Source of the DNA: Clostridia bacterium
GTDB lineage: Bacteria; Bacillota; Clostridia; Christensenellales; CAG-314
DNA length: 62,546 nt
Reading direction: 5' to 3'
NCBI GenBank assembly: GCA_017457305.1
Contig: JAFTHP010000030.1
Span: forward strand, 1 to 62,546
Part shown: positions 1-62,546 of the stretch, piece by piece
How the letters are laid out: each line of letters begins with the position of its first letter
How positions within the stretch are numbered: position 1 is the first letter of the stretch
The notes under the pieces: model-generated
What the model saw: only the letters and a program-made list of their open reading frames with translations
Told to the model about the DNA's origin: nothing
Database searches by the model: none
Translations under genes and position numbers: made by a program

Positions 1-1
1 C

Positions 2-907
2 ATCATTGCCACAATTCAGTACATTGCCCTAATTGTCAACGCAATACTAACCTTTTCTTGGACAATTTCCTTTATCCCACACGTCAAGGTAAGTATGCGC
101 CGTATCTCTGCGGTGTTGCAGCTGGAAAGCAAGCGTAGCTACGAGCATTTGGACGTTCAACTGGATGGTCAAATTCAGTTTGAAAAGGTAAGTTTTTCCT
201 ATGCACAAAGCCAAGTAAACGTGGTAGATAATGCCACGCTGCAGGTAGACCAAGGTCAAATTGTAGGCATCATTGGTGGAACAGGCAGTGGCAAAACAAC
301 GTTGCTCAAGTTAATAATGGACTACTATCCCACAAAATCCGGCAAGAGATATTTTGGTGGAATAGATTACGACCAACTAACTCCTCCAACTGTCAGGGAT
401 AACATTTCCGTTGCATTGCAAAAACCTATGATTTTTGAAGGCACCATTGCTGACAATATTCGTGTTGGCAACCCTTTAGCAACGGAAGAACAAATAACAC
501 AAGCACTGCAAATTGCTCAACTTGGACAGTTTATTGAAGAAAATGCCGATGGCATCAACTACGCAGTAACGCAAGCTGGCACAAATATTTCTGGCGGACA
601 AAAGCAACGTATTTCCATTGCTCGTGCCATTTTGCGTGATGCATCGGTGTATATTTTTGACGACAGCTTTTCTGCACTAGATTACCTTACAGAAAGCAAC
701 CTTCGCAAGGCGCTAAACAAGTATTTGCAGGGAAAAACACAAATCATTGTAACTCAACGCGCGGCAACGGCAATGCGTTGTGACAAAGTGTACGTAATGG
801 AAAACGGCAAAATTGTAGGTTGCGGCACGCACAAGCAACTGCTAGAAAGCTGTCAAACGTACAAGGAAATTTATCAAAGTCAGCTAGGGGGTGGTTTGGA
901 TGAGTAA
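2..907 (+). CDS. ABC exporter half-transporter, non-canonical NBD (5' truncated by window)
   Basis: The reading frame is open to the window edge, so the N-terminal membrane domain is missing and about 300 C-terminal residues remain. Visible parts are the end of the last membrane helix and coupling region, then a full nucleotide-binding domain with Walker A GGTGSGKTT, Q-loop, and signature SGGQKQR. The Walker B ends in DD (YIFDDSFSALD) where a catalytic Glu is expected, and the switch loop has VTQR with Gln in place of His. In family knowledge (TM287/288, BmrC/BmrD) such a degenerate half pairs with a catalytically competent partner. The next gene, overlapping by 8 bases, is that partner. Substrate is unknown; lipid or drug export is the usual role. 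Confidence in family is high, in substrate nil. Confidence 0.9.
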   Translation: MIATIQYIALIVNAILTFSWTISFIPHVKVSMRRISAVLQLESKRSYEHLDVQLDGQIQFEKVSFSYAQSQVNVVDNATLQVDQGQIVGIIGGTGSGKTTLLKLIMDYYPTKSGKRYFGGIDYDQLTPPTVRDNISVALQKPMIFEGTIADNIRVGNPLATEEQITQALQIAQLGQFIEENADGINYAVTQAGTNISGGQKQRISIARAILRDASVYIFDDSFSALDYLTESNLRKALNKYLQGKTQIIVTQRAATAMRCDKVYVMENGKIVGCGTHKQLLESCQTYKEIYQSQLGGGLDE

Positions 908-2678
908 AAAATCAAAACCTAGTTATAGCGTTGGCAAAACAGTTGGCAAGCTAATTGCCGACCTCAAGCCTATTGCGTGGGCGCTGTTTATTTGCGCAGT
1001 AATTTGTGTTTGTTCGGTACTGTTGACCGTTCAAACGCCGGAAATTATCAACGATATGACCAATATGCTGTACGACTATGGCACAAAGGGTACAACGTTG
1101 GATATGGTTCAAATGGGCAAGTGGTGTATTCAATTGCTTGTAATGTACGGCGGGGCGGCAGTTTTGTCTAGTTTGATGGTTGTGCTGATGACCAATATCA
1201 CTTCTCGCTACTACACCAAGGGTATGCGCGTGCGTATCAGCGAAAAAATCAAAAAGTTGCCCGTTAGCTTTGTGGATAACACACCGAACGGGGAATTACT
1301 TTCCCGCATGATGAACGACGTATCCAACATGAGCAACACAATCCACGTAATTATCAACACTTTCGTTGACGGATTTGTGCGCATTGTGCTAATCACCATT
1401 TTGATGTACCAAGTCAACTGGGCAATGGCAACTGCGGTTGTGGTGCTTGTTCCGTTGTCGGTAGTTCTTTCGGTGTATATTTCCAACAAGAGTGAAAAAA
1501 CTTGGCACGAATTTAGAAAGGTAAATGGTCAAATGTATGCCTTTATCGAAGAAGACTACGGCGGATTTGACACAGTCAAGGCATACAACTTGGAAGAAGG
1601 ACAACGAGAAAAATTTGTAAACATTACCAACGACTTCCGTGGCAAGATGAAAAAAGGCTACATTTTGTCTGGACTAATTCAACCAATCATTGCCCTTACA
1701 AACAGCATTGCCTATGTGGCGGTATGTGTAGTTGGCGGGCTTTTGGCAACTCAACCCAACCCCACAGTTAGCGTTGGCGACATTGTAGAAATTGTATTGT
1801 TCGCCAAGATGTTTGCTGGTCCATTGGAAAGTATTGCTGGCGGTATGGGCTCCATCCAACATACGTTGGCGTGTGCAAACCGCGTGTACAAGTTGTTGGA
1901 AATGCCCGAACTAACACAACAACCAATCGTTCAATTTGGCGGACAAGGGGAAGTGGAGTTTAGGGACGTTTGTTTTTCCTATTCGGCAGATAAACCCCTT
2001 ATCCAACACCTAAATCTCAAGGTAAAGGCTGGCCAAAAGGTTGCGCTTGTTGGCCCAACAGGTGGCGGAAAAACAACCATTGTCAATCTGCTTATGCGCT
2101 TTTACGACGTGGATAGTGGTAGCATTTTGATTGATGGTGTGGATATTTCCACTGTGGATAGAGCCACCGTTAGAGAACAATTTGGTATGGTTTTGCAGGA
2201 TACTTGGCTATTTAACGGAACAGTTTTTGATAACATTGCTTACGGCACGGAAAACGCTACAATGGAGCAAGTTGAGCAAGCGGCAAAGTATGCTTACGTA
2301 GATCACTTTGTAAATAGCCTACCGAACGGCTACAATACAGTTATCAACGAAGAGTCCACCAATATCAGTAGCGGACAAAAACAGCTGTTGACAATAGCAC
2401 GCAGTTACTTGGCTAACAGAAGGATGTTGATATTGGACGAAGCAACTAGCAACGTAGATACTCGTACTGAAATATTGCTTCAACAAGCAATGGATCGTTT
2501 GCTCAAGGGACGTACAAGTTTTGTAATTGCCCATCGTCTTTCTACCATTGTCAATGCCGACGTGATACTAGTTGTAAACAACGGACAGGTAGTGGAACAG
2601 GGCACTCACAAGGAGCTTCTTGAAAGAAACGGCTTTTACACAAAGATATACAACAGCCAATACGAACTTCTCAACTAG
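900..2678 (+). CDS. ABC exporter half-transporter, canonical NBD
   Basis: Full-length type IV ABC exporter half (592 aa): an N-terminal six-helix membrane domain over roughly the first 320 residues and a C-terminal ATPase with Walker A GPTGGGKTT, signature SSGQKQ, Walker B LILDEATSNVD with the catalytic Glu present, and switch-loop His in IAHRLST. The signature's first Gly is replaced by Ser (NISSGQ). I start at ATG 900, which has an AGGGGG ribosome-binding site at 886-891, rather than the in-frame GTG at 891. The gene overlaps the end of the upstream half-transporter, which implies translational coupling and a heterodimer. This half should carry the competent catalytic site. A terminator follows at 2837-2875. 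Confidence 0.92.
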   Translation: MSKKSKPSYSVGKTVGKLIADLKPIAWALFICAVICVCSVLLTVQTPEIINDMTNMLYDYGTKGTTLDMVQMGKWCIQLLVMYGGAAVLSSLMVVLMTNITSRYYTKGMRVRISEKIKKLPVSFVDNTPNGELLSRMMNDVSNMSNTIHVIINTFVDGFVRIVLITILMYQVNWAMATAVVVLVPLSVVLSVYISNKSEKTWHEFRKVNGQMYAFIEEDYGGFDTVKAYNLEEGQREKFVNITNDFRGKMKKGYILSGLIQPIIALTNSIAYVAVCVVGGLLATQPNPTVSVGDIVEIVLFAKMFAGPLESIAGGMGSIQHTLACANRVYKLLEMPELTQQPIVQFGGQGEVEFRDVCFSYSADKPLIQHLNLKVKAGQKVALVGPTGGGKTTIVNLLMRFYDVDSGSILIDGVDISTVDRATVREQFGMVLQDTWLFNGTVFDNIAYGTENATMEQVEQAAKYAYVDHFVNSLPNGYNTVINEESTNISSGQKQLLTIARSYLANRRMLILDEATSNVDTRTEILLQQAMDRLLKGRTSFVIAHRLSTIVNADVILVVNNGQVVEQGTHKELLERNGFYTKIYNSQYELLN

Positions 2679-2836
2679 TTTTTCTTACCCATTGGTTTGC
2701 TGACATACTAAACCAATTAAAATATGACACGTAAAGTCATTAAAGAGCATTACTTGTAACATTATACAAAGTCTTCCAATAATTATTAATTGCTTTGAGA
2801 AGACAATTAAATGTTTGATTAGAACACAAATAACAC

Positions 2837-2875
2837 AAAAAGGGATTGCAAAATCTAGATGCGATCCCCTTTTTA
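2837..2875 (+). terminator. Intrinsic terminator after ABC exporter pair
   Basis: A stem of AAAGGGATTGC against GCGATCCCCTTT with a short A/T loop is followed by TTTTATTT. It lies about 160 bases after the exporter stop. Apart from a GTCTTC...GAAGAC inverted repeat near 2770-2803, I see nothing else convincing in 2679-3130. Confidence 0.65.
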
Positions 2876-3136
2876 TTTAGTTGTTTATTGGCTAAGTAGC
2901 GGTAATTTTCATTTGCAGTTATACTAAAAAAACAATAACAAAAACCACAAATAAATAAAAATCCTTAATGTAATTTTAAGTTTTGTGGTATATACTGTTA
3001 TCACACAAACAAAAAAGTGTTGTTGGGAACTAAAGGATAACAAACGTTGTTTTGCTTTTGTTTTTCTCTTATATTTATTATTCCCCCTAGAATAATGTAC
3101 TTCCAGTTTCCTTTACTAACCAACATAAAAAAGCAA

Positions 3137-3172
3137 AAAGGGTTTGCCCAAGAAGGCAAGCCCTTATCTTTT
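3137..3172 (-). terminator. Intrinsic terminator of queH
   Basis: The stem AAGGGTTTGCC / GGCAAGCCCTT has a six-base loop. Read on the minus strand it is followed by TTTTTGCTTTTTT, directly downstream of the queH stop. Confidence 0.8.
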
Positions 3173-3175
3173 TGT

Positions 3176-3823
3176 TTATTCGTTTGTTTCACAGGATTGT
3201 TGCATCTGGGCAAAGCTGAAACAACAGCCACAGTAGTGTTGGCGGTAGATATTGTATTTGTCGCACAACTCTATGCTAATGTCGTATCCGTTGCGTTTTT
3301 TGAAGTTGTTTGGCAACCATTTTGTGGTTCCCGTTGTCAGCCGCTTGCCTATTTCATTTAGTGTTCTGCTATTTTTGTAGGGGCTTACGGTAAGGGTGGT
3401 TGTTACAAACTGGAAGTTGTTTTGTTGTGCATATTGCACACTGCTGCCAATTCGATATTCAAAGCAGATAGTGCATCTTTTGCCCCCTTCTTTTTCCTTT
3501 TCGTATCCTTTTGCTGCTTGCAAAAAATCTTGTGGAGCATGGGGTTTTGCTACAACCTTAACAGGTACAACAGGTTGCACTACAAATTGACCGTTGTTTA
3601 CAATAGCCACCAAGCGATTTATTTCGTCCAATCTTTTTTGCCACTCCTGTTGGTCGGTGATGTTGTCGTTGCTGTAGTACAAGGTAACGTCAAAGGTGTC
3701 CACTAGTTGGGTGAGACAATATGATGCGCATCCAGCACAACAAACGTGCAAAAGTAGTGTTGGTTTTTGTCCAGCAAGCGCATTTTTTTGTTTAAGCATT
3801 AGCTTGTCATAACATTGAATCAT
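3176..3823 (-). CDS. queH: Epoxyqueuosine reductase QueH
   Basis: A 215-residue protein of the QueH (formerly DUF208) family, which reduces epoxyqueuosine to queuosine in tRNA and replaces the B12-dependent QueG. The sequence shows the family cysteine clusters: HVCCAGC near residue 28, CTICFEYR mid-protein, and YCGCC near the C terminus, which hold the Fe-S cluster and metal site. It is monocistronic. The start is unusual: a promoter TTGCCA-17-TATAAT (minus strand, 3830-3858) places transcription initiation at about the A of the ATG, with no ribosome-binding site, so the mRNA is probably leaderless. No other queuosine gene is in the window. Confidence 0.9.
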   Translation of the reverse strand: MIQCYDKLMLKQKNALAGQKPTLLLHVCCAGCASYCLTQLVDTFDVTLYYSNDNITDQQEWQKRLDEINRLVAIVNNGQFVVQPVVPVKVVAKPHAPQDFLQAAKGYEKEKEGGKRCTICFEYRIGSSVQYAQQNNFQFVTTTLTVSPYKNSRTLNEIGKRLTTGTTKWLPNNFKKRNGYDISIELCDKYNIYRQHYCGCCFSFAQMQQSCETNE

Positions 3824-3829
3824 GGCTAC

Positions 3830-3858
3830 ATTATACTACATTTTCCTTTTCTTGGCAA
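3830..3858 (-). promoter_or_regulatory. Sigma-A-type promoter of queH
   Basis: Read on the minus strand: TTGCCA (3853-3858), a 17-base spacer, TATAAT (3830-3835). The predicted start falls 6-7 bases on, at the queH ATG (3821-3823). Confidence 0.7.
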
Positions 3859-3924
3859 TGTTTGTTTTGCTGTTAGTCAACAATCAGTTCAACCACAAAT
3901 TGAAAAAACTCAATTATCTAGTTA

Positions 3925-3953
3925 TTGTTTACTTTTTTGTTTAATGATACAAT
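3925..3953 (+). promoter_or_regulatory. Promoter of XRE regulator gene
   Basis: TTGTTT (3925-3930), 17-base spacer, TACAAT (3948-3953). This predicts a leader of about 40 bases before ATG 4000. Confidence 0.6.
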
Positions 3954-3999
3954 AGTGTTGTTCTTGCAGGAATCACAAAAAAACAACGAGGTAAACAAT

Positions 4000-4557
4000 A
4001 TGAACAATCTATCAGTAGGAAAATATATTCAACAACAACGCAAGAGTGTTGGGCTAACTCAACAGCAACTTGCCGACAAACTTAACATCAGTTTTCAAGC
4101 AGTATCCAAATGGGAAAATGGCGAAACCTATCCAGACGTAACACTGTTGTTACCCCTTGCGGATATTTTGCAAACAACCACAGACAAAATTCTTAGCGGT
4201 GGGGTTTGGACGCTCAATCAACACAAAAGGATAACGTTGCAGGATATCTACGAAGGTATCAATGCTTTTTGCACAATAAAGCGCACGTTACATCAAACAA
4301 TGTTTTACACAAGCGCAATATCTGGTATAAACAACGCTATGAATTTTGATATGGAAGCTAGCTTATCCACAGAGCAAGGCAAGCAGGTGTTGTATACCGA
4401 AGCCATTTTGCAAAGCATAATGAGCGGTTGCTACGTGGAAATAGAAAGACTTGAAGAGTTGATTACCGATTCCAAGCTAGTGGAGCAAATAAACAAGGCT
4501 CTCAAAAAATTGTGTTTGGATGCCGCCAGCCAAAACAATTTGACAATAACAAAATAG
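4000..4557 (+). CDS. XRE-family transcriptional regulator
   Basis: A 185-residue protein with an N-terminal helix-turn-helix of the XRE/Cro type (QQRKSVGLTQQQLADKLNIS, then the recognition stretch FQAVSKWENGETYP) over roughly residues 5-60. The remaining ~120 residues form an alpha-helical domain I do not recognise. ATG 4000 is preferred over upstream in-frame codons because a GAGG ribosome-binding site ends nine bases before it and a promoter lies at 3925-3953. The gene stands alone, between queH and the leftward metG cluster, and shares a terminator with the opposing gene. Target genes cannot be told from sequence; autoregulation is common in the family. Confidence 0.85.
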   Translation: MNNLSVGKYIQQQRKSVGLTQQQLADKLNISFQAVSKWENGETYPDVTLLLPLADILQTTTDKILSGGVWTLNQHKRITLQDIYEGINAFCTIKRTLHQTMFYTSAISGINNAMNFDMEASLSTEQGKQVLYTEAILQSIMSGCYVEIERLEELITDSKLVEQINKALKKLCLDAASQNNLTITK

Positions 4558-4603
4558 ATTGATAGCGGTAGACTTTTTGCTGTAAAACAGATTATCAAAG
4601 TAA

Positions 4604-4644
4604 AAAACCCTTTTGCAGTTGTTGTGCAGAAGGGTTTTGTTTTT
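4604..4644. terminator. Bidirectional terminator
   Basis: The stem AAAACCCTTTTGCA / TGCAGAAGGGTTTT is flanked by A-rich sequence on the left and T-rich sequence on the right. It serves both the XRE gene (+) and the radical SAM gene (-). Confidence 0.8.
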
Positions 4645-5238
4645 TTATATTTTTTTACGGATACGAAGGGGAATTTTCATCTTGTCGGCAAGCTTTTGGC
4701 AAGCATCAATATCTTGTTGACCGATGCTATCCACAACGCTAAATACCACGTTGCCACCACGTTGTTTGCAAAGCTGTGCAAATTCTAACATTGCGTCAAA
4801 TGCCTTTTCGCCAAATTGACTTTTGCAATGCTGTTGGTATTTCTTTGCCGTGCTGGAGTTAAGTGACACGTTGATCACGTCGCAGCTTGTAACAATCAAA
4901 TCGGTGATATCTTCATTGTGGATGAGATTTCCTTGTCCGTTAGTGTTGATGCGTGTTGTTTTGTCAATGCAATGTAGGTAACTAGCCACCTCGTCTAGTG
5001 CTTCCAAGTTGTAGGTTGGTTCACCAAATCCACAAAATACAATTTCATCTTCGTAGTCGTCCAAGTTTGATGGAAGTTGTTCGATGATGTCGTCGCTAGT
5101 TGGTTCTTCGTTTACCCACAAGGTTTTTCCTTCAATGCCGTCTTGTGTGTGACGGATACAAAAGTCACAGTTGTTACTGCAACGGTTTGTCAAGTTGATA
5201 TAAAGTTTTTTGCCAATGGCATATACGTAGTTATTCAT
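4645..5238 (-). CDS. TatD-associated radical SAM protein
   Basis: A 197-residue radical SAM protein with the 4Fe-4S motif CX3CX2C (NRCSNNCDFCIR) near residue 18 and the GFGEPT glycine motif near residue 90. Short radical SAM proteins of this kind, encoded next to tatD, form a recognised family whose substrate is not known; I assign it from size, motif and neighbour. It lies downstream of tatD with a 50-base gap that contains a GC-rich hairpin, so it probably ends the metG-tatD transcript. A ribosome-binding site GGAAGA precedes the ATG. It lacks an extended C-terminal auxiliary cluster domain. Confidence 0.85.
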   Translation of the reverse strand: MNNYVYAIGKKLYINLTNRCSNNCDFCIRHTQDGIEGKTLWVNEEPTSDDIIEQLPSNLDDYEDEIVFCGFGEPTYNLEALDEVASYLHCIDKTTRINTNGQGNLIHNEDITDLIVTSCDVINVSLNSSTAKKYQQHCKSQFGEKAFDAMLEFAQLCKQRGGNVVFSVVDSIGQQDIDACQKLADKMKIPLRIRKKI

Positions 5239-5256
5239 AGTTGTTCTTCCAGTTAC

Positions 5257-5281
5257 AAACCCCTGACTGTTGCAGGGGTTT
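5257..5281. other. Hairpin between tatD and radical SAM gene
   Basis: Stem AAACCCCTG / CAGGGGTTT with a seven-base loop. On the plus strand it is followed by TGCTTTTTT. On the minus strand, the direction of the genes, no good T-run follows, so it is more likely a partial attenuator or mRNA-processing element than a full terminator for the operon. Confidence 0.55.
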
Positions 5282-5288
5282 TGCTTTT

Positions 5289-6071
5289 TTATTTGTTTAG
5301 ATATTGTGCAATTTTGGGAAACAAACGCAGGGTGTTTTGAGCTATTTGTTCTTCCATTTGTTTTACGTCCACGCCGTAGATATCCGCCATTTTTTGTACA
5401 ACAAGTGGGATGTTTAGCGGGGTGTTAACTGTGCCACGTAGTGGAACTGGTGCCATGTAGGGGCTATCTGTTTCGGACAAAATTCTATCCATTGGTATCT
5501 CGGCAAGTATTTCTTCCTTGCGAGCATTTTTAAAAGTTATTGCACCACCAAAGGCATAATAGTGTCCTAGTTGCACACCTTGACGCGCCAACTCTGCACT
5601 TCCGCTGTAACAATGCCACAACACGCCATTGTTGATGTGCGCTTTTTGTGCACGCAAAATATCCCATGCGTCGCCGTAGGCATCGCGTATGTGAAGGGTA
5701 ATGGGCAGGTGCAGTTTGTCGGCAATTTCTATTTGCTCGGCAAACACATCTCGTTGTACCTTTCTGTCAGACAGGTCGTAGTAGTAGTCCAAACCAATTT
5801 CCCCAACGGCAACAACCTTTGGGTTTTGTGCAAGCTCTACCATTGTTGTGCGGAACTTGTCGTCAAAGTACTTGCTTTCGTGCGGATGCATACCCACAGT
5901 TGCAAAAACTTGTGGGTATTTGTTTGCAAGCTCAACGCCATTTAGCATACTTTGGTAGTTGCAACTGTTGTTGATAACAAACTGCACGTTGCGACTAGCT
6001 AGTTGCTCAATTATTTTGTCAACGTCCTGGCAAAGCATTTCATCGTCTAGGTGAAGATGGCTATCTATCAT
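5289..6071 (-). CDS. tatD: TatD-family metal-dependent hydrolase/DNase
   Basis: A 260-residue amidohydrolase-fold protein with the TatD metal ligands in order: the SHLH pair at residues 4-6, the GEIGLDYYY glutamate, the TLHIRDA and WHCYSG histidines, and SETDSPY near the C terminus. TatD proteins are metal-dependent 3'-5' exonucleases; bacterial homologues such as YabD are often next to metG, as here. The ATG abuts the metG stop with no gap and the ribosome-binding site AAAGGAAG lies inside the end of metG, so translation is coupled. Confidence 0.93.
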   Translation of the reverse strand: MIDSHLHLDDEMLCQDVDKIIEQLASRNVQFVINNSCNYQSMLNGVELANKYPQVFATVGMHPHESKYFDDKFRTTMVELAQNPKVVAVGEIGLDYYYDLSDRKVQRDVFAEQIEIADKLHLPITLHIRDAYGDAWDILRAQKAHINNGVLWHCYSGSAELARQGVQLGHYYAFGGAITFKNARKEEILAEIPMDRILSETDSPYMAPVPLRGTVNTPLNIPLVVQKMADIYGVDVKQMEEQIAQNTLRLFPKIAQYLNK

Positions 6072-8012
6072 CTATCTAACTTCCTTTCCGCTGTCGATAT
6101 CACTTTCTGGAGTTACAAAAATTACCTTTTTGTCATCTGCGGCGCACAAAATCATACCGTTGGATTCTACGCCGCGAATCTTTGCTGGCTTCAAGTTCTT
6201 TACAAGGACAACAGTTTTACCAATCATGTATTCTGGATCGTAGTGTTGAGCAATTCCGCTAACAACTTGACGGATTTCTTCCCCTACTTGAAGCTTGAAT
6301 ACAAGCAATTTGTCGCTCTTTGCTACCTTTTCGCAGCTGATAACCTTTGCTGTGCACAACTTTACCTTGGCAAAGTCGGCAATATCAATTAGGTCTTCTG
6401 CTGGAGTAGCTTCCTTGTTGGATTGAGCCGCAGCTTGAGCTTGTTCTTCGGCAATCTTGTCTAGTGCGGCAAGTTCCTTGTTGATGTCAATGCGGTTGAA
6501 CAAGTTTTCGCCCTTGTTTACAACTGTTCCTTCCTTGATTTGACCAAATGTTGCAAGACTATCGAAGTTTGTTGGAACTTCCAAACCAAGTTTTCCAAAG
6601 ATAACCTTTGCTGTCTTTGTGATGAAAGGAAGAAGTAGTGTGGCTGAGTAGCGGATGCATTCGCACAAAACGTACATTACTGTAGCAAGGCGTTGCTTGT
6701 TACCTTCCTTGTTTAGTGCCCAAGGCATTGTTTCGTCAATGTATTTGTTTGCGCGTTGGATAATCTTGAAGATGTTTGTCAAAGCATCTGGTGCAGAAAG
6801 GTCTTCAATGTTTTGGCGAACAACTGGCAAAGTGGACGTGCACAAAGCAATCAATTCCTTATCCAAATCGGTGTAGTCGTTTGGTGCAGGGATTGTTCCG
6901 CCAAAGTATTGTGTTACCATTGCGGTAGTACGGCTAACAAGGTTACCAAGGTCGTTAACTAAGTCGCTGTTGGTGCGTGTTAGCAATGCTTCGTTTGTGT
7001 AGTTGCCGTCGCTACCAAATGGAATTTCGCGAAGTAGATAGTAACGGATTGGGTCTAGGCCATATCTGTCCACAAGGAAAAATGGATCTACAATGTTACC
7101 CTTGGATTTGCTCATTTTGTCGTTGCCAAATAGCAACCAGCCGTGACCGTAAACTTTTTTAGGAAGTGGCAAGTCAAGCGCCATTAGTAGTGCTGGCCAA
7201 ATGATGGTGTGGAAACGAACAATTTCCTTACCAACCATGTGTAGGTCTGCAGGCCAGTATTTGTCGAAGTTAGCGTGGTCTTCTTGCAAATAGCCAAGGC
7301 TTGTGATGTAGTTGGTTAGTGCGTCAATCCACACGTATGCAACGTGCTTTTCGTCAAATGGAAGCTTAACGCCCCAGTTGAAGGTTGTGCGGCTAACACA
7401 CAAATCTTTTAGGCCGGGCTTGATGAAGTTGTTGATCATTTCGTTCATACGAGATTTTGGAGAAATGAACTCGGGATTTTCTTCGTAGAACTTTACAAGT
7501 TTATCTTGATACTTGGATAGACGGAAGAAGTAGCTTTCTTCCTTTGCCATGTGCACTTCTCTGCCGCAGTCTGGACAACGATGGTCCTCTGTTAGTTGGC
7601 TTTCGGTAAAGAAAGCTTCGCAAGGTGTGCAGTACCAGCCTTCGTATTCGGACTTGTAGATGTCGCCATTTGCAAGTAGCTTTTCGTATACCTTTTGAAC
7701 GGTTAGTTCGTGGTAGTCGTCAGTAGTGCGGATAAACTTGTCGTAGCTTATATCCAAAACCTTCCACAACTCAACGATTTGTTTGTATAGTTCGTCAACA
7801 AATGCTTGTGGTGTAACGCCCTTTGCTGCCGCCTTTTCTTGAACCTTTTGACCGTGTTCGTCTGTTCCAGTAAGGTAGAATACGTCAAAACCATCCAGGC
7901 GCTTGAAGCGTGCAATAGCATCGCAAATGATGGTGGTGTAGCAGTGTCCAAGGTGGAAGTTACCGCTTGAGTAGTAGATAGGTGTAGTGATGTAGTATGG
8001 TTTTTTACACAT
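6072..8012 (-). CDS. metG: Methionyl-tRNA synthetase
   Basis: A 646-residue class I synthetase that charges tRNA-Met. Visible features are the HIGH-type motif (NFHLGH) near residue 18, a zinc knuckle (CTPC...CPDC) near 130-150, the KMSKS motif near residue 300, an alpha-helical anticodon-binding domain, an Ala/Gln/Glu-rich linker, and a C-terminal tRNA-binding domain of the Trbp111/EMAP type (about residues 545-646). The ribosome-binding site AAAGGAG precedes the ATG. The promoter lies at 8087-8115. I looked for a T-box or S-box leader and do not see one; the roughly 65-base leader holds only a small hairpin. Confidence 0.97.
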   Translation of the reverse strand: MCKKPYYITTPIYYSSGNFHLGHCYTTIICDAIARFKRLDGFDVFYLTGTDEHGQKVQEKAAAKGVTPQAFVDELYKQIVELWKVLDISYDKFIRTTDDYHELTVQKVYEKLLANGDIYKSEYEGWYCTPCEAFFTESQLTEDHRCPDCGREVHMAKEESYFFRLSKYQDKLVKFYEENPEFISPKSRMNEMINNFIKPGLKDLCVSRTTFNWGVKLPFDEKHVAYVWIDALTNYITSLGYLQEDHANFDKYWPADLHMVGKEIVRFHTIIWPALLMALDLPLPKKVYGHGWLLFGNDKMSKSKGNIVDPFFLVDRYGLDPIRYYLLREIPFGSDGNYTNEALLTRTNSDLVNDLGNLVSRTTAMVTQYFGGTIPAPNDYTDLDKELIALCTSTLPVVRQNIEDLSAPDALTNIFKIIQRANKYIDETMPWALNKEGNKQRLATVMYVLCECIRYSATLLLPFITKTAKVIFGKLGLEVPTNFDSLATFGQIKEGTVVNKGENLFNRIDINKELAALDKIAEEQAQAAAQSNKEATPAEDLIDIADFAKVKLCTAKVISCEKVAKSDKLLVFKLQVGEEIRQVVSGIAQHYDPEYMIGKTVVLVKNLKPAKIRGVESNGMILCAADDKKVIFVTPESDIDSGKEVR

Positions 8013-8054
8013 GTTGTGCTCCTTTCAAGGCTAATGGAACCTTGGTTTATATTT

Positions 8055-8078
8055 GTGGGTGCCTAACTGCAAGCCCAC
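8055..8078 (-). other. Hairpin in metG 5' leader
   Basis: GTGGG...TGC / GCA...CCCAC stem with a two-base bulge, inside the predicted 65-base metG leader. It is too small for a T-box and no T-box consensus is present. It may simply affect mRNA stability. Confidence 0.4.
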
Positions 8079-8086
8079 TAACTTTT

Positions 8087-8115
8087 ATTATATCAACTTT
8101 GATTTGTTTTGTAAA
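8087..8115 (-). promoter_or_regulatory. Promoter of metG-tatD operon
   Basis: Minus strand: TTTACA (8110-8115), 17-base spacer, TATAAT (8087-8092). Confidence 0.75.
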
Positions 8116-8362
8116 CCTTTTACCAAAGGTAAAAACAGCTTGCGTCCACACGGATGATGAAGGTAAAAAATCTTGTACCATTATGCACCAATATCTTTTC
8201 TACAAAGAAGTCTATTTTTAGTAGGTGTTTCAATTCAATAGAAAAGTGTATTACAAAATAGCCTAATTATTTGTTCAAAAGAGAACACTTTGTATTATTG
8301 TTCGCCATAGATAAAAATTATATAAAAAATACCCAATATATCCAATTTTTGCCACAATAAAG

Positions 8363-8392
8363 TTGACAATTGTTTGCAAACGAGAGTAAAAT
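8363..8392 (+). promoter_or_regulatory. Promoter of M3-peptidase lipoprotein gene
   Basis: TTGACA (8363-8368), 18-base spacer, TAAAAT (8387-8392). The ribosome-binding site AAAGGGAGG follows before ATG 8428. The rest of 8116-8362 is AT-rich with no gene that I can see. Confidence 0.65.
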
Positions 8393-8427
8393 TGTTGCAT
8401 TATATCATCCAAAGGGAGGAATAATTT

Positions 8428-10635
8428 ATGAAAAAGTTAATGGCGCTTTTGTTGGCAGTTATGATGCTATCAACATGTTTGCTTGTTGCAGCTTGTGGCG
8501 GAGCATGCAAAGATGGCCACACAGATGCTAATCATGATGGTGTTTGTGACGAATGTGCAACAGGCGATCTTGAAGTACAACACGAATGGAAATACACTTC
8601 AGGAACAAAAACAACATGTACCGAAGCCGGCACCGAAACATACACATGTACAGTATGTTCTGCAACGGATGTTAAAATAACTAAGCCAGCTTATGGTCAC
8701 ACATGGGAGTATCAAGAAACAGTAGAAGCAGATACTGATACAGTTGGTGGCGACGTTTACAAATGCAGCAGATGTAAGCAAGTCGAAACAAGAAATTCTA
8801 CTCCAGCTTATGGTGAAAACCCAACACTAAATGCTGATGACTACTTTAGACTTCAGTATGTTGTATCAGATAAAGGTGGAGAATTTATTCGTCTAGAAAG
8901 TGAACGCAACTATGATGACGTATTTGTGTACAACTTTGCAGCAAGCAAGGAAGAGGAAATTGACGCTCTTTATGCCGATATTTTGGCAAAACTTGATGCA
9001 GCAGAAAGATACGACGAATCCAAGCATAGAAACATTCCAACAAAAGACGATAAGGGTAATGACGTTTACGATCACGAAGCAGCTTACTACGTAGCTAACA
9101 AAGAAGGTTTTGAGCACGAACTTTACGACCCATACATGGATTATCTCGATTACGTTATAGAGCAATATCAATATGCATATGTATTCTACTGTGTATATGA
9201 TGATGCCGAATGGGAAGAAAAGTACAACGCTATTTCCGACTACCGTACAGAAATGGTAAAGGACTACTATGCACTGTTCCGCAAGATTCACGAAACGCAA
9301 TTTAGAGAATTCTTCTTTAGCCCCGAAGAAGGCTGGACAGAAGAAGATATCCAAGTTGCTTTGACAATGTCCGACTCATATGGTAAGGAAGAATATGCTG
9401 CTCTCAACAAGCGTGCAGATGAAATTTTGCTCGAGTTCAGAGATATCAAGCACGCAGATACAGATGCAAAGGTTCTTGATTTGTACGAAGAATTTGTTGG
9501 CATTAACAACCAAATCGCTGCACTCGCTGGCTATGATAACTATGTTGAGTATGCTTATGAAAATGTATACGAAAGAGAATACAGCCCAGCTGACGTTGAA
9601 AGAATGAGAGCTTTTGTTAAGCAATATATTTCTCCTGTATATGGAAAAATCCTAACAAAGTATAAGAGCAGCGGATCCTACAAATTTTTTGGTGTTGCTG
9701 ATCAATACAAGAGTGCACTATTAGAAGAATCCATTTTCGATTCTCCTCTTACAGCAAATATAGTAGCTGACTACTTGAGCGAACTCAACAGTAAGGCTTT
9801 CGACAAGGAAATCAATTTCTACGAAGAAGCAAACAAGTTGTTCAAGAATGGTAACTACTTCACGGGTAAACACCAAGGTGCTTTCAGCTACTACATCCCA
9901 GCACAAAATGCAACAATTTTGTTCTTTGGTCCAGGTAGCTACAGTGGTGCATTTACATTTGTTCACGAATTTGGTCACTACTACCAAAACATCTATAATC
10001 CAGGACTTTCTCTCAACATGGACCACGACGAAACACAATCTCAAGGTAACGAAATGTTGATGCTAGCTTGGTTGGAAAACTACCTTGACGAAAAATTTGA
10101 TGATGATCATTTAGATTTGTACACAACAGTAAAATACGACAATCTATTCAACAGCATGGCTATCGTTATGCTTGCTACAGCAGTTGACGAATTTGAGCAA
10201 GCTGTTTACACAGGCAGTTGGGGAACAGCGGCTCAATACAGAGAAATTACCAAGGACGAATACGATTCTCTATTCGAAGCTATCATGAAAGATTATGGTA
10301 TTGCTGGTTCCTTGAACTCTGCTTACTGGCGTTTTGTTGTTATCGAAGCTCCTTGCTACTACATTTCTTACGCAATGAGCGCCCTTCCATCAATGGGTAT
10401 TTATGTTAAAGCGCAAAAGGACGGATTTGATGCAGCGCTAGATAGTTACCTAAAACTATTTGCATTCAGCGATGAAGAATCTCTTTGCAAAGTTTTGGAA
10501 ACACAAGATGGCGACGATATCATCGATAAAGAAGTAACCGCAACTTACGAAGAAATCTTGAACTACTGTGGTTTGCAAGGTCCATTCCAAGAACAACTTT
10601 ACATTGACTTAAAGGACTATCTAGCCAATGAATAG
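8428..10635 (+). CDS. Surface lipoprotein, M3-family (oligoendopeptidase F-like) metallopeptidase
   Basis: A 735-residue protein with a lipoprotein signal (lipobox VAAC near residue 22), then one copy of an aspartate/cysteine repeat (HTDANHDGVCDEC) and a Cys-pair region (CTVCS, CSRCK) to about residue 125. The bulk is an acidic, helical catalytic domain with the zinc motif HEFGHYY and a following glutamate in SQGNEMLML, the arrangement of the M3/PepF clan. It is probably anchored outside the membrane and degrades peptides. PepF enzymes are usually cytoplasmic, so the lipoprotein form is less usual. The gene has its own promoter and a strong terminator, so it is monocistronic. Substrate size is not deducible. 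Confidence 0.85.
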   Translation: MKKLMALLLAVMMLSTCLLVAACGGACKDGHTDANHDGVCDECATGDLEVQHEWKYTSGTKTTCTEAGTETYTCTVCSATDVKITKPAYGHTWEYQETVEADTDTVGGDVYKCSRCKQVETRNSTPAYGENPTLNADDYFRLQYVVSDKGGEFIRLESERNYDDVFVYNFAASKEEEIDALYADILAKLDAAERYDESKHRNIPTKDDKGNDVYDHEAAYYVANKEGFEHELYDPYMDYLDYVIEQYQYAYVFYCVYDDAEWEEKYNAISDYRTEMVKDYYALFRKIHETQFREFFFSPEEGWTEEDIQVALTMSDSYGKEEYAALNKRADEILLEFRDIKHADTDAKVLDLYEEFVGINNQIAALAGYDNYVEYAYENVYEREYSPADVERMRAFVKQYISPVYGKILTKYKSSGSYKFFGVADQYKSALLEESIFDSPLTANIVADYLSELNSKAFDKEINFYEEANKLFKNGNYFTGKHQGAFSYYIPAQNATILFFGPGSYSGAFTFVHEFGHYYQNIYNPGLSLNMDHDETQSQGNEMLMLAWLENYLDEKFDDDHLDLYTTVKYDNLFNSMAIVMLATAVDEFEQAVYTGSWGTAAQYREITKDEYDSLFEAIMKDYGIAGSLNSAYWRFVVIEAPCYYISYAMSALPSMGIYVKAQKDGFDAALDSYLKLFAFSDEESLCKVLETQDGDDIIDKEVTATYEEILNYCGLQGPFQEQLYIDLKDYLANE

Positions 10636-10658
10636 GTTTTAATAAATCTAAAGAGCAT

Positions 10659-10692
10659 AAAACAGACTCTCGTAACGGAGAGTCTGTTTTTT
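10659..10692 (+). terminator. Intrinsic terminator of M3 lipoprotein gene
   Basis: Perfect stem AACAGACTCTC / GAGAGTCTGTT with a six-base loop, followed by TTTTATT. Confidence 0.9.
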
Positions 10693-10831
10693 ATTGGCTT
10701 GTTCGTGTTAAAAAAATGATCGTTACTTGGGCAAAATAATTATTTTAATTGATAAAAAACTGTTGATGGTTATTTGCATAAACAATCAAAGACGCTTTCA
10801 TATCTCAATCAAACAGACAATAAACTACAAT

Positions 10832-11392
10832 ATGAATATAATTTGGACAAGCCTTGTTTGTATTTGCATATTGGTTTTGATTGTAATCAGCCCCAACGGG
10901 GTGTTGAGAGTGTTAACGCAAAGCGCTACGCAAGCATTGGAGTATTGCGTGCAGTTGTGTGCAGTTTACTGTGTCTGGATGGGTATCTTGAAGGTGGCGG
11001 AACGGTGCGGAATTGTGGATAACTTGGCAAAAAGAATTGGTAAGATAACAAGGTTTTTATTTGGGGATATTTCAACTGCGGCGAGTAAATACACAAGCTT
11101 GAACTTGTCCGCCAATTTGCTGGGTGTAGGAAATGCTGCAACCCCATCGGCAATAAGTGCCATCAAGGATATGGAACGGGGGAGCACTCTTTCTCGTGCG
11201 GGAGCAATGCTCTTTGTGCTAAACGCCAGCAGTATTCAGCTAATACCTACAACTGTACTAGGGTTGCGTTCCGCATTTGGATCGGCAAACCCATCTTCGG
11301 TGATTTTGCCAACATTGATTACAACCGTTGTAAATACTGTTGTTGGCATAATGTTGGTGTGCGTTGCTTATCCTCGCAAGGTGAACAAATGA
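10832..11392 (+). CDS. spmA: Spore maturation protein A
   Basis: A 186-residue integral membrane protein of the nucleoside-recognition (Gate) family. The start at ATG 10832 gives the N terminus MNIIW, matching the usual SpmA beginning and length; an in-frame ATG further upstream would add 35 unlikely residues. The conserved NLLGVGNAATPSAISA segment is present. SpmA and SpmB act in spore core dehydration and heat resistance in Bacillus and Clostridium. There is no clear ribosome-binding site. A possible mother-cell (sigma-E-like) promoter, GCATAAA 10776-10782 with CATATCTCAAT 10799-10809, is tentative. The stop overlaps the spmB start by four bases. Confidence 0.9.
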   Translation: MNIIWTSLVCICILVLIVISPNGVLRVLTQSATQALEYCVQLCAVYCVWMGILKVAERCGIVDNLAKRIGKITRFLFGDISTAASKYTSLNLSANLLGVGNAATPSAISAIKDMERGSTLSRAGAMLFVLNASSIQLIPTTVLGLRSAFGSANPSSVILPTLITTVVNTVVGIMLVCVAYPRKVNK

Positions 11393-11892
11393 GTGCGTTT
11401 GTTCCGCTTCTTATTGTTGTGCTTGTTGTTTTTGCCATGTTTAAAAGGGTTAACGTGTACAATGCTTTCGTGGATGGAGCAAAACAGTCGGTGCCCCTTT
11501 GCGTAAACATTATTCCGTATATCGTAGCAATGTTCTTGCTTGTCAACTTGTTGCAGGCAAGTGGTGTGGGGGATTTTATTGTAAAGTACTTAGCCATCCC
11601 CTTTGGATATTTGGGTATTCCGCCACAGTTAGTGCAGCTAATGATACTGCGCCCCTTTTCTGGTAGTGGTAGCTTGGCAATTTTGTCCGACGTGTTGCAA
11701 CAGTATGGCGCAGATAGCTACGTTGGCCGTGCCGCATCGGTAATCATGGGCAGTTCCGAAACGGTTTTTTATATTTCAGCGGTGTATTTTTCTCAAACCA
11801 AGGTAAAAAAGTTGGGTTGGGCAATACCAATTGCCTTATTTTGCAATTTGCTGGGCGGTGTTGTTGCCTGTTTGTTGTGCAGAGTGATGTAG
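11389..11892 (+). CDS. spmB: Spore maturation protein B
   Basis: A 167-residue membrane protein, the partner of SpmA, with the conserved stretches RPFSGSGSLAIL and MGSSETVFYISAVYF typical of SpmB. ATG 11389 overlaps the spmA stop (ATGA) and has an AAGGTG site in front; the longer GTG start at 11359 is rejected because it runs into spmA without a ribosome-binding site. It acts with SpmA in late sporulation. No terminator is evident before spoIIE 134 bases on, so read-through is possible. Confidence 0.92.
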   Translation: MSAFVPLLIVVLVVFAMFKRVNVYNAFVDGAKQSVPLCVNIIPYIVAMFLLVNLLQASGVGDFIVKYLAIPFGYLGIPPQLVQLMILRPFSGSGSLAILSDVLQQYGADSYVGRAASVIMGSSETVFYISAVYFSQTKVKKLGWAIPIALFCNLLGGVVACLLCRVM

Positions 11893-12025
11893 CACAAGGT
11901 GGTTTTTGCTACAAAAAAGTGCAAACTGTAACAAATAATAGCAAAAGTGGTCAGCAATGTTGGCGTATCATCTAAGTTAACAAATAATGGCTTGCTATGC
12001 AAGCTACAAGTAACGGAGATGTCGC

Positions 12026-14281
12026 ATGAAGAAACTATCTGCCAAGTCAGTCTTGTTGTATATAACCTACACCGCCCTTTGTTTGACAACGGTTGGACTA
12101 TTTGAGGGGCTTTTGTCCTTTGGTTTGTTTGTTGGAGCTATTTATTGTGTCAATCCAATTGTTGCGGCATTGTTGTATTTGCTAACTTCTTTGTTGGGCG
12201 GAGCAAATATACTTGTGCACTCTGCTGTTAGATGTGTCGTTATGCTTGCTTTTTGGGGATTGCACAAAATTATCAAGCGCAAAATCAACAAGGGCTATTT
12301 GCTGATTTACCAAATAGTAGCAAATATTTTTTACCTAAGTTATCAGTTTACCAACTATTTTGTGTTTTTTGACAAACTGCTTTTTGTGGCATTGGGCGTA
12401 GCATTCGCATATATTTGTTTGTACGTGTTTAGGGCGGTTTTTGTAAGGGGAATTGCCTACAAATTGCAACTAGATGAACAAATTTGCGTTGCGTTGTTTG
12501 TTATTGTTGCCAGCTATAGCCTGTCCAAGTTGGACGTGTGGAATCTGTCGTTGTTGTACTTTGTTGCTCCCTTTGCTATATTGTTTTGCATGTCGGCCTT
12601 TTCCCACAAGTCGGCGCTAGTTTGTTCCATTTTGGTGGGTATGGGTAACCTGTTGGCTAGCGGTACTACCGATTGCTTGGCTTTTTGCGTACTTTCAGCA
12701 TTGGCGGCGGTGTGCTTTTGCAATATCAACAGATACGTTTCGGCAGTGGCGGTTGTATTGGTTGACGTGCTTATGTCCTTTTTTATGGATTTGCACGGGC
12801 AGTTCAGCACAGTAGCATTTGTTCCCACCGTTGTATCGTGTTTTGTTTTTATTGTCGTGCCTAGTAGTGTGTACAACTATTTGATGGATACAAGTGGCGG
12901 TTGTGCCGAAAAGTATCTTGGCAATAGCCTTTCCAAGAAGGTGGGCACTTATTTGTCCAAACAGCTGTATCGCTTGTCCGACGTGTTTTTATCCATGAAA
13001 AATGCCTTTTTGTCTCTATCTATGGGGCAAATTTCTGCCGAGCAAGCGCAGCGAACTGTTGCCAAGGAGTGTTCTCAACGAGTATGCAAGGATTGTACGT
13101 TGCGCAATAACTGTTGGCGAACTAACCTTGCTCAAACGGAAAAAGGTATGCTCAATTTGGCGGAATGTGCCATCGTCAAGGGCAAGTGCAGCATATTGGA
13201 TGTTCCCCAATGGTTATCCGTCAAGTGCGATAGGGTTTCGGCAATAATATCGGAAATTAACAGTCAAGCGGAGCAGTACAACCAGTATTTGCAACGAGCG
13301 CAAACCGCCGACAGTAGTAAGCTGTTGCTTGGCGAGCAAATGGGCGGAGTATCCAGTTTGTTGCTTAAGCTTGCCACCGAGTGCAAAAACCGTATTAGCT
13401 ACGATCACAACAAGGAACAGGAACTTGCCGAAAGATTGGTTTTCCACAATATTATGTGCGTTGGTGCCACCGTTGCAAGACAAGGAACAATGCTTACCGT
13501 ATCCGTTACCGTTGCAAGAAAGGACGTTGACAAGGACGCCATTTGCAAGATAACTTCCGCCTTAGTTAAACAAAATATGATGGTGGAAAAGGTTGAACAA
13601 ACGGAAAGCTCCACTTGGGTAAACGTACACATGGCTGTACAACCACGCTACAACGTAAGTTTTGGTGTGGCGTCGGTGGCAAAGGACGGCAGTGTAATCT
13701 CTGGCGACACGCACACCGCTATCAAAACGGACAATGGCAAGTGTATTGTTGCTTTGTGTGACGGGATGGGCAGCGGAGAGCGTGCCGAAGAAATGTCTGC
13801 AACGGCTATCAGTTTGGTGGAAGGTTTTTACCGTGCTGGATTTGATAACGACACAATACTATCCTGCGTCAACAAGCTACTCACTAGTTGCGGTAACGAA
13901 GTGTTTTGCGCTGTGGATATTGTTGTGCTAGATATGTACAATGGACTTGCAGACTTTATCAAGTTGGGCGCAAGCATTGGCTTGGTCAAGTGTGGCGATA
14001 CAACGCAAATTGTGTCGGGTAGTAGCCTTCCACTAGGGGTACTGGACGAGATGAGCCCAGCAATCACCAAGAAGGCCCTTGGCCAAGGGGATATTGTTGT
14101 TTTATTGTCCGATGGAATAGTGGATTGCTTCAACGACACAAACAGGGTTGCCGAAGTATTTGTTGAGTATTGCAATGCCACTCCACAAAGTATAGCGCAG
14201 GCAATGCTTGCCAAGGCTATGAAAAACAGCAAAAACAAGCCCACTGACGACATGACTGTTGTGGTTGCCAAGCTTGTATAA
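12026..14281 (+). CDS. spoIIE: Stage II sporulation protein E (PP2C-type phosphatase)
   Basis: A 751-residue protein with about ten hydrophobic segments over the first ~290 residues, a central region containing a small Cys cluster (CKDCTLRNNC), and a C-terminal PP2C/SpoIIE phosphatase domain with the metal-binding LCDGMGSGE, LLSDGIVD and PTDDMTVVV motifs. SpoIIE dephosphorylates SpoIIAA to switch on sigma-F in the forespore and takes part in polar septation. It is somewhat shorter than the Bacillus subtilis protein. The ribosome-binding site is ACGGAG. I looked for Spo0A boxes (TGTCGAA) in the 133 bases upstream and saw none. Confidence 0.94.
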   Translation: MKKLSAKSVLLYITYTALCLTTVGLFEGLLSFGLFVGAIYCVNPIVAALLYLLTSLLGGANILVHSAVRCVVMLAFWGLHKIIKRKINKGYLLIYQIVANIFYLSYQFTNYFVFFDKLLFVALGVAFAYICLYVFRAVFVRGIAYKLQLDEQICVALFVIVASYSLSKLDVWNLSLLYFVAPFAILFCMSAFSHKSALVCSILVGMGNLLASGTTDCLAFCVLSALAAVCFCNINRYVSAVAVVLVDVLMSFFMDLHGQFSTVAFVPTVVSCFVFIVVPSSVYNYLMDTSGGCAEKYLGNSLSKKVGTYLSKQLYRLSDVFLSMKNAFLSLSMGQISAEQAQRTVAKECSQRVCKDCTLRNNCWRTNLAQTEKGMLNLAECAIVKGKCSILDVPQWLSVKCDRVSAIISEINSQAEQYNQYLQRAQTADSSKLLLGEQMGGVSSLLLKLATECKNRISYDHNKEQELAERLVFHNIMCVGATVARQGTMLTVSVTVARKDVDKDAICKITSALVKQNMMVEKVEQTESSTWVNVHMAVQPRYNVSFGVASVAKDGSVISGDTHTAIKTDNGKCIVALCDGMGSGERAEEMSATAISLVEGFYRAGFDNDTILSCVNKLLTSCGNEVFCAVDIVVLDMYNGLADFIKLGASIGLVKCGDTTQIVSGSSLPLGVLDEMSPAITKKALGQGDIVVLLSDGIVDCFNDTNRVAEVFVEYCNATPQSIAQAMLAKAMKNSKNKPTDDMTVVVAKLV

Positions 14282-14304
14282 ATATAAACATATGGGGGAT
14301 TTTT

Positions 14305-14898
14305 GTGTACGTATTGGATAATTCTGTTGTGGTAGGGGATAACGTTACTATCGAGCCTTTTGCTGTTATCAAGGGAAACAGCGTGATAGGCGATAACACA
14401 GTAATTGAAAGCTTCAGTTATATTGTCAACTCTACCATAGGCAGCAATTGCAGGGTAAAATCTTCGCGCATTGTAGATAGCGTGGTAGGAAATAATACTT
14501 CCGTTGGTCCCAACGCACATTTGCGCGATGGCGCCGTGGTGGAAGATAATTGTCGCATCGGCAACTTTGTGGAAATTAAAAATTCCACGTTACATAGTGG
14601 GGTAAAGGCAAGCCATCTAGCTTATGTTGGCGATGCCATCGTGGGGCAAAAAACAAACATTGGTTGCGGTGTAATTTTTGTCAACTACAACGGCAAACAG
14701 AAAAGTCGCACTGTTGTTGGTAGCAACTGTTTTATTGGTTGCAATACCAATCTTGTTGCGCCTGTTACGGTGGGGGATAACTGCTACATTGCTTGCGGTA
14801 CCACGGTAGACAAGGATATTTGTAGTGGCGCTTTTGGCATAGGCCGAAGTTATCTTGTTGTCAAGGAAGGGCGTGCAGAAAAGTATTTAAGAAAATAA
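14305..14898 (+). CDS. Free-standing GlmU-C-like hexapeptide acyltransferase
   Basis: A 197-residue left-handed parallel beta-helix protein made of hexapeptide repeats. It aligns by eye with the C-terminal acetyltransferase domain of GlmU: GNFVEIK, then KASHLAYVGDA with the catalytic His, VNYNG in place of NYDG, and LVAPVTVGDN. The N-terminal uridylyltransferase domain is absent. The expected RLRPGA motif reads HLRDGA, so substrate binding may differ. It starts at GTG 14305 with GGGGGAT in front, 24 bases after spoIIE, so it may be cotranscribed with that sporulation gene. Possible roles are GlcN-1-P acetylation or another sugar N-acetylation in envelope or spore polymer synthesis; this is inference. 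Confidence 0.75.
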   Translation: MYVLDNSVVVGDNVTIEPFAVIKGNSVIGDNTVIESFSYIVNSTIGSNCRVKSSRIVDSVVGNNTSVGPNAHLRDGAVVEDNCRIGNFVEIKNSTLHSGVKASHLAYVGDAIVGQKTNIGCGVIFVNYNGKQKSRTVVGSNCFIGCNTNLVAPVTVGDNCYIACGTTVDKDICSGAFGIGRSYLVVKEGRAEKYLRK

Positions 14899-14912
14899 GA
14901 TTTTCTCAAACT

Positions 14913-14954
14913 AATGCTTTTGAACAACAAACGTGTTGTTCGCGAGCATTTTTT
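14913..14954 (+). terminator. Intrinsic terminator
   Basis: Inner stem GAACAAC / GTTGTTC and outer AATGCT / AGCATT, followed by TTTTATT. Confidence 0.8.
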
Positions 14955-15048
14955 ATTGCAGAAGCGTTAATGGTGAGATTTTGCATGTGTCAAAAAGATA
15001 ACAAAGTTTAACGGCATCATCCACTATCTGTATGTATAAAAAATGATA

Positions 15049-15077
15049 TTGACTTGTTGTTGTGTAAATGTTATAAT
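15049..15077 (+). promoter_or_regulatory. Promoter of pullulanase gene
   Basis: TTGACT (15049-15054), 17-base spacer, TATAAT (15072-15077). A perfect DnaA-box-like TTATCCACA overlaps its end (15077-15085), probably by chance. Confidence 0.8.
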
Positions 15078-15092
15078 TATCCACAGAAAACA

Positions 15093-15110
15093 ACAACGAC
15101 TAGTCGTTGT
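15093..15110 (+). promoter_or_regulatory. 18-bp palindromic operator candidate
   Basis: ACAACGACTAGTCGTTGT is a perfect palindrome placed about 16 bases after the -10 box, at roughly +9 to +26 of the transcript. That is a classic roadblock or repressor position. The regulator is unknown; a LacI/MalR-type protein would fit the gene's function but is not in the window. Confidence 0.6.
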
Positions 15111-15147
15111 GCGTTTTTATGTACTACAAAAAAGGAAGGCAATATTT

Positions 15148-17934
15148 ATGAAAAAGTTAGTGGCATTTTTACTTGCTTTAGTATTGATTTTCTCATTGTG
15201 TTTGGTTGCCTGCGAAAAACCAGACAATGATGGGGACGTTCCTGGTGGAAATCCTGATGATATTCCAGGTGAAAACCCCGGCGAAACTCCTGGAGGTGGC
15301 GATGATAATCCAGGGGAGGACAAACCTTCTGGAGGAACAACAACGCCTAATGAATTTGATATTGATATGAATATTGGTGTTAATCAAGGCGAATTTGAGT
15401 CCTTTGAAAAAGACGTTGGCGCTAACGAAAGACAACTTCGTATCTTTTGGAGAGAAGCTGAGCACGATTATAGCGACAACGATATTTGGCTGTGGTTGCC
15501 AAATGCCGCAGGTCAATTGTATCCATTTATTCCTTGCTCCTATGGTGGTGTCGTTGTAGTTAATGTTCCTGCAGGCACAAGCGAAGTTGGCTTTATTATC
15601 AGAGCCAACGCAACCATTCACGAGGGAACAACTTGGACGGACGCTACAAAGGTATATGATGGAGACAGATTTGTCATTTTGTCTGGCGACATTACTGACG
15701 TTTATCTAACAGGAAAGAATCCTTATCAATTTACTAGTGAAGATGGAGGAAAAACATTGCAAATCATCCGCGAAGTTACAAAGATGTCCATCACAACACT
15801 TTCTTCCATTACATACAAGGTTATTCCTACAACAACCATTGAAACATTGGAAGATATTACAGTTACTTGTGATGGCAATCCGGTCAAAATCAAGTCAATT
15901 AGTTCATTGGGAAACAAAGCTTCAACGGGAACAATTGTTTTGGAAGAAGAAATTGACTTGTCCAAGACGTATCAAGTTACAATCAAAGGTTTTAATTGTA
16001 TCAACGCATTCCCATTGGAAGTTTTTGACACGGCAGAATTTGTTTCAAATTACACATACGACGGAAATGATCTTGGCGCAGTGGTAGACGCAACAGGCAC
16101 AACCTTTAAGCTTTGGGCACCAACAGCAAGCAAAGTTGTTCTCAACCTGTTCCCAAGAGGAAACGATTGCAACGCAACATCCAACGTAGAAATGGTTCTT
16201 GGCGAAAAGGGCGTTTGGTCCTACCGTGCAGAAGGCGTTGGTCACGGAACATACTACACATATTCTGTTACAACTTGTAACGGCGAACAAGAAGCTGTTG
16301 ACCCATATGCACGTGCAGCTGGTGTAAACGGCGAACGTGGTATGGTTGTAGATTTGGCACAAACCAATCCAGATGGTTTTGCACAAGAAACCTACTTAAA
16401 TGGCCTTACTAACTACGGTGAAGCTGTTTTGTGGGAAGTTCACGTGCGCGATTTCTCCAATATGCTCACTCAATCACAATACAAGGGCAAGTACCTTGCA
16501 TTTACCGAAACAGGCCTAACAAACAGCAGTGGATTGCCAGCAGGTGTAGACTACATCAAGGCTCTTGGAGCAACACACATCCATTTGTTGCCAGTTTACG
16601 ACTACAAGACAGTAGACGAAGCTAATCTTGATACCCCACAATTTAACTGGGGCTACGATCCTCAAAACTACAACGTTCCCGAAGGTAGCTACAGTACCGA
16701 TCCTTATAACGGCGAAGTTCGTATAAAGGAATTTAAGCAAATGGTACAAGCTTTGCACGCACAAGGTCTTGGCGTAGTTATGGACGTTGTTTACAACCAC
16801 ACAGCTGATGGCAACAGCAACCTTAACAAAGTTGTTCCTTACTACTACTATCGTTACAACCCAGATGGAAGCAACAGTAGTGGATCTGGTTGCGGAAACG
16901 ACACAGCAAGCGAACGCGCAATGTATCGCAAGTACATGGTAGATAGCGTATCCTACTGGATGAGCGAATACAAGCTTGATGGTTTCCGTTTTGACCTAAT
17001 GGGCTTGCACGATCTTAAAACAATGCAAGAAATTGAAAAAGCTGTTCACGCACTCAATCCAAATGCTATTATCTACGGCGAAGCTTGGACAATGACAACA
17101 GCTACAAGCGCACAACTTGCAACACAACCAAATATCAAAAAGATTACAGTTAGCGATGGTGCTGCAGGTGGTATTGCCGTATTTAACGATGCAATCCGCG
17201 ATGGTTTGAAGGGTAGTGTATTTACAGCAACCGAAGGCGGCTACATCAACGGAAAGGTTAATTTCGACACTTACCGCAACGTTAGATTTGGTGTTTCTGG
17301 CGGAACGCAAGCTGGTTGCAACTATACAGTTAACAACTTCAACGTTATCAACTATATGTCTGCACACGACAACCACTCCTTGTGGGATAAGATTACAATC
17401 ACAACACCAAATGCTACAGTGGAAGAACGCATGGCAATGAACCGCATGGGTGCAGCAATTGTGATGGCAAGCAAGGGAACTCCATTTATGCAAGCCGGCG
17501 AAGAAATGCTACGCACCAAGCCAAATGAAGAAGTAGAACACGGCTTTGACCACAACAGCTACAAGTCCAATGACCAAGTTAACAACATCAAGTGGGACGC
17601 ATTGACACCAGATAGCAACGAATATGCTATGATGCAGTACTATGCAGGCTTGATCCAAATGCGCAAGGCTGTTTCCGAAATTACCGACCTTACAAGCATA
17701 TACTCCTTCCCACAAGTAGAAGGGGATTACCTTGTTTGTCAACTTGCTTCACAAGGCAGTGTGAAACTTGTTATGGTAGCAAATCCACACTCAACTCCAT
17801 TTGAGTATACCCTTCCAGCAGGAGAGTGGTCACTACTTGTAAACGGAACACAAGCAGGTGCAACAGAAATTTCCAGCCACAGCGGAACAATCACAGTTGA
17901 TGCTTGCAGCACATTTATTCTTATCAAAAAGTAA
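15148..17934 (+). CDS. Surface pullulanase (GH13) lipoprotein
   Basis: A 928-residue secreted lipoprotein (lipobox LVAC) with a Pro/Gly/Asp-rich linker to about residue 60, then a CBM41-like starch-binding domain (IWLWLPN...DGDRFVILSG...DVYL), a beta-sandwich, a CBM48-like domain (FKLWAPTASKV) and a GH13 barrel. The pullulanase signature NWGYDP is present. Catalytic residues are the Asp in DGFRFDLMG, the Glu in IYGEAW and the Asp in SAHDNHS. It should cleave alpha-1,6 branches of pullulan, amylopectin or glycogen at the cell surface, feeding the importer at 30.8-36.4 kb. ATG 15148 gives a proper signal peptide and has GGAAGG ahead; the in-frame upstream ATG overlaps the promoter. Confidence 0.95.
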   Translation: MKKLVAFLLALVLIFSLCLVACEKPDNDGDVPGGNPDDIPGENPGETPGGGDDNPGEDKPSGGTTTPNEFDIDMNIGVNQGEFESFEKDVGANERQLRIFWREAEHDYSDNDIWLWLPNAAGQLYPFIPCSYGGVVVVNVPAGTSEVGFIIRANATIHEGTTWTDATKVYDGDRFVILSGDITDVYLTGKNPYQFTSEDGGKTLQIIREVTKMSITTLSSITYKVIPTTTIETLEDITVTCDGNPVKIKSISSLGNKASTGTIVLEEEIDLSKTYQVTIKGFNCINAFPLEVFDTAEFVSNYTYDGNDLGAVVDATGTTFKLWAPTASKVVLNLFPRGNDCNATSNVEMVLGEKGVWSYRAEGVGHGTYYTYSVTTCNGEQEAVDPYARAAGVNGERGMVVDLAQTNPDGFAQETYLNGLTNYGEAVLWEVHVRDFSNMLTQSQYKGKYLAFTETGLTNSSGLPAGVDYIKALGATHIHLLPVYDYKTVDEANLDTPQFNWGYDPQNYNVPEGSYSTDPYNGEVRIKEFKQMVQALHAQGLGVVMDVVYNHTADGNSNLNKVVPYYYYRYNPDGSNSSGSGCGNDTASERAMYRKYMVDSVSYWMSEYKLDGFRFDLMGLHDLKTMQEIEKAVHALNPNAIIYGEAWTMTTATSAQLATQPNIKKITVSDGAAGGIAVFNDAIRDGLKGSVFTATEGGYINGKVNFDTYRNVRFGVSGGTQAGCNYTVNNFNVINYMSAHDNHSLWDKITITTPNATVEERMAMNRMGAAIVMASKGTPFMQAGEEMLRTKPNEEVEHGFDHNSYKSNDQVNNIKWDALTPDSNEYAMMQYYAGLIQMRKAVSEITDLTSIYSFPQVEGDYLVCQLASQGSVKLVMVANPHSTPFEYTLPAGEWSLLVNGTQAGATEISSHSGTITVDACSTFILIKK

Positions 17935-17953
17935 TAAATAGTTACCATTTATC

Positions 17954-17993
17954 AATACACTCCAAGTTAATTCTTGGGGTGTATTTTTTTTGA
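17954..17993 (+). terminator. Intrinsic terminator of pullulanase gene
   Basis: Stem AATACACTCCAAG / CTTGGGGTGTATT followed by a run of T. Confidence 0.9.
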
Positions 17994-18170
17994 AGACAAC
18001 CAGTCAAGACAATAAACAAGAATATGATTGAGAACCTATTTGTCAAAAGTGTCTAGCGCGTTTCGTTATTTGGGTGGTTATTTTGAGGCATCTACTGTGA
18101 TTAAAGCAAAAGTTTCAAAAAAAATAACAAAAATATAGCAAAAAATAGTCAAAAATTGCAAAATTGGGTA

Positions 18171-18199
18171 TTGACATTGCCCTTTTGTGGTGGTATACT
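18171..18199 (+). promoter_or_regulatory. Strong promoter without an ORF (candidate sRNA promoter)
   Basis: TTGACA (18171-18176), 17-base spacer, TATACT (18194-18199). No coding sequence follows before the terminator at 18317-18355. Confidence 0.75.
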
Positions 18200-18205
18200 A
18201 TCTAT

Positions 18206-18356
18206 GGTTTATATAAGTTTGATGTTTATGGTTCAAACGTTTCTACCAACAACCTAATAGTTGACTATAAACTCCCTCCATAAAACATTGATTTGTACCG
18301 AATCAAACTCCTAAAAAAAGAGAAAGGCACTCCACAGCCTTTCTCTTTTGTTTTTA
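18206..18356 (+). ncRNA. Candidate ~150-nt small RNA
   Basis: A near-consensus promoter is followed about 115 bases later by a strong intrinsic terminator, with no ribosome-binding site and only an 11-codon ORF between. The predicted RNA contains unpaired-looking C-rich, anti-Shine-Dalgarno stretches ACTCCCTCCAT (18271-18281) and AACTCCT (just before the terminator), a feature of Firmicutes trans-acting sRNAs such as RsaE or CsfG. A palindromic core AAACGTTT at 18235-18242 lies at about +30 and could be an operator. This is inferred from signals only. Confidence 0.55.
18317..18355 (+). terminator. Terminator of candidate sRNA
   Basis: Stem AAAAGAGAAAGGC / GCCTTTCTCTTTT followed by GTTTTT. 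Confidence 0.9.
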
Positions 18357-18370
18357 GTTGATTTTTACAG

Positions 18371-18490
18371 CAGATAACAATATCTGCGCGTATTGATAAA
18401 TGATTTATTGGTGCTTGGAGATGTACTATCTTTATATAGTTATGAGTGATTATGCGTTGCCTGTTGCGGCTTGGTGTAATCACTTTTTTT
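18371..18490 (+). other. Second hairpin array with terminator-like end
   Basis: A CAGATA / TATCTG hairpin (18371-18386) is followed by an AGTGATTA / TAATCACT stem (18445-18484) with a T-run. Only a weak TTGATT promoter-like element precedes it. It may be a backup terminator or a second small RNA. The rest of 18490-18900 is AT-rich with no gene that I can support. Confidence 0.35.
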
Positions 18491-18859
18491 GTTGTTTCGC
18501 GCTTCCAAAAAGAATTTGTTTTATATTGTTGTAATACAGCAAAGCAGGTTGCTTTTTTGTATGGCGGCAAAGTCAAAACAAGGTAATGTTGCTTTGTTGA
18601 AAAAAAGACAAATTTGTCGAAATTTAAAAGAAATCAAATAAATTAATTTTTCTCTTTTGCCAAGATCCTTATTTGTGTCATAATAACAATGATATAACAT
18701 AATTGACACTTATTTTTCTGTGAAACATCTAGTTTTGTACCTAGCGGATTTTTATAACAAATTTATTGCAAGGCTTTTCTAAATTATGCGTTTTCTCCCT
18801 TATTTTGGTCACTAACGGCATTAAATTGACTTGGTTGCAGGGGATAAATTATCAGTTTT

Positions 18860-18868
18860 TGTGGATAA
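18860..18868 (-). promoter_or_regulatory. DnaA-box-like site upstream of nrdD
   Basis: TGTGGATAA, the complement of the perfect DnaA box TTATCCACA, lies about 75 bases before the first NrdR box. One isolated box is weak evidence; two others occur in this window, at 15077 and inside the XRE gene. Confidence 0.25.
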
Positions 18869-18940
18869 CTTTTTCTGTGAAACTTTGTTTTTCAGTGGTG
18901 ATTTTTTGCAAGTTATGTTAGACCAACCACTATGACCAAC

Positions 18941-18988
18941 ATACTATATCTTGTGGTAAAAGTAAAAAAATACCACAATATATTGTGT
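18941..18988 (+). promoter_or_regulatory. Tandem NrdR boxes
   Basis: ATACTATATCTTGTGG (18941-18956) and CCACAATATATTGTGT (18973-18988) both match the NrdR consensus acaCwATATATwGtgt. Their start-to-start spacing is 32 bases, about three helical turns, as expected for the NrdR dimer pair. They sit just upstream of the nrdD -35 box. nrdR itself is not in the window. Confidence 0.85.
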
Positions 18989-19007
18989 TTTTAGTGCATT
19001 TTTTGCC

Positions 19008-19036
19008 TTGACAACCACTAAATATAGGTATACAAT
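19008..19036 (+). promoter_or_regulatory. Promoter of nrdD-trxB
   Basis: TTGACA (19008-19013), 17-base spacer, TACAAT (19031-19036). Confidence 0.85.
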
Positions 19037-19095
19037 AGGTGGGCACCGTTTGGCAGGGTTACTAAAGTAACACTAGTCAAGCACAGGAGGAAATT

Positions 19096-21471
19096 ATGTA
19101 TCAAGTAAAAAAACGTGACGGAAAAGTAGTAGATTTTGATCTATCTAAGATTTGTGTTGCTATCCAAGCAGCATTTGACGCAAAGCAACAACCTTCCAAC
19201 AAGGATATCATCGAATTGTTGGCACTAAAGGTTACTGCTGACTTTTCTGGCAAAATTAAGGACGGTATTGTTTCTGTAGAAGATATCCAAGACAGTGTAG
19301 AAACAGTACTTATCCAAGCCGGCTACACCGATGTTGCCAAGGCTTACATTTTGTACCGCAAACAACACGAAAACGTTCGTAAAGCGGGCGAAACACTTGT
19401 GGACTACAAGTCTCTTGTGGACAACTATCTAAATATTTCCGACTGGCGCGTAAAGGAAAACTCCACAGTCACCTACTCTGTAGGCGGACTCATTTTGTCC
19501 AACAGTGGAGCAATCACAGCTAACTACTGGCTTAGCGAAGTATACGATGAAGAAATTGCCGAAGCTCACCGCAGTGCAGCAATGCACTTGCACGACCTAA
19601 GCATGCTCACAGGTTACTGTGCAGGTTGGTCGCTAAAGCAACTTATCCAATGCGGACTTGGTGGTGTAACAGGCAAGATTACGTCTGCTCCAGCAAAGCA
19701 CCTTGCAACACTTTGTAACCAAATGGTTAACTTCCTTGGTATCATGCAAAACGAGTGGGCCGGCGCACAAGCATTTAGCTCCTTCGACACATACCTTGCT
19801 CCATTTGTAAAGGCAGACAACTTGTCCTACGAACAAGTAAAGAAGTGCATTGAATCCTTCGTTTACGGTGTAAACACACCAAGCCGTTGGGGTACACAAG
19901 CTCCATTTAGCAATATCACATTGGACTGGACCGTTCCAGCCGACCTAGCGGATATGCCATGTATCATTGGTGGCAAGGAAATGGACTTCTGCTACAAAGA
20001 TTGCAAAAAGGAAATGGATATGGTAAACAAGGCGTTTATCGAAACTATGATTGACGGCGACTACAACGGTCGTGGATTCCAATATCCAATCCCAACCTAC
20101 TCCATCACAAGAGATTTCGACTGGTCAGAAACAGAAAACAACAAGTTGTTGTTCGAAATGACCGCTAAGTACGGCACACCATACTTCTCCAACTACATCA
20201 ACAGCGACATGGAACCAAGCGACGTTCGTAGTATGTGTTGTCGTTTGCGTTTGGACCTTCGTGAACTACGCAAAAAATCTGGTGGATTCTTCGGTAGCGG
20301 TGAAAGTACCGGTTCTATTGGCGTTGTAACACTCAACATGCCACGTATTGGATATCTTGCCAAGGACGAAGCAGATTTCTACGCAAGACTAGACAAACTA
20401 ATGGATATTGCTGCACGCTCCCTTAAAATTAAGCGTACAACAATCAGCAAGTTGATGGATGCAGGTTTGTATCCCTACACAAAGCGTTACTTGGGCTCTT
20501 TCGACAACCACTTCTCCACAATTGGTCTAGTTGGTATGAACGAAGCTTGTCTCAACGCTAAGTGGCTAAACTGTGATATGACCGACGAACGCGCTCAACA
20601 GTTCACAAAAGACGTTCTCAACCACATGAGAGAAAGACTCTCCGATTATCAAGTTAAGTATGGCGATTTGTACAACTTGGAAGCAACCCCAGCCGAAAGC
20701 ACAAGCTACCGTTTGGCTAAGCACGACCAAAAGCTGTATCCAGATATGATCTTTGCTAGCAAGGCTGGCGAAACACCATACTACACAAACAGCAGTAACC
20801 TTCCAGTTAGCTACACATCCGATATCTTCGACGCATTGGATATTCAAGATGAACTTCAAACGTTGTACACATCCGGTACAGTATTCCACGCATTCCTAGG
20901 CGAACGTTTGCCAACATGGAAAGCAGCAATGAAGCTTGTAAGAACCATTGCCGAAAACTACCGTCTTCCATACTACTCAATGTCCCCAACATACTCCATT
21001 TGTCCAGAACACGGATATATTTCTGGCGAAGTATATGTTTGTCCACATTGCGAAAAGAGAACGGAAGTTTACAGCCGTATCACAGGCTACTACCGCCCTG
21101 TTCAAAACTGGAACGATGGCAAGATGCAAGAGTGGAAGGAACGTAAGGTTTACGATCCCGATACAAGCGTTTTGGTTCGCCAAGGTGTAAGACAACCAGA
21201 AGAAGAGGATGAACAAGAACAAAATTGCGGATTGGAACTTCCAACTCCAGCATTGTTTGTTCAAGAACATTGCCCTAACTGCAAGATGGCGGAAATCATG
21301 TTGCAAAAACTTGGTTTCAAGTACACCGAAATTGATGCCGTTGCAAGTGCGGAACTTACCAAGCAACTTGGTATCAAACTAACACCAACACTTGTAGTTA
21401 AGGATGGCGACAGCTTTATGCTTGTGGAAAATGCAGCAAACATCCGCAAGTATGTGGAAATTAAAAAATAG
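19096..21471 (+). CDS. nrdD: Anaerobic ribonucleoside-triphosphate reductase with fused NrdH/glutaredoxin domain
   Basis: A 791-residue class III ribonucleotide reductase that makes dNTPs without oxygen using a glycyl radical. An ATP-cone lies at residues ~3-90; the catalytic barrel contains the CC pair in SMCCRLRL; a C-terminal zinc site (CPEH...CPHC, ~636-652) precedes the glycyl-radical motif RITGY with the radical Gly near 664. After an acidic linker, residues ~719-791 form a thioredoxin-fold domain with CPNC at ~726-729, like NrdH or glutaredoxin. Most formate-dependent NrdD proteins lack this, so a thiol-dependent enzyme (NrdD2/NrdD3-like) is likely. trxB follows 16 bases later. No nrdG activase is present here, which is unusual. 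Ribosome-binding site AGGAGGA. Confidence 0.95.
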   Translation: MYQVKKRDGKVVDFDLSKICVAIQAAFDAKQQPSNKDIIELLALKVTADFSGKIKDGIVSVEDIQDSVETVLIQAGYTDVAKAYILYRKQHENVRKAGETLVDYKSLVDNYLNISDWRVKENSTVTYSVGGLILSNSGAITANYWLSEVYDEEIAEAHRSAAMHLHDLSMLTGYCAGWSLKQLIQCGLGGVTGKITSAPAKHLATLCNQMVNFLGIMQNEWAGAQAFSSFDTYLAPFVKADNLSYEQVKKCIESFVYGVNTPSRWGTQAPFSNITLDWTVPADLADMPCIIGGKEMDFCYKDCKKEMDMVNKAFIETMIDGDYNGRGFQYPIPTYSITRDFDWSETENNKLLFEMTAKYGTPYFSNYINSDMEPSDVRSMCCRLRLDLRELRKKSGGFFGSGESTGSIGVVTLNMPRIGYLAKDEADFYARLDKLMDIAARSLKIKRTTISKLMDAGLYPYTKRYLGSFDNHFSTIGLVGMNEACLNAKWLNCDMTDERAQQFTKDVLNHMRERLSDYQVKYGDLYNLEATPAESTSYRLAKHDQKLYPDMIFASKAGETPYYTNSSNLPVSYTSDIFDALDIQDELQTLYTSGTVFHAFLGERLPTWKAAMKLVRTIAENYRLPYYSMSPTYSICPEHGYISGEVYVCPHCEKRTEVYSRITGYYRPVQNWNDGKMQEWKERKVYDPDTSVLVRQGVRQPEEEDEQEQNCGLELPTPALFVQEHCPNCKMAEIMLQKLGFKYTEIDAVASAELTKQLGIKLTPTLVVKDGDSFMLVENAANIRKYVEIKK

Positions 21472-21487
21472 TAAATAAGAGGCAAAA

Positions 21488-22393
21488 ATGTACGATATTA
21501 TTGTAATTGGTGGCGGCCCTGCTGGGTTAACAGCGGCATTGTATGCTGTCCGCGCCGGCAAGAGCGTAATGGTGTTGGAGCAAAACTCCTTCGGCGGACA
21601 AATTGCCACTTCCCCAAGGGTGGAAAACTATCCATCCATTGCAGAAATAAGCGGAGCACAGCTTGCCAATGATATGTTCGAGCAAGCGGTGTCCCACGGT
21701 GTGGAATTTGATATGGGTTGTGCAACTGTTGCAAAAAACGGCCAACTATTTGACGTAGCAACAGAGTACAACAATTATCAGTCAAAGGCGGTAATACTGG
21801 CAACTGGTGTATCACACAAGCATTTGGGTATCGATTCGGAACAACAGTTTGCAGGCAAAGGCATTTGCTACTGCGCTGTGTGCGATGGTGCATTTTTCCG
21901 CGATAAGGAAGTTTGCGTTGTGGGGGATGGTAATTCAGCCGCACAATACGCACTCTACTTGCAGGATATTTGTTCCAGCGTAACACTGCTAACATTGTTT
22001 GACAAATTGTTCTGCGACAAGGAACTTACCACACGCATTGTCAACTCCGACAAGATTCAATGGATACAAAACGTTTCCGTTACCGAGTTTGTGGGGGAAG
22101 AGCAACTGACCGCAGTAGTGTACAAGGATAGCGATGGAGCAATCACTTATCACGATACCGATGGAGTATTCATTGCCATTGGGCAACAACCACATAACCA
22201 ACCATTTGAACATCTTGTTCAATTGGACGATAAGGGTTTTATCGTTGCTGGTGACGATTGCAAAACATCCTGCCCAGGCATTTTTGTTGCTGGCGACTGT
22301 CGCACAAAGCTTGTTCGTCAATGTACAACAGCCGTAGGGGACGGAGCAACCGCAGCATTTGTTGCTTGTCAGTATGTAGACAAACTTAACTAA
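21488..22393 (+). CDS. trxB: Thioredoxin reductase
   Basis: A 301-residue low-molecular-weight FAD/NADPH disulfide reductase. FAD-binding GGGPAG is at residues 8-13, the redox-active CAVC at ~129-132, the NADPH-site VVGDGNSAAQ near 144, and the C-terminal GIFVAGDC FAD motif is present. It reduces a thioredoxin-like partner with NADPH. The 16-base gap to nrdD and the redoxin domain fused to NrdD suggest that this enzyme recharges that domain, forming one electron chain to ribonucleotide reduction. It is cytoplasmic and shares the nrdD promoter and NrdR control. A terminator follows at 22404-22434. Confidence 0.95.
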   Translation: MYDIIVIGGGPAGLTAALYAVRAGKSVMVLEQNSFGGQIATSPRVENYPSIAEISGAQLANDMFEQAVSHGVEFDMGCATVAKNGQLFDVATEYNNYQSKAVILATGVSHKHLGIDSEQQFAGKGICYCAVCDGAFFRDKEVCVVGDGNSAAQYALYLQDICSSVTLLTLFDKLFCDKELTTRIVNSDKIQWIQNVSVTEFVGEEQLTAVVYKDSDGAITYHDTDGVFIAIGQQPHNQPFEHLVQLDDKGFIVAGDDCKTSCPGIFVAGDCRTKLVRQCTTAVGDGATAAFVACQYVDKLN

Positions 22394-22403
22394 ACATTAC
22401 AAA

Positions 22404-22434
22404 AAGAGCACAAAACAAATTGTGCTCTTCTTTT
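22404..22434 (+). terminator. Terminator of nrdD-trxB
   Basis: Stem AAGAGCACAA / TTGTGCTCTT followed by CTTTT. Confidence 0.85.
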
Positions 22435-22445
22435 AACAAAAAAGT

Positions 22446-22492
22446 ATCGAGTGTTCTAATAAAACTCAGTTTCGTTATGAACACTTGATATG
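22446..22492 (-). terminator. Terminator-like hairpin 3' of tRNA-Pro half A
   Basis: On the minus strand the stem ATCAAGTGTTC / GAACACTCGAT is followed by ACTTTTTT. It lies directly after the CCA end of the tRNA half, as a tRNA gene terminator would. Confidence 0.6.
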
Positions 22493-22535
22493 GTCTGAGT
22501 GACAAGACTTGAACTTGCAGTCTCTACCACCCCAA
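22491..22535 (-). other. tRNA-Pro(GGG) 3'-half fragment, copy A (att-like)
   Basis: On the minus strand this reads from the anticodon loop (TTGGGG) through the anticodon stem GGTAG, an intact T-arm (GCAAG-TTCAAGT-CTTGT), the acceptor strand CACTCAG, discriminator A and an encoded CCA. The 5' half of the tRNA is missing. Copy B at 25594-25638 matches 40 of 45 positions in the same orientation. Anticodon-loop-to-CCA segments are typical attachment cores of tyrosine integrases. Confidence 0.75.
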
Positions 22536-22650
22536 GGGCGACTTGAACATTTTTCTGGTCATTTTATCTTTTTTCAGACCTTTCCGCTACGGCAAAAATG
22601 ACCTTTCTCGCTCTCGTGGCATCTTGTCTCCGTGTACTTCGGATCTGTTT

Positions 22651-22812
22651 ATGGTCAAAGATGTGGTCAAATCCGAATATCGAATGATTGATATGTGGTC
22701 ATCAGTTTTGGGAGGGTAGAAGCACTCAAAAAATACTTCGCTGGAAGAGAAGAAACACACTAACCGCTACATGTGGTCAACCATCTGAAAAGAGATGATA
22801 ACTATGTGGTCA
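22651..22812 (+). repeat. Direct repeats ATGTGGTCA (arm-type sites?)
   Basis: Exact ATGTGGTCA copies lie at 22661, 22693, 22771 and 22804, in pairs spaced 32 and 33 bases; an imperfect ATGGTCA is at 22651. Another exact copy (25449) with AGTGGTCA (25438) sits near the other end. Spaced direct repeats inside both ends of a tRNA-targeted element resemble integrase arm-binding or excisionase sites. The rest of 22540-22990 shows no intact ORF. Confidence 0.5.
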
Positions 22813-22996
22813 GAAAAATCAAGCAGCAGATAGCAGAGAAGCGCTTCGTCTTCCTTCTGCAGGTGTTGTATTGTAACTTAGAATCGCATCTTTGTCAAGG
22901 CCAATACGAAATAAAATCAGCACTCAAAATTTGATACGCAGTAAGCAAAGAAAAGGCGGTGGAGATTTCCGTTGCCACTATGTTTACAGAATATTG

Positions 22997-23025
22997 TTGA
23001 AATCTGTGGATTTTTGTGGTATAAT
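22997..23025 (+). promoter_or_regulatory. Promoter of PARIS-like operon
   Basis: TTGAAA (22997-23002), 17-base spacer, TATAAT (23020-23025). The leader is about 125 bases long. Confidence 0.75.
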
Positions 23026-23108
23026 TTCATTGAAATCCTTGTAACTGATAGAGACACAATCAAAGGTTTTGATGCATGTACTTCTAATGATGATTAAAGT
23101 GTAAATAT

Positions 23109-23153
23109 TTCCTCCATACTAAACATATTCTGTTATGATGTGGAATGGAGGAA
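23109..23153 (+). promoter_or_regulatory. Hairpin sequestering the ariA ribosome-binding site
   Basis: TTCCTCCAT (23109-23117) is perfectly complementary over nine bases to ATGGAGGAA (23145-23153), which contains the ariA GGAGGA site. A smaller CATA / TATG stem fits in the loop. The structure would block translation unless opened. Confidence 0.5.
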
Positions 23154-23156
23154 GAA

Positions 23157-24494
23157 ATGGAGAAAAACATTGTGAAAATAACAAAATTGACTGTAAGAAA
23201 ATTGCATGGACACACAGATTATAATGTGGAATTTAATGATGATATCACCTTCCTTTATGGTGATAACGGATGCGGAAAAACAACTATTTTGAACATTATA
23301 ACGTATGTTATAACAGGCAAAATATATGAACTGTTCCAATATAAGTTTGATAGAATTATCTTAAGCTATGTTTCTACTAAAACGCAAAAATCAGATAAAA
23401 TAATGGTCTCTTTAGACGAAGGCATGATGACATTATCTTTTGGTGGAGAACAGGTACGAATAGATTCGCAACGCTTTGAGTATATGAATAGGAACTCTGA
23501 TGAACCTGAAGAGGTAGAGCGCTTTTATTTCTCTAAATATCCTGTTTTAAAGAACATCCGAGAAGTCTTTAACTATATCTATCTCCCATTGAATAGAAAC
23601 GGAAATGTATTGATTGATTATCATTACAACATGAGAAGTAGAAAGATCATTCAGTCTCGGTATTCATCGAGAAACAGAATGGGAAATAATATTGATTATA
23701 CTCTTTTTGATGTTGAATCATTAATATCACAAGTTTATAACAAAGTTAATTTCTCTTTGAATAAAATAAGTGAGCATTTTACAGATGAAATGTTGAGTGC
23801 ATTTTTGGATGTTGATAATATATCTAACATGCCATTAATAATTGAGTATATGAATAGTCTCAACGACACGAAAATCAATAAAATTCAAAGAGACTATACA
23901 AATGTTGTTAAGACTGTTCTCAAATATGATTCTGAGATGGAAGCCAAAATTAATACTTTTTTTGAGTCCCTAAAGGAAGAGATAAGTAATGTGAAAAAAT
24001 TAAACAATGGTCAGGTAACAATCGATCTATTGTTTAAATTATCCGAATTAACAAAAATAACAAATATTATTTCTAAAGCAGAAAAGATCGAACAAACCAA
24101 GAAAAAGGTAAGGCAACCAATAGAGGATTTCTTAAGCACGGTTAACAGCTATATACAAAGCAATAATGGTGAAAAACAGGTTGGCATAGATAGTGATGGA
24201 ACTATCTATTTGAAAACAAATCAGGGAAATAAAGTTAATATTCAGAATTTGTCATCTGGAGAAAAACAGATAGTAACCTTCTTTGCATATTTGATTTTTG
24301 GTTTGCAAACATCAAATCAAAGCATATTTATTGTTGATGAACCAGAGTTGTCGCTACACTTGAATTGGCAGCGAAAGTTTGTAGATTCGATTTTGTCTAT
24401 AAACGATAATGTACAGTTGATATTTGCCACTCACGCTCCCGAAATGATTGGAAGACATCGCGATAAAGCTGTAAAACTCATTCCCCACTCTTAA
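23157..24494 (+). CDS. AAA/ABC-type ATPase, AriA-like (PARIS)
   Basis: A 445-residue P-loop ATPase of the AAA_15/OLD type: Walker A GDNGCGKT at ~35-42, a long helical insert (~100-340), ABC-like signature LSSGEKQ at ~365, Walker B FIVDEPELSLH at ~390 with the catalytic Glu, and a switch His in FATHAPE at ~426. It is followed 12 bases on by a DUF4435 protein. This two-gene pair is the composition of PARIS, in which AriA forms a scaffold that holds and releases the AriB effector when it senses phage anti-restriction proteins. I start at ATG 23157, which has GGAGGA just before it; the in-frame ATG 23145 lacks a site. The family call is by motif and context. Confidence 0.8.
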   Translation: MEKNIVKITKLTVRKLHGHTDYNVEFNDDITFLYGDNGCGKTTILNIITYVITGKIYELFQYKFDRIILSYVSTKTQKSDKIMVSLDEGMMTLSFGGEQVRIDSQRFEYMNRNSDEPEEVERFYFSKYPVLKNIREVFNYIYLPLNRNGNVLIDYHYNMRSRKIIQSRYSSRNRMGNNIDYTLFDVESLISQVYNKVNFSLNKISEHFTDEMLSAFLDVDNISNMPLIIEYMNSLNDTKINKIQRDYTNVVKTVLKYDSEMEAKINTFFESLKEEISNVKKLNNGQVTIDLLFKLSELTKITNIISKAEKIEQTKKKVRQPIEDFLSTVNSYIQSNNGEKQVGIDSDGTIYLKTNQGNKVNIQNLSSGEKQIVTFFAYLIFGLQTSNQSIFIVDEPELSLHLNWQRKFVDSILSINDNVQLIFATHAPEMIGRHRDKAVKLIPHS

Positions 24495-24506
24495 GGAGAT
24501 GACGAC

Positions 24507-25355
24507 GTGCAAAATGAATTTGATTTAAATTACTCTAACGATGCCTTATTAACAAGAGTTATTTTCTTGGCTTCTCAAAACGATTTGAATATTTTCGTTG
24601 AAGATACTAACAAAGAGTATGAATACGAAGAAATATTCGAGAGATTGTTCTCTGAGGATCTAAAAATTAATTGCATTTTCCCAACTGGTGGTAAGCCGTT
24701 TCTTGAAGAAGCATTCACATTGTTTGGAAATTCTTGTGATTATGGTAAGACATTTTTTATTGCGGACGGTGATTTTGACGAAGCGCTTGGAAGAGAAATG
24801 ATTGTAGCGGATAATTTCGTGTATTTAAAACGTTATAATATAGAGAGTTATTTGCTACATAAAGATGCTATTATTCGATATATGCGGCCAAAACTTCGTA
24901 AAACCTTTGATGTTGCGGAGAGCATTTTGAAATATGATGAGTGGTATAACACGGTAGCCCCTTTTTTGAAAAAATTATTTACATTGCATTTCGTTGTCCA
25001 AAAATATTGCTATGGAACAGAAAATGTAGGTAGAGGATATGCTCGTTTTTTAAAATCAAATGGCTTTCCGAAGGAAACTGAATACGACAAGTATAGGGCG
25101 GAAATTTTAGCACTAATTCCAGATCTTGATAGCAAATTAGATGAAGCTACGGTAAATCTTGAGCATATTTATGGAGATGAAGGCGTAAATTTTGTGTGTG
25201 GAAAATGCTATATTGGAAGTTTAAAACTATATTTGAACACCTTTGTAAAGAAAGGCATTGGGGAAGATGACATAAAAGCAGTTTTGGTATCCAATTTTGA
25301 TGTGAGTGCATTAAAATACGTATTGGACAAGTTGTGTCAATATATGATTGCATAA
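24507..25355 (+). CDS. DUF4435/TOPRIM-like effector, AriB-like (PARIS)
   Basis: A 282-residue protein with a TOPRIM-like layout: the Glu in FVEDTNKE (E32), then the acidic DxD in FIADGDFD (D87, D89), then LKRYNIESYLL, the hallmark of DUF4435. In characterised PARIS systems AriB is a TOPRIM nuclease that cleaves host tRNA after release from AriA, halting phage growth. The first acidic residues are intact, so nuclease activity is plausible. It starts at GTG 24507 with AAGGAG eight bases ahead. The C-terminal half (KCYIGSLKLYLNTF) is helical and unassigned. Target RNA is unknown. Confidence 0.78.
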   Translation: MQNEFDLNYSNDALLTRVIFLASQNDLNIFVEDTNKEYEYEEIFERLFSEDLKINCIFPTGGKPFLEEAFTLFGNSCDYGKTFFIADGDFDEALGREMIVADNFVYLKRYNIESYLLHKDAIIRYMRPKLRKTFDVAESILKYDEWYNTVAPFLKKLFTLHFVVQKYCYGTENVGRGYARFLKSNGFPKETEYDKYRAEILALIPDLDSKLDEATVNLEHIYGDEGVNFVCGKCYIGSLKLYLNTFVKKGIGEDDIKAVLVSNFDVSALKYVLDKLCQYMIA

Positions 25356-25360
25356 TATTC

Positions 25361-25394
25361 AAGGCGGTAATCGTAGCTTGCAATTGCCGCCTTA
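25361..25394. other. Stable hairpin after ariB
   Basis: AAGGCGGTAAT / AATTGCCGCCTT stem six bases after the ariB stop. There is no T-run, so it is more likely an mRNA-stabilising or site-structure element than a terminator. Confidence 0.45.
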
Positions 25395-25469
25395 AAACCA
25401 TCAAAAGGCAGCCGAAATTGAAACAAAAATCTCCGCAAGTGGTCAAACATGTGGTCAAAGGAGAAAAAT

Positions 25470-25507
25470 GGGCTTGTTCAACCCTTGAAGCAGGGAAGAA
25501 CAAGCCC
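25470..25507. other. Inverted repeat near island right end
   Basis: GGGCTTGTTC / GAACAAGCCC arms with an inner CCCT / AGGG stem, next to the ATGTGGTCA repeat at 25449. No clear T-run follows. Confidence 0.45.
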
Positions 25508-25562
25508 GTTATGTTTGTTGCGAAAACGCGAGATTTCTAGAGATTATGCGAGGAAATAAAAG

Positions 25563-25594
25563 AAAATCGGAGGTTCGGTTGAACCTCCGATTTT
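25563..25594 (-). terminator. Perfect 14-bp terminator hairpin beside tRNA-Pro half B
   Basis: AAAATCGGAGGTTC, a four-base loop, then GAACCTCCGATTTT. On the minus strand CTTTTATTT follows, so it terminates leftward transcripts through the tRNA half; it could also end the rightward PARIS transcript. Confidence 0.8.
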
Positions 25595-25731
25595 GGTCTG
25601 AGTGATAATACTTGAACTTGTGGCCTCTACCACCCCAAACAGATTCTTTCTGTAAGTATATACTGTATTACCAATAGCAAAGCCAATTATTTCTTGGCTA
25701 TTGTACAAACAATACTATATGGAAATTGATT
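25565..25731 (-). ncRNA. Candidate tRNA-half-containing transcript
   Basis: A minus-strand promoter TTTACA-17-TATGAT (25739-25767) points left; the predicted RNA runs about 165 nt through tRNA-Pro half B and stops at the perfect hairpin 25563-25594. No ORF or ribosome-binding site is seen. It could be the remains of a tRNA gene's own promoter and terminator, or a tRNA-mimic RNA. Confidence 0.35.
25594..25638 (-). other. tRNA-Pro(GGG) 3'-half fragment, copy B (att-like)
   Basis: Same segment as copy A, from the anticodon loop to CCA, but the T-arm is damaged (ACAAG-TTCAAGT-ATTAT does not pair fully). No tRNA 5' half with a matching CTGAGTG acceptor strand is found upstream on the minus strand, so it is not a working tRNA gene. 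Confidence 0.7.
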
Positions 25732-25767
25732 CATCTACATCATAATCACAAATGGTGGTTTTGTAAA
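25731..25767 (-). repeat. Direct repeat with promoter, copy 1
   Basis: This 37-base segment matches 26427-26463 at 34 positions. Each copy carries a minus-strand promoter; here TTTACA (25762-25767), 17 bases, TATGAT (25739-25744). The repeats flank the small membrane-protein gene. Confidence 0.6.
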
Positions 25768-25781
25768 TAAACAACAGAAAA

Positions 25782-25806
25782 AGGGCAAGTCGTTTGACTT
25801 GCTCTC
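25782..25806 (-). terminator. Terminator of small membrane-protein gene
   Basis: Minus strand: AGAGCAAGTC / GACTTGCCCT stem followed by TTTTTC. Confidence 0.8.
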
Positions 25807-25851
25807 TATTTATAAATCGTCGATTATTAAAGTAGTAAATTATCTTGAACA

Positions 25852-26370
25852 TTATGAAACATAGTCACGATAAGATGTCTCTACGAATAGGACTTTATTG
25901 TATTTAGGAGAATATAACACGGGCATTTTTATTCCTATAAGAAGATCAAAATAACGCGTGCGTCTTATTGGAAATCTTGTTCTGTTTTCAGATGGTGATT
26001 GAATCGTCTTTTTTCCTTTCTTATAAATTATGGTCATACTAAAACTTCTATTGTTAAGTAGGCCAGGCAATCTTTCAACAATGCCTTCAGTAAGTATAGC
26101 ATCTTGTTTCCACTCTTCAATTTTCTTTTTATGGTATTTGTTGGTTACAACAATATATATTAGAAAGCCCGCGAAACTTATGCACATAATGAGAAAAAAG
26201 AAGAAAACAATGGTAAAACTTTCTTTAGAAAACTTGTCATACATACCGATGATACAAAACACGGCTACGCATAATGCTGCTACCAGTATTGATAATATTA
26301 TAATGCTTTTCTTAGAAAAAAATTTACCATATTCAAAAGATCCTTTAATTTTAAATTTTGTTTTATCCAT
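25852..26370 (-). CDS. Hypothetical two-helix membrane protein (DUF3592-like C terminus)
   Basis: A 172-residue protein I do not recognise with certainty. Two membrane helices lie at about residues 24-45 and 54-78, followed by a basic linker and a soluble beta-rich domain. The pattern of that domain (GIVERL...MTIIYKKGKK...GIKMPVLYSPKYNKVLFVE) resembles DUF3592-type proteins. I start at ATG 26370, preceded by GGGGAT, not the TTG four codons upstream. It has its own promoter (26434-26462, minus) and terminator. It sits outside the tRNA-half repeats but between a second pair of 37-base repeats, so it may be a separately acquired unit. No function is proposed. Confidence 0.65.
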   Translation of the reverse strand: MDKTKFKIKGSFEYGKFFSKKSIIILSILVAALCVAVFCIIGMYDKFSKESFTIVFFFFLIMCISFAGFLIYIVVTNKYHKKKIEEWKQDAILTEGIVERLPGLLNNRSFSMTIIYKKGKKTIQSPSENRTRFPIRRTRYFDLLIGIKMPVLYSPKYNKVLFVETSYRDYVS

Positions 26371-26426
26371 ACCGATCCCCAAATAAAAGCATTGTTGATT
26401 TATCTAACAAACTCTACAACCCAACA

Positions 26427-26463
26427 CATCTACATCATAATCTCAAATGATGGTTTTGTCAAT
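26427..26463 (-). repeat. Direct repeat with promoter, copy 2
   Basis: Second copy of the 37-base repeat. Minus-strand promoter TTGACA (26457-26462), 17 bases, TATGAT (26434-26439) drives the small membrane-protein gene with a leader of about 57 bases. Confidence 0.65.
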
Positions 26464-26479
26464 ATGGTGGTGGGCATAA

Positions 26480-26513
26480 AAAAAGAAGAAACCAAGTGTG
26501 GCTTCTTCTTTTC
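26480..26513 (-). terminator. Terminator of Phd-type antitoxin gene
   Basis: Minus strand: AAAAGAAGAAGCC / GGTTTCTTCTTTT stem followed by TTTT. Confidence 0.85.
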
Positions 26514-26523
26514 CTAGGTGAGA

Positions 26524-26745
26524 TTACAGTATTTTGTCCTTTGCAATTCTTTTCTTTGCAAGTTTTTCAATTCTTTCGTTGTTTTTGCCAGCAAGTTGCA
26601 TTGCTTCAATGTCCATAAGTACAAATTTGGGCTTGTTGTTTTTGAAAATTACAATACAACCTTCTCTTTCCGTTTGTTTTACCACCTTGGAAAAGTTTTG
26701 GTTTGCCTCGGTCATAGATACAATTTGTTCGCTGTTAATAAGCAT
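26524..26745 (-). CDS. Orphan Phd/YefM-family antitoxin-like protein
   Basis: A 73-residue protein with the Phd/YefM N-terminal fold: a start like MLINSEQIVSMTEANQNFSK, then VVKQTEREGCIVIFKNNKPKFV and a basic C-terminal helix that normally binds a toxin. Such proteins repress their own promoter and neutralise a RelE/Doc-type toxin. No toxin gene adjoins it: a terminator follows immediately and the next leftward gene is a membrane protein. It may be a solitary regulator or the remnant of a lost module. GGGAG precedes the ATG; the promoter is at 26830-26858. Confidence 0.82.
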   Translation of the reverse strand: MLINSEQIVSMTEANQNFSKVVKQTEREGCIVIFKNNKPKFVLMDIEAMQLAGKNNERIEKLAKKRIAKDKIL

Positions 26746-26829
26746 ATTTTTTCTCCCGTAGTTTAGTCAAAAATGATTATTTAGGCGCGACAAAAAGAGA
26801 CAACGTTCCCCCATCGTCGTGCAAACAGT

Positions 26830-26858
26830 ACTATAGCACATTTTGAAACAAATTTCAA
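26830..26858 (-). promoter_or_regulatory. Promoter of antitoxin-like gene
   Basis: Minus strand: TTGAAA (26853-26858), 17-base spacer, TATAGT (26830-26835). The rest of 26860-27050 shows no gene. Confidence 0.55.
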
Positions 26859-27056
26859 TAGGTATTTCAAATAAAAAACAACATTTTTTGAGCTTTTTTG
26901 CATTTTTTGTATTGTTTGACAAAACAACTGCGTTATGTGGCACAAAAGGGCAATGGCGTCAATGGATTTACGCTTTCGTTGCCAGGTTCAAGGTGGTAGA
27001 CATATAGATAACGCAAAAAAAACACAAAAATTCTGCAATAATTTTTCCCACACCAA

Positions 27057-27085
27057 TTGAACAAAATATAAGTATGTGCTAAAAT
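27057..27085 (+). promoter_or_regulatory. Promoter of the 27.1-30.3 kb operon
   Basis: TTGAAC (27057-27062), 17-base spacer, TAAAAT (27080-27085). Confidence 0.55.
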
Positions 27086-27120
27086 ACAACCACAACAATC
27101 CAGTAGGAGAACTATATATT

Positions 27121-28920
27121 ATGGATCAATTTGTAGTAAACATTATTCACAGACCTGAGCTTTCGCCAGAGTACGCCGAAAGGGCTCTTGGCAAGGGCGC
27201 TAACGTTCAAGATGAATCTTTGCAAATATTTTTGTTTCAACAAGAGTGTGCACACAAGTACGGACTAAAAACCACCATCCAAATTACCTACGCATCGCTG
27301 TTTTCGCAGGAAATAGTGGATTTGGCAAAGGAGCACAATCGCATTTACGGCGACGAAATTGGGCTTTCCTTGCTAGGACTACCTTGCAAACAGTTCAAGG
27401 CAAAGTACCAAACGGAAGACTTTTGCATTTGGATGTTTGATGACGACACCAAGCGCGCCATCGTGGATGACGTTTTTGGTTTGTTCTACGAAAAGTTTGG
27501 CTTTTACCCACAATCTACGGGCAGTTACTTTTTGGATGCTTACACAATTAACTACATCAAGCAAAAATACCCCTCCGTTAAGTGCGCAGTTGCTACCTGT
27601 TGGGAAGAAGGTCCAAAGGCTTTCCACACCTGCAACAACAGCTGGTACACCTTTATGGATGGCGGTCCATGGAACCCTTGGATTCCTAGCAAGGTAAACA
27701 GCCATTGTCCTGCAAGCAGCTCCGATGACGACAGCGGTATTGTGGCAATCCCACACCTATCTCGTGACTTGATGGCGTGTTTCGATGGCAACGGAAGCAA
27801 CTTTGGAACACACCCACAAAACGTGTTGCGCGGAATGATCTACTATGACGACAACGGAAGTATGGAATACCCCTACTTGTACAACCTTGTGGACCAATAC
27901 CGCCATCTTGGCAAGTACAACGATGGCTACAGCTACAATATGATGTTCGTTGGCCCAGGTTGGCTCAACAAGCGTGGTCGTTGGGAAGCTCCCTATGAGC
28001 TACTAGCCAAAAGTTACGACGATGGCATGAAGTACTACGGCAAACTCAAATCCCAAGGCAAGCTTGTGGATATGACCATGGCGGAATTTGCCGATTTCTA
28101 CCGCGAAAAGCACCCCGACTACAACCGTGCAGAGTGCGCATTGTGGAAGGACATTTTGTACGGCAGTAACAAACAATACTTTTGGTATGCCGATCCATAT
28201 CGCAGATGTTGCTTGGACTTCAACCAAGGGGGCGCGATGATTGACTTGCGTCCATACGTTGCGCGCATTGAACAAAAAACGGGTATTGGATCACAAAACG
28301 TGTACGATGCTTCCTACCCTTATCTAATTCAAATCAACTACCGTGCAGGATTTTTCACACACTACGCAGGCGCAGGAACAATAAAGTCTTGCAAGGTAAG
28401 CTATCGTGGGGAAGAAACTGACCTTTGCTTGCTTCGCACACTTGCCAAGTACGAAAAGGTGGATGGTGGCGTTCAAATAACCACCAATCCAGTAACAGTA
28501 ACGCTAGCAGGCAAGGATATTACAATTCAATCCATCTTTACATTTGAAGAAGGTAGCGGAAAGCTTACAACCGAACGAAAGCTTCTAACAGATATGTGTG
28601 GCGAAGAAGTAACCTTTACCGAGTACTTCACTGGTGGCTTTGGCACAACCGAGTATCAAGCGGATATGACCAACATCACACTTGGCGTAGACCAACAAAG
28701 AATGCAATTTAGCTATCACGGCCGCAAAATTACAAGTCAAGGCAAGGTGGCGTTTGTAACTATTCCAGAGGTTTGCACAACCGTTCAAATGGGTGGCGAT
28801 GCCGACACCTTGCAAGTGGAAGAAGGTATTGCATTTTCACCAGTTTACCACATCAGGCTAACCAAATCGTTAACAGAAGGAGGAGTAAAAACATGGCTCA
28901 ATCTACTAAAGGCAAACTAA
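27121..28920 (+). CDS. Uncharacterised protein, possibly carbohydrate-active (polysaccharide-deacetylase-like N terminus)
   Basis: A 599-residue protein without signal peptide that I cannot assign to a named family. The first ~330 residues have a pattern recalling the deformed barrel of polysaccharide deacetylases or GH57 enzymes (HRPELSPEY, then YGDEIGLSLLG, then FYPQSTGSYFLDAYTINYIK). The last ~200 residues look like a beta-sandwich, as in sugar-binding accessory domains. Many aromatic residues (GGPWNPWIP) suggest a sugar-binding cleft. It heads an operon with a zinc ribbon and a cytoplasmic GH53 galactanase, so a role in galactan-fragment processing is inferred. ATG 27121 has AGGAGA ahead; the upstream ATG at 27076 overlaps the promoter. 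Confidence 0.6.
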   Translation: MDQFVVNIIHRPELSPEYAERALGKGANVQDESLQIFLFQQECAHKYGLKTTIQITYASLFSQEIVDLAKEHNRIYGDEIGLSLLGLPCKQFKAKYQTEDFCIWMFDDDTKRAIVDDVFGLFYEKFGFYPQSTGSYFLDAYTINYIKQKYPSVKCAVATCWEEGPKAFHTCNNSWYTFMDGGPWNPWIPSKVNSHCPASSSDDDSGIVAIPHLSRDLMACFDGNGSNFGTHPQNVLRGMIYYDDNGSMEYPYLYNLVDQYRHLGKYNDGYSYNMMFVGPGWLNKRGRWEAPYELLAKSYDDGMKYYGKLKSQGKLVDMTMAEFADFYREKHPDYNRAECALWKDILYGSNKQYFWYADPYRRCCLDFNQGGAMIDLRPYVARIEQKTGIGSQNVYDASYPYLIQINYRAGFFTHYAGAGTIKSCKVSYRGEETDLCLLRTLAKYEKVDGGVQITTNPVTVTLAGKDITIQSIFTFEEGSGKLTTERKLLTDMCGEEVTFTEYFTGGFGTTEYQADMTNITLGVDQQRMQFSYHGRKITSQGKVAFVTIPEVCTTVQMGGDADTLQVEEGIAFSPVYHIRLTKSLTEGGVKTWLNLLKAN

Positions 28921-29153
28921 ACTTTCGTTGTCCTAGTTGCTTTATGAGAGATATTGATATAGATATGTTTTTCGACGAAGACAAAAAGGAATACTACTGT
29001 TTGCGTTGTGGTTTTCACGGAACAGAAACCGACGTTTTGCGTCTAAACGAACAAGCAAAGTACCGTTACAAGAGTATGAAAATGCGCGTTGTAGATTTTG
29101 GCGAAGATAACCAACCACTACAAATGCAACCACACAAAAGGGGAGAACAATAA
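28893..29153 (+). CDS. Small zinc-ribbon protein
   Basis: An 86-residue protein with one C2C2 zinc ribbon (FRCPSCF...YYCLRCGFHG) around residues 13-42 and a charged C-terminal tail. ATG 28893 has a strong AAGGAGG in front and overlaps the end of the preceding gene by 28 bases; it ends two bases before the GH53 start. It is thus sandwiched in the operon and translationally coupled. Function is unknown; small ribbons of this kind may bind nucleic acid or a protein partner. Confidence 0.7.
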   Translation: MAQSTKGKLNFRCPSCFMRDIDIDMFFDEDKKEYYCLRCGFHGTETDVLRLNEQAKYRYKSMKMRVVDFGEDNQPLQMQPHKRGEQ

Positions 29154-29155
29154 CC

Positions 29156-30283
29156 ATGATTTTGGGAATTGATGCTTCTACCTACCTTGAAGTGCTAGAT
29201 CACGGTGGAAAGTACTATGTGGCAGGTAAGGCGGTTGAACCGCTTAACTTGTTGCGTTCAAACGGCGTAGAGTACATGAGAATCCGCTTGTGGAACAATC
29301 CGTACGACGAACAGGGTAACAGTTATTTGGGTGGCAGTTGCGACATCAATAACTTTATCAACTTGGCAAAGCTTGCCCAAAGCAAGGGTTACAAAATTTT
29401 GTTGGACTTCCATTACTCCGACTTTTGGGTAGATCCAGCAAAGCAGTGCTTGCCCAAGGCTTGGCGCGGTTTTTCCGTTGAACAACTAGAGCAAGCGGTG
29501 TACGATTTTACCAAAAGCACTTTGCTTACTGCCCAATCTAACGGCATAGATATTGCCATGGTGCAGGTGGGTAACGAAATCACCAATGGTATGCTTTGGC
29601 CAGCAGGATTGCTCCGTGGTGGTCATGGTGGTGTTAGGGAAAATTATCCCAACTTTATCAGTTTTGTCAAAGCAGGCATTGCTGCTTGCAGAGAGATTTA
29701 TCCTTTCGCCAAAATTGTGCTACACTTGGAGCGCAGTTACGACCAAGATGTCTACAATGAATTTTTTGGTCAAATGCAACTGGCAAATGTTGACTACGAT
29801 ATTATCGGCATGAGCTACTACCCCTATTGGCATGGCACCTTCGATATGTTCTTTGCTAACGTAAACAACTGCAAAAAGTTTGGCAAGCAAATAATGGCAG
29901 TGGAGTTTGGCTATAGCTACACGCCAGAAGGGCATGTTATCCAAAAGGATGGACAGCAAATTAGGGTTGCTATCGACAACGAGATGGTGGACGAGTACGG
30001 CGTTGTGGAGCAGTATCCAATCACAAAGCAAGGTCAGGCGCAGTTTATCCGTGATTTTCTTGCTCGCGCTCAAGCGGAAGGGTTAGATGGTGTATTCTAC
30101 TGGGAGCCATTGTGGCTTGCTGGCGAAGGAATTTGCTGGTCTACACCAACAGCACAAGTATACATCGGCGAAGAAGGAAAACCCACCGCAAATGAAGTAG
30201 CAAATCGCTGTTTGTTCGATTACCAAGGCAACGCCTTGCCTTCGCTGGAAGCATTTTCGCTATCCAATAAACAACCAAAGTAA
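29156..30283 (+). CDS. GH53 endo-beta-1,4-galactanase, cytoplasmic
   Basis: A 375-residue glycoside hydrolase family 53 enzyme, the arabinogalactan endo-1,4-beta-galactosidase family. It begins with MILGIDAS, the first strand of the barrel, so there is no signal peptide. Family residues are seen: MRIRLWNNPYD, LDFHYSDFWVDPAKQ, acid/base Glu in VQVGNEITNG, and nucleophile Glu in IMAVEFGYSYT. GH53 enzymes are normally secreted, so this copy probably trims imported galacto-oligosaccharides; the secreted counterpart is at 38114-40354. It lies two bases after the zinc-ribbon gene, with GGGGAGAAC as ribosome-binding site. Confidence 0.92.
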   Translation: MILGIDASTYLEVLDHGGKYYVAGKAVEPLNLLRSNGVEYMRIRLWNNPYDEQGNSYLGGSCDINNFINLAKLAQSKGYKILLDFHYSDFWVDPAKQCLPKAWRGFSVEQLEQAVYDFTKSTLLTAQSNGIDIAMVQVGNEITNGMLWPAGLLRGGHGGVRENYPNFISFVKAGIAACREIYPFAKIVLHLERSYDQDVYNEFFGQMQLANVDYDIIGMSYYPYWHGTFDMFFANVNNCKKFGKQIMAVEFGYSYTPEGHVIQKDGQQIRVAIDNEMVDEYGVVEQYPITKQGQAQFIRDFLARAQAEGLDGVFYWEPLWLAGEGICWSTPTAQVYIGEEGKPTANEVANRCLFDYQGNALPSLEAFSLSNKQPK

Positions 30284-30358
30284 ATTTTTGTTCTTGTAAA
30301 ACAAGCATTAGCGCGCTTGTTACAAGGTCAAATGTAGCAAGTTAATTTTTCATATAAA

Positions 30359-30412
30359 AAGCCCACAATATTTTACTTTTTGTAAAGTATGGTGGGCTAT
30401 TTTTTGCTTTTT
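30359..30412 (+). terminator. Intrinsic terminator of GH53 operon
   Basis: Long stem beginning AGCCCAC and closing with GTGGGCT, followed by ATTTTTTG. A smaller ACAAGC / GCTTGT hairpin lies at 30301-30320. Between here and 30690 I see no gene. Confidence 0.85.
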
Positions 30413-30698
30413 CATTGGAGGGCAGATTGGAGCAGGAAAAATCTACCTTTGTTTTTATCCTTTATTCGACTGTTGAGAGTGTGTGTTTTGTGCTGTTTTG
30501 GCTTAATTAACGCAGAATTTTGGTAAAACAAGAGCCAAAATGTCGTCTTTTGTAAAAAACAACCGATTTGCAAGTTGTCACTGTGTGGTAGACAAAACTC
30601 CCTTCGGCTTTTAATAATGTTTAATTCTGAAATATTTATATTTATATACAAATAAAAAGTGAACCGCGACTTTAATATATCATTATTACAAAAGGATG

Positions 30699-30727
30699 TT
30701 GACAATATTGCTGTAAAAGTGTAAACT
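30699..30727 (+). promoter_or_regulatory. Promoter of maltodextrin-type ABC operon
   Basis: TTGACA (30699-30704), 17-base spacer, TAAACT (30722-30727). Confidence 0.75.
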
Positions 30728-30740
30728 ATCAGATGGTGTT

Positions 30741-30753
30741 GGGGATAATCCCC
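30741..30753 (+). promoter_or_regulatory. Inverted repeat in the importer leader
   Basis: GGGGATAATCCCC, a six-bp-arm inverted repeat starting 13 bases after the -10 box. It may be a repressor operator or a 5' stabilising hairpin. Confidence 0.4.
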
Positions 30754-30784
30754 ACAAAATAAAAATTTTTTAGGAGAAAAAAAC

Positions 30785-32518
30785 ATGAAAAAAACATTAG
30801 CACTTGTTTTGACACTTGCTCTTGCATTTGCAGCTATGTTTACTCTCGTTTCTTGCGGTTGCAAGCACGTTGACGAAAACAATGACTGTATTTGTGACAA
30901 GTGTGAAGAAACTCTTCACGTAGACGAGGATAGCAACTGCGTTTGCGACAAATGCGAAACCGCTCTTGATCACGTAGACGAAGACGCAAACTTTGTTTGT
31001 GACGTATGCAAACTTCCTATCGAACAAGATATCGTTGTAGACGCTAGCTTGAACGGAACATACGACGTTACAATGTGGGTTTCCGAAACTGACATCGGAA
31101 CAGACAGCGTTGTTAAGATGACTCAACGTCAAGTTGAAGAGTTCCAAAAAGAAAACCCTGGTATCAAAATCAACCTTACAATCTCTGGCGTAACAGAAGC
31201 TGACGCTGGTTCCAAAGTTGTTGCTGACGTTGCTACAGCTCCAGACATCTACTGCTTTGCACAAGACCAACTTGCTCGTTTGGTTCAAGCTGGTGCACTT
31301 GCTAAGCCAGGTGTAAAAGCTCAAGCTTACATCAACGCTATCAACGACCAAGGTGCTGTAAACGCTGCTAAGGTTGCTGGTACAATCTATGCTTACCCAA
31401 TGACAAGTGACAACGGTTACTACCTATACTACGACAAGAGCGTTGTTACAAACCCAGAAAGCCTTGAAGATATCATCGCTGACTGCGAAAAAGCTGGAAA
31501 GAAATTCCGTTTCGCTCTTGAAGACGCTTGGTACACAGCATCCTTCTTCTTTGCTACAGGTTGCAAATCCAACTGGACAATGGCAGCTGATGGTTCCTTC
31601 ACAAGCGTTGAAGATACATTCAACAGCCCAGAAGGCCTTATCGCTATGAAGGGTATGCAAAAGCTTGCTCAATCTGCTTGCTACGACAGCGATGCTGACA
31701 AGTTCGATGGTTGTGCTGCAATCGTTACTGGTGTTTGGAACAGTGTAGCTGCTGGAACACACTTCGGTGACAACCTTGCTGCAACAGACCTTCCTTCCTT
31801 CACAGTTGATGGAAAAGAATATCACCTTGGTTCCTACGGCGGAAACAAATTGATGGGTGTTAAACCACAAAGCGATTCTAACAAAGCTGCTGTATTGCAA
31901 CTTCTTGCTCAATACCTAACAAGCCAAGAAAGTCAAATGGAAAGATTTGAAGTATTCGGTTGGGGTCCATCCAGCATCCTTGCTCAAAACACTGATGCTG
32001 TAAAGGCAAACATCTCCCTTTCCGCTCTTGCTAAGCAAAGTGCATACTCCATTCCACAAGGCCAAATTTCCGGTTCTTGGTGGGATATCGCTAAGGTTCT
32101 TGGCGCAGAAGCTAAGGCAGCTAAATCTGAAGCTGACCTTCAAACTGCTCTTACAAACTACAGAGCTGCTATCGACGCATTGTTCCAAATGAGCGAAGAA
32201 CAAAAGAGAGCATGGAGCGTAATCGGTAATCTTTGCGGAACAGAGTGGGATACAGACTTTGCTATGACAGAAGATCCAGCTAACACATGGACATCTGAAG
32301 AACTTACACTTAACGTTGGTGACGAGCTCAAAGTACGTCAAGGCGCAAGCTGGACATTGAGCTTTGGTTTCGATGCTATCTCCGACTCTGCTGCAGAATA
32401 CATTGAAGGCGTCAGTGGTGGCAACTGCGTAGTTAAAGTAGCTGGCACATACAAGATTCAATTTGTATTTGATGAAGCTGCACAAACAGGTGTTATCAAC
32501 CTTATCGTTGCTGAATAA
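30785..32518 (+). CDS. Maltodextrin-type ABC substrate-binding lipoprotein with C-terminal SusE/F-like domain
   Basis: A 577-residue lipoprotein (lipobox LVSC near residue 24). After the anchor come three copies of an Asp/Cys repeat (HVDENNDCICDKCEE type, to about residue 80), then an extracellular solute-binding fold of family 1 (VTMWVSETD...APDIYCFAQDQLARL), then from about residue 480 a beta-sandwich (WSVIGNLCGTEWDTDFAM...TYKIQFVFDEAAQTGVI) like SusE/SusF starch-binding domains. The first gene of the importer operon. The extra domain may hold starch near the transporter. Codon use is highly biased (AAC, GAC, CTT, GCT), which implies high expression. Ligand is inferred from neighbours as alpha-glucan oligomers. 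Confidence 0.87.
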   Translation: MKKTLALVLTLALAFAAMFTLVSCGCKHVDENNDCICDKCEETLHVDEDSNCVCDKCETALDHVDEDANFVCDVCKLPIEQDIVVDASLNGTYDVTMWVSETDIGTDSVVKMTQRQVEEFQKENPGIKINLTISGVTEADAGSKVVADVATAPDIYCFAQDQLARLVQAGALAKPGVKAQAYINAINDQGAVNAAKVAGTIYAYPMTSDNGYYLYYDKSVVTNPESLEDIIADCEKAGKKFRFALEDAWYTASFFFATGCKSNWTMAADGSFTSVEDTFNSPEGLIAMKGMQKLAQSACYDSDADKFDGCAAIVTGVWNSVAAGTHFGDNLAATDLPSFTVDGKEYHLGSYGGNKLMGVKPQSDSNKAAVLQLLAQYLTSQESQMERFEVFGWGPSSILAQNTDAVKANISLSALAKQSAYSIPQGQISGSWWDIAKVLGAEAKAAKSEADLQTALTNYRAAIDALFQMSEEQKRAWSVIGNLCGTEWDTDFAMTEDPANTWTSEELTLNVGDELKVRQGASWTLSFGFDAISDSAAEYIEGVSGGNCVVKVAGTYKIQFVFDEAAQTGVINLIVAE

Positions 32519-32534
32519 TTTTTGAATTTTTCTA

Positions 32535-32571
32535 AAGGCCATGCGTGGGCTTTGCTCAGCATGGCCTTTAT
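32535..32571 (+). terminator. Attenuating hairpin after binding-protein gene
   Basis: AAAGGCCATGC / GCATGGCCTTT stem 16 bases after the stop, with only a modest T-rich tail. It would stabilise the binding-protein mRNA and reduce read-through into the permease genes. Confidence 0.7.
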
Positions 32572-32635
32572 TAAATCTTTTTGGGCACTGTGGTCAAAAA
32601 AAGACGATGGCCATGTGCTATTTTTTCCTTTTTTT

Positions 32636-32658
32636 GAGCACAATGCTCGTTTTTTTTA
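32636..32658 (+). terminator. Second attenuator before malF
   Basis: GAGCA-CAA-TGCTC hairpin followed by GTTTTTTTT. It is a compact intrinsic terminator 50 bases ahead of the permease gene. Confidence 0.75.
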
Positions 32659-32707
32659 CTATAACAAGGAGGTATTGTATAAACGGAGGTTTATTCATTG
32701 AATTGAC

Positions 32708-34303
32708 ATGAAGAAATTGACAACTTTACAATATTTGAAACTAAATAGGTTCCAAAAATTTGGTTATAATTTTGTTGACTTTTTAGCAAGCATCCCTGGT
32801 TGGTTTGTTAAACTTGGTGTAGCAATTTGGAACCTTATCAAAAAGTTTGGCCTTTGGATCAAGGAAGACGTGGTTGATACTTGTCGCACGTTTAAACGTG
32901 GTGATTGGGTAATCAAACTATCATTCCTGGTTATGGGGCTAGGCAACCTGGTAAACGGACAAATTTTGCGCGGAATACTTTTCTTGCTGTTTGAACTTGT
33001 ATTCTTTACATATATGTTTGTTCCAACTGGTGGTATTTACTGGATCAAAAAGTGCCAATTCTTTACACGCGACACAATTGGTACACAACCACCTGTAGAA
33101 GTGTACGATCCAATCAAGGACGTATATGTAACAACTTACTTTGATGACTCTACCAAGGTATTGCTTTACGGCCTAATTTCTATAGTTTTTATTTTGGCTT
33201 TTATTTACACATGGCATTTGCAAATTAAGCAATGCAGCACCATCCTCAAGATTAAGGAAGGCGGCGGCAAGCTTAAGGGCACCAAAGATGACCTCAAATC
33301 CATGCTTGACGAACAATTCCACAAGACATTGCTTGCTTTGCCTATTGTTGGTATCACAATGTTCACTGTATTGCCAATCATCTTCATGGTTTTGATTGCA
33401 TTTACAAGCTTTGATGCTACTGCAGACGGTTACAAAAACCTATACAGCTGGGTAGGCTGGGATAACTTCAACAAGATTTTCGATACTGGCGTTGGCGGTC
33501 TTGGTCTTGTTTTTGGCGAATTGCTCAGCTGGACGTTGATTTGGTCCTTCTTTGCAACATTTACAAACTATTTCCTTGGCATGGCTGTAGCTATGTTGAT
33601 CAACAAAAAGGGTATCAAAATCAAGAAGTTCTGGCGTACCGTTTTGGTTATGACAATCGCTATTCCCCAATTTGTATCATTGTTGTACGTTGCGCGTTTG
33701 TTTGACGCACCGGCATTAAACATTGATGGTAGCGTTGGCGAAGGCGGAGGAATTATCGGCAGATTGTTGCTTCAATTAAAACTAATTCCTCAATCGATGA
33801 TAGCGGACAAGCAATTCTCATTGTGGCAAAATGCAACTTCTGCACGTATTTTGGTAATTATCATCAACATTTGGATTGGTATTCCATACGTAATGCTAAT
33901 GGCGACAGGTATCTTGATGAATATCCCTGCAGACTTGTACGAATCTGCTAAGATTGACGGTGCAAATCCATGGCAACAATTTACACGTATCACATTGCCT
34001 TACATGTTGTTTGTAACTGGTCCATATCTTCTTACAAACTTTGTAGGAAACCTAAATAACTTCAACGTTATTTACTTGTTAACAGGAGGCGCGCCCAGCA
34101 AGACGCAGGTCGGGGCCGTACCAGGAGCTGTAGGCGAAACAGACTTGTTGATTACTTGGTTGTTCAAGATTACTACAGGTTCCACATCCGACTACAAGAC
34201 GGCATCCGTTGTTGGTATTTTGATTTTCGTTGTAGTAGCGGTGCTCTCACTCATTGTTTACAACGTAATTCCATCAAATAGAAACGAGGAGGATTTTAGA
34301 TAA
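32708..34303 (+). CDS. ABC sugar permease, MalF-like
   Basis: A 531-residue inner-membrane permease. An unusual N-terminal ~70-residue amphipathic region and extra helices precede the core transport domain, which carries the EAA loop YESAKIDGANPWQQF for contact with the ATPase. Conserved stretches (NFNVIYLLTGGAP) match MalF-type permeases. ATG 32708 is the only good start codon after an in-frame stop at 32699, yet the nearest Shine-Dalgarno (CGGAGG, 32684-32689) is 17-18 bases away, so initiation may be weak. Two attenuator hairpins separate it from the binding-protein gene. It overlaps malG by one base. Confidence 0.9.
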   Translation: MKKLTTLQYLKLNRFQKFGYNFVDFLASIPGWFVKLGVAIWNLIKKFGLWIKEDVVDTCRTFKRGDWVIKLSFLVMGLGNLVNGQILRGILFLLFELVFFTYMFVPTGGIYWIKKCQFFTRDTIGTQPPVEVYDPIKDVYVTTYFDDSTKVLLYGLISIVFILAFIYTWHLQIKQCSTILKIKEGGGKLKGTKDDLKSMLDEQFHKTLLALPIVGITMFTVLPIIFMVLIAFTSFDATADGYKNLYSWVGWDNFNKIFDTGVGGLGLVFGELLSWTLIWSFFATFTNYFLGMAVAMLINKKGIKIKKFWRTVLVMTIAIPQFVSLLYVARLFDAPALNIDGSVGEGGGIIGRLLLQLKLIPQSMIADKQFSLWQNATSARILVIIINIWIGIPYVMLMATGILMNIPADLYESAKIDGANPWQQFTRITLPYMLFVTGPYLLTNFVGNLNNFNVIYLLTGGAPSKTQVGAVPGAVGETDLLITWLFKITTGSTSDYKTASVVGILIFVVVAVLSLIVYNVIPSNRNEEDFR

Positions 34304-35220
34304 TGTCAAAAGTTAAAAATATCGAAACTGACAATCTTGGTCGTCCCGTTGAAGCTACAACAAAAAAGACGGGTATGGGCATCAAAGCATCCCGTAGAAT
34401 AAGCAACATTATTGTTTATGCAATTTTGGTACTTATTACCGTTATTTGGTTGTTTCCTTTTGTAGGAATTGTATTTGACTCATTCCGCATGGAATCTACT
34501 AGTCAAGTTAGTTATCTTATTCCAAAACAATGGGGATTTGGCAACTACATCAATTTGTTCACAAAAACAGACTTCCTAAAGTGGTTTTTAAATACCGCAT
34601 TGATGGGTGTTGCAACATCTGTTATTCAAACTGTATTTGTTCTTTCTATGAGCTACGTTCTTTCTCGTATGAGATTTAAGGGCAGAAAAGGCCTTATGAA
34701 CATCATGCTCATCTTGGGTATGTTCCCAGGATTCCTCACATTGATCCTTATTTACAAGGTATTTTCCGACTTGCACTTGACCGAAGGAATGGCTCCACTT
34801 GGACTAATCATCGTATACTGCGCAAGTAGTGGTATGGGATACTACGTATCTAAGGGATTCTTCGACACAATCCCCAAGAGCTTGGACGAAGCGGCTCGCG
34901 TAGACGGCGCAACACGTTTCCAAGTATTCTACAAGGTAATCATGCCATTGTCTAAGCCTATTGTTATTTACACAATGTTGATGGGCTTCATGGCACCTTG
35001 GGGAGACTTTATGATGGCAAGTTACATCATCCACGAAAACAACGAAGGTATGAACGTTGCCGTTGGTATGTACGAGTGGCTTTCTAGAACAATGCTCAAC
35101 ACAACATACACTCGCTTCTGTGCAGCAGGTGTAACAGTTTCAATCCCAGTTGTAGCAGTGTTCCTAGCACTACAAAAGTACTACGTACAAGGCGTAACAG
35201 GCGGCGCAGTTAAAGGATAA
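34303..35220 (+). CDS. ABC sugar permease, MalG-like
   Basis: A 305-residue permease with six predicted membrane helices and the EAA loop DEAARVDGATRFQVF. It pairs with the MalF-like protein to form the translocation channel. The ATG shares its A with the upstream TAA stop, so translation is coupled. ATPase energy would come from the next gene, 12 bases downstream. The C terminus (GAVKG) matches the usual MalG end in length. Confidence 0.93.
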   Translation: MSKVKNIETDNLGRPVEATTKKTGMGIKASRRISNIIVYAILVLITVIWLFPFVGIVFDSFRMESTSQVSYLIPKQWGFGNYINLFTKTDFLKWFLNTALMGVATSVIQTVFVLSMSYVLSRMRFKGRKGLMNIMLILGMFPGFLTLILIYKVFSDLHLTEGMAPLGLIIVYCASSGMGYYVSKGFFDTIPKSLDEAARVDGATRFQVFYKVIMPLSKPIVIYTMLMGFMAPWGDFMMASYIIHENNEGMNVAVGMYEWLSRTMLNTTYTRFCAAGVTVSIPVVAVFLALQKYYVQGVTGGAVKG

Positions 35221-35231
35221 GGAGAAAAATT

Positions 35232-36350
35232 ATGGCAACAGTAAAATTAACAAATGTAGTAAAAATATATGAAAAAGGTCACACACCTGCAGTTTCTGAC
35301 TTTAACCTTGAAATTGCTGACAAAGAGTTTGTTGTTTTCGTAGGACCATCTGGTTGCGGAAAGAGCACAACACTCCGCATGATTGCTGGCTTGGAAGATA
35401 TTTCCAGCGGTACAATTGAAATTGACGGCAGAGTAGTTAACGACCTTCAACCACGTGACCGTGATATAGCAATGGTTTTCCAAAACTATGCTTTGTATCC
35501 ACACTTGACAGTTTTCGAAAACATGGCATTTAGCCTTCGCCTAAAGAAAGTTCCTAACGACGAAGTTTATGCACGTGTAACCGAAGCTGCCGAAATCCTT
35601 GGTATTACAGAATACTTAACACGTAAACCACGTGCTTTGTCCGGCGGACAACGTCAACGTGTTGCTATTGGTCGTGCTATGGTACGTGATAGCAAAGTGT
35701 TCCTAATGGACGAACCACTTTCCAACTTGGACGCAAAATTGCGTAACCAAATGCGCGCAGAAATTATTTTGCTCCGTCAAAAGATTGACACAACCTTCAT
35801 TTACGTTACTCACGACCAAACCGAAGCTATGACTTTGGGCGACAGAATCGTTATCATGAAGGACGGTTTCATCCAACAAGTTGGTTCCCCAACAGAAGTA
35901 TTCGATATGCCCGATAACCTTTTCGTAGCAGAATTTATCGGTGCTCCAAAGATGAACACATTCTTCAGCGAACTTGTTAGAGAAGGCAACAAGTACTACG
36001 TAACACCATATGGTTACAGAATTGACCTTGACGAAGATAAGTGCGCAATTTTGAGAGAAAAGGGAATTGAATCTCAAAAAATCATCCTTGGTGTTCGTCC
36101 AGAACATATCACAAGAGCAGCCGAAGGCGGTATTCCTTGCACAATCAAGGTAAACGAAATGATGGGTAGCGAACTTCACCTTCACGTTTCCACAGATAAC
36201 GGCGATAGCCTAATTGTTCGTCTTCCAACCGTTAACCTAACAGCTGACGAACGCGCTCATATGACACGTGGTAACAGCCTTGCTATTGATTTCCAAAGCA
36301 AAGTTATCCACATGTTCGATCCAGAAACACAACGCAACCTTATCAAGTAA
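35232..36350 (+). CDS. msmX: ABC transporter ATPase, MsmX/MalK/UgpC type
   Basis: A 372-residue ATPase with Walker A GPSGCGKST, signature LSGGQRQR, Walker B FLMDEPLSNLD and switch-loop THDQTEAM, followed by the C-terminal OB-fold regulatory (TOBE) domain (ILGVRPEHI). Such ATPases energise several CUT1 sugar importers in Firmicutes and may also serve transporters elsewhere in the genome. The ribosome-binding site AAGGAGAAA lies in the 12-base gap after malG. It ends the importer operon; its 3' flank to the bidirectional terminator contains a repeated TTGGCCGACAG motif. Confidence 0.94.
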   Translation: MATVKLTNVVKIYEKGHTPAVSDFNLEIADKEFVVFVGPSGCGKSTTLRMIAGLEDISSGTIEIDGRVVNDLQPRDRDIAMVFQNYALYPHLTVFENMAFSLRLKKVPNDEVYARVTEAAEILGITEYLTRKPRALSGGQRQRVAIGRAMVRDSKVFLMDEPLSNLDAKLRNQMRAEIILLRQKIDTTFIYVTHDQTEAMTLGDRIVIMKDGFIQQVGSPTEVFDMPDNLFVAEFIGAPKMNTFFSELVREGNKYYVTPYGYRIDLDEDKCAILREKGIESQKIILGVRPEHITRAAEGGIPCTIKVNEMMGSELHLHVSTDNGDSLIVRLPTVNLTADERAHMTRGNSLAIDFQSKVIHMFDPETQRNLIK

Positions 36351-36375
36351 TTGTTAAAGGCTTTGCAAAAGCTAG

Positions 36376-36455
36376 TTGGCCGACAGCTAGGGTAATCCGC
36401 TCCAACAAGAAAAAGCCAGTAAGTTGCTACAAGTATAATTTGGCTTGGCCGACAG
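36376..36455 (+). repeat. Repeated TTGGCCGACAG in msmX 3' region
   Basis: TTGGCCGACAG occurs at 36376-36386 and 36445-36455, in a GC-richer non-coding stretch between msmX and the terminator. It may be part of a structured 3' UTR; I recognise no RNA family. Confidence 0.35.
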
Positions 36456-36505
36456 AGTGCGTCCTTGATAAGGCGGAGGTCATCTGGATAAAACTAAAGA
36501 ATAAA

Positions 36506-36545
36506 AAAAAGAACAGGTTTCCTTTTGGAACCTGTTCTTTTTTTC
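36506..36545. terminator. Bidirectional terminator between msmX and amylase
   Basis: AAAGAACAGGTT / AACCTGTTCTTT stem with A-run on the left and T-run on the right, serving both converging transcripts. Confidence 0.9.
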
Positions 36546-36560
36546 TGTTGATAAATGTTG

Positions 36561-38114
36561 TTATCTAAGAATTACAGATGTTTGGCCAGCAATAGTCAAG
36601 GTGCTTCCTTTTAGGGTAGCTTCGCCTGCTCCAATGTAGTCAAGAACCTTGTGGAAATCGTAATCGTATTTATCACTTAGGTCTATTGTGAGTGGCTCCG
36701 AGTCAACGTTGTGCAAAATGTAAATAGTTTTGCCCTGGTAATCTACCTTGAATCCGCCAAATGTATTTGTGGGGAAAGTCATTGCGCTGTATTCTCCACG
36801 AGCAATTTCGGGGTGTCGTATACGAACAGAAATTAGTTTGCGGTAATGGTTGAGCAAACTATTTTCATCTTCATCTTGAATAGCTACAGTGTCTTTAATT
36901 TGGTTTTTGTAGGTTGTGCCTACTGGATCTTTAACTGTATCTCCATCGCCCCAAATCATTGCCAAGCGTCTGTTTGCGTCGGTGTTAGCACCTCCGCGAG
37001 AACCTGTCATGCCCAGTTCTTCGCCGTAGTAAATAAACGGACTTCCACTGCACAAAATGTACAAATTAGCTGCCATTTTCTTGTTTGACCAGGTTGGATA
37101 TCCTGCAGAACGGTCCTGGTCGTGATTGGAATAGAATGGGATAAACATCGCTTCGCTACTGGTCTCTTTTAGGGCTTTAAGAAAATTGCTTACGTATCCA
37201 GTAAACGTTGACATTTTGCCATTTAGTCTTGCTCCTGTACAAATTATTCCTTCTTGAGCGGACATTTGAAATGCAAAACAGTTTAGCGCAGAAGTGTATT
37301 CCAAAATTTCGGTATCGGAAGACCAGCACTCTCCAACGCAGTAGATATCGGGCTTAAGCGCCTTTAGTTGTGCCATATACCAATCCCAAAACTCTGCCGA
37401 GCGTTCGGTGTCTCCGTAGTAGATGTACTTGATAGCATCAAAACGGAAGCCATCAATTCCCTTGTCTAGGTAGAACTTTGCCACGTCAACAGCATCCTGT
37501 CTAACTTGTGGATTGTCAAAGTTTGGCTCGGGCATTTCGCTGGAGAAGTTTCCTTCGTAGAAATAATCCGTGCCAGCAATTAGATATGGTTTTTTTCCAG
37601 CAAGTTCTTTTGCTGTGCCGTATGTGTAGTAGTTGTAGTAGGGGTCTTCGGTGTTGCCTTGTTGATGAGCTGCTACAAACTTCTTGAAGTATTGGTGTTG
37701 ATTGGACGTGTGATTTAGCACAAGGTCAAGTATGAGCTTAACGTTGCGACTGTGACACAACTCAATCAGTTCTTCAAGGTCTTCCATTGTTCCAAATTTG
37801 GGATCAATTTGGTAGTAATCTATTACATCGTATTTGTGGTAGGTGGGGGATTTAAATATTGGGGATAGCCATATTCCCTCTACACCTAGGCTAGTTGTGG
37901 ATTCTACGTTGCCATCGTTTAAATAGTCAAATCTGTTGATGATACCGCGCAGGTCGCCAATTCCGTCGCCATTGCTATCGGAAAAACTGCCCACAAATAT
38001 TTGGTAAAATACGCGATAATTATCGTTTGGTAGTTCTTCTTCCTCGCAGGCAACAAGTGAACACGTCATGGTGATTAGTAGTGCTATTAGTATAAGTACA
38101 GCAATTTTTTTCAT
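36561..38114 (-). CDS. GH13 alpha-amylase-type lipoprotein
   Basis: A 517-residue lipoprotein (lipobox LVAC near residue 23) with a GH13 barrel. It shows a Ca-binding-like DSNGDGIGDLRGI loop, LDLVLNHTS, nucleophile Asp in DGFRFDAIKY, acid/base Glu in CVGECW and the Asp of SNHDQDR, then a beta-sandwich C domain. The layout is like surface alpha-amylases and alpha-glucosidases of the GH13 oligosaccharide branch; exact specificity is not certain. Its ATG overlaps the stop of the upstream GH53 gene by one base, so the two are coexpressed although they act on different glycans. Together with the pullulanase it would feed the neighbouring importer. Confidence 0.92.
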   Translation of the reverse strand: MKKIAVLILIALLITMTCSLVACEEEELPNDNYRVFYQIFVGSFSDSNGDGIGDLRGIINRFDYLNDGNVESTTSLGVEGIWLSPIFKSPTYHKYDVIDYYQIDPKFGTMEDLEELIELCHSRNVKLILDLVLNHTSNQHQYFKKFVAAHQQGNTEDPYYNYYTYGTAKELAGKKPYLIAGTDYFYEGNFSSEMPEPNFDNPQVRQDAVDVAKFYLDKGIDGFRFDAIKYIYYGDTERSAEFWDWYMAQLKALKPDIYCVGECWSSDTEILEYTSALNCFAFQMSAQEGIICTGARLNGKMSTFTGYVSNFLKALKETSSEAMFIPFYSNHDQDRSAGYPTWSNKKMAANLYILCSGSPFIYYGEELGMTGSRGGANTDANRRLAMIWGDGDTVKDPVGTTYKNQIKDTVAIQDEDENSLLNHYRKLISVRIRHPEIARGEYSAMTFPTNTFGGFKVDYQGKTIYILHNVDSEPLTIDLSDKYDYDFHKVLDYIGAGEATLKGSTLTIAGQTSVILR

Positions 38115-40354
38115 TAGTTAGCCCCCTTTACAAGGTTAAGCATTGCGTCGTCAATCTTACCCCAAGCGCCATTGCCAGAGCCTCCACATTTAACGTAGAT
38201 ACCAACGGTGATGGTGTCTGTTCCATTGTATTGAATATCTTCGATTGTAGCGGTGTGCCATTCGCCGTACTTGGTCATGGTCAATTCGCCCCTCTTAACA
38301 ATTTCGCCGTTAATCTTTACGTAGGAGTAGATTTCCATTTCGCCGCCGTCGCCACCCATGATGGAGATTACGAACTTATATTCGCCAGCAGGGATATTTG
38401 TTGGGGTTTGTTCTAGTGTGAACTCTACGCTGTTAGCTGCAGCACTCCAAAAATGGTAGTGCATTGTGCCTGTCAAGGAGTCGCTTACCTTGTCTTCTAG
38501 TTTAAATTCGTCCATTTTGCCAATGGCTGTTGCAATCCATTGGTCGCTACCTTCTTCAAAGCTGTAGTCAACTAGGTAGTTCTTTTCCAGTACGGAAAGG
38601 ATACAAAGTGCGCTCATTCCGTCCGCTGTTCCGCGGATTTCATGTTTGCTTGCACCTTGAGCCATGATTGCTGCTTCGTCGATAGCATCCCAAGTAACGG
38701 CAATTTCTTTGCGTTCGTTGTTGCTGTAGATTGCTTGTACAGTTGCAGGCAATTCAATTTTGTCGCCAAGTGTTACAAATGCATTGCAAAGTTCCACGCT
38801 ATCGGGCTTGTTTTCTACTGTTGTGCCAGTGCGAACAAGGTGGAAAATCTTCAAGGATTCCAATGGCTTTCCGTTAGAGTCAAACATTGCTTGGTTATCT
38901 ACGGCGCATCCACCAGGATATTTACCTGCGTCTTCAGGGTCGTATTCGGCAGCGTATGGTGTTGCCCATCCGGAGCCGTGTTGATACCATAATGCTTGGT
39001 TTTCTTCGTAGTTAGCGCCACCAGAGGAGATCCAGGTTCCTTCCCAGTAGAACACACCAATACCATTGGTTGTCTTGGTCATAGTTTCAACGGCTTCTCT
39101 TACAGCATTGGCTTGACCTTGAACGGTCATTGCGTATGGTTGAACGGGTTCTGCATCGCTAATTGTGTTGCCGTAGAAGTCTGTGTCGTTTGGTGTGTAA
39201 GCGTAGCTGATTTCTGCAATCATAACCTTTTTGTTGTAGGTTTTTGCAATGTAGGAAAGAATGTTGCACAAATTTTCTGGTGTGCCGTGCCAGTATGGAT
39301 AGTAGGAACTAGCAAACACGTCGTAATCCACACCGTATTTCTCCAAGTTGTAGGAGTAGTTGCGATAATTGTCGGTTTTTTCTGGGTTGGCAAAGTGAAG
39401 TGCAACTAGAGCATTTGGAAAAACTTTTCTAACTGCTCTTGAACCAGCAGAGAAGAGTTTGCAGGTGTCTTCCCACTTGGTTTCGCCACTCATTTTTCCG
39501 CCGTTAGTTTCGTTACCAACCTGTACCATGCCAACGTCTACACCGGCATCTCTCAATAGTATTAGGCTATCTCGGGTGTATTTGTACAAAGCGTCCGCCT
39601 TTTGATCAATGGTCATATCTTTCCAAGCTTTGGGGCTAGGTTGCTTTGCAGGATCTGCCCAAAAGTCGGAGTAGTGGAAGTTCACAAGCAACTTCATTCC
39701 GTATTTGGTTGCGCGACGGCCAATTTCCAAAGCGGTGTTGATATCGCAGTTTCCTCCGCCATATCCACGACCTTGAGCGTCAAATGGATCCACCCACACG
39801 CGAACGCGGATGTAATTGATGCCATTTTGTGCAAGCACCTTGAACACGTCAGTTTCGGTACCGTTGTAGTCGTAGAATTTTACTCCGCCAGCCTCTAGAG
39901 AAGGAACGGAGGAAGCATCCATGCCCATAATGAAGTCGTCAGCAAGGTTTTCTACCTTTTGTACATACAAAGAGTCGCTCGTTGCGCCCACGGTAACATT
40001 TTCTTTTGTTATTACTTCGGGTTTTGTGCACGCACAATTTTCGTTTTCGTCTGAGTGGGGCAATTCATCTCCACACTTGTCACATAGACAGTCTTTGTTT
40101 GCGTCTACGTGATCAAAAGGGTTTCCGCAATTATCGCACAGACAGTTGTTGTCATTATCAGCACAACTTGTTGCCGTTTGGCAAATATCGCAAAAACAAT
40201 CGCCATCTTCATTGCTGTGGGGCAATTGTTCTTCGCACTTGTCGCACAAACAATCCTTGTTTTCATCAAGATGTTCGCAACTGCAGGAAACGAGAGCAAA
40301 CATTGCCACAAAAGTGAGAGTTAGCATTAAAATAACTGCTAGTATTTTTTTCAT
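38114..40354 (-). CDS. GH53 endo-beta-1,4-galactanase lipoprotein with Cys-rich repeats and CBM61-like domain
   Basis: A 746-residue lipoprotein (lipobox LVSC). Five Asp/Cys repeats (HLDENKDCLCDKC type) occupy residues ~22-115. The GH53 barrel follows (MGMDASSVPSLE, VNFHYSDFWADPAKQ, acid/base Glu in VQVGNETNGG, nucleophile Glu in MIAEISYAYT). Then comes a bacterial Ig-like domain (ELPATVQAIYSN...VTWD) and a C-terminal beta-sandwich like CBM61, which binds beta-1,4-galactan. It should hydrolyse pectic galactan at the cell surface. The start is the ATG at 40354, which gives the signal peptide and has GGGAG ahead; an in-frame start 16 codons upstream lies over the promoter. Confidence 0.92.
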   Translation of the reverse strand: MKKILAVILMLTLTFVAMFALVSCSCEHLDENKDCLCDKCEEQLPHSNEDGDCFCDICQTATSCADNDNNCLCDNCGNPFDHVDANKDCLCDKCGDELPHSDENENCACTKPEVITKENVTVGATSDSLYVQKVENLADDFIMGMDASSVPSLEAGGVKFYDYNGTETDVFKVLAQNGINYIRVRVWVDPFDAQGRGYGGGNCDINTALEIGRRATKYGMKLLVNFHYSDFWADPAKQPSPKAWKDMTIDQKADALYKYTRDSLILLRDAGVDVGMVQVGNETNGGKMSGETKWEDTCKLFSAGSRAVRKVFPNALVALHFANPEKTDNYRNYSYNLEKYGVDYDVFASSYYPYWHGTPENLCNILSYIAKTYNKKVMIAEISYAYTPNDTDFYGNTISDAEPVQPYAMTVQGQANAVREAVETMTKTTNGIGVFYWEGTWISSGGANYEENQALWYQHGSGWATPYAAEYDPEDAGKYPGGCAVDNQAMFDSNGKPLESLKIFHLVRTGTTVENKPDSVELCNAFVTLGDKIELPATVQAIYSNNERKEIAVTWDAIDEAAIMAQGASKHEIRGTADGMSALCILSVLEKNYLVDYSFEEGSDQWIATAIGKMDEFKLEDKVSDSLTGTMHYHFWSAAANSVEFTLEQTPTNIPAGEYKFVISIMGGDGGEMEIYSYVKINGEIVKRGELTMTKYGEWHTATIEDIQYNGTDTITVGIYVKCGGSGNGAWGKIDDAMLNLVKGAN

Positions 40355-40390
40355 CGTCAATCTCCCATTAGAGTATTTATCGGTATTACA

Positions 40391-40419
40391 ATTATACAAC
40401 ATTCTGCGACCGCTTGCAA
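40391..40419 (-). promoter_or_regulatory. Promoter of GH53-amylase operon
   Basis: Minus strand: TTGCAA (40414-40419), 17-base spacer, TATAAT (40391-40396). Confidence 0.75.
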
Positions 40420-40435
40420 GATAAAAAGGAAAAAT

Positions 40436-40462
40436 ATAATTAACTATTTAACAGTTAATTAT
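40436..40462. promoter_or_regulatory. Inverted-repeat operator candidate upstream of GH53-amylase promoter
   Basis: Perfect 10-base arms ATAATTAACT / AGTTAATTAT with a seven-base spacer, 17 bases upstream of the -35 box. The position suits an activator. 40463-40663 otherwise shows no gene. Confidence 0.5.
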
Positions 40463-40663
40463 TAAATGTGTCACGAAAATGATTGTAAAACAGATTAATT
40501 GTGTTTTGTAAACAACGGAAAAATTGTAGATAATTAAAGGCTAGTTATTGATAATGTTTCTACAGCTCTATCAAAAAACAGCGTATGATACAATAAGGTT
40601 TTGTGTTTTTTTTGCGGACGTGTGTGGTAGATTTGTTGAAGGCCAGTTGTAAACGTGAGCGGT

Positions 40664-41422
40664 TTACATAATAATCAACGACAGGCAAAATGGCACAATC
40701 AAGTAGATGGCAAAAACCATCCAATTTTTTGTTTTTATGGCACGCATTACCATGCTAACAGACACCCATCCGCTTACAAATGCGGCAACTATGCCCACCA
40801 CAAGGCAGTACCAAGGTGTAGTGATTTGCAATTTGATAGCTTCCCATCCTTCCACGACGGCACTTGCCAAAATTACCGGAACGGATAGCAAAAAGGAAAA
40901 TTCTGCAGCATCGGTGCTGTTGGTTCCCAGTAGCTTCATTGTGCTGATGGTGCTTCCGCTACGAGATAGCCCCGGCAGCACCGCAACCCCCTGGACAAGC
41001 CCAGTTACGGCAATTTTCCAAAGCGGTGTTTGTTCTAGTCTAAGCGTTGGCTTGGATAGTTTGTCGGCAAGAACAATCAACACAGCTGTGGTTGCAAAGC
41101 CTATGGGGAGAAGTTTGTGTATAAATTGTTCGGGAACAAAAATCTTCACCACAAGCGCCAAAACAAAAGTAGGCAAGCTGGCAACAATCAAGTAGGTCAT
41201 TCGTTTGTCTGCGATGGGGTGGCGGATTGTTTGCCACAAGCTGTGTCTAAATGCCAAGCAAACTGCGCCAAGCGTGCCCACGTGTAGCATCACGTCAAAG
41301 AACAGGTTGGATTGGATATCGAACAAACGCTCCGCCAGCAACAGATGTCCACTGCTGGACATGGGCAAAAACTCCGTAAAACCCTGCAATAATCCCAAAA
41401 ATAAACTTTCTAATACCGTCAT
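40664..41422 (-). CDS. uppP: Undecaprenyl-diphosphatase
   Basis: A 252-residue polytopic membrane enzyme of the BacA/UppP family that dephosphorylates undecaprenyl pyrophosphate to recycle the cell-wall lipid carrier; it can confer bacitracin tolerance. Signature motifs are GFTEFLPMSSSGH near residue 14 and PGLSRSGST mid-protein, both with the family's catalytic residues. The ribosome-binding site TAGGAG precedes the ATG. It is divergent from ychF and appears monocistronic. Confidence 0.95.
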   Translation of the reverse strand: MTVLESLFLGLLQGFTEFLPMSSSGHLLLAERLFDIQSNLFFDVMLHVGTLGAVCLAFRHSLWQTIRHPIADKRMTYLIVASLPTFVLALVVKIFVPEQFIHKLLPIGFATTAVLIVLADKLSKPTLRLEQTPLWKIAVTGLVQGVAVLPGLSRSGSTISTMKLLGTNSTDAAEFSFLLSVPVILASAVVEGWEAIKLQITTPWYCLVVGIVAAFVSGWVSVSMVMRAIKTKNWMVFAIYLIVPFCLSLIIM

Positions 41423-41443
41423 TTCACTCCTACCCTTTACAAG

Positions 41444-41471
41444 TTGACAAATTTATAGTACAATATATGCT
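41444..41471 (+). promoter_or_regulatory. Promoter of ychF
   Basis: TTGACA (41444-41449), 16-base spacer, TATGCT (41466-41471). Confidence 0.5.
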
Positions 41472-41548
41472 AGTAAGTGTCGGCTTTATCCAAAAGTGAC
41501 ACAGTGTAATTGTACACAAAAACAAGTATTTTTAGACCGAGGTTAACA

Positions 41549-42640
41549 ATGAAACTAGGAGTTGTAGGTTTGCCAAACGTAGGCAAAAGCACACTTTTTA
41601 ATGCAATAACACAAGCTGGGGCAGAAATTGCCAACTACCCATTTTGCACAATCGAGCCAAACGTTGGCGTGGTTGCTGTACCAGATGAAAGACTAGATAA
41701 GCTTGCCGCACTGTACGACAGTCGCAAAATCACCCCCACTTACTTGAAGTTTGTGGATATTGCCGGCTTAGTAAAGGGCGCATCTCGTGGCGAAGGCTTG
41801 GGCAACAAGTTTTTGTCACACATCAGGGAAGTTGATGCCATCGTTCACGTTGTAAGGTGCTTTGTGGATAGCAACATCACACACGTTTCCGACAGTATCG
41901 ACCCAGTTAGCGACATGGAAACTATCAATTTGGAATTGATCCTTGCCGATATCGAAACGGTAAACACTCGTCTTAACAAGGCGCTCAACATGCAAAAAAC
42001 AGGGGAAAAGAAGTACAAGATAGAGGCGGAACTTCTTCAACGCATGCTTGCTCAACTAGAAAGCGAAAAGCCAATTCGCTCCATGGACTTTGATGAGGAA
42101 GAGCAACAAATGGTGGAAGAAATGTTTTTGCTAACTTCCAAGCCAGTTATTTATGCTGCTAACATTTCGGAAAACGACCTTGGTCAAGAAGATAACCCTT
42201 TGGTAAAACTTGTTCAAGCAAAGGCCGCCGAAGAAGGCGCAGAAACACTTGTAATCTGTGCCAAGGTGGAAGAAGAACTTTCCATGCTAACCGACGAAGA
42301 AAAGGCAATGTTCTTGGAAAGTTACGGAATTACCGAAAGCGGACTTAACCGCTTGGTAAAGAAGTGCTACAAGCTGTTGCATTTGGTTAGCTATCTAACC
42401 GCTGGCGAAAAGGAAACTCGCGCCTGGACAATTACCGAAGGAACACGCGCACCACAAGCCGCAGGAAAAATTCACAGTGACTTTGAAAAAGGCTTTATCC
42501 GTGCCGAAATTGTTCCTTACCAAACAATGCTAGAACTAGGCGGCTACAACCAAGCCAAGGAACACGGCAAGGTTCGTAGCGAAGGAAAAGATTATATAAT
42601 TAAAGACGGAGATGTTGTGCTATTCCGCTTTAACGTGTAA
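41549..42640 (+). CDS. ychF: Redox-regulated ATPase YchF (Obg-family)
   Basis: A 363-residue P-loop protein with G1 GLPNVGKST, switch region, and G3 [14 protein letters not shown], a coiled-coil middle domain, and a C-terminal TGS domain (about residues 280-363, with [22 protein letters not shown] as family hallmark, here cited only by its ends RAWTI and HSDF). YchF/OLA1 proteins hydrolyse ATP rather than GTP and bind ribosomes. I start at ATG 41549 with GAGG ahead; the in-frame GTG at 41510 would add 13 residues before the conserved MKLGVVG. Confidence 0.95.
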
Positions 42641-42732
42641 TGTAACGTTGTTAAAATCATTTAGTTGTACCCTTTCAAATTAAATCCAACCACGCAAGCG
42701 TGCCAAGGCGCAGCTTGCACAAGGAGAACACT

Positions 42733-44412
42733 ATGAGTAAAGCAGTAGCAAATGAGCAAGGAAAAGTAAAGCTTGGTAACAAGCTGGCTTTTGCTTGTGG
42801 CGACATTTTTGGCGGTGGCAGTTTTAATATTATCAACTTTTTGTTTGTTCCGTTTTTGACGTTAGTTGTTGGTATTGACATTTCCATTGTCGGCATTATC
42901 TTGTTGTTTACAAAGATTTGGGACGGAATTATTGACCCATTTATTGGTAAGGTAACAGACGGAAAGCAACCAGGCAAGTTTGGTAAACGTAGATACTTTA
43001 TGCTTATCTTCGCTCCACTTGTAGCAGTTGGTCTTGTGCTGTTGTTCTTCCCTTGGAACCTTGTTACAAAAAGCGTTCCACTCAAAATTTTGTTTGTTAT
43101 CATTGTGTATATGTTGTACGCAACGGCACAAAGTTTTGTTTTGATTCCTTACTATTCGCACGCAAGCGAAATGACGGATAACTACAGCGAACGTAACAAG
43201 GTTAACGCAGTTAGACTTGCTTTTTCTATTGCATCTTCGCTAATTTGCGTTGTTGTTCCTGGTATGCTTGCCAGCCCAGAAATTGCCATCAAAAACCAAG
43301 ATGGCGGATTGTGCTATATTGTAATGGCGGCAATATTTGGCGTTATCTTTATGGCTTCCATTTTGGTAACGGCAATATTCAGCAAGGAACAAATCGTATC
43401 CCCAGCAATTCATCGCAAGTTATCCTTCAAGGAATTTGTAAAGCCACTCAAGCTTAAAACTTACCGCCAATACCTTGGTATGCAAATGTGTGCTTCCATG
43501 GCAATGGCAATTATGAGTAGCTATTTCTACACATATTGCGATTTCTTTATCCGCAGAGATACCTATATGCTAGCAACCCAAACGGGACTAGGTCGCGACT
43601 TCCCTGTGGCAACAGTTGCGGCAGCAATGATGTTTGTGGCACAAATCATCGCATTGCCAATTTACCTTCGTATGATCAAGGCTAAAGGCAAGCGCTTTAG
43701 CTATATCTTTGGTGCAGGTTTGTGGGCAGTGTTGGCATTTGGATTGTTCCTTCTTCCAGCAGAACCCAATGGAACAGCGCAAATTGTTGACATCATCAAA
43801 GATGGCGTTGTAACGGGACAACAAGTTGCAACAAAACAAGGTGTACCAAACTGGGCAATTATTTTGTTTGGTTTGTCCTTGGGATTGGGCATTGGCGGAA
43901 CAGTATTTGTTCCACACAGCAGTTTTGGCGACGTGTGCGACGTTGGCGAATTATACTTTGGCGAACGCACCGAAGGGGCATTTAGCGGACTATCCAACTT
44001 CCTTAACACAACAGCCCAAGCTATCGGTTTGGCAATTCCATCTTGGATTATGGGCTTTGCTGGTTATCAAGAAACATCCTACTGCACCTTGCAGGAGTTC
44101 AACCAAATGCAAGATATCGTGTACTCCCAAGGTTCTACAACAACTGGTGTAGTGGATGGAATTTACAAGTTCAGCATTTTTGATTCTTCCGTGCAACTTG
44201 TTCCATTGCAACAGTCGGAAAGCGCGCAACTTGCCATCCGTATTGCCTTCACTTTGTTGCCAATAGCAGTGTTGGTACTGGGCGTGTACTTTGCATCTAA
44301 GTTCAAGCTAAATAGCACCTTGCAACGTCAAATTGTGGAAGCAAATGCCATTCAAGACAAAACAACCGAACAGTTTGCTACACAACGCGAAGAACTTTTA
44401 CAACAACTTTAA
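42733..44412 (+). CDS. GPH-family (MFS) glycoside/sugar:cation symporter
   Basis: A 559-residue transporter with about 12 membrane helices, of the melibiose/GPH (MFS_2) type: GDIFGGGSFNIINF near the N terminus, then WDGIIDPFIGKVTDG and GKRRYFML, the usual GPH loop. It probably moves a glycoside or oligosaccharide with Na+ or H+. A long polar insert near residue 345 and a C-terminal helical tail are family-variable. The ribosome-binding site AAGGAGAA fixes ATG 42733. It lies alone after ychF with a terminator behind. Substrate is unknown; galacto-oligosaccharides are possible given the two GH53 genes. Confidence 0.88.
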   Translation: MSKAVANEQGKVKLGNKLAFACGDIFGGGSFNIINFLFVPFLTLVVGIDISIVGIILLFTKIWDGIIDPFIGKVTDGKQPGKFGKRRYFMLIFAPLVAVGLVLLFFPWNLVTKSVPLKILFVIIVYMLYATAQSFVLIPYYSHASEMTDNYSERNKVNAVRLAFSIASSLICVVVPGMLASPEIAIKNQDGGLCYIVMAAIFGVIFMASILVTAIFSKEQIVSPAIHRKLSFKEFVKPLKLKTYRQYLGMQMCASMAMAIMSSYFYTYCDFFIRRDTYMLATQTGLGRDFPVATVAAAMMFVAQIIALPIYLRMIKAKGKRFSYIFGAGLWAVLAFGLFLLPAEPNGTAQIVDIIKDGVVTGQQVATKQGVPNWAIILFGLSLGLGIGGTVFVPHSSFGDVCDVGELYFGERTEGAFSGLSNFLNTTAQAIGLAIPSWIMGFAGYQETSYCTLQEFNQMQDIVYSQGSTTTGVVDGIYKFSIFDSSVQLVPLQQSESAQLAIRIAFTLLPIAVLVLGVYFASKFKLNSTLQRQIVEANAIQDKTTEQFATQREELLQQL

Positions 44413-44420
44413 TCAAAATA

Positions 44421-44469
44421 ACAAGAGCAAGAACAAAAGGAGTTTATCCTTTTACCCTTGCTCTTTTTT
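44421..44469 (+). terminator. Terminator of GPH transporter gene
   Basis: AAGAGCAAG...AAAGGA / TCCTTTT...CTTGCTCTT stem followed by TTTTTG. Confidence 0.85.
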
Positions 44470-44648
44470 GTTGGCGCAACTGGATAAAACCTGTACACCT
44501 ATGCCAGTGCGCCAATCTTTGGCAAAACAAAAGGCGCAATGGGTGTTCAATTTGTTACTTATTATGACACCAGTGCTTGTATTAGTTTTGCAAAAAATAG
44601 TTTACAAATAAAGTCCATTTATGTGGGGTGTACTACTATCAATAGTTG

Positions 44649-44677
44649 TTGAAAGTTACCACAAAATATGATATAAT
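44649..44677 (+). promoter_or_regulatory. Promoter of walJ-like gene
   Basis: TTGAAA (44649-44654), 17-base spacer, TATAAT (44672-44677). The predicted transcription start is at most five bases before ATG 44687. Confidence 0.75.
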
Positions 44678-44686
44678 GTGTATATT

Positions 44687-45460
44687 ATGATAAAGGTAAC
44701 CCCGCTTTTTTCCGGCAGTAAGGGCAATTGCACCCTTATTCAAAGTGACAACACCAATATTTTGCTAGATTTGGGCTTTGGATACAGGGCTATTTTGTGT
44801 GCACTGGAAAGATACGGCTTGCGCCCAAAGGATATTGACGGTATCATTATTACCCACGAGCACGCCGACCATATTGGCGCGCTGGCAATGTGGACAAAGC
44901 ACAACTACACAAAGGTGTACGTGCCCAGCCAAATTGCCGAATACGTTTCTATGCGTAGCTATTGCACAAATGTAAGTGCAGTTAGCGGCAGTTTTGTTGT
45001 GGGGGATATTGCTGTTGAGCAGTACTATTGCTCGCACGACTCCATTGCTTGTTACGGATACAGGTTTGGTAACGACGGCAATTATGTTGCTAGCATTACC
45101 GATACGGGAACTTTTTCTGCCGATACGATACAATTTTTAGCTCCTTGCAAAACCATCGTTTTGGAAAGCAACCACGATGTGGAAATGGTGCAACGCGGTC
45201 CCTACCCCTATCCGCTAAAGCAACGAATTTTGTCTACAAACGGACACCTATCCAACCAACAAGCAACGTTGATTTTGTCACAGCTTATTGGAAGTAACGT
45301 AAAAAACGTATTTTTGGCGCACCTGTCCGAGCAAAACAACACCAAGGAGTTGGCGTTTTCCACAGCGGTAGATATGTATGCCAAAAACAACCTTGTCGAA
45401 GGGCGAGATATATTCATTTACGTGGTAGATCAATACCACAACGAGGTAACAGTTGAATAA
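44687..45460 (+). CDS. YycJ/WalJ-like MBL-fold hydrolase
   Basis: A 257-residue metallo-beta-lactamase-fold protein of the YycJ (WalJ) type, with the metal motif THEHADH near residue 57, and further ligands in SHDS, TDTG and AHLSEQNN. WalJ-like proteins are DNA exonucleases linked to the WalRK operon in Bacilli; here the gene is outside such an operon. The mRNA appears leaderless: the promoter at 44649-44677 leaves no room for a ribosome-binding site. GTG 44678 is in frame but overlaps the end of the -10 region. It overlaps the next gene by eight bases. Confidence 0.85.
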   Translation: MIKVTPLFSGSKGNCTLIQSDNTNILLDLGFGYRAILCALERYGLRPKDIDGIIITHEHADHIGALAMWTKHNYTKVYVPSQIAEYVSMRSYCTNVSAVSGSFVVGDIAVEQYYCSHDSIACYGYRFGNDGNYVASITDTGTFSADTIQFLAPCKTIVLESNHDVEMVQRGPYPYPLKQRILSTNGHLSNQQATLILSQLIGSNVKNVFLAHLSEQNNTKELAFSTAVDMYAKNNLVEGRDIFIYVVDQYHNEVTVE

Positions 45461-46367
45461 ATTTTACACAAAAAAGGATGGATATTCTTCCTTTGCATTT
45501 GCAATATTAACTTTTCTTATTGTACAAGTGGCGCTTTCTCTAATGCTCACGCCAGAAGATCAGCAAAACGGAACGTTTACTTTTTGGCTGTGCAACGGAT
45601 TGTTGAGTATTTCCATCGGACTTATAGCCTTTAGCTATGCAAAACTTAACAAAAAAGACTTTTTTGCGGCAACAACGGCCAACAAAAAACCACCAATAAG
45701 CCACGTTTTGTGGGGTTGCTTGGCGGTGGCTGGTCTAATTCACTTTATGACACCCATCAACAACTGGCTGTGTGATTTTATTGAACACATTGGCCTAAGC
45801 AGACCATCGGTTGACCTTCCGTTGCAGGTAGTGCCACTAATTATTGTTGCTTGTATATTCCCTGCTATAACAGAAGAATTTTTGTTTAGGGGAACCGTTG
45901 GCATGGGCTTTGTCAATGGCGCAACAAAAAAATGGAAAGGCATTGTTGCAAGCGGAGCATTGTTTGCATTGTTCCACCTAAACCCAGCGCAAACAATTCA
46001 TCAGTTTGTTTTGGGTTGTTTCCTTATGACGTTAACCTATCGCAGCGGAAGTATTTGGACGGCTTGCATAGCGCATTTCTTCAACAACTTTGTTGTAGTG
46101 TTGCTGTCAGTTTTGGTTCCAGATAGCTTCTACATTGACAATGACGTTATCATTTGTATTATTGGCGGTGTTGTGTTTGGTCTTGCTGTGTTTGGCTATT
46201 TTGCTACAACAAAATGCAAGGGAACAATGAGTGTAGAGTCGCAAAAGTGTCAAGAGTATCTCAATGATGTTTATGGCAAATCCAAAAACGGCGGTGGCGA
46301 AACAGCTGGATTTGTTGTTGCTGTTGTGGTTTGCGTGTTGATTTGGACATTGATGCTATTTGTATAG
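45453..46367 (+). CDS. CPBP-family intramembrane glutamic protease
   Basis: A 304-residue membrane protein with the CPBP (CAAX protease and bacteriocin-processing) motifs: EEFLFRG, FALFHLNP and HFFNN on successive helices. About eight membrane helices are visible. The start is a TTG at 45453, preceded by GAGGT and overlapping the walJ-like gene; no internal ATG gives a full first helix. Bacterial members act in immunity to bacteriocins, secretion or cleavage of membrane peptides; the role here is unknown. Confidence 0.85.
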   Translation: MNKFYTKKDGYSSFAFAILTFLIVQVALSLMLTPEDQQNGTFTFWLCNGLLSISIGLIAFSYAKLNKKDFFAATTANKKPPISHVLWGCLAVAGLIHFMTPINNWLCDFIEHIGLSRPSVDLPLQVVPLIIVACIFPAITEEFLFRGTVGMGFVNGATKKWKGIVASGALFALFHLNPAQTIHQFVLGCFLMTLTYRSGSIWTACIAHFFNNFVVVLLSVLVPDSFYIDNDVIICIIGGVVFGLAVFGYFATTKCKGTMSVESQKCQEYLNDVYGKSKNGGGETAGFVVAVVVCVLIWTLMLFV

Positions 46368-46445
46368 TAAAATTACAATAACGTACAACTAATGTTGTTT
46401 AATTACACAAGTCGTACACAATACGTTTGTGATGAGGTGTAAAGT

Positions 46446-46916
46446 ATGAAAGTTAAAATCGTGGCAGTTGGCAAGATAAAGGAGGATTTCTTTCGTCAAG
46501 CTATTGCCGAATATACCAAGCGATTATCCCGCTTTGCCAAGGTGGAAGTAGTTGAAACGGATGAGTGTTTGTTCAACGGAACACCCAACGCAAAGGAAAT
46601 ACAGCGCGTGTTGGAAACGGAAGGAAAGGCAATTTTGCAAAAGTGCGAAGGGTACATATTTGCATTGGATATTGGCGGCACAATGGTATCAAGTACCGAC
46701 CTTGCCACTAGCCTAGACCAACTAAAACAAACCAATTCCACCTTTACGTTTGTTATTGGCGGAAGCAACGGACTATCCGACGAAGTCAAGCAAAAAGCCA
46801 ACAAACGCATATCTTTTGGCAAAATAACGTTGCCTCACCAACTGTGTCGAGTTGTTCTTTGTGAGCAAATTTACCGCAGTTTTTGTATTCTTAACAACAT
46901 TCCATATCACAAGTAG
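46446..46916 (+). CDS. rlmH: 23S rRNA (pseudouridine-1915-N3)-methyltransferase
   Basis: A 156-residue SPOUT-class methyltransferase that modifies pseudouridine 1915 in helix 69 of 23S rRNA. It shows the N-terminal KIVAVGKIK, the SAM-binding knot stretches ALDIGG and FVIGGSNGLSDEV, and the C-terminal LPHQLCRVVLCEQIYRSFCI (20 residues) with YHK end. Length is as expected. The ribosome-binding site GAGGTG precedes ATG 46446. Confidence 0.96.
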   Translation: MKVKIVAVGKIKEDFFRQAIAEYTKRLSRFAKVEVVETDECLFNGTPNAKEIQRVLETEGKAILQKCEGYIFALDIGGTMVSSTDLATSLDQLKQTNSTFTFVIGGSNGLSDEVKQKANKRISFGKITLPHQLCRVVLCEQIYRSFCILNNIPYHK

Positions 46917-46918
46917 CA

Positions 46919-46946
46919 TTGACAAATGCTATTTATGTGCTAAAAT
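46919..46946 (+). promoter_or_regulatory. Promoter of hydrolase-DUF951-lepB operon
   Basis: TTGACA (46919-46924), 16-base spacer, TAAAAT (46941-46946), just after the rlmH stop. Confidence 0.65.
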
Positions 46947-46976
46947 AGGTATATATTATTTATAGGAAAGGGTTTT

Positions 46977-48608
46977 ATGGACCAAAAATTAACCACACAA
47001 ACATTATGGCAAGATTTTGATCCCCAAGCGGAAGCGCTGGACGTTAACGTTGCACGTGTCACGGGGGAAGAAATTGTAACCAAAAACATCTACTTTACAG
47101 GTCGTACCTTGCAGGATGGATGCAAATCTCGCGTATACGCAACGGTTTGCTACAAATCTACCAAGTCGGCTAAGCCTGCTGTTTTGTTTATTGGCGACTA
47201 CCACAAGCCAATCCAAGTAGACGTGCTTCAACACCTTGCAAGTCAAGGTTTTGTTGCTATGTCTATCGATTACGCAGGTAGAGCGCCTGGCAAGGCTTGC
47301 ACGTTGTACTCTCCACAGCTTGATTACTGCAATGCTGACGTGGCAAAGAGTATGTTCGTTATCGAAACAAACGCCAAGGAAACAAAAATGTACGAGTACG
47401 CCCTAAACAGTATGCGTGCAATTACATACTTGTTGGAAAACGAAAACGTAAAGAACGTTTCCGTATTTACAAATGGTAGCGGTGCAAACGTTGGTTTGAT
47501 GGTTCTTGGCGAAGATAAGCGCCTATTCCGTGGTGTTGTGGCATTTGGCAACCTTCACAAGGATTTCCCTTCCGACGAAGACGAACAACTTAACCTAGAT
47601 AGCATGGAAGGGCTGGAAAAACACCTTGCCTTCAAGGAAAAGGAGCAACAATGGAACCAAGGTCTTGCTCCACAAACCTACGTTCAAAAAATTGAAATTC
47701 CCGTATACGTAGTGGGTGCGGCAACCAGCCACCACGTTGATATCATCAAGTTGTCGGAAATGAGCTTCCGTTTGGGCGAAGGTAGCAGACTTTTGTTGTT
47801 GCCTACCGTTATCGACTACGTTCCAAGCAGTAACGTTGTGGACGTTGTCAAGTGGCTCAAGGGTGCCGAAGTAACAGACGACACCGAAATTACCTCCTTT
47901 ACTGAAGACGGCAACTACTATTTGCGCGTTCGCACGTCCACTTCACTCCGCAAAACTCAGCTTTGGTACACAACTCAAGTACAATCATTGGCAAAGCATT
48001 GGGTAAGGGCAGATTTGGCCAAGAGTGATGACGGCTATGTTGCCAAGTTGGATTTGTACACCAAGCAAAGCGAAATTTTGGCATTTGCTACATTGGACGA
48101 AGCCGTTAACTACTCCACACCAATTTTCAAGGATAACGCAACGGTAAGTGTTGCCAAGATTCCCAACAACGTGTTGTTTGTTGGCAACGTTGACCAACCG
48201 CTTATCCCCATCAATACTGGCGACAAGTGGTGGAACTTGGACTTGCAACCACAGCTTGCCAGCGGATATTTGGATATCGTTGGATCCAAGGGATGCGCAT
48301 TTGGTACCTTTGCTTTGGCAGATAGCAGTACGCAAAGCAGTCTGTCATTGACAATCAGCTTTGACGTGTGTTGCGACATCCGTCAACAAGTGTGCGTAAC
48401 ACTTGTAAGCAATTTTGGCAAGGGAAGTCAGCAGTACAGACAAACAGCCGAACTTGTGGGCGACGGCAAGTGGCAACGTGTAACTTTGGAAGGTAAAAAT
48501 TTCCGCCGTATTGGCGATGGCAGACAAATCTCCGAAGAAGAGCGTGTAGAAATGATGATTGTACACGCCGAAGGAGAATTTATCATCAACAACATTTATT
48601 TGGTATGA
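46977..48608 (+). CDS. Alpha/beta-hydrolase-like cytoplasmic protein with beta-sandwich tail
   Basis: A 543-residue protein lacking a signal peptide. The first ~300 residues look like an alpha/beta hydrolase or acetyl-xylan-esterase-like fold (AVLFIGDY...LASQGFVAMSIDYAGR, then the nucleophile-elbow-like FTNGSGANVG). The elbow is not a textbook GxSxG, so activity is uncertain. The last ~200 residues form a beta-rich, carbohydrate-binding-like domain (NTGDKWWNLDLQPQ...WQRVTLEGKNF). Ribosome-binding site GGAAAGGG. It heads an operon with a DUF951 protein and lepB through overlapping ends. Function is unresolved; ester removal from imported glycans is possible. Confidence 0.65.
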   Translation: MDQKLTTQTLWQDFDPQAEALDVNVARVTGEEIVTKNIYFTGRTLQDGCKSRVYATVCYKSTKSAKPAVLFIGDYHKPIQVDVLQHLASQGFVAMSIDYAGRAPGKACTLYSPQLDYCNADVAKSMFVIETNAKETKMYEYALNSMRAITYLLENENVKNVSVFTNGSGANVGLMVLGEDKRLFRGVVAFGNLHKDFPSDEDEQLNLDSMEGLEKHLAFKEKEQQWNQGLAPQTYVQKIEIPVYVVGAATSHHVDIIKLSEMSFRLGEGSRLLLLPTVIDYVPSSNVVDVVKWLKGAEVTDDTEITSFTEDGNYYLRVRTSTSLRKTQLWYTTQVQSLAKHWVRADLAKSDDGYVAKLDLYTKQSEILAFATLDEAVNYSTPIFKDNATVSVAKIPNNVLFVGNVDQPLIPINTGDKWWNLDLQPQLASGYLDIVGSKGCAFGTFALADSSTQSSLSLTISFDVCCDIRQQVCVTLVSNFGKGSQQYRQTAELVGDGKWQRVTLEGKNFRRIGDGRQISEEERVEMMIVHAEGEFIINNIYLV

Positions 48609-48787
48609 TAACTTATCAAGTTGGCGACAATGTAACAACACGCAAACCACACGCTTGTGGTTGCTCAACCTGGACAATTATGCGCACCGGTGCAGATTAC
48701 AAATTGCAATGCACCAAGTGTGGGCACGTTGTAATGCTGACTAGCGAAAAATTTCACAAGGCGGTAAAGCAAATTGCAACAAAGTGA
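48605..48787 (+). CDS. DUF951 domain protein
   Basis: A 60-residue protein matching the DUF951 pattern: VGDNVTTRKPHACGCSTW, IMRTGADYKLQC and CGHVVML. The Cys residues suggest a small metal-binding fold. Its ATG overlaps the upstream stop (ATGA) and there is no independent ribosome-binding site, so it depends on coupling. DUF951 genes often sit near ychF or translation genes in Firmicutes; the function is not known. Confidence 0.88.
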   Translation: MITYQVGDNVTTRKPHACGCSTWTIMRTGADYKLQCTKCGHVVMLTSEKFHKAVKQIATK

Positions 48788-49427
48788 GCAAACAAACACC
48801 AATCAACAACCATTGCGCAGTAACGCGGCAAAGTGGATAAACATTTTGTTGTGGGTACTAATTTTTGTGCTGTTTGCCGTTGTTGTGGTCAAAACCTTCT
48901 TTGTTGTGCGAGTAGACGGACAATCTATGATGCCCACCTATGTCGACAAGGATATTGTGTTTGTAAACCGCTTTGGCAAGGTTACTAGGGGGGACGTTGT
49001 TACCTTCTACTCGCAAAAAGTTCCACCAACAATATTTGGAACAGTATTTATGAGCAAGCAAGACAAACAACAGTACCCAATGTTGATAAAAAGGGTTGTG
49101 GCAGTTGCTGGCGACAAGTTGTGGATACAAACCAACACCAATGGCGAAATGGAACTGTGGATTGAACCGCTTGGTCAGCAAGCCTACTGCGAGCAAACAT
49201 ACAGCTACAGCCGAGGCGATAGCACGTTTACCTTGCCCTATCCAAGCATTGACGTAAACGGCAACAAAACGGACAATGGTGTTTTGGAAAATGCAACACA
49301 GCAAAACCCATTTGTTGTAAGCGAAGGACACTTCTTTGTGCTGGGAGACAACCGCGCAAATAGCAGAGATTCACGCAAGTACGGGCAAATCAGCCTAGAT
49401 AGCCTTTATGGAGTAGTTATCAACTAG
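48774..49427 (+). CDS. lepB: Signal peptidase I
   Basis: A 217-residue type I signal peptidase that removes signal peptides from exported proteins. One membrane helix (about 23-43) is followed by the catalytic Ser in GQSMMPT (S51), the Lys in LIKRVVAVAGD (K106) and the GDNRANSRDSR box. The start is a TTG at 48774 with AGGCGG nine bases ahead, overlapping DUF951 by 14 bases; the out-of-frame GTG at 48785 is excluded. The lipoproteins of this window would instead use signal peptidase II. Confidence 0.93.
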   Translation: MQQSEQTNTNQQPLRSNAAKWINILLWVLIFVLFAVVVVKTFFVVRVDGQSMMPTYVDKDIVFVNRFGKVTRGDVVTFYSQKVPPTIFGTVFMSKQDKQQYPMLIKRVVAVAGDKLWIQTNTNGEMELWIEPLGQQAYCEQTYSYSRGDSTFTLPYPSIDVNGNKTDNGVLENATQQNPFVVSEGHFFVLGDNRANSRDSRKYGQISLDSLYGVVIN

Positions 49428-49467
49428 AAGGACTATCTTTGCCATTACAAACAAATAGCAAATAAAA

Positions 49468-49505
49468 TCAAAGAGCAATGCAAAGAGCATTGTTCTTTTT
49501 TTTGT
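49468..49505 (+). terminator. Terminator of lepB operon
   Basis: AAAGAGCAATGC / GCATTGTTCTTT stem followed by TTTTT. Confidence 0.88.
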
Positions 49506-49617
49506 TAAGAAAAAAGAGTCCTAATAACTGTTGTGTATTATCGTTGTAAAGTTGTATTAAAGGGTTTGCAAATAGCAAATTATTTGGTTATTAACAAAAG
49601 TATAAAAGGAGCATTTG

Positions 49618-49686
49618 TTGGCAAAAAATACTTTATATGAAAGAGCAAAATATTCTGCAACAAATGCAAGAACTTTACCAAAGTAA
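49618..49686 (+). CDS. Possible upstream ORF overlapping gerAA start
   Basis: The only good Shine-Dalgarno near gerAA (AAAGGAG, 49605-49611) points to a TTG at 49618 that opens a 22-codon frame, MAKNTLYERAKYSATNARTLPK, ending inside gerAA out of frame. It may be a real short regulatory ORF or a chance arrangement. Confidence 0.25.
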   Translation: MAKNTLYERAKYSATNARTLPK

Positions 49687-51049
49687 CGACGAAGCAATCA
49701 CTAGACAAATTGATTGTGGCATACAAATAACGTTGATGAGCCTAGAAACAATGTGTGACGACAAAAAGATAAGCGCTTTTGTCCTTCAGCCACTTGTGTA
49801 CTTGCAAGAAGCTACAAGTGTACAACAAGTGCGTCTAAAAATATCTACTGGTGCAATAGTAAAGGATATTACCAATGTGTACACAGCTGTAGAATTGTTT
49901 ACTAACGGTTACACGTTGGTGTTTGGGGCTGACGGCGCATTTGCCGTTGACACTCGTACAACACTGGGTAGGGCTATCATCGAGCCACCTACTTCCATGG
50001 TAATGAAGGGTCCGCGAGAAGGATTTGTAGAAGACCTAAAGGTCAATATTACTTTGCTACGAAAGCGACTAAAAACCGAGCACTTCAAGATAGTAAACGC
50101 AACTGTTGGCAAGTACACGAATACAAGCATTTCGGTGTGTTATTTGCAAACAATCGCCGACCAAAGGATAGTGGACAACATCGTTCAACGCTTGCAAAAC
50201 ATCAACATTGATGGGGTATTAGATAGCAGTTATATTTCAAAGTATCTTGATCCGTCCAGAACGGTACTTTTCCGGCGAGTTGGCATGACGGAAAAACCCG
50301 ATATTGCCGTTGCCAAAATGCTAGAAGGGCGAGTGTGCGTGGTGGTGGACGGCTCTCCAATGGTGTTAACATTGCCCTACTTGTACGTGGAAGATTTGCA
50401 ATCCCCCAGCGACTACTACGAAAATGCAAGCATAACTACGCTCAACAGGGCTTTGCGTTTTATCAGTGTTGTGTTGTCGGTATTGTTGCCAGCGTTGTAC
50501 GTTTGCTTGCAGATGTACAACTATCAAATAATACCGCTAAAATTTTTGATTACAATACTCAATGCTACCGAAGCAATCCCATTTTCTCCGATGGTGGAAA
50601 TGATGATTGTGTTGATAATCTTTGATATTTTGCGCGAGGCAAACTTGCGCATGCCGTCGGCAGTGGGAATATCCCTTTCTTTGGTGGGAGCTATCGTTTT
50701 GGGGGATGCTGCCGTCAAGGCTGGGCTTATTGGTGCGCCTGCCGTTATGATTGGTGCGCTTAGTGGTATTGGACTATTTACCATGCCCAATAACACCTTC
50801 ATTTTATCATTGCTACGTATTGCCATCACCCTTATTGGCGGAATAATGGGTATATTGGGGGTTATATTGAGTGTTGTTGCAATATTGATTTATATGGTGT
50901 CATTGCAAAATTACCAAGCGCCATTTTTAGCGCCCTATGCACCCAATATTCCTGCTGACAAGCAAGATGCCGTTGGTCAACGCCCATTAACTGAGCAAGT
51001 TGAGCGCCCACGATCCATACCAAACGTCAACAAAAGGAGAAGGGGGTAG
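49637..51049 (+). CDS. gerAA: Spore germination receptor subunit A
   Basis: A 470-residue GerA/SpoVAF-family protein: a soluble N-terminal region of about 230 residues, then five or so membrane helices with the family stretches FRRVGMTEKPDIA, RVCVVVDGSPMVL and EAIPFSPMVEMMI, and a proline-rich C-terminal tail. It forms the germinant-sensing channel with the B and C subunits in the inner membrane of the spore. ATG 49637 has no ribosome-binding site at a useful distance. It leads a three-gene operon, likely forespore-expressed (sigma-G) by analogy; I could not fix that promoter. Confidence 0.93.
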   Translation: MKEQNILQQMQELYQSNDEAITRQIDCGIQITLMSLETMCDDKKISAFVLQPLVYLQEATSVQQVRLKISTGAIVKDITNVYTAVELFTNGYTLVFGADGAFAVDTRTTLGRAIIEPPTSMVMKGPREGFVEDLKVNITLLRKRLKTEHFKIVNATVGKYTNTSISVCYLQTIADQRIVDNIVQRLQNINIDGVLDSSYISKYLDPSRTVLFRRVGMTEKPDIAVAKMLEGRVCVVVDGSPMVLTLPYLYVEDLQSPSDYYENASITTLNRALRFISVVLSVLLPALYVCLQMYNYQIIPLKFLITILNATEAIPFSPMVEMMIVLIIFDILREANLRMPSAVGISLSLVGAIVLGDAAVKAGLIGAPAVMIGALSGIGLFTMPNNTFILSLLRIAITLIGGIMGILGVILSVVAILIYMVSLQNYQAPFLAPYAPNIPADKQDAVGQRPLTEQVERPRSIPNVNKRRRG

Positions 51050-51052
51050 GCT

Positions 51053-52165
51053 ATGCTAGACAAAAACAAAGTGTATGTTTCGCAAATTGGCGTTTTGTTG
51101 CTTTTGATAATGTCTGGCACAAAAATTCTCATTTTCCCGGCGCTAATTGCCAAGCAGGTGGGGCACGATAGCTGGCTTGTTATGGTGCTAAGCTTTGTCT
51201 ACGATTTGGTGTGTCTAACCTTTGTGCTGTGGGCGGTCAAACTCAACAAGCAAAACCTTGCTTTTACAGATATTTTACACAAAACCATTGGCGTGGTGGG
51301 AAGCAAGGTTGTGCTAGTTATCTTTTTTGTGCTGTTTGTTTCCCGTTTGATATCCCTTTTGCACTCCTGTTATCGTATGTTTGCCGTCACCTTCGACGTA
51401 AACACCAATTGGGTTGTTTTTATTATACCTTTGTCATTGGTATCCTATTTTGCCGCACAACGAGGTTTCAACTCCATTGCTAGGGTTGGACAGTTGTTGG
51501 TGGTAATCATTGTCTTTTCCGTATTGGCGCTGGTGGCTTTTCCGCTATTTCAAGTAAATTTTAGCGAGCTTTTGCCCATTGGCGAAGCAGGGATAGACAA
51601 AATAATGGAGCAGTCCGTTACTCATAGTTTTTGGTTTTCCGACTATATATTCATTTATTTTTTGATGGACACAATAAAGGTAAAAAAGAAAATTTTTTCG
51701 CCAGTTTTGTGCTGTTTTTTGCTAGGTGCGGCAATTTCCGTTGTAACAAATATGGTATTTGTGTTGTTGTACGGCAGTCTTTCGCCCGAAGCGGAGCTTG
51801 CTATGATAAAAATTGGATTGTTTTCCGTATCGGAAACCACAAGCGGCAGATGGGATTGGCTAACATTGTCCGTTTGGATAATTTCCGTTGTGCTCAAGGT
51901 GGTCATTTTCTTTTTTTGTGCCAACAAGTGTATCGAAAAGCTATTTGGATTGCATCTATCCAACACCAACGGATTTGTGTGGTTGGGCATAACGGCAACG
52001 CTAATTGTTCCGTTGTTTGTTTCTGTGGAAGAAGTGCTCCCCACCTTTATTAAATGGACAATTATCCCCTTTGCACTTGTGCAATATTTGTTACCGTTGT
52101 TAATGCCTTGGTGGACAAAAATTTCAAACGAGCTTAGTTTGTCTAAGAAAGGGGCTGGCATATGA
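51053..52165 (+). CDS. gerAB: Spore germination receptor subunit B (permease-like)
   Basis: A 370-residue membrane protein with ten hydrophobic segments, of the GerAB/APC superfamily, which binds the amino-acid germinant. Opening VSQIGVLLLLIMSGTKILIFP is typical (family start with unwound helix 1). It begins three bases after the gerAA stop with AGGCT/AGGGGG sequence ahead and overlaps gerAC by four bases. Confidence 0.93.
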   Translation: MLDKNKVYVSQIGVLLLLIMSGTKILIFPALIAKQVGHDSWLVMVLSFVYDLVCLTFVLWAVKLNKQNLAFTDILHKTIGVVGSKVVLVIFFVLFVSRLISLLHSCYRMFAVTFDVNTNWVVFIIPLSLVSYFAAQRGFNSIARVGQLLVVIIVFSVLALVAFPLFQVNFSELLPIGEAGIDKIMEQSVTHSFWFSDYIFIYFLMDTIKVKKKIFSPVLCCFLLGAAISVVTNMVFVLLYGSLSPEAELAMIKIGLFSVSETTSGRWDWLTLSVWIISVVLKVVIFFFCANKCIEKLFGLHLSNTNGFVWLGITATLIVPLFVSVEEVLPTFIKWTIIPFALVQYLLPLLMPWWTKISNELSLSKKGAGI

Positions 52166-53286
52166 ACACACTAAAACGCATTTTTGTTGTAGTGTTAGTA
52201 TTTGTTTTGGCAGAAGTGATTGCCATCAGCTTTAAGGGTAACGATATATTGGATCGTTCCATTGTGTTGGGGCTTGGCGTAGATAAAGCAGGCGAAGAAC
52301 TGCTTGTCACGGCAGAAATTCTAAGTCCGGGTAATGGATCTGAGCAGGTGGGCACTTATAGCAAGATTGTAACTGCGCGCGGTAAAACGGTAGCGGAAGC
52401 AATACGTGTGATGACAGAGCAAACTGGTAAAGAAACATCTTTAGGTCAATGTGTGCTGGTGGTATTTGGCGAAGAATATTTCACTCAACAAGATTTTTCC
52501 GACACCATAAGCTATCTTAGCAGTTCCAACAGCTTTAAGGAAAGTTCTTCCATTTGCTGTTGTTTGGGTTCGGCACAGGATCTATTCAACAAAACGGAGG
52601 CACTTTCGCGTTCGGTTAGCCTTTCTCTAGTTCGGATGTTGCGTGAGCAGGCCCAAAACGTGGCAATACCATCCAACGTGCTGTTACAGTTTGTGCGCAG
52701 TCAGCGAGAGCTTTCTTGCACAGGTTATCTTAACTTGATAAGATACGTGTCAAGTGAAAACCAAGACGTGCAAAATCCAGACAAGCCTCAGGGTTTTTTC
52801 CTTTACGACAGTGTTGCCGTTTTTTGCCAAAACAAATTTGTGTGCTTGGTGGATAGCGACCTTACCAAGGGCTTTGCATTGATTGCCAACAAGGTTACAG
52901 GCAACACCTTTATTTGTCAGCAAGGTGACGAGAAGGTTACAGTTGTTGTCAACAGCAAAAAGGTGGGTGTTTCCTTAAACGAACAGGACGGCGTTACCAT
53001 CAAGGTTACTTTGACGGTATCTCGTGCACGAGCGGATAGTGTAGAGTCGGGTGGTATTTTTTCTTCAAAACAGCGCAAGCAAATTTCGCAAGAAACTATG
53101 GATAACGTCCAAAAGCAAGCGGAAGAACAGATACAGCAGTTTTTGCGTTATCAACAGCAGTACAACTTTGACATTGTCAATTTACACCAAGCTTACCGCA
53201 AAAAGTACGGTAGTAAACCTTGGGTGTGCCAGTTGTCTACAACGGATATCCCAATTACCTTGCAAGTGGAAGTAAAGGCAATGTAG
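52162..53286 (+). CDS. gerAC: Spore germination receptor subunit C, apparently without lipobox
   Basis: A 374-residue Ger(x)C-family protein. The family pattern is clear (LDRSIVLGLGVDK, then ARGKTVAEAIRVM and LGQCVLVVFGEE), as is the helical C-terminal third. GerC proteins are normally lipoproteins with a Cys just before WDR; here the N terminus reads AEVIAISFKGNDILDRS with a hydrophobic segment but no Cys, so the protein may stay anchored by an uncleaved helix. ATGA overlap with gerAB. The terminator at 53308-53338 ends the operon. Confidence 0.9.
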   Translation: MNTLKRIFVVVLVFVLAEVIAISFKGNDILDRSIVLGLGVDKAGEELLVTAEILSPGNGSEQVGTYSKIVTARGKTVAEAIRVMTEQTGKETSLGQCVLVVFGEEYFTQQDFSDTISYLSSSNSFKESSSICCCLGSAQDLFNKTEALSRSVSLSLVRMLREQAQNVAIPSNVLLQFVRSQRELSCTGYLNLIRYVSSENQDVQNPDKPQGFFLYDSVAVFCQNKFVCLVDSDLTKGFALIANKVTGNTFICQQGDEKVTVVVNSKKVGVSLNEQDGVTIKVTLTVSRARADSVESGGIFSSKQRKQISQETMDNVQKQAEEQIQQFLRYQQQYNFDIVNLHQAYRKKYGSKPWVCQLSTTDIPITLQVEVKAM

Positions 53287-53307
53287 TCAAGCTATATAAT
53301 ATGGATA

Positions 53308-53338
53308 AAGGAAAGCAGATGAGTTTGCTTTCCTTTTT
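53308..53338 (+). terminator. Terminator of gerA operon
   Basis: AAGGAAAGCA / TGCTTTCCTT stem followed by TTTTG. Confidence 0.85.
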
Positions 53339-53391
53339 TGTGCGTTTGTGGTAAAAAGTACGTCACAAAAGCAAAAAAAGTCGTTGCCTAC

Positions 53392-53420
53392 TTGCTGTTT
53401 ACGACACAATGTGCTACAAT
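53392..53420 (+). promoter_or_regulatory. Promoter of ATP-grasp gene
   Basis: TTGCTG (53392-53397), 17-base spacer, TACAAT (53415-53420). Transcription would begin at about ATG 53428. Confidence 0.6.
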
Positions 53421-53427
53421 TTTTGCT

Positions 53428-54303
53428 ATGAAAGGAATAATCATCACAAATCAATACGACCACTCGACAACGCAAAGCAAAAAGGTGTTGCGTATGACAT
53501 GCGAGTTGGAACAGTTGGGTGTTGAAGTGACGGTGTTGTCCGCTTGCCAAGCAATGGCGTATTTGCACCAAGGCAACACAACTTGTCCAGTAGACGCCGA
53601 CTTTGTGCTGTACTTTGACAAGGACAAGTATAACGCGCAAATGTTGGAGCAATGTGGATTAAGGCTGTTCAACAGCTCGTCCGCAACGGAACTGTGCGAT
53701 GACAAAATGCTAACGCACATTGCACTAGCCAACTGCGGTATTCCAATGCCAACAACCATCTCTGCGCCATTGTGCTACGTTGCTGGCAGCCAACCAAGCA
53801 AGGAATTTTTGCAAAAGGTGGAGCAAACGTTGGGGTTCCCGCTAGTGGCAAAGCAATGCTTTGGCAGTTTTGGCGAGCAAGTCTACTTGGTAAACAACAG
53901 GGAAGAGTTGCTACAAACCTACACCAAGCTTATGGCCGTTCCACACATTTACCAACAGTTTGTGGCGGAAAGTCGCGGCAAGGATATGCGCGTAATTGTC
54001 ATTGGCAACAAGGTTGTGTGCGGTATGATTCGCTACTCGGATAGTGATTTTAGGTCCAATATCGAGCGTGGCGGACGGGCAACTAGCGTACAAGTTCCAC
54101 AAGATATTGCCAATATGTGCGAGCAAGCATCCAAGGTTTTGGGGCTTGATTACTGTGGGATAGACGTCCTTTTGGGAGAGCAACCTACCATTTGCGAAGT
54201 CAACAGCAACGCAATGTTTGCCGCAATGGAAAGTGTAACTGGGGTAAACGTTGCCAAGGCGTACGCACAGCACATTGTAAACAGCGTAAAAAACAGCAAA
54301 TAA
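53428..54303 (+). CDS. RimK-type ATP-grasp ligase
   Basis: A 291-residue ATP-grasp protein of the RimK/LysX group: a Rossmann-like N-terminal domain, then DDKMLTHIALANCGIPMPTT, the ATP-binding GFPLVAKQCFGSFG loop and the catalytic-metal stretch CEVNSNAMF. RimK-type enzymes join an amino acid to a carboxylate; the acceptor here is unknown. The start at ATG 53428 gives the conserved opening MKGIIITNQYD. There is no ribosome-binding site and the promoter sits so close that the mRNA is probably leaderless. The M18 aminopeptidase follows 11 bases later, suggesting a peptide-making and peptide-cleaving pair. Confidence 0.85.
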   Translation: MKGIIITNQYDHSTTQSKKVLRMTCELEQLGVEVTVLSACQAMAYLHQGNTTCPVDADFVLYFDKDKYNAQMLEQCGLRLFNSSSATELCDDKMLTHIALANCGIPMPTTISAPLCYVAGSQPSKEFLQKVEQTLGFPLVAKQCFGSFGEQVYLVNNREELLQTYTKLMAVPHIYQQFVAESRGKDMRVIVIGNKVVCGMIRYSDSDFRSNIERGGRATSVQVPQDIANMCEQASKVLGLDYCGIDVLLGEQPTICEVNSNAMFAAMESVTGVNVAKAYAQHIVNSVKNSK

Positions 54304-54314
54304 GGAGATATACC

Positions 54315-55553
54315 ATGAATATACAACAATTTCTTAACACAAGCTACACAGCATACCACACAACGGAAAACGTTTGCAAAATTTTGCTCAGTCAAGGTTT
54401 TGAACAACTGGAAGTTGGCAAAAATTGGGATTTGCAACAAGGAAAGGGCTATTTTGTAACACGTAACGGAAGCTCTGTTATTGCTTTCAAGGTGGGAACC
54501 AACCGCATCTTCAATATTGTGGAAAGCCACACCGACAGTCCTTGTTTTAAGATTAAGGGAGATAAACTTCTTGCAACTGAAGGGGCAAAAAAGCTAAATA
54601 CCGAAAAATACGGTGGATCATTGATGTATACTTTCTTGGATCGTCCACTAAAAATTGCCGGTCGTTTGCTTGTAAACAACGATGGTGTTGTTAGCCCCCT
54701 TTTGGTGGATAGTAGTTACAACGTTGTTATTCCAAGTGTAGCGGTGCATCAAAACCCATCTGCAAATGATGGTCTTAGCCTAAACCCACAAGTGGATATG
54801 CTTCCTTTGCTTGGTCAATGCGACGATTTGTATGCTACACTTTGCGACCAAAAGGTTGTGGATGCCGATTTGTTTGTTGTTCCTGCTGACCAAAGCTTTG
54901 TTGCGGGCGTTAACGGAGAATACCTTTGCTCGGCACGTCTAGATAACCTTACAAGCGTGTACACAAGCGTAACAGCTATTGCCAATGCTTCTCCAAGCAA
55001 CATTGCTGTTGTTGCTTGCCTAGATAACGAAGAAACTGGCAGCGGCACTCGTCAAGGTGCTCCATCCTTTATTGAACAAGTATTGCAAAATATTGCCGCA
55101 AGTTTGTCTATGGATCAACTTGGCTTGCTCTATGCCAAGGAAAACGGGATGGTGTTGTCAGTGGATAACGGACACGCAGTACACCCCAACCACCCAGAAA
55201 AGAGTGACGTTGCAATGCGTACATATATGAACAAGGGTATCATCATCAAGCATCACACCAACTATTCTACCGATGGCTTGTCTTCTGCTGTACTTAAAAC
55301 AATTTTGACAGATAACAACATTGCCTTCCAAGATTTATACAACAAGAGTGATATGCGTTGCGGTTCCACGTTGGGACTTGTAACCAGCCGTCAACTTGGC
55401 ATGAAAACTGTAGATATCGGTTTGCCACAACTAGCAATGCACTCCGCTTGCGAAACTTGCGGGTTGAGCGACGTTGACAGTATGCAACAATGTATCACAG
55501 CATTTTTACAAGCGCCAATTTGCGGAAACGAAGGTGGAATTGCAACAAAATAG
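54315..55553 (+). CDS. apeB: M18-family aminopeptidase
   Basis: A 412-residue M18 metallo-aminopeptidase (aspartyl aminopeptidase family). The dinuclear-metal ligands are in VESHTDSP, SARLDNL, CLDNEETGSGT, SMDQ and MHSACE, in the normal order. It forms large cytoplasmic dodecamers in family knowledge and removes N-terminal residues from peptides. ATG 54315 with AAGGAGATATACC ahead is preferred; an in-frame upstream ATG lies inside the ATP-grasp gene. Confidence 0.94.
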   Translation: MNIQQFLNTSYTAYHTTENVCKILLSQGFEQLEVGKNWDLQQGKGYFVTRNGSSVIAFKVGTNRIFNIVESHTDSPCFKIKGDKLLATEGAKKLNTEKYGGSLMYTFLDRPLKIAGRLLVNNDGVVSPLLVDSSYNVVIPSVAVHQNPSANDGLSLNPQVDMLPLLGQCDDLYATLCDQKVVDADLFVVPADQSFVAGVNGEYLCSARLDNLTSVYTSVTAIANASPSNIAVVACLDNEETGSGTRQGAPSFIEQVLQNIAASLSMDQLGLLYAKENGMVLSVDNGHAVHPNHPEKSDVAMRTYMNKGIIIKHHTNYSTDGLSSAVLKTILTDNNIAFQDLYNKSDMRCGSTLGLVTSRQLGMKTVDIGLPQLAMHSACETCGLSDVDSMQQCITAFLQAPICGNEGGIATK

Positions 55554-55624
55554 CAAAAAAGCAAAAATGCGAAAAAATACAGCCACTTTTCTTTTTTAAA
55601 TTTAAAAAAAGGCAAATAATCAAG

Positions 55625-55653
55625 TTGACAAACGGTTGTTATCGTTCTATACT
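55625..55653 (+). promoter_or_regulatory. Promoter of Tyr-leader/ABC importer operon
   Basis: TTGACA (55625-55630), 17-base spacer, TATACT (55648-55653). Confidence 0.85.
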
Positions 55654-55689
55654 ACTTACAACAATACCGAAACCAAGGGAGTTTACTAG

Positions 55690-55749
55690 ATGAAACAAGT
55701 TAGCTTCGCATACGGATATCGCTATTACTACTACTTTGCAACAATGTAA
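55690..55749 (+). CDS. Tyrosine-rich leader peptide
   Basis: A 19-codon ORF, MKQVSFAYGYRYYYYFATM, with GGGAG nine bases before the ATG and a consensus promoter just upstream. Six of 19 residues are Tyr, four of them consecutive (55723-55734), followed by Phe. It is too short and biased to be a chance protein. The Tyr codons lie in the 5' arm of a hairpin whose 3' arm can instead pair with the terminator downstream. This is the design of trp/his/phe-type leader peptides: stalling at Tyr codons when charged tRNA-Tyr is low would free the antiterminator and let RNA polymerase enter the transporter genes. Confidence 0.75.
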   Translation: MKQVSFAYGYRYYYYFATM

Positions 55750-55838
55750 TGTAGCGATTGATGATGAGGTTTTTTGGTAGATAATTTATTTATTTTTTGT
55801 TATTTACAAAGCTCTTTCTCAATCGAAAGAGCTTTTTT
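55718..55838 (+). promoter_or_regulatory. Ribosome-mediated transcription attenuator (1:2, 2:3, 3:4 pairings)
   Basis: Region 1 ATCGCTATTAC (55718-55728, over the Tyr codons) pairs with region 2 GTAATGTAGCGAT (55746-55758, two-base bulge). Region 2 also holds CGATTGA (55755-55761), perfectly complementary to TCAATCG (55819-55825), with GAG (55766-55768) opposite CTC (55812-55814). Region 3:4 is the terminator AAAGCTCTTTC / GAAAGAGCTTT with TTTTT (55808-55838). The pairings exclude each other as in a classical attenuator. No T-box consensus is present. Confidence 0.65.
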
Positions 55839-56057
55839 GTTTTTTGTTCGTCTTTTTGTGTTGAAAGGTTTTTACCGCTACATCACTAACCGTCTATTTG
55901 TTTAACTTTGCAAGGGGAACACAAACTTGCTAATTGCAACAAAACAAAGATAACAAGTGGAGTAAATGTACAACTAGCACAACTAAAGCGAACAAATAAA
56001 AACACTAAACAATCTAATTTGCACAATAGTGCACATTGCAAACAATGGGAGGGTATT

Positions 56058-57014
56058 ATGAAAAAGTTATTTGCAATTGTAATCGTAGCAACACTGCTAG
56101 CAGTATCCATCGTTATACTTGTTGGATGCAACCAAGCAGATATCAACGTTGAAATTATTCAATTTGGTAACTTTGATGCGCTAAACAGCGCGGCAGAAGG
56201 CTTTACACAAAGGTTGGAAGACTGGGCAAATGAACAAGGCAAGACAATTCATTTTGAAGAAAGAAATGCCAACGCAACAGCAAGTAACGTTGCACCAAGT
56301 GTTCAATCTGCTATTGCCAACCAGCCTGACCTAATCTACGCAATTGCAACACCTTGCGCAGTTAATGCCGCTGGTAACACAACGGATATCCCAGTATTGT
56401 ACACGGCTGTTACCAATCCTACGGGTGAAGGTCTTGTTGGTCAAGATAACGTTTACGGCACAAGCGATATGAACCCGGTAGCCTTGCAAATTGAACTAAT
56501 CAAGGACCTTGTTCCCAACGTAAAAAAGATTGCATTTTTGTTCTGCTCGTCCGAAACAAACTCCGTTGTTCAAGTTGGTATGGCCAAGGTGCAATGTGCT
56601 CTTATGAAGATTGACACAAAGGATTTTGCCGTTTCTTCCGCATCGGAAATTGCACAAGTTGTGGCATCCATTGGGGAAGACTTTGACGCAATCTACATCC
56701 CAACAGACAACATGCTTGCAAACAGTATTTCTACCGTTGCATCTGCTAACACACACAATATTCCACTCATCGTTGGTGAAGCTGGTATGATTGCTGGTGG
56801 TGGCTGGGCTACATTGTCCATTAACTACAAGCTTCTTGGTGCACAAACTGCAGAAATTGCCATCAAGCTTCTTTCCGGTCAACAAGTAAGCGATGCCGAA
56901 CGTCACCAAATGTACAAAGGTGCTTTGGAACTTGTAATCAGCGAAGATGCTAAAACTGCTCTTGGTCTAACAAGCGAACAAGTTACAGCCCTTCAACAAA
57001 AATATGGAGAATAA
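56058..57014 (+). CDS. ABC transporter substrate-binding lipoprotein, TrpX-like
   Basis: A 318-residue lipoprotein (lipobox LVGC near residue 24) of the ABC substrate-binding (DUF534/periplasmic-binding type 1) family that includes TrpX. Conserved stretches are PDLIYAIATP, IPVLYTAVTNPTGEGLV, KKIAFLFCSSE and DNMLANSISTVA. ATG 56058 has GGGAGGG in front; the upstream in-frame codon at 55908 lacks a signal peptide. It is the first structural gene after the Tyr attenuator, so tyrosine is the likely ligand, although the family is usually annotated for tryptophan. Confidence 0.88.
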   Translation: MKKLFAIVIVATLLAVSIVILVGCNQADINVEIIQFGNFDALNSAAEGFTQRLEDWANEQGKTIHFEERNANATASNVAPSVQSAIANQPDLIYAIATPCAVNAAGNTTDIPVLYTAVTNPTGEGLVGQDNVYGTSDMNPVALQIELIKDLVPNVKKIAFLFCSSETNSVVQVGMAKVQCALMKIDTKDFAVSSASEIAQVVASIGEDFDAIYIPTDNMLANSISTVASANTHNIPLIVGEAGMIAGGGWATLSINYKLLGAQTAEIAIKLLSGQQVSDAERHQMYKGALELVISEDAKTALGLTSEQVTALQQKYGE

Positions 57015-57020
57015 TTTGCA

Positions 57021-57950
57021 ATGTTAAATCTTCTAAACGTAACCTTTATGGGTATACTTCGACTTATCCCATCGGGAATTGGCGAAGGCTTGGCTTGGGG
57101 CATACTTGCTCTTGGCGTGTACATTTCCTTCCGCGTGTTGGATGTGGCAGATATGTCCGTTGACGGCACACTAGCACTTGGCGGTGTGGTAACGGCGGTT
57201 CTTGTTGCCAACGGCACAAACGTTGTCCTTGCCATACTAATTTCAGTAATCAGTGGTGCCGTGGCTGGCGCAATAACAGGCTTGATGCACACCAAACTCA
57301 AGATACCGGCAATTCTATCGGGCATTTTGATGATGTTTGCTTTGTATTCGGTAAATATTCACATTATGAGCGGAAAGAGCAACGTTTCCTTGCTCAAGCA
57401 ACCAACCTTGCTCAATTTACTTTCCGACTGGCTACAAATTGACCGTTCTGTAATCAATATCATTGTGTTTGCGTTGTTTGCAGCATTGGTTATTGCCGCT
57501 ATTTACTGGTTTTTTGGCACAAAGCTTGGTTCGGCTATTCGTGCAACGGGCTGCAATCTTCAAATGGCGCGCGCACAAGGTATCGATACCGACAGCAAGG
57601 TAATCATTGGCCTAGCCATTTCTAACGGACTTGCGGCACTAGCTGGCAGTCTAATTGCACAAAAGGACAGCAATGCCACAGTAGATATGGCAAGTGGTGC
57701 TATCGTAATTGGATTGGCATCCATTGTTATTGGTGAGCTGATTTTCAAAAAGAATCTTCCATTTTGGGCAAAGCTTGCTGGCGTAATTGTGGGCAGTATC
57801 ATCTACCGTCTAATCATTATGCTAGCTTTGCAAATGCCTTTTGCCGAAACGTACGACATGAAGCTTATCACAGCAATTTTGCTTGTACTAGCAATGAGCG
57901 TGACAGTTATCAAAAAGCGTCATCACAAAAAGGAGGCCAAACATGCTTGA
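57021..57950 (+). CDS. ABC transporter permease, TrpY-like
   Basis: A 309-residue permease with about nine membrane helices, of the branched-chain-type BPD_transp_2 superfamily. It shows SFRVLDVADMSVDGTLALGG near the N terminus, LKIPAILSGILMM, and RATGCNLQMARAQGID, the cytoplasmic loop contacting the ATPase. It follows the binding-protein gene by six bases and overlaps the ATPase gene by eight, so all three are coexpressed. Confidence 0.9.
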   Translation: MLNLLNVTFMGILRLIPSGIGEGLAWGILALGVYISFRVLDVADMSVDGTLALGGVVTAVLVANGTNVVLAILISVISGAVAGAITGLMHTKLKIPAILSGILMMFALYSVNIHIMSGKSNVSLLKQPTLLNLLSDWLQIDRSVINIIVFALFAALVIAAIYWFFGTKLGSAIRATGCNLQMARAQGIDTDSKVIIGLAISNGLAALAGSLIAQKDSNATVDMASGAIVIGLASIVIGELIFKKNLPFWAKLAGVIVGSIIYRLIIMLALQMPFAETYDMKLITAILLVLAMSVTVIKKRHHKKEAKHA

Positions 57951-58728
57951 TATCAAAAATTTAACAAAAGTGTTTGGCAAGGGCACCGTCAACGAAAAGG
58001 TTGCACTAACAAACCTTTCCTTGCATCTAAACGAAGGCGACTTTGTAACGGTAATTGGTGGCAATGGCGCAGGCAAATCCACCTTGCTCAATTGCATTGC
58101 AGGGGTATTTGCTGTGGATGAAGGAAGCATAACCATCAACGGGATGGACGTTACCAAAATGCCCGAGCACAAGCGTGCTCGCTTTGTATCTCGCGTGTTC
58201 CAAGATCCCCTTCTTGGCACAGCGGCAGATATGCAAATTGAAGAAAACCTTGCAATAGCATCCCAACGCGGACAACGCAGGGGGCTAGGTTGGAACGTAA
58301 CAAAAAAGGACAGTCAACACCTCAAGGAAGTTGTTGCCACACTAGGGCTAGGCTTGGAAAACCGCATGACAACCAAGGTTAATCTGCTAAGTGGTGGACA
58401 ACGCCAAGCGCTAACTTTGCTAATGGCAACTATGAACAAACCAAGCATACTGTTGCTTGACGAACACACTGCTGCCCTTGATCCCAAAACAGCGCAAAAG
58501 GTACTTGACCTAACACGCAAAATCACCACCGAAAATAATCAAACAACCATCATGATTACGCACAATATGAAGGATGCTATTACCTACGGCAACAAGCTAA
58601 TTATGATGAGTGACGGCAAAATTATTTTCCAAGCAGAAGGGGAACAAAAGCAAAAACTTACCGTTGCGGATTTGTTGGAAAAGTTCCAACAAATTGGTGA
58701 TGAAAACGACAGAATTTTGCTTTCCTAA
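57943..58728 (+). CDS. ABC transporter ATPase, TrpZ-like
   Basis: A 261-residue ATPase with Walker A GGNGAGKST, Q-loop VFQDPLLG, signature LLSGGQRQAL, Walker B LLLDEHTAALD and switch His in ITHNMKDA. The Walker B has DEH instead of DEP, as is common in this group. The AAGGAGG site lies within the end of the permease gene. It drives uptake by the preceding pair. The terminator at 58806-58838 ends the operon. Confidence 0.92.
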   Translation: MLDIKNLTKVFGKGTVNEKVALTNLSLHLNEGDFVTVIGGNGAGKSTLLNCIAGVFAVDEGSITINGMDVTKMPEHKRARFVSRVFQDPLLGTAADMQIEENLAIASQRGQRRGLGWNVTKKDSQHLKEVVATLGLGLENRMTTKVNLLSGGQRQALTLLMATMNKPSILLLDEHTAALDPKTAQKVLDLTRKITTENNQTTIMITHNMKDAITYGNKLIMMSDGKIIFQAEGEQKQKLTVADLLEKFQQIGDENDRILLS

Positions 58729-58805
58729 AAATTTTGCTTATACAATCGCTAATCAAACTAAAACCAACAACTAGACGTGTTAAATACAGTTAGTTGTTCC
58801 TCTAT

Positions 58806-58838
58806 AAAACAGTCCACGGGTTTTCTTGTGGACTGTTT
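58806..58838 (+). terminator. Terminator of Tyr-leader operon
   Basis: AAAACAGTCCAC / GTGGACTGTTTT stem with a T-rich tail. Confidence 0.88.
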
Positions 58839-58950
58839 TGCTATTTATTTGCAAACAAAGTTTTTGCAAAAATGCCACCAAATTTAAAACGGACAGGTTA
58901 TCTTTGGGCACAGAAAAAAACTACTTTTTTCAAACACGCGCCAATTGTGC

Positions 58951-58979
58951 TTGTATTGGGCTTTTGTTTGTGATATAAT
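58951..58979 (+). promoter_or_regulatory. Promoter of nagA
   Basis: TTGTAT (58951-58956), 17-base spacer, TATAAT (58974-58979). Confidence 0.65.
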
Positions 58980-59011
58980 TGTGTTATCAAGTTGTTGGGA
59001 GATACCCCTAT

Positions 59012-60097
59012 ATGATTCTTTACAAAAACGGAGCTGCCCTAATTGGGGACAAGCTCATAAAAACGGATATTGTTGCTAACCACGGCAAAATCATTGAAAT
59101 TGCCCCAGATATTGTTGGAGATAATCAAACGGAAATTATCGACTGCACGGGCAAGTACATTTTGCCTGCGCTAGTAGATATTCACACCCACGGCGCCAAC
59201 GGATACGACTTTAACACCGCCGATTTGGACGGTATGAAAAAGATAATGGAGTTTTACGTTAGTCACGGTGTAGGCACAGTTTTTCCTACCATTATGACGG
59301 ACAGCGACGAAGTAATTTGCCGACAACTTCAACTAGTTTGTCAGCTTGCAAAGGATTATCCCGAAGTAAAGGGTATCCACTTGGAAGGCCCATTTATTAG
59401 CACCGAAAAACGTGGCGCACACCCCACGCAATATATTCAAGCACCATCGGTAGACAAGTTTATGGTTTACCAAAGGGCGGCAAATGGATTTATCAAGATT
59501 GTTACGGTTGCTCCCGAAGTAGACCACGCGCTAGACTTCATCAGCGAAGTTACCGATATGGGTGTAGTTGTATCTTTGGGGCACAGCAGTGCCACGGCGG
59601 ATATCGTCACCAAGGCAATACAAGCTGGTGCAACCAGTTTTACCCACACTGGCAACGGAATGTCCCAAATGGACAGGCTGGATATTGGCATGGTAGGTTC
59701 GGCAATGCTACACAACGTTTTTGCCGAAGTTATTTGTGACGGCAACCATACCAGTGAGCATTTTGTCAAGCTTCCTGTTGCAACCAAGGGGCTAGATAAG
59801 GTCGTTGGTGTAACGGATAGCATCATGGCAACCGGCATGAAGGACGGCAACTACAAGCTGGGCGCAATGGATATAACAGTAAACAAAGGTCAAGCCTTTG
59901 TAACGGGAACAACCACGCGCGCAGGTAGCACGTTGGATGCCTACACAGGTCTAGCAAATATGGTGCAATTTTGTGGTTTGCCACTACACAAGGCAATCAA
60001 GATGTGGACCATTAACCCAGCCAAGCTTGTTGGTATGCAAAACCGCATTGGAACAATAGAAATTGGCAAAGATGCCGATTTCATTTTGTTTGGATAA
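59012..60097 (+). CDS. nagA: N-acetylglucosamine-6-phosphate deacetylase
   Basis: A 361-residue amidohydrolase that converts GlcNAc-6-P to GlcN-6-P and acetate. Metal and substrate motifs are VDIHTHGANGYDF, HLEGPFIS, SLGHSSA, HTGNGMS, DGNHTS and the catalytic Asp in GVTDSIMATG. ATG 59012 with GGGAG ahead is preferred to the in-frame codon at 58979, which overlaps the -10 box. nagB is not next to it. It may serve amino-sugar salvage from mucin or cell wall. Confidence 0.94.
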   Translation: MILYKNGAALIGDKLIKTDIVANHGKIIEIAPDIVGDNQTEIIDCTGKYILPALVDIHTHGANGYDFNTADLDGMKKIMEFYVSHGVGTVFPTIMTDSDEVICRQLQLVCQLAKDYPEVKGIHLEGPFISTEKRGAHPTQYIQAPSVDKFMVYQRAANGFIKIVTVAPEVDHALDFISEVTDMGVVVSLGHSSATADIVTKAIQAGATSFTHTGNGMSQMDRLDIGMVGSAMLHNVFAEVICDGNHTSEHFVKLPVATKGLDKVVGVTDSIMATGMKDGNYKLGAMDITVNKGQAFVTGTTTRAGSTLDAYTGLANMVQFCGLPLHKAIKMWTINPAKLVGMQNRIGTIEIGKDADFILFG

Positions 60098-60139
60098 AAA
60101 CTAATCACACAAATACATTGATAAATGGAGGTTATTATC

Positions 60140-61213
60140 ATGTTAGGAACAATTTTAGCTGTACTATTGCTAGCAGTTATAGCTGTTTGCGTATTTATCA
60201 GAGTGCAATCTCGCAAAAAGCGCGATGCAAAGCGCTGGCCACTAATTGTCATTGCAGTTGCTGCATTGATTTTTCTAATTGTGCCCTTTAGCATCCATAC
60301 AATTCAACCTGGTCAAGTTGGTGTAGTAAAGGTATGGGGTGAAGCAAAGAACGTAAGAACACCTGGTACATATTTCGATTTTTGGATTTCCAACCAATAT
60401 CAAATGTACGATACAACCGTTCAACAGGAAGAAATCAAAACAGCGTGCTACTCTTCCGACGCGCAAACAATGGATATTGATATGGTTGTTCAATATCAAA
60501 TTCGCAGTGCCGATGCCATCAAAATTGCCAACAACTACGGCGCATTGCCCAATTTGGCACAAAGAATCAGTGCTATTTCTATGGACAAAGCCAAAACTGT
60601 ACTAAGCGAAAAGTCCGCAATGGTTATCATTGAAACTCGCTCCAGCATTAGCCCTGCAATTGAACAAAGCATCAAGGAAGCCGTTTCGGAAGGTTACTGT
60701 GTGGACATCATCGCCGTTGTTATTACAAATATCGACTTTTCTGATGCCTTCGAAGAAACAGTAGAAGACAAGATGATTGCCGAACAAGAACAACTCAAGG
60801 CAGAATACGAAAAGCAAAAGGCTATTATCGAAGCGGAAAAGGAACTGGAGGTTGCAAAACTTCAAGCGGAAGCAAACATTGCCAAGGCTCAAGGTGAAGC
60901 AGAAGCAACAAAGGTTCGTGCCCAAGCAGAAGCAAATGCGCTAAAAGCAAAGTCCATCGAAGTTGCACGTATGTTAGGCTTCAACATTTTGGAAAGCACC
61001 CAAGATGACGGCAAGGGCGGTGTTGTTACTGTGTACGATATCGACTTTACTGGCAAAAGTGACGAAGAAATTGCCCTTATTTCCGAATATCTCAAGTACA
61101 TTGAGTATCTAGAAAAGTGGGATGGCGATTTGCCACTAGTTACCGATGGCTCTGCAACCATCTATTTGCCTGCAGGAACAGGCTCTTCTGGCGGAACATC
61201 TACAAATCCGTAG
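60140..61213 (+). CDS. SPFH/Band 7 (prohibitin-like) membrane protein
   Basis: A 357-residue protein with two N-terminal hydrophobic segments, an SPFH domain (about residues 55-215; PGQVGVVKVWGEAKN...DIDMVVQYQIR), a long Ala/Glu/Lys coiled coil (about 210-280) and a Ser/Gly-rich tail. SPFH proteins assemble into membrane rings that organise microdomains or hold proteases. The upstream codon at 60125 adds five residues; ATG 60140 has GGAGG at the better distance. It follows nagA by 42 bases, possibly cotranscribed, with no functional link that I can state. Confidence 0.88.
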   Translation: MLGTILAVLLLAVIAVCVFIRVQSRKKRDAKRWPLIVIAVAALIFLIVPFSIHTIQPGQVGVVKVWGEAKNVRTPGTYFDFWISNQYQMYDTTVQQEEIKTACYSSDAQTMDIDMVVQYQIRSADAIKIANNYGALPNLAQRISAISMDKAKTVLSEKSAMVIIETRSSISPAIEQSIKEAVSEGYCVDIIAVVITNIDFSDAFEETVEDKMIAEQEQLKAEYEKQKAIIEAEKELEVAKLQAEANIAKAQGEAEATKVRAQAEANALKAKSIEVARMLGFNILESTQDDGKGGVVTVYDIDFTGKSDEEIALISEYLKYIEYLEKWDGDLPLVTDGSATIYLPAGTGSSGGTSTNP

Positions 61214-61256
61214 GGCATTGTGCTAAATATTGCTGTTTTTCTGCTCAACAAAACGC

Positions 61257-61285
61257 TTGACTATTTGTGTAATAGGTGGTAAAAT
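61257..61285 (+). promoter_or_regulatory. Promoter of rpmE
   Basis: TTGACT (61257-61262), 17-base spacer, TAAAAT (61280-61285). Confidence 0.7.
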
Positions 61286-61298
61286 TAGCAAGTACGAC

Positions 61299-61312
61299 TG
61301 GGGGATGCCCCA
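61299..61312 (+). promoter_or_regulatory. Hairpin in rpmE leader
   Basis: TGGGG-GATG-CCCCA hairpin within the ~50-base leader, ahead of the AGAGG site. L31 mRNAs in Firmicutes can carry autoregulatory leader hairpins; whether this is one is uncertain. Confidence 0.35.
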
Positions 61313-61339
61313 AATATTATAGGGAGAGGTAAAGCGACC

Positions 61340-61546
61340 ATGAAACAAGGTATACATCCGAATTATCACGAAGCGACTGTTGTATGTGCTTGTGGTGCTA
61401 CTTTCACAACAGGAACTACCAAGGATACAAAGGTAATCAAGGTAGAAATCTGCAACAAGTGCCATCCATACTTTACAGGTAAGCAAAAGCTAGTTGATGC
61501 TGGCGGACGCGTTGACAAGTTCAAGAAAAAGTACGGCATGCAATAA
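61340..61546 (+). CDS. rpmE: 50S ribosomal protein L31 (zinc-binding type)
   Basis: A 68-residue L31 with the full zinc site: C16, C18 (VCACGATF) and C38, C41 ([11 protein letters not shown]). Hallmarks are the opening MKQGIHPNY and the end [12 protein letters not shown]. It is the zinc-containing (C+) form. Its terminator follows at 61556-61597. A decayed tandem copy lies directly downstream. Confidence 0.98.
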
Positions 61547-61555
61547 TATGTCAAA

Positions 61556-61597
61556 ATTCAAAAGGGATATCCAAATGCGGATATCTCTTTTTTTTTG
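61556..61597 (+). terminator. Terminator of rpmE
   Basis: AGGGATATCC / GGATATCTC stem followed by nine T. An almost identical copy is at 61856-61890. Confidence 0.9.
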
Positions 61598-61632
61598 CGC
61601 ACCACAAAAGGTATAGTTAACGCATCGTGTGG

Positions 61633-61841
61633 ATCACGAAGCGACTGTTGTATGTGCTTGTGGGTTACTTTGGGGCATAGCCCCTTTTGTAGTGGTATTA
61701 GTGGACTTGCTTCCACAGGTGCCATCCATACTTTACAGGTAAGCAAGTATAGCAACAAATATGGTGTTTATCAGCAAGCAAAACTAGTGGCGACCGAACG
61801 GTCCGCGTTGACAAGTTCAAGAAAAAGTACCCATGCAATAA
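61633..61841 (+). pseudogene. Decayed tandem copy of rpmE
   Basis: Three blocks match rpmE: ATCACGAAGCGACTGTTGTA and following (61633-61663), GTGCCATCCATACTTTACAG and following (~61720-61750), and GCGTTGACAAGTTCAAGAAA to the stop (~61805-61841). The segments between are replaced by unrelated sequence with small inverted repeats (GGGGC / GCCCC, GTGG / CCAC), and the start region is missing. The copy even includes the rpmE terminator. The offset grows from 268 to 296 bases, showing net insertion. Confidence 0.85.
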
Positions 61842-61855
61842 TATGTCAAAATCCA

Positions 61856-61890
61856 AAAGGGATATCCAAATGCGGATATCTCTTTTTTTT
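61856..61890 (+). terminator. Duplicated rpmE terminator
   Basis: Same hairpin and T-run as at 61556-61597, carried along with the pseudogene. Confidence 0.85.
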
Positions 61891-61960
61891 GTTTATGTAA
61901 AACAGATAGAGATAAAGCAATTTGCCGACAAATACAAATTTGGCGAGGGAGTGTGATTGT

Positions 61961-62296
61961 ATGAAATATTTTCTTAATGAAGGTCAACGAAAAGCAACAG
62001 GAGGTACTTGTTACTTTGAATTCCAAAAAGGAAAATTCAGAAACAAGTTTTGGCTAAAAGATTCACTTTGTCTTCATGCAGACATTTTTGATTTACTCTC
62101 GTTGAATGAGTTGTTTTCTGATGCTATCGAAAATTTCTGCTACTATGCTCCAAACGAAGTAAGTAAGGAACAGTGGGAGAACCTTATTGCCAAATCGAAA
62201 GGAAACGAGCAGTGGGAGAATGTTATCGAAGAATTGAGTCCATGGGTAGAAGAATGCTTCAACATACATAAGTGTTTTACCATCTGTGGTATATAA
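61961..62296 (+). CDS. Hypothetical protein
   Basis: A 111-residue soluble, acidic protein I do not recognise. It is rich in aromatic residues and Cys (FCYYAPNE, ECFNIHKCFTICGI) and contains a repeated EQWEN (two copies about 15 residues apart). ATG 61961 has GAGGGAG ten bases ahead. It stands alone between the rpmE pseudogene and an XRE regulator. Base composition is more AT-rich than that of the neighbours. Size and context resemble small immunity or stress proteins, but I make no assignment. Confidence 0.6.
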   Translation: MKYFLNEGQRKATGGTCYFEFQKGKFRNKFWLKDSLCLHADIFDLLSLNELFSDAIENFCYYAPNEVSKEQWENLIAKSKGNEQWENVIEELSPWVEECFNIHKCFTICGI

Positions 62297-62338
62297 TTAA
62301 CAGACAAATTCCAATTTGCCGGGGAGAACTAAATACAT

Positions 62339-62374
62339 AAAGGGCTGGCGAAAAACAATCGTCAGCTTTAAAAA
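62339..62374 (+). terminator. Terminator-like hairpin
   Basis: AAAGGGCTGGCGA / TCGTCAGCTTT imperfect stem followed by AAAATTT; weak T-run. Confidence 0.45.
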
Positions 62375-62381
62375 TTTGCAA

Positions 62382-62440
62382 AATACATATTATGTATTGA
62401 CAACGATACAATTTTAGTATATAATATTTGTATTACAAAT
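62382..62440 (+). promoter_or_regulatory. Promoter with two palindromes (autoregulated XRE gene)
   Basis: TTGACA (62397-62402), 17-base spacer, TATAAT (62420-62425). AATACATATTATGTATT (62382-62398) overlaps the -35 side and ATTTGTATTACAAAT (62426-62440) follows the -10. Both are near-perfect palindromes and likely operators of the regulator they precede. Confidence 0.65.
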
Positions 62441-62454
62441 CAAAGGAGTTTGTT

Positions 62455-62546
62455 ATGGAGAAGAAACCTGCTATCGTAGCTCAAAGGTTGACCGAGCTTA
62501 GAGAAGGAATACATATATCACAGGCACGTCTTGCGGCGGTGTTTGA
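62455..62546 (+). CDS. XRE-family regulator (3' truncated by window)
   Basis: Only the first ~30 residues are present: MEKKPAIVAQRLTELREG, then ISQARLAAVF, the start of an XRE-type helix-turn-helix. AAAGGAG precedes the ATG. The palindromes around its promoter point to autoregulation. The rest lies beyond the window. Confidence 0.75.
   Translation, partial: MEKKPAIVAQRLTELREGIHISQARLAAVF

Follow-up and report, generated by a model that had tools for sequence, protein, structure and literature searches.

We consider it fairly probable that the window (the whole stretch of 62,546 nucleotides analysed here) carries the gene of a stand-alone, probably trans-acting anti-Shine-Dalgarno (anti-SD) small RNA (sRNA), which belongs to a family of the genus and whose 5′ domain is, in the window species, a guanine aptamer. 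That guanine sets the ability of this RNA to repress several mRNAs, which would make it a natural ligand-gated trans-acting sRNA, is a serious, if tentative, possibility. The original prediction of a candidate small RNA with anti-SD motifs at this locus is backed, at the level of sequence comparison, by a promoter, CU-rich segments and a terminator that recur across the genus, by compensatory changes in the stems and by independence from the neighbouring gene. That reading was nevertheless incomplete, as the first half of the transcript, a guanine-type riboswitch aptamer, had been overlooked.

The layout of the locus proved to be as described at the outset. By scan, the near-perfect promoter is TTGACA-N17-TATACT (11/12, with a TG before the second hexamer; 18171–18199), the strong terminator is a 13-bp stem-loop at 18316–18349 followed by GTTTTT, and the about 115 bases between them are without a gene and hold ACTCCCTCCAT at 18271–18281 and AACTCCT at 18306–18312. 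CCCTCCATAA occurs once in the 62.5-kb window versus 0.05 expected occurrences. The terminator loop holds a third C-rich element, ACTCCACA (18329–18336), which had likewise been overlooked. The ORFs spanning the interval are all short and start with TTG (33 and 39 aa on the + strand, 103 aa on the − strand), and a conserved ORF appears unlikely because the relatives differ by indels and compensatory base changes. Transcription would start at about 18206, and the features of the locus are the following:

18163–18205, + strand: conserved promoter region, TTGGGTATTGACA-N17-TATACT (scan, 11/12; promoter profile of the relatives)
18206–18356, + strand: putative small RNA of about 150 nt with aptamer domain, CU-rich motifs and terminator (promoter, terminator, 5′ and 3′ homology to the genus sRNA family)
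18207–18213 and 18266–18272, + strand: aptamer P1, 5′ strand GUUUAUA and 3′ strand UAUAAAC (fold and covariance-model alignment)
18217–18238, + strand: aptamer P2-L2, GUUUGA / UCAAAC, loop with UAUGG (covariance-model alignment, fold)
18239–18246, + strand: junction J2/3, part of the ligand-pocket consensus string GUUUCUACC (covariance-model alignment)
18247–18263, + strand: aptamer P3-L3, CAAC / GUUG, loop with CC (covariance-model alignment, fold)
18271–18283, + strand: CU-rich motif 1, ACUCCCUCCAUAA; CCUCCAU in most relatives, the CCUCCAU core being unpaired in the aptamer fold
18306–18312, + strand: CU-rich motif 2, AACUCCU (ACCCUCCUU in relatives), mostly unpaired
18316–18356, + strand: intrinsic terminator; its loop ACUCCACA (18329–18336) is the third C-rich element, likewise in G003, G004 and G023

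A small-RNA family of the genus

Conservation in relatives and exposed C-rich segments, both proposed as checks when the candidate was put forward, were found together. In thirteen other species there is an RNA of about 110 nt that lacks the aptamer and shares the extended promoter; it has an outer stem and a hairpin, both with covariation, and a terminator, and its CU-rich motifs, CCUCCAUAA and CCCUCCUUC, are mostly unpaired. Where it lies upstream of nrdD, the transcript has the order GGTATTGACA-N17-TATACT, AAGGTTWAGAA, hairpin, CCTCCATAATA, TTCTAACCGAACCCTCCTTC and terminator. A covariance model trained on eight of these nrdD-upstream relatives, with the window sequence left out, matches 13 genomes of the genus at E ≤ 0.0072 (twelve at E < 1e-8), with one copy in each. 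No match outside the genus was better than E = 0.002 among the 297 genomes of the order sampled, and the weak matches in other genera, like a weak one elsewhere in this genome, were not accepted as members (L047–L051, L193–L195). Two of them, from sister genera (L050, G034 C43; L051, G030 C195), look like different short RNAs that are C-rich and carry terminators.

Compensatory changes were seen in 16 of the 24 pairs across 13 sequences, with 50 cells against 14.7 ± 3.3 in shuffles, and when the partner strand was slid, at most 64% of the cells remained paired, against 92% before, in an alignment that was fitted to the model and leans towards the structure. Single-sequence folds, which are free of the model, give the same outline of outer stem, hairpin and terminator, and the CU-rich motifs in them are for the most part unpaired. 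The first motif varies: three members (L035, L038 and L045) are without CCTCCAT and keep the second motif, and in G013 and G011 (L005/L006) the RNA upstream of nrdD has CTCTCTTCTTCATAA in its place. Copies in G004 and G005 were found additionally by a promoter-pattern scan. G003 and G004 share the promoter, GAACTCC and a C-rich terminator loop, CUCCAUCA, which is comparable to ACUCCACA in the window. The loci concerned (L197 in G003, L214 in G004 and L216 in G005) read as divergent sRNA relatives with the same promoter and a different 5′ domain; the G005 copy retains only GAACTCCTTC, and C-rich terminator loops occur in those of G003 and G004. Taken together, the comparisons support an independent sRNA gene with its own promoter and terminator, and the family appears to be restricted to the genus and previously undescribed.

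A guanine-type aptamer as the probable 5′ domain

At curated cutoffs, the only Rfam match in the whole window is the purine riboswitch aptamer (RF00167) at 18189–18287 on the + strand, which scores 49.5 bits (cutoff 37; E = 2.4e-5 for the whole window); no known Firmicutes sRNA family was matched. In the covariance-model alignment the core strings UAUAA, UAUGG, GUUUCUACC and GACUA are all intact. The pocket residues of purine riboswitches, U22, U51 and C74 as named in PMC9295807, are present along with the conserved junction strings, which places the aptamer in the guanine type, the C of GACUA (C74) being the position that confers guanine specificity on the class. The 2′-deoxyguanosine class, which requires altered junction residues, was rejected because the junction strings here are those of the guanine consensus. 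From these residues we infer that the aptamer binds guanine. No other purine riboswitch was found in the genome (1.5 Mb); the aptamer is one of three in 41 genomes of the taxonomic family, and among 25 species of the genus it is present in the window species only.

The full sRNA covariance model has no match to the window element, presumably because the central domain of the window RNA is a different one. Membership was assessed with models of the outer parts, trained on relatives only, the promoter region being represented by a profile from 13 relatives. With the 5′-part model the best match in the window is 18163–18211 at E = 8e-10; this profile contains the promoter hexamers, and the next best promoter of the window nevertheless reaches only E = 0.19. 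The 3′-part model gives 18273–18323 at E = 0.15, which is the top match of the 62 kb at a position fixed beforehand by the 5′ match. The best reading of the sequence is that the window RNA is a member of the family whose variable 5′ domain is a guanine-type aptamer.

As to the origin of this domain, the aptamer was compared with 27 aptamers of the order, taken from loci fetched for the best matches. Its nearest counterparts are those of G033 and G034, in a sister genus (Ca. Limihabitans stercoravium and a relative). Only these two carry CCCTCCAT within 40 nt past P1, and the sister-genus riboswitches have CCCUCCAUA directly after P1, as does the window RNA; in the other 25 not even CCTCC was found within 40 nt after P1. 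Over GTDB species, the pattern of CCCTCCAT after an aptamer was found in eight stretches, of which two are the sister-genus genomes, and those from Selenomonas (L055) and Moorella (L056) had no purine match by Rfam. The aptamer with CCCUCCAUA thus probably represents an older module of the family, judging from these shared strings, and the sRNAs without an aptamer may have shed it or exchanged it for another domain; the nrdD tree is compatible with either loss or gain. The aptamer-free family of the genus may descend from a riboswitch RNA like that of Ca. Limihabitans, or may swap 5′ domains with one.

In two families of the order, purine riboswitches (L002, L003, L072 and L074) were seen directly upstream of the gene of an uncharacterized FAD-dependent oxidoreductase, which is to our knowledge an unusual gene association for the class. 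Two others (L070 and L071) precede an ORF resembling a SIS-domain sugar-phosphate isomerase (MKVDFLKRRKEMLESVERQFMGID...). In the genome studied here, an FAD-oxidoreductase homologue (C15) is preceded by a Gut-1 RNA (RF01706) over its cutoff (L096, 1322–1397) and by a second, weak copy.

Proposed mode of action and alternative readings

In the mechanism that we propose, the sRNA would act in trans, its CCUCCAUAA and ACUCCU segments pairing with purine-rich ribosome-binding sites. The guanine-bound aptamer would keep the 5′ domain in its P1-P2-P3 fold and leave both motifs free, as CCUCCAU and ACUCCU are in the predicted aptamer fold. Without ligand the 5′ half may pair with 18278–18304 and cover CCAU of motif 1, as it does in the ligand-free minimum-energy fold, which is favoured over the aptamer fold by 2.3 kcal/mol, and guanine would thus expose the seed. 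An evolved two-state switch left no statistical sign, 1490 of 2000 dinucleotide-shuffled versions of the downstream part matching or beating the real sequence, and is not claimed, since shuffled downstream sequence of like composition gives such competing folds by chance. Sites of the form ATGGAGG-N4-11-ATG number 15 in the genome, versus 10 for a reversed-pattern control, and they include genes read, from their translations alone, as rubrerythrin, an IscU-like scaffold, FeoB and ribosomal protein L1. A common trans target among rubrerythrin, IscU and nrdD was rejected, since their ribosome-binding sites vary across the genus and complementarity to CCUCCAU is not kept. The FAD-oxidoreductase mRNA was likewise rejected as a target; this genome has only a distant homologue, whose leader, as read, has no evident complementary ribosome-binding site. 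The transcription of the RNA, its trans targets, its control by guanine and the direction of the switch are all put forward here as predictions.

The outcome of the shuffle test, and the different, aptamer-free 5′ domains of other family members, would also fit a conserved sRNA acting in trans whose aptamer-like domain is only a structural cap or a relic, with perhaps little or no affinity for guanine and no part in regulating the sRNA. We regard this as unlikely: in a fast-diverging domain, the residues of the pocket and of the loop contacts are all intact, which argues for selection on binding.

Could the aptamer instead be an ordinary cis riboswitch of nrdD, for guanine or 2′-deoxyguanosine, acting by termination? 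The gene for the anaerobic ribonucleotide reductase is the next one on the same strand, a terminator follows the aptamer, and riboswitches for 2′-deoxyguanosine are known to be associated with ribonucleotide reductase. Yet the gap is 740 nt, nrdD has a separate promoter (11/12, at 19008), and the pocket is of the guanine type. Just upstream of the nrdD promoter (18936–19000) are two palindromic boxes, CATACTATATCTTGTGG and CCACAATATATTGTGTT, which resemble NrdR boxes and are kept in most of the nrdD upstream regions of the genus that were read. The terminator stem starts 43 nt past the end of P1, shares no bases with it and is formed in both the aptamer fold and the alternative fold in structure prediction; no antiterminator is predicted at the locus, nor was a cis expression platform found there in which P1 would compete with a terminator, an antiterminator or a downstream ribosome-binding site. 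Many guanine riboswitches of the same order, as read by eye, carry a second copy of the P1 3′ strand further downstream and run straight into purine genes. Moreover, the sRNA gene is away from nrdD in G014, G020 and G021, where it follows what reads as the end of a ferredoxin gene, and is oppositely oriented in G003, which the nrdD tree places as sister to the window species. Given these locations and this inversion, it is not an nrdD leader, and cis control of nrdD, against which the gap and the separate promoter also speak, is improbable and was set aside as the leading reading. A cis guanine riboswitch whose gene has been lost, and which persists as a non-functional leader fragment, would suit the lack of a close downstream gene and the position of the sister-genus homologues before an FAD-dependent oxidoreductase gene, but is very improbable given that all parts are intact and that promoter, CU-rich motifs and terminator are common to the genus-wide sRNA.

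Comparison with known systems

As far as we know, riboswitches are almost always cis elements. A guanine riboswitch fused to an sRNA was not found in the open-access literature, most subscription papers being outside the scope of the search, such that an earlier description is possible. If the reading as an sRNA with a guanine aptamer is true, a guanine aptamer in a conserved stand-alone sRNA would show metabolite sensing plugged into trans regulation, and aptamer-bearing and aptamer-free relatives within one family would form a natural series in which to ask whether riboswitch leaders become sRNAs.

With purine riboswitches of RF00167 the window RNA shares the three-way junction of P1, P2 and P3, UAUAA, GUUUCUACC, C74, the GG in L2 and the CC in L3. 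It differs in that its P1 overlaps no terminator, antiterminator or ribosome-binding site and in that the aptamer sits in a stand-alone short transcript without a purine gene downstream. Among C-rich Firmicutes sRNAs, we know of no metabolite aptamer in the LhrC family, RsaE/RoxS or RsaA. Like these, the window RNA is short, has its own promoter and terminator and exposes unpaired CU-rich motifs, although it has no Rfam match over cutoff to any of them. LhrC-type sRNAs carry UCCC motifs in a loop, a linker and the terminator loop (PMC8079631), and the 3′ half of the window RNA, with one motif in its terminator loop as in LhrC1-5, resembles this type.

Two Listeria riboswitch RNAs have known effects in trans. 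SreA, a SAM-riboswitch RNA, acts in trans on prfA and relies on ligand-dependent termination (PMC8079631). SreA and the window RNA are both terminated RNAs with a riboswitch domain, and the window RNA may similarly act in trans as an sRNA; SreA doubles as the cis riboswitch of its downstream operon, whereas the window RNA has no evident cis gene or switchable terminator and its ligand class is guanine. Rli55 is a non-coding RNA controlled by a B12 riboswitch through ligand-dependent termination, and it titrates the protein EutV (PMC8079631). As in the window RNA, a riboswitch is joined to a non-coding RNA as its output, but where Rli55 acts by titrating EutV, the candidate output of the window RNA would be anti-SD base-pairing.
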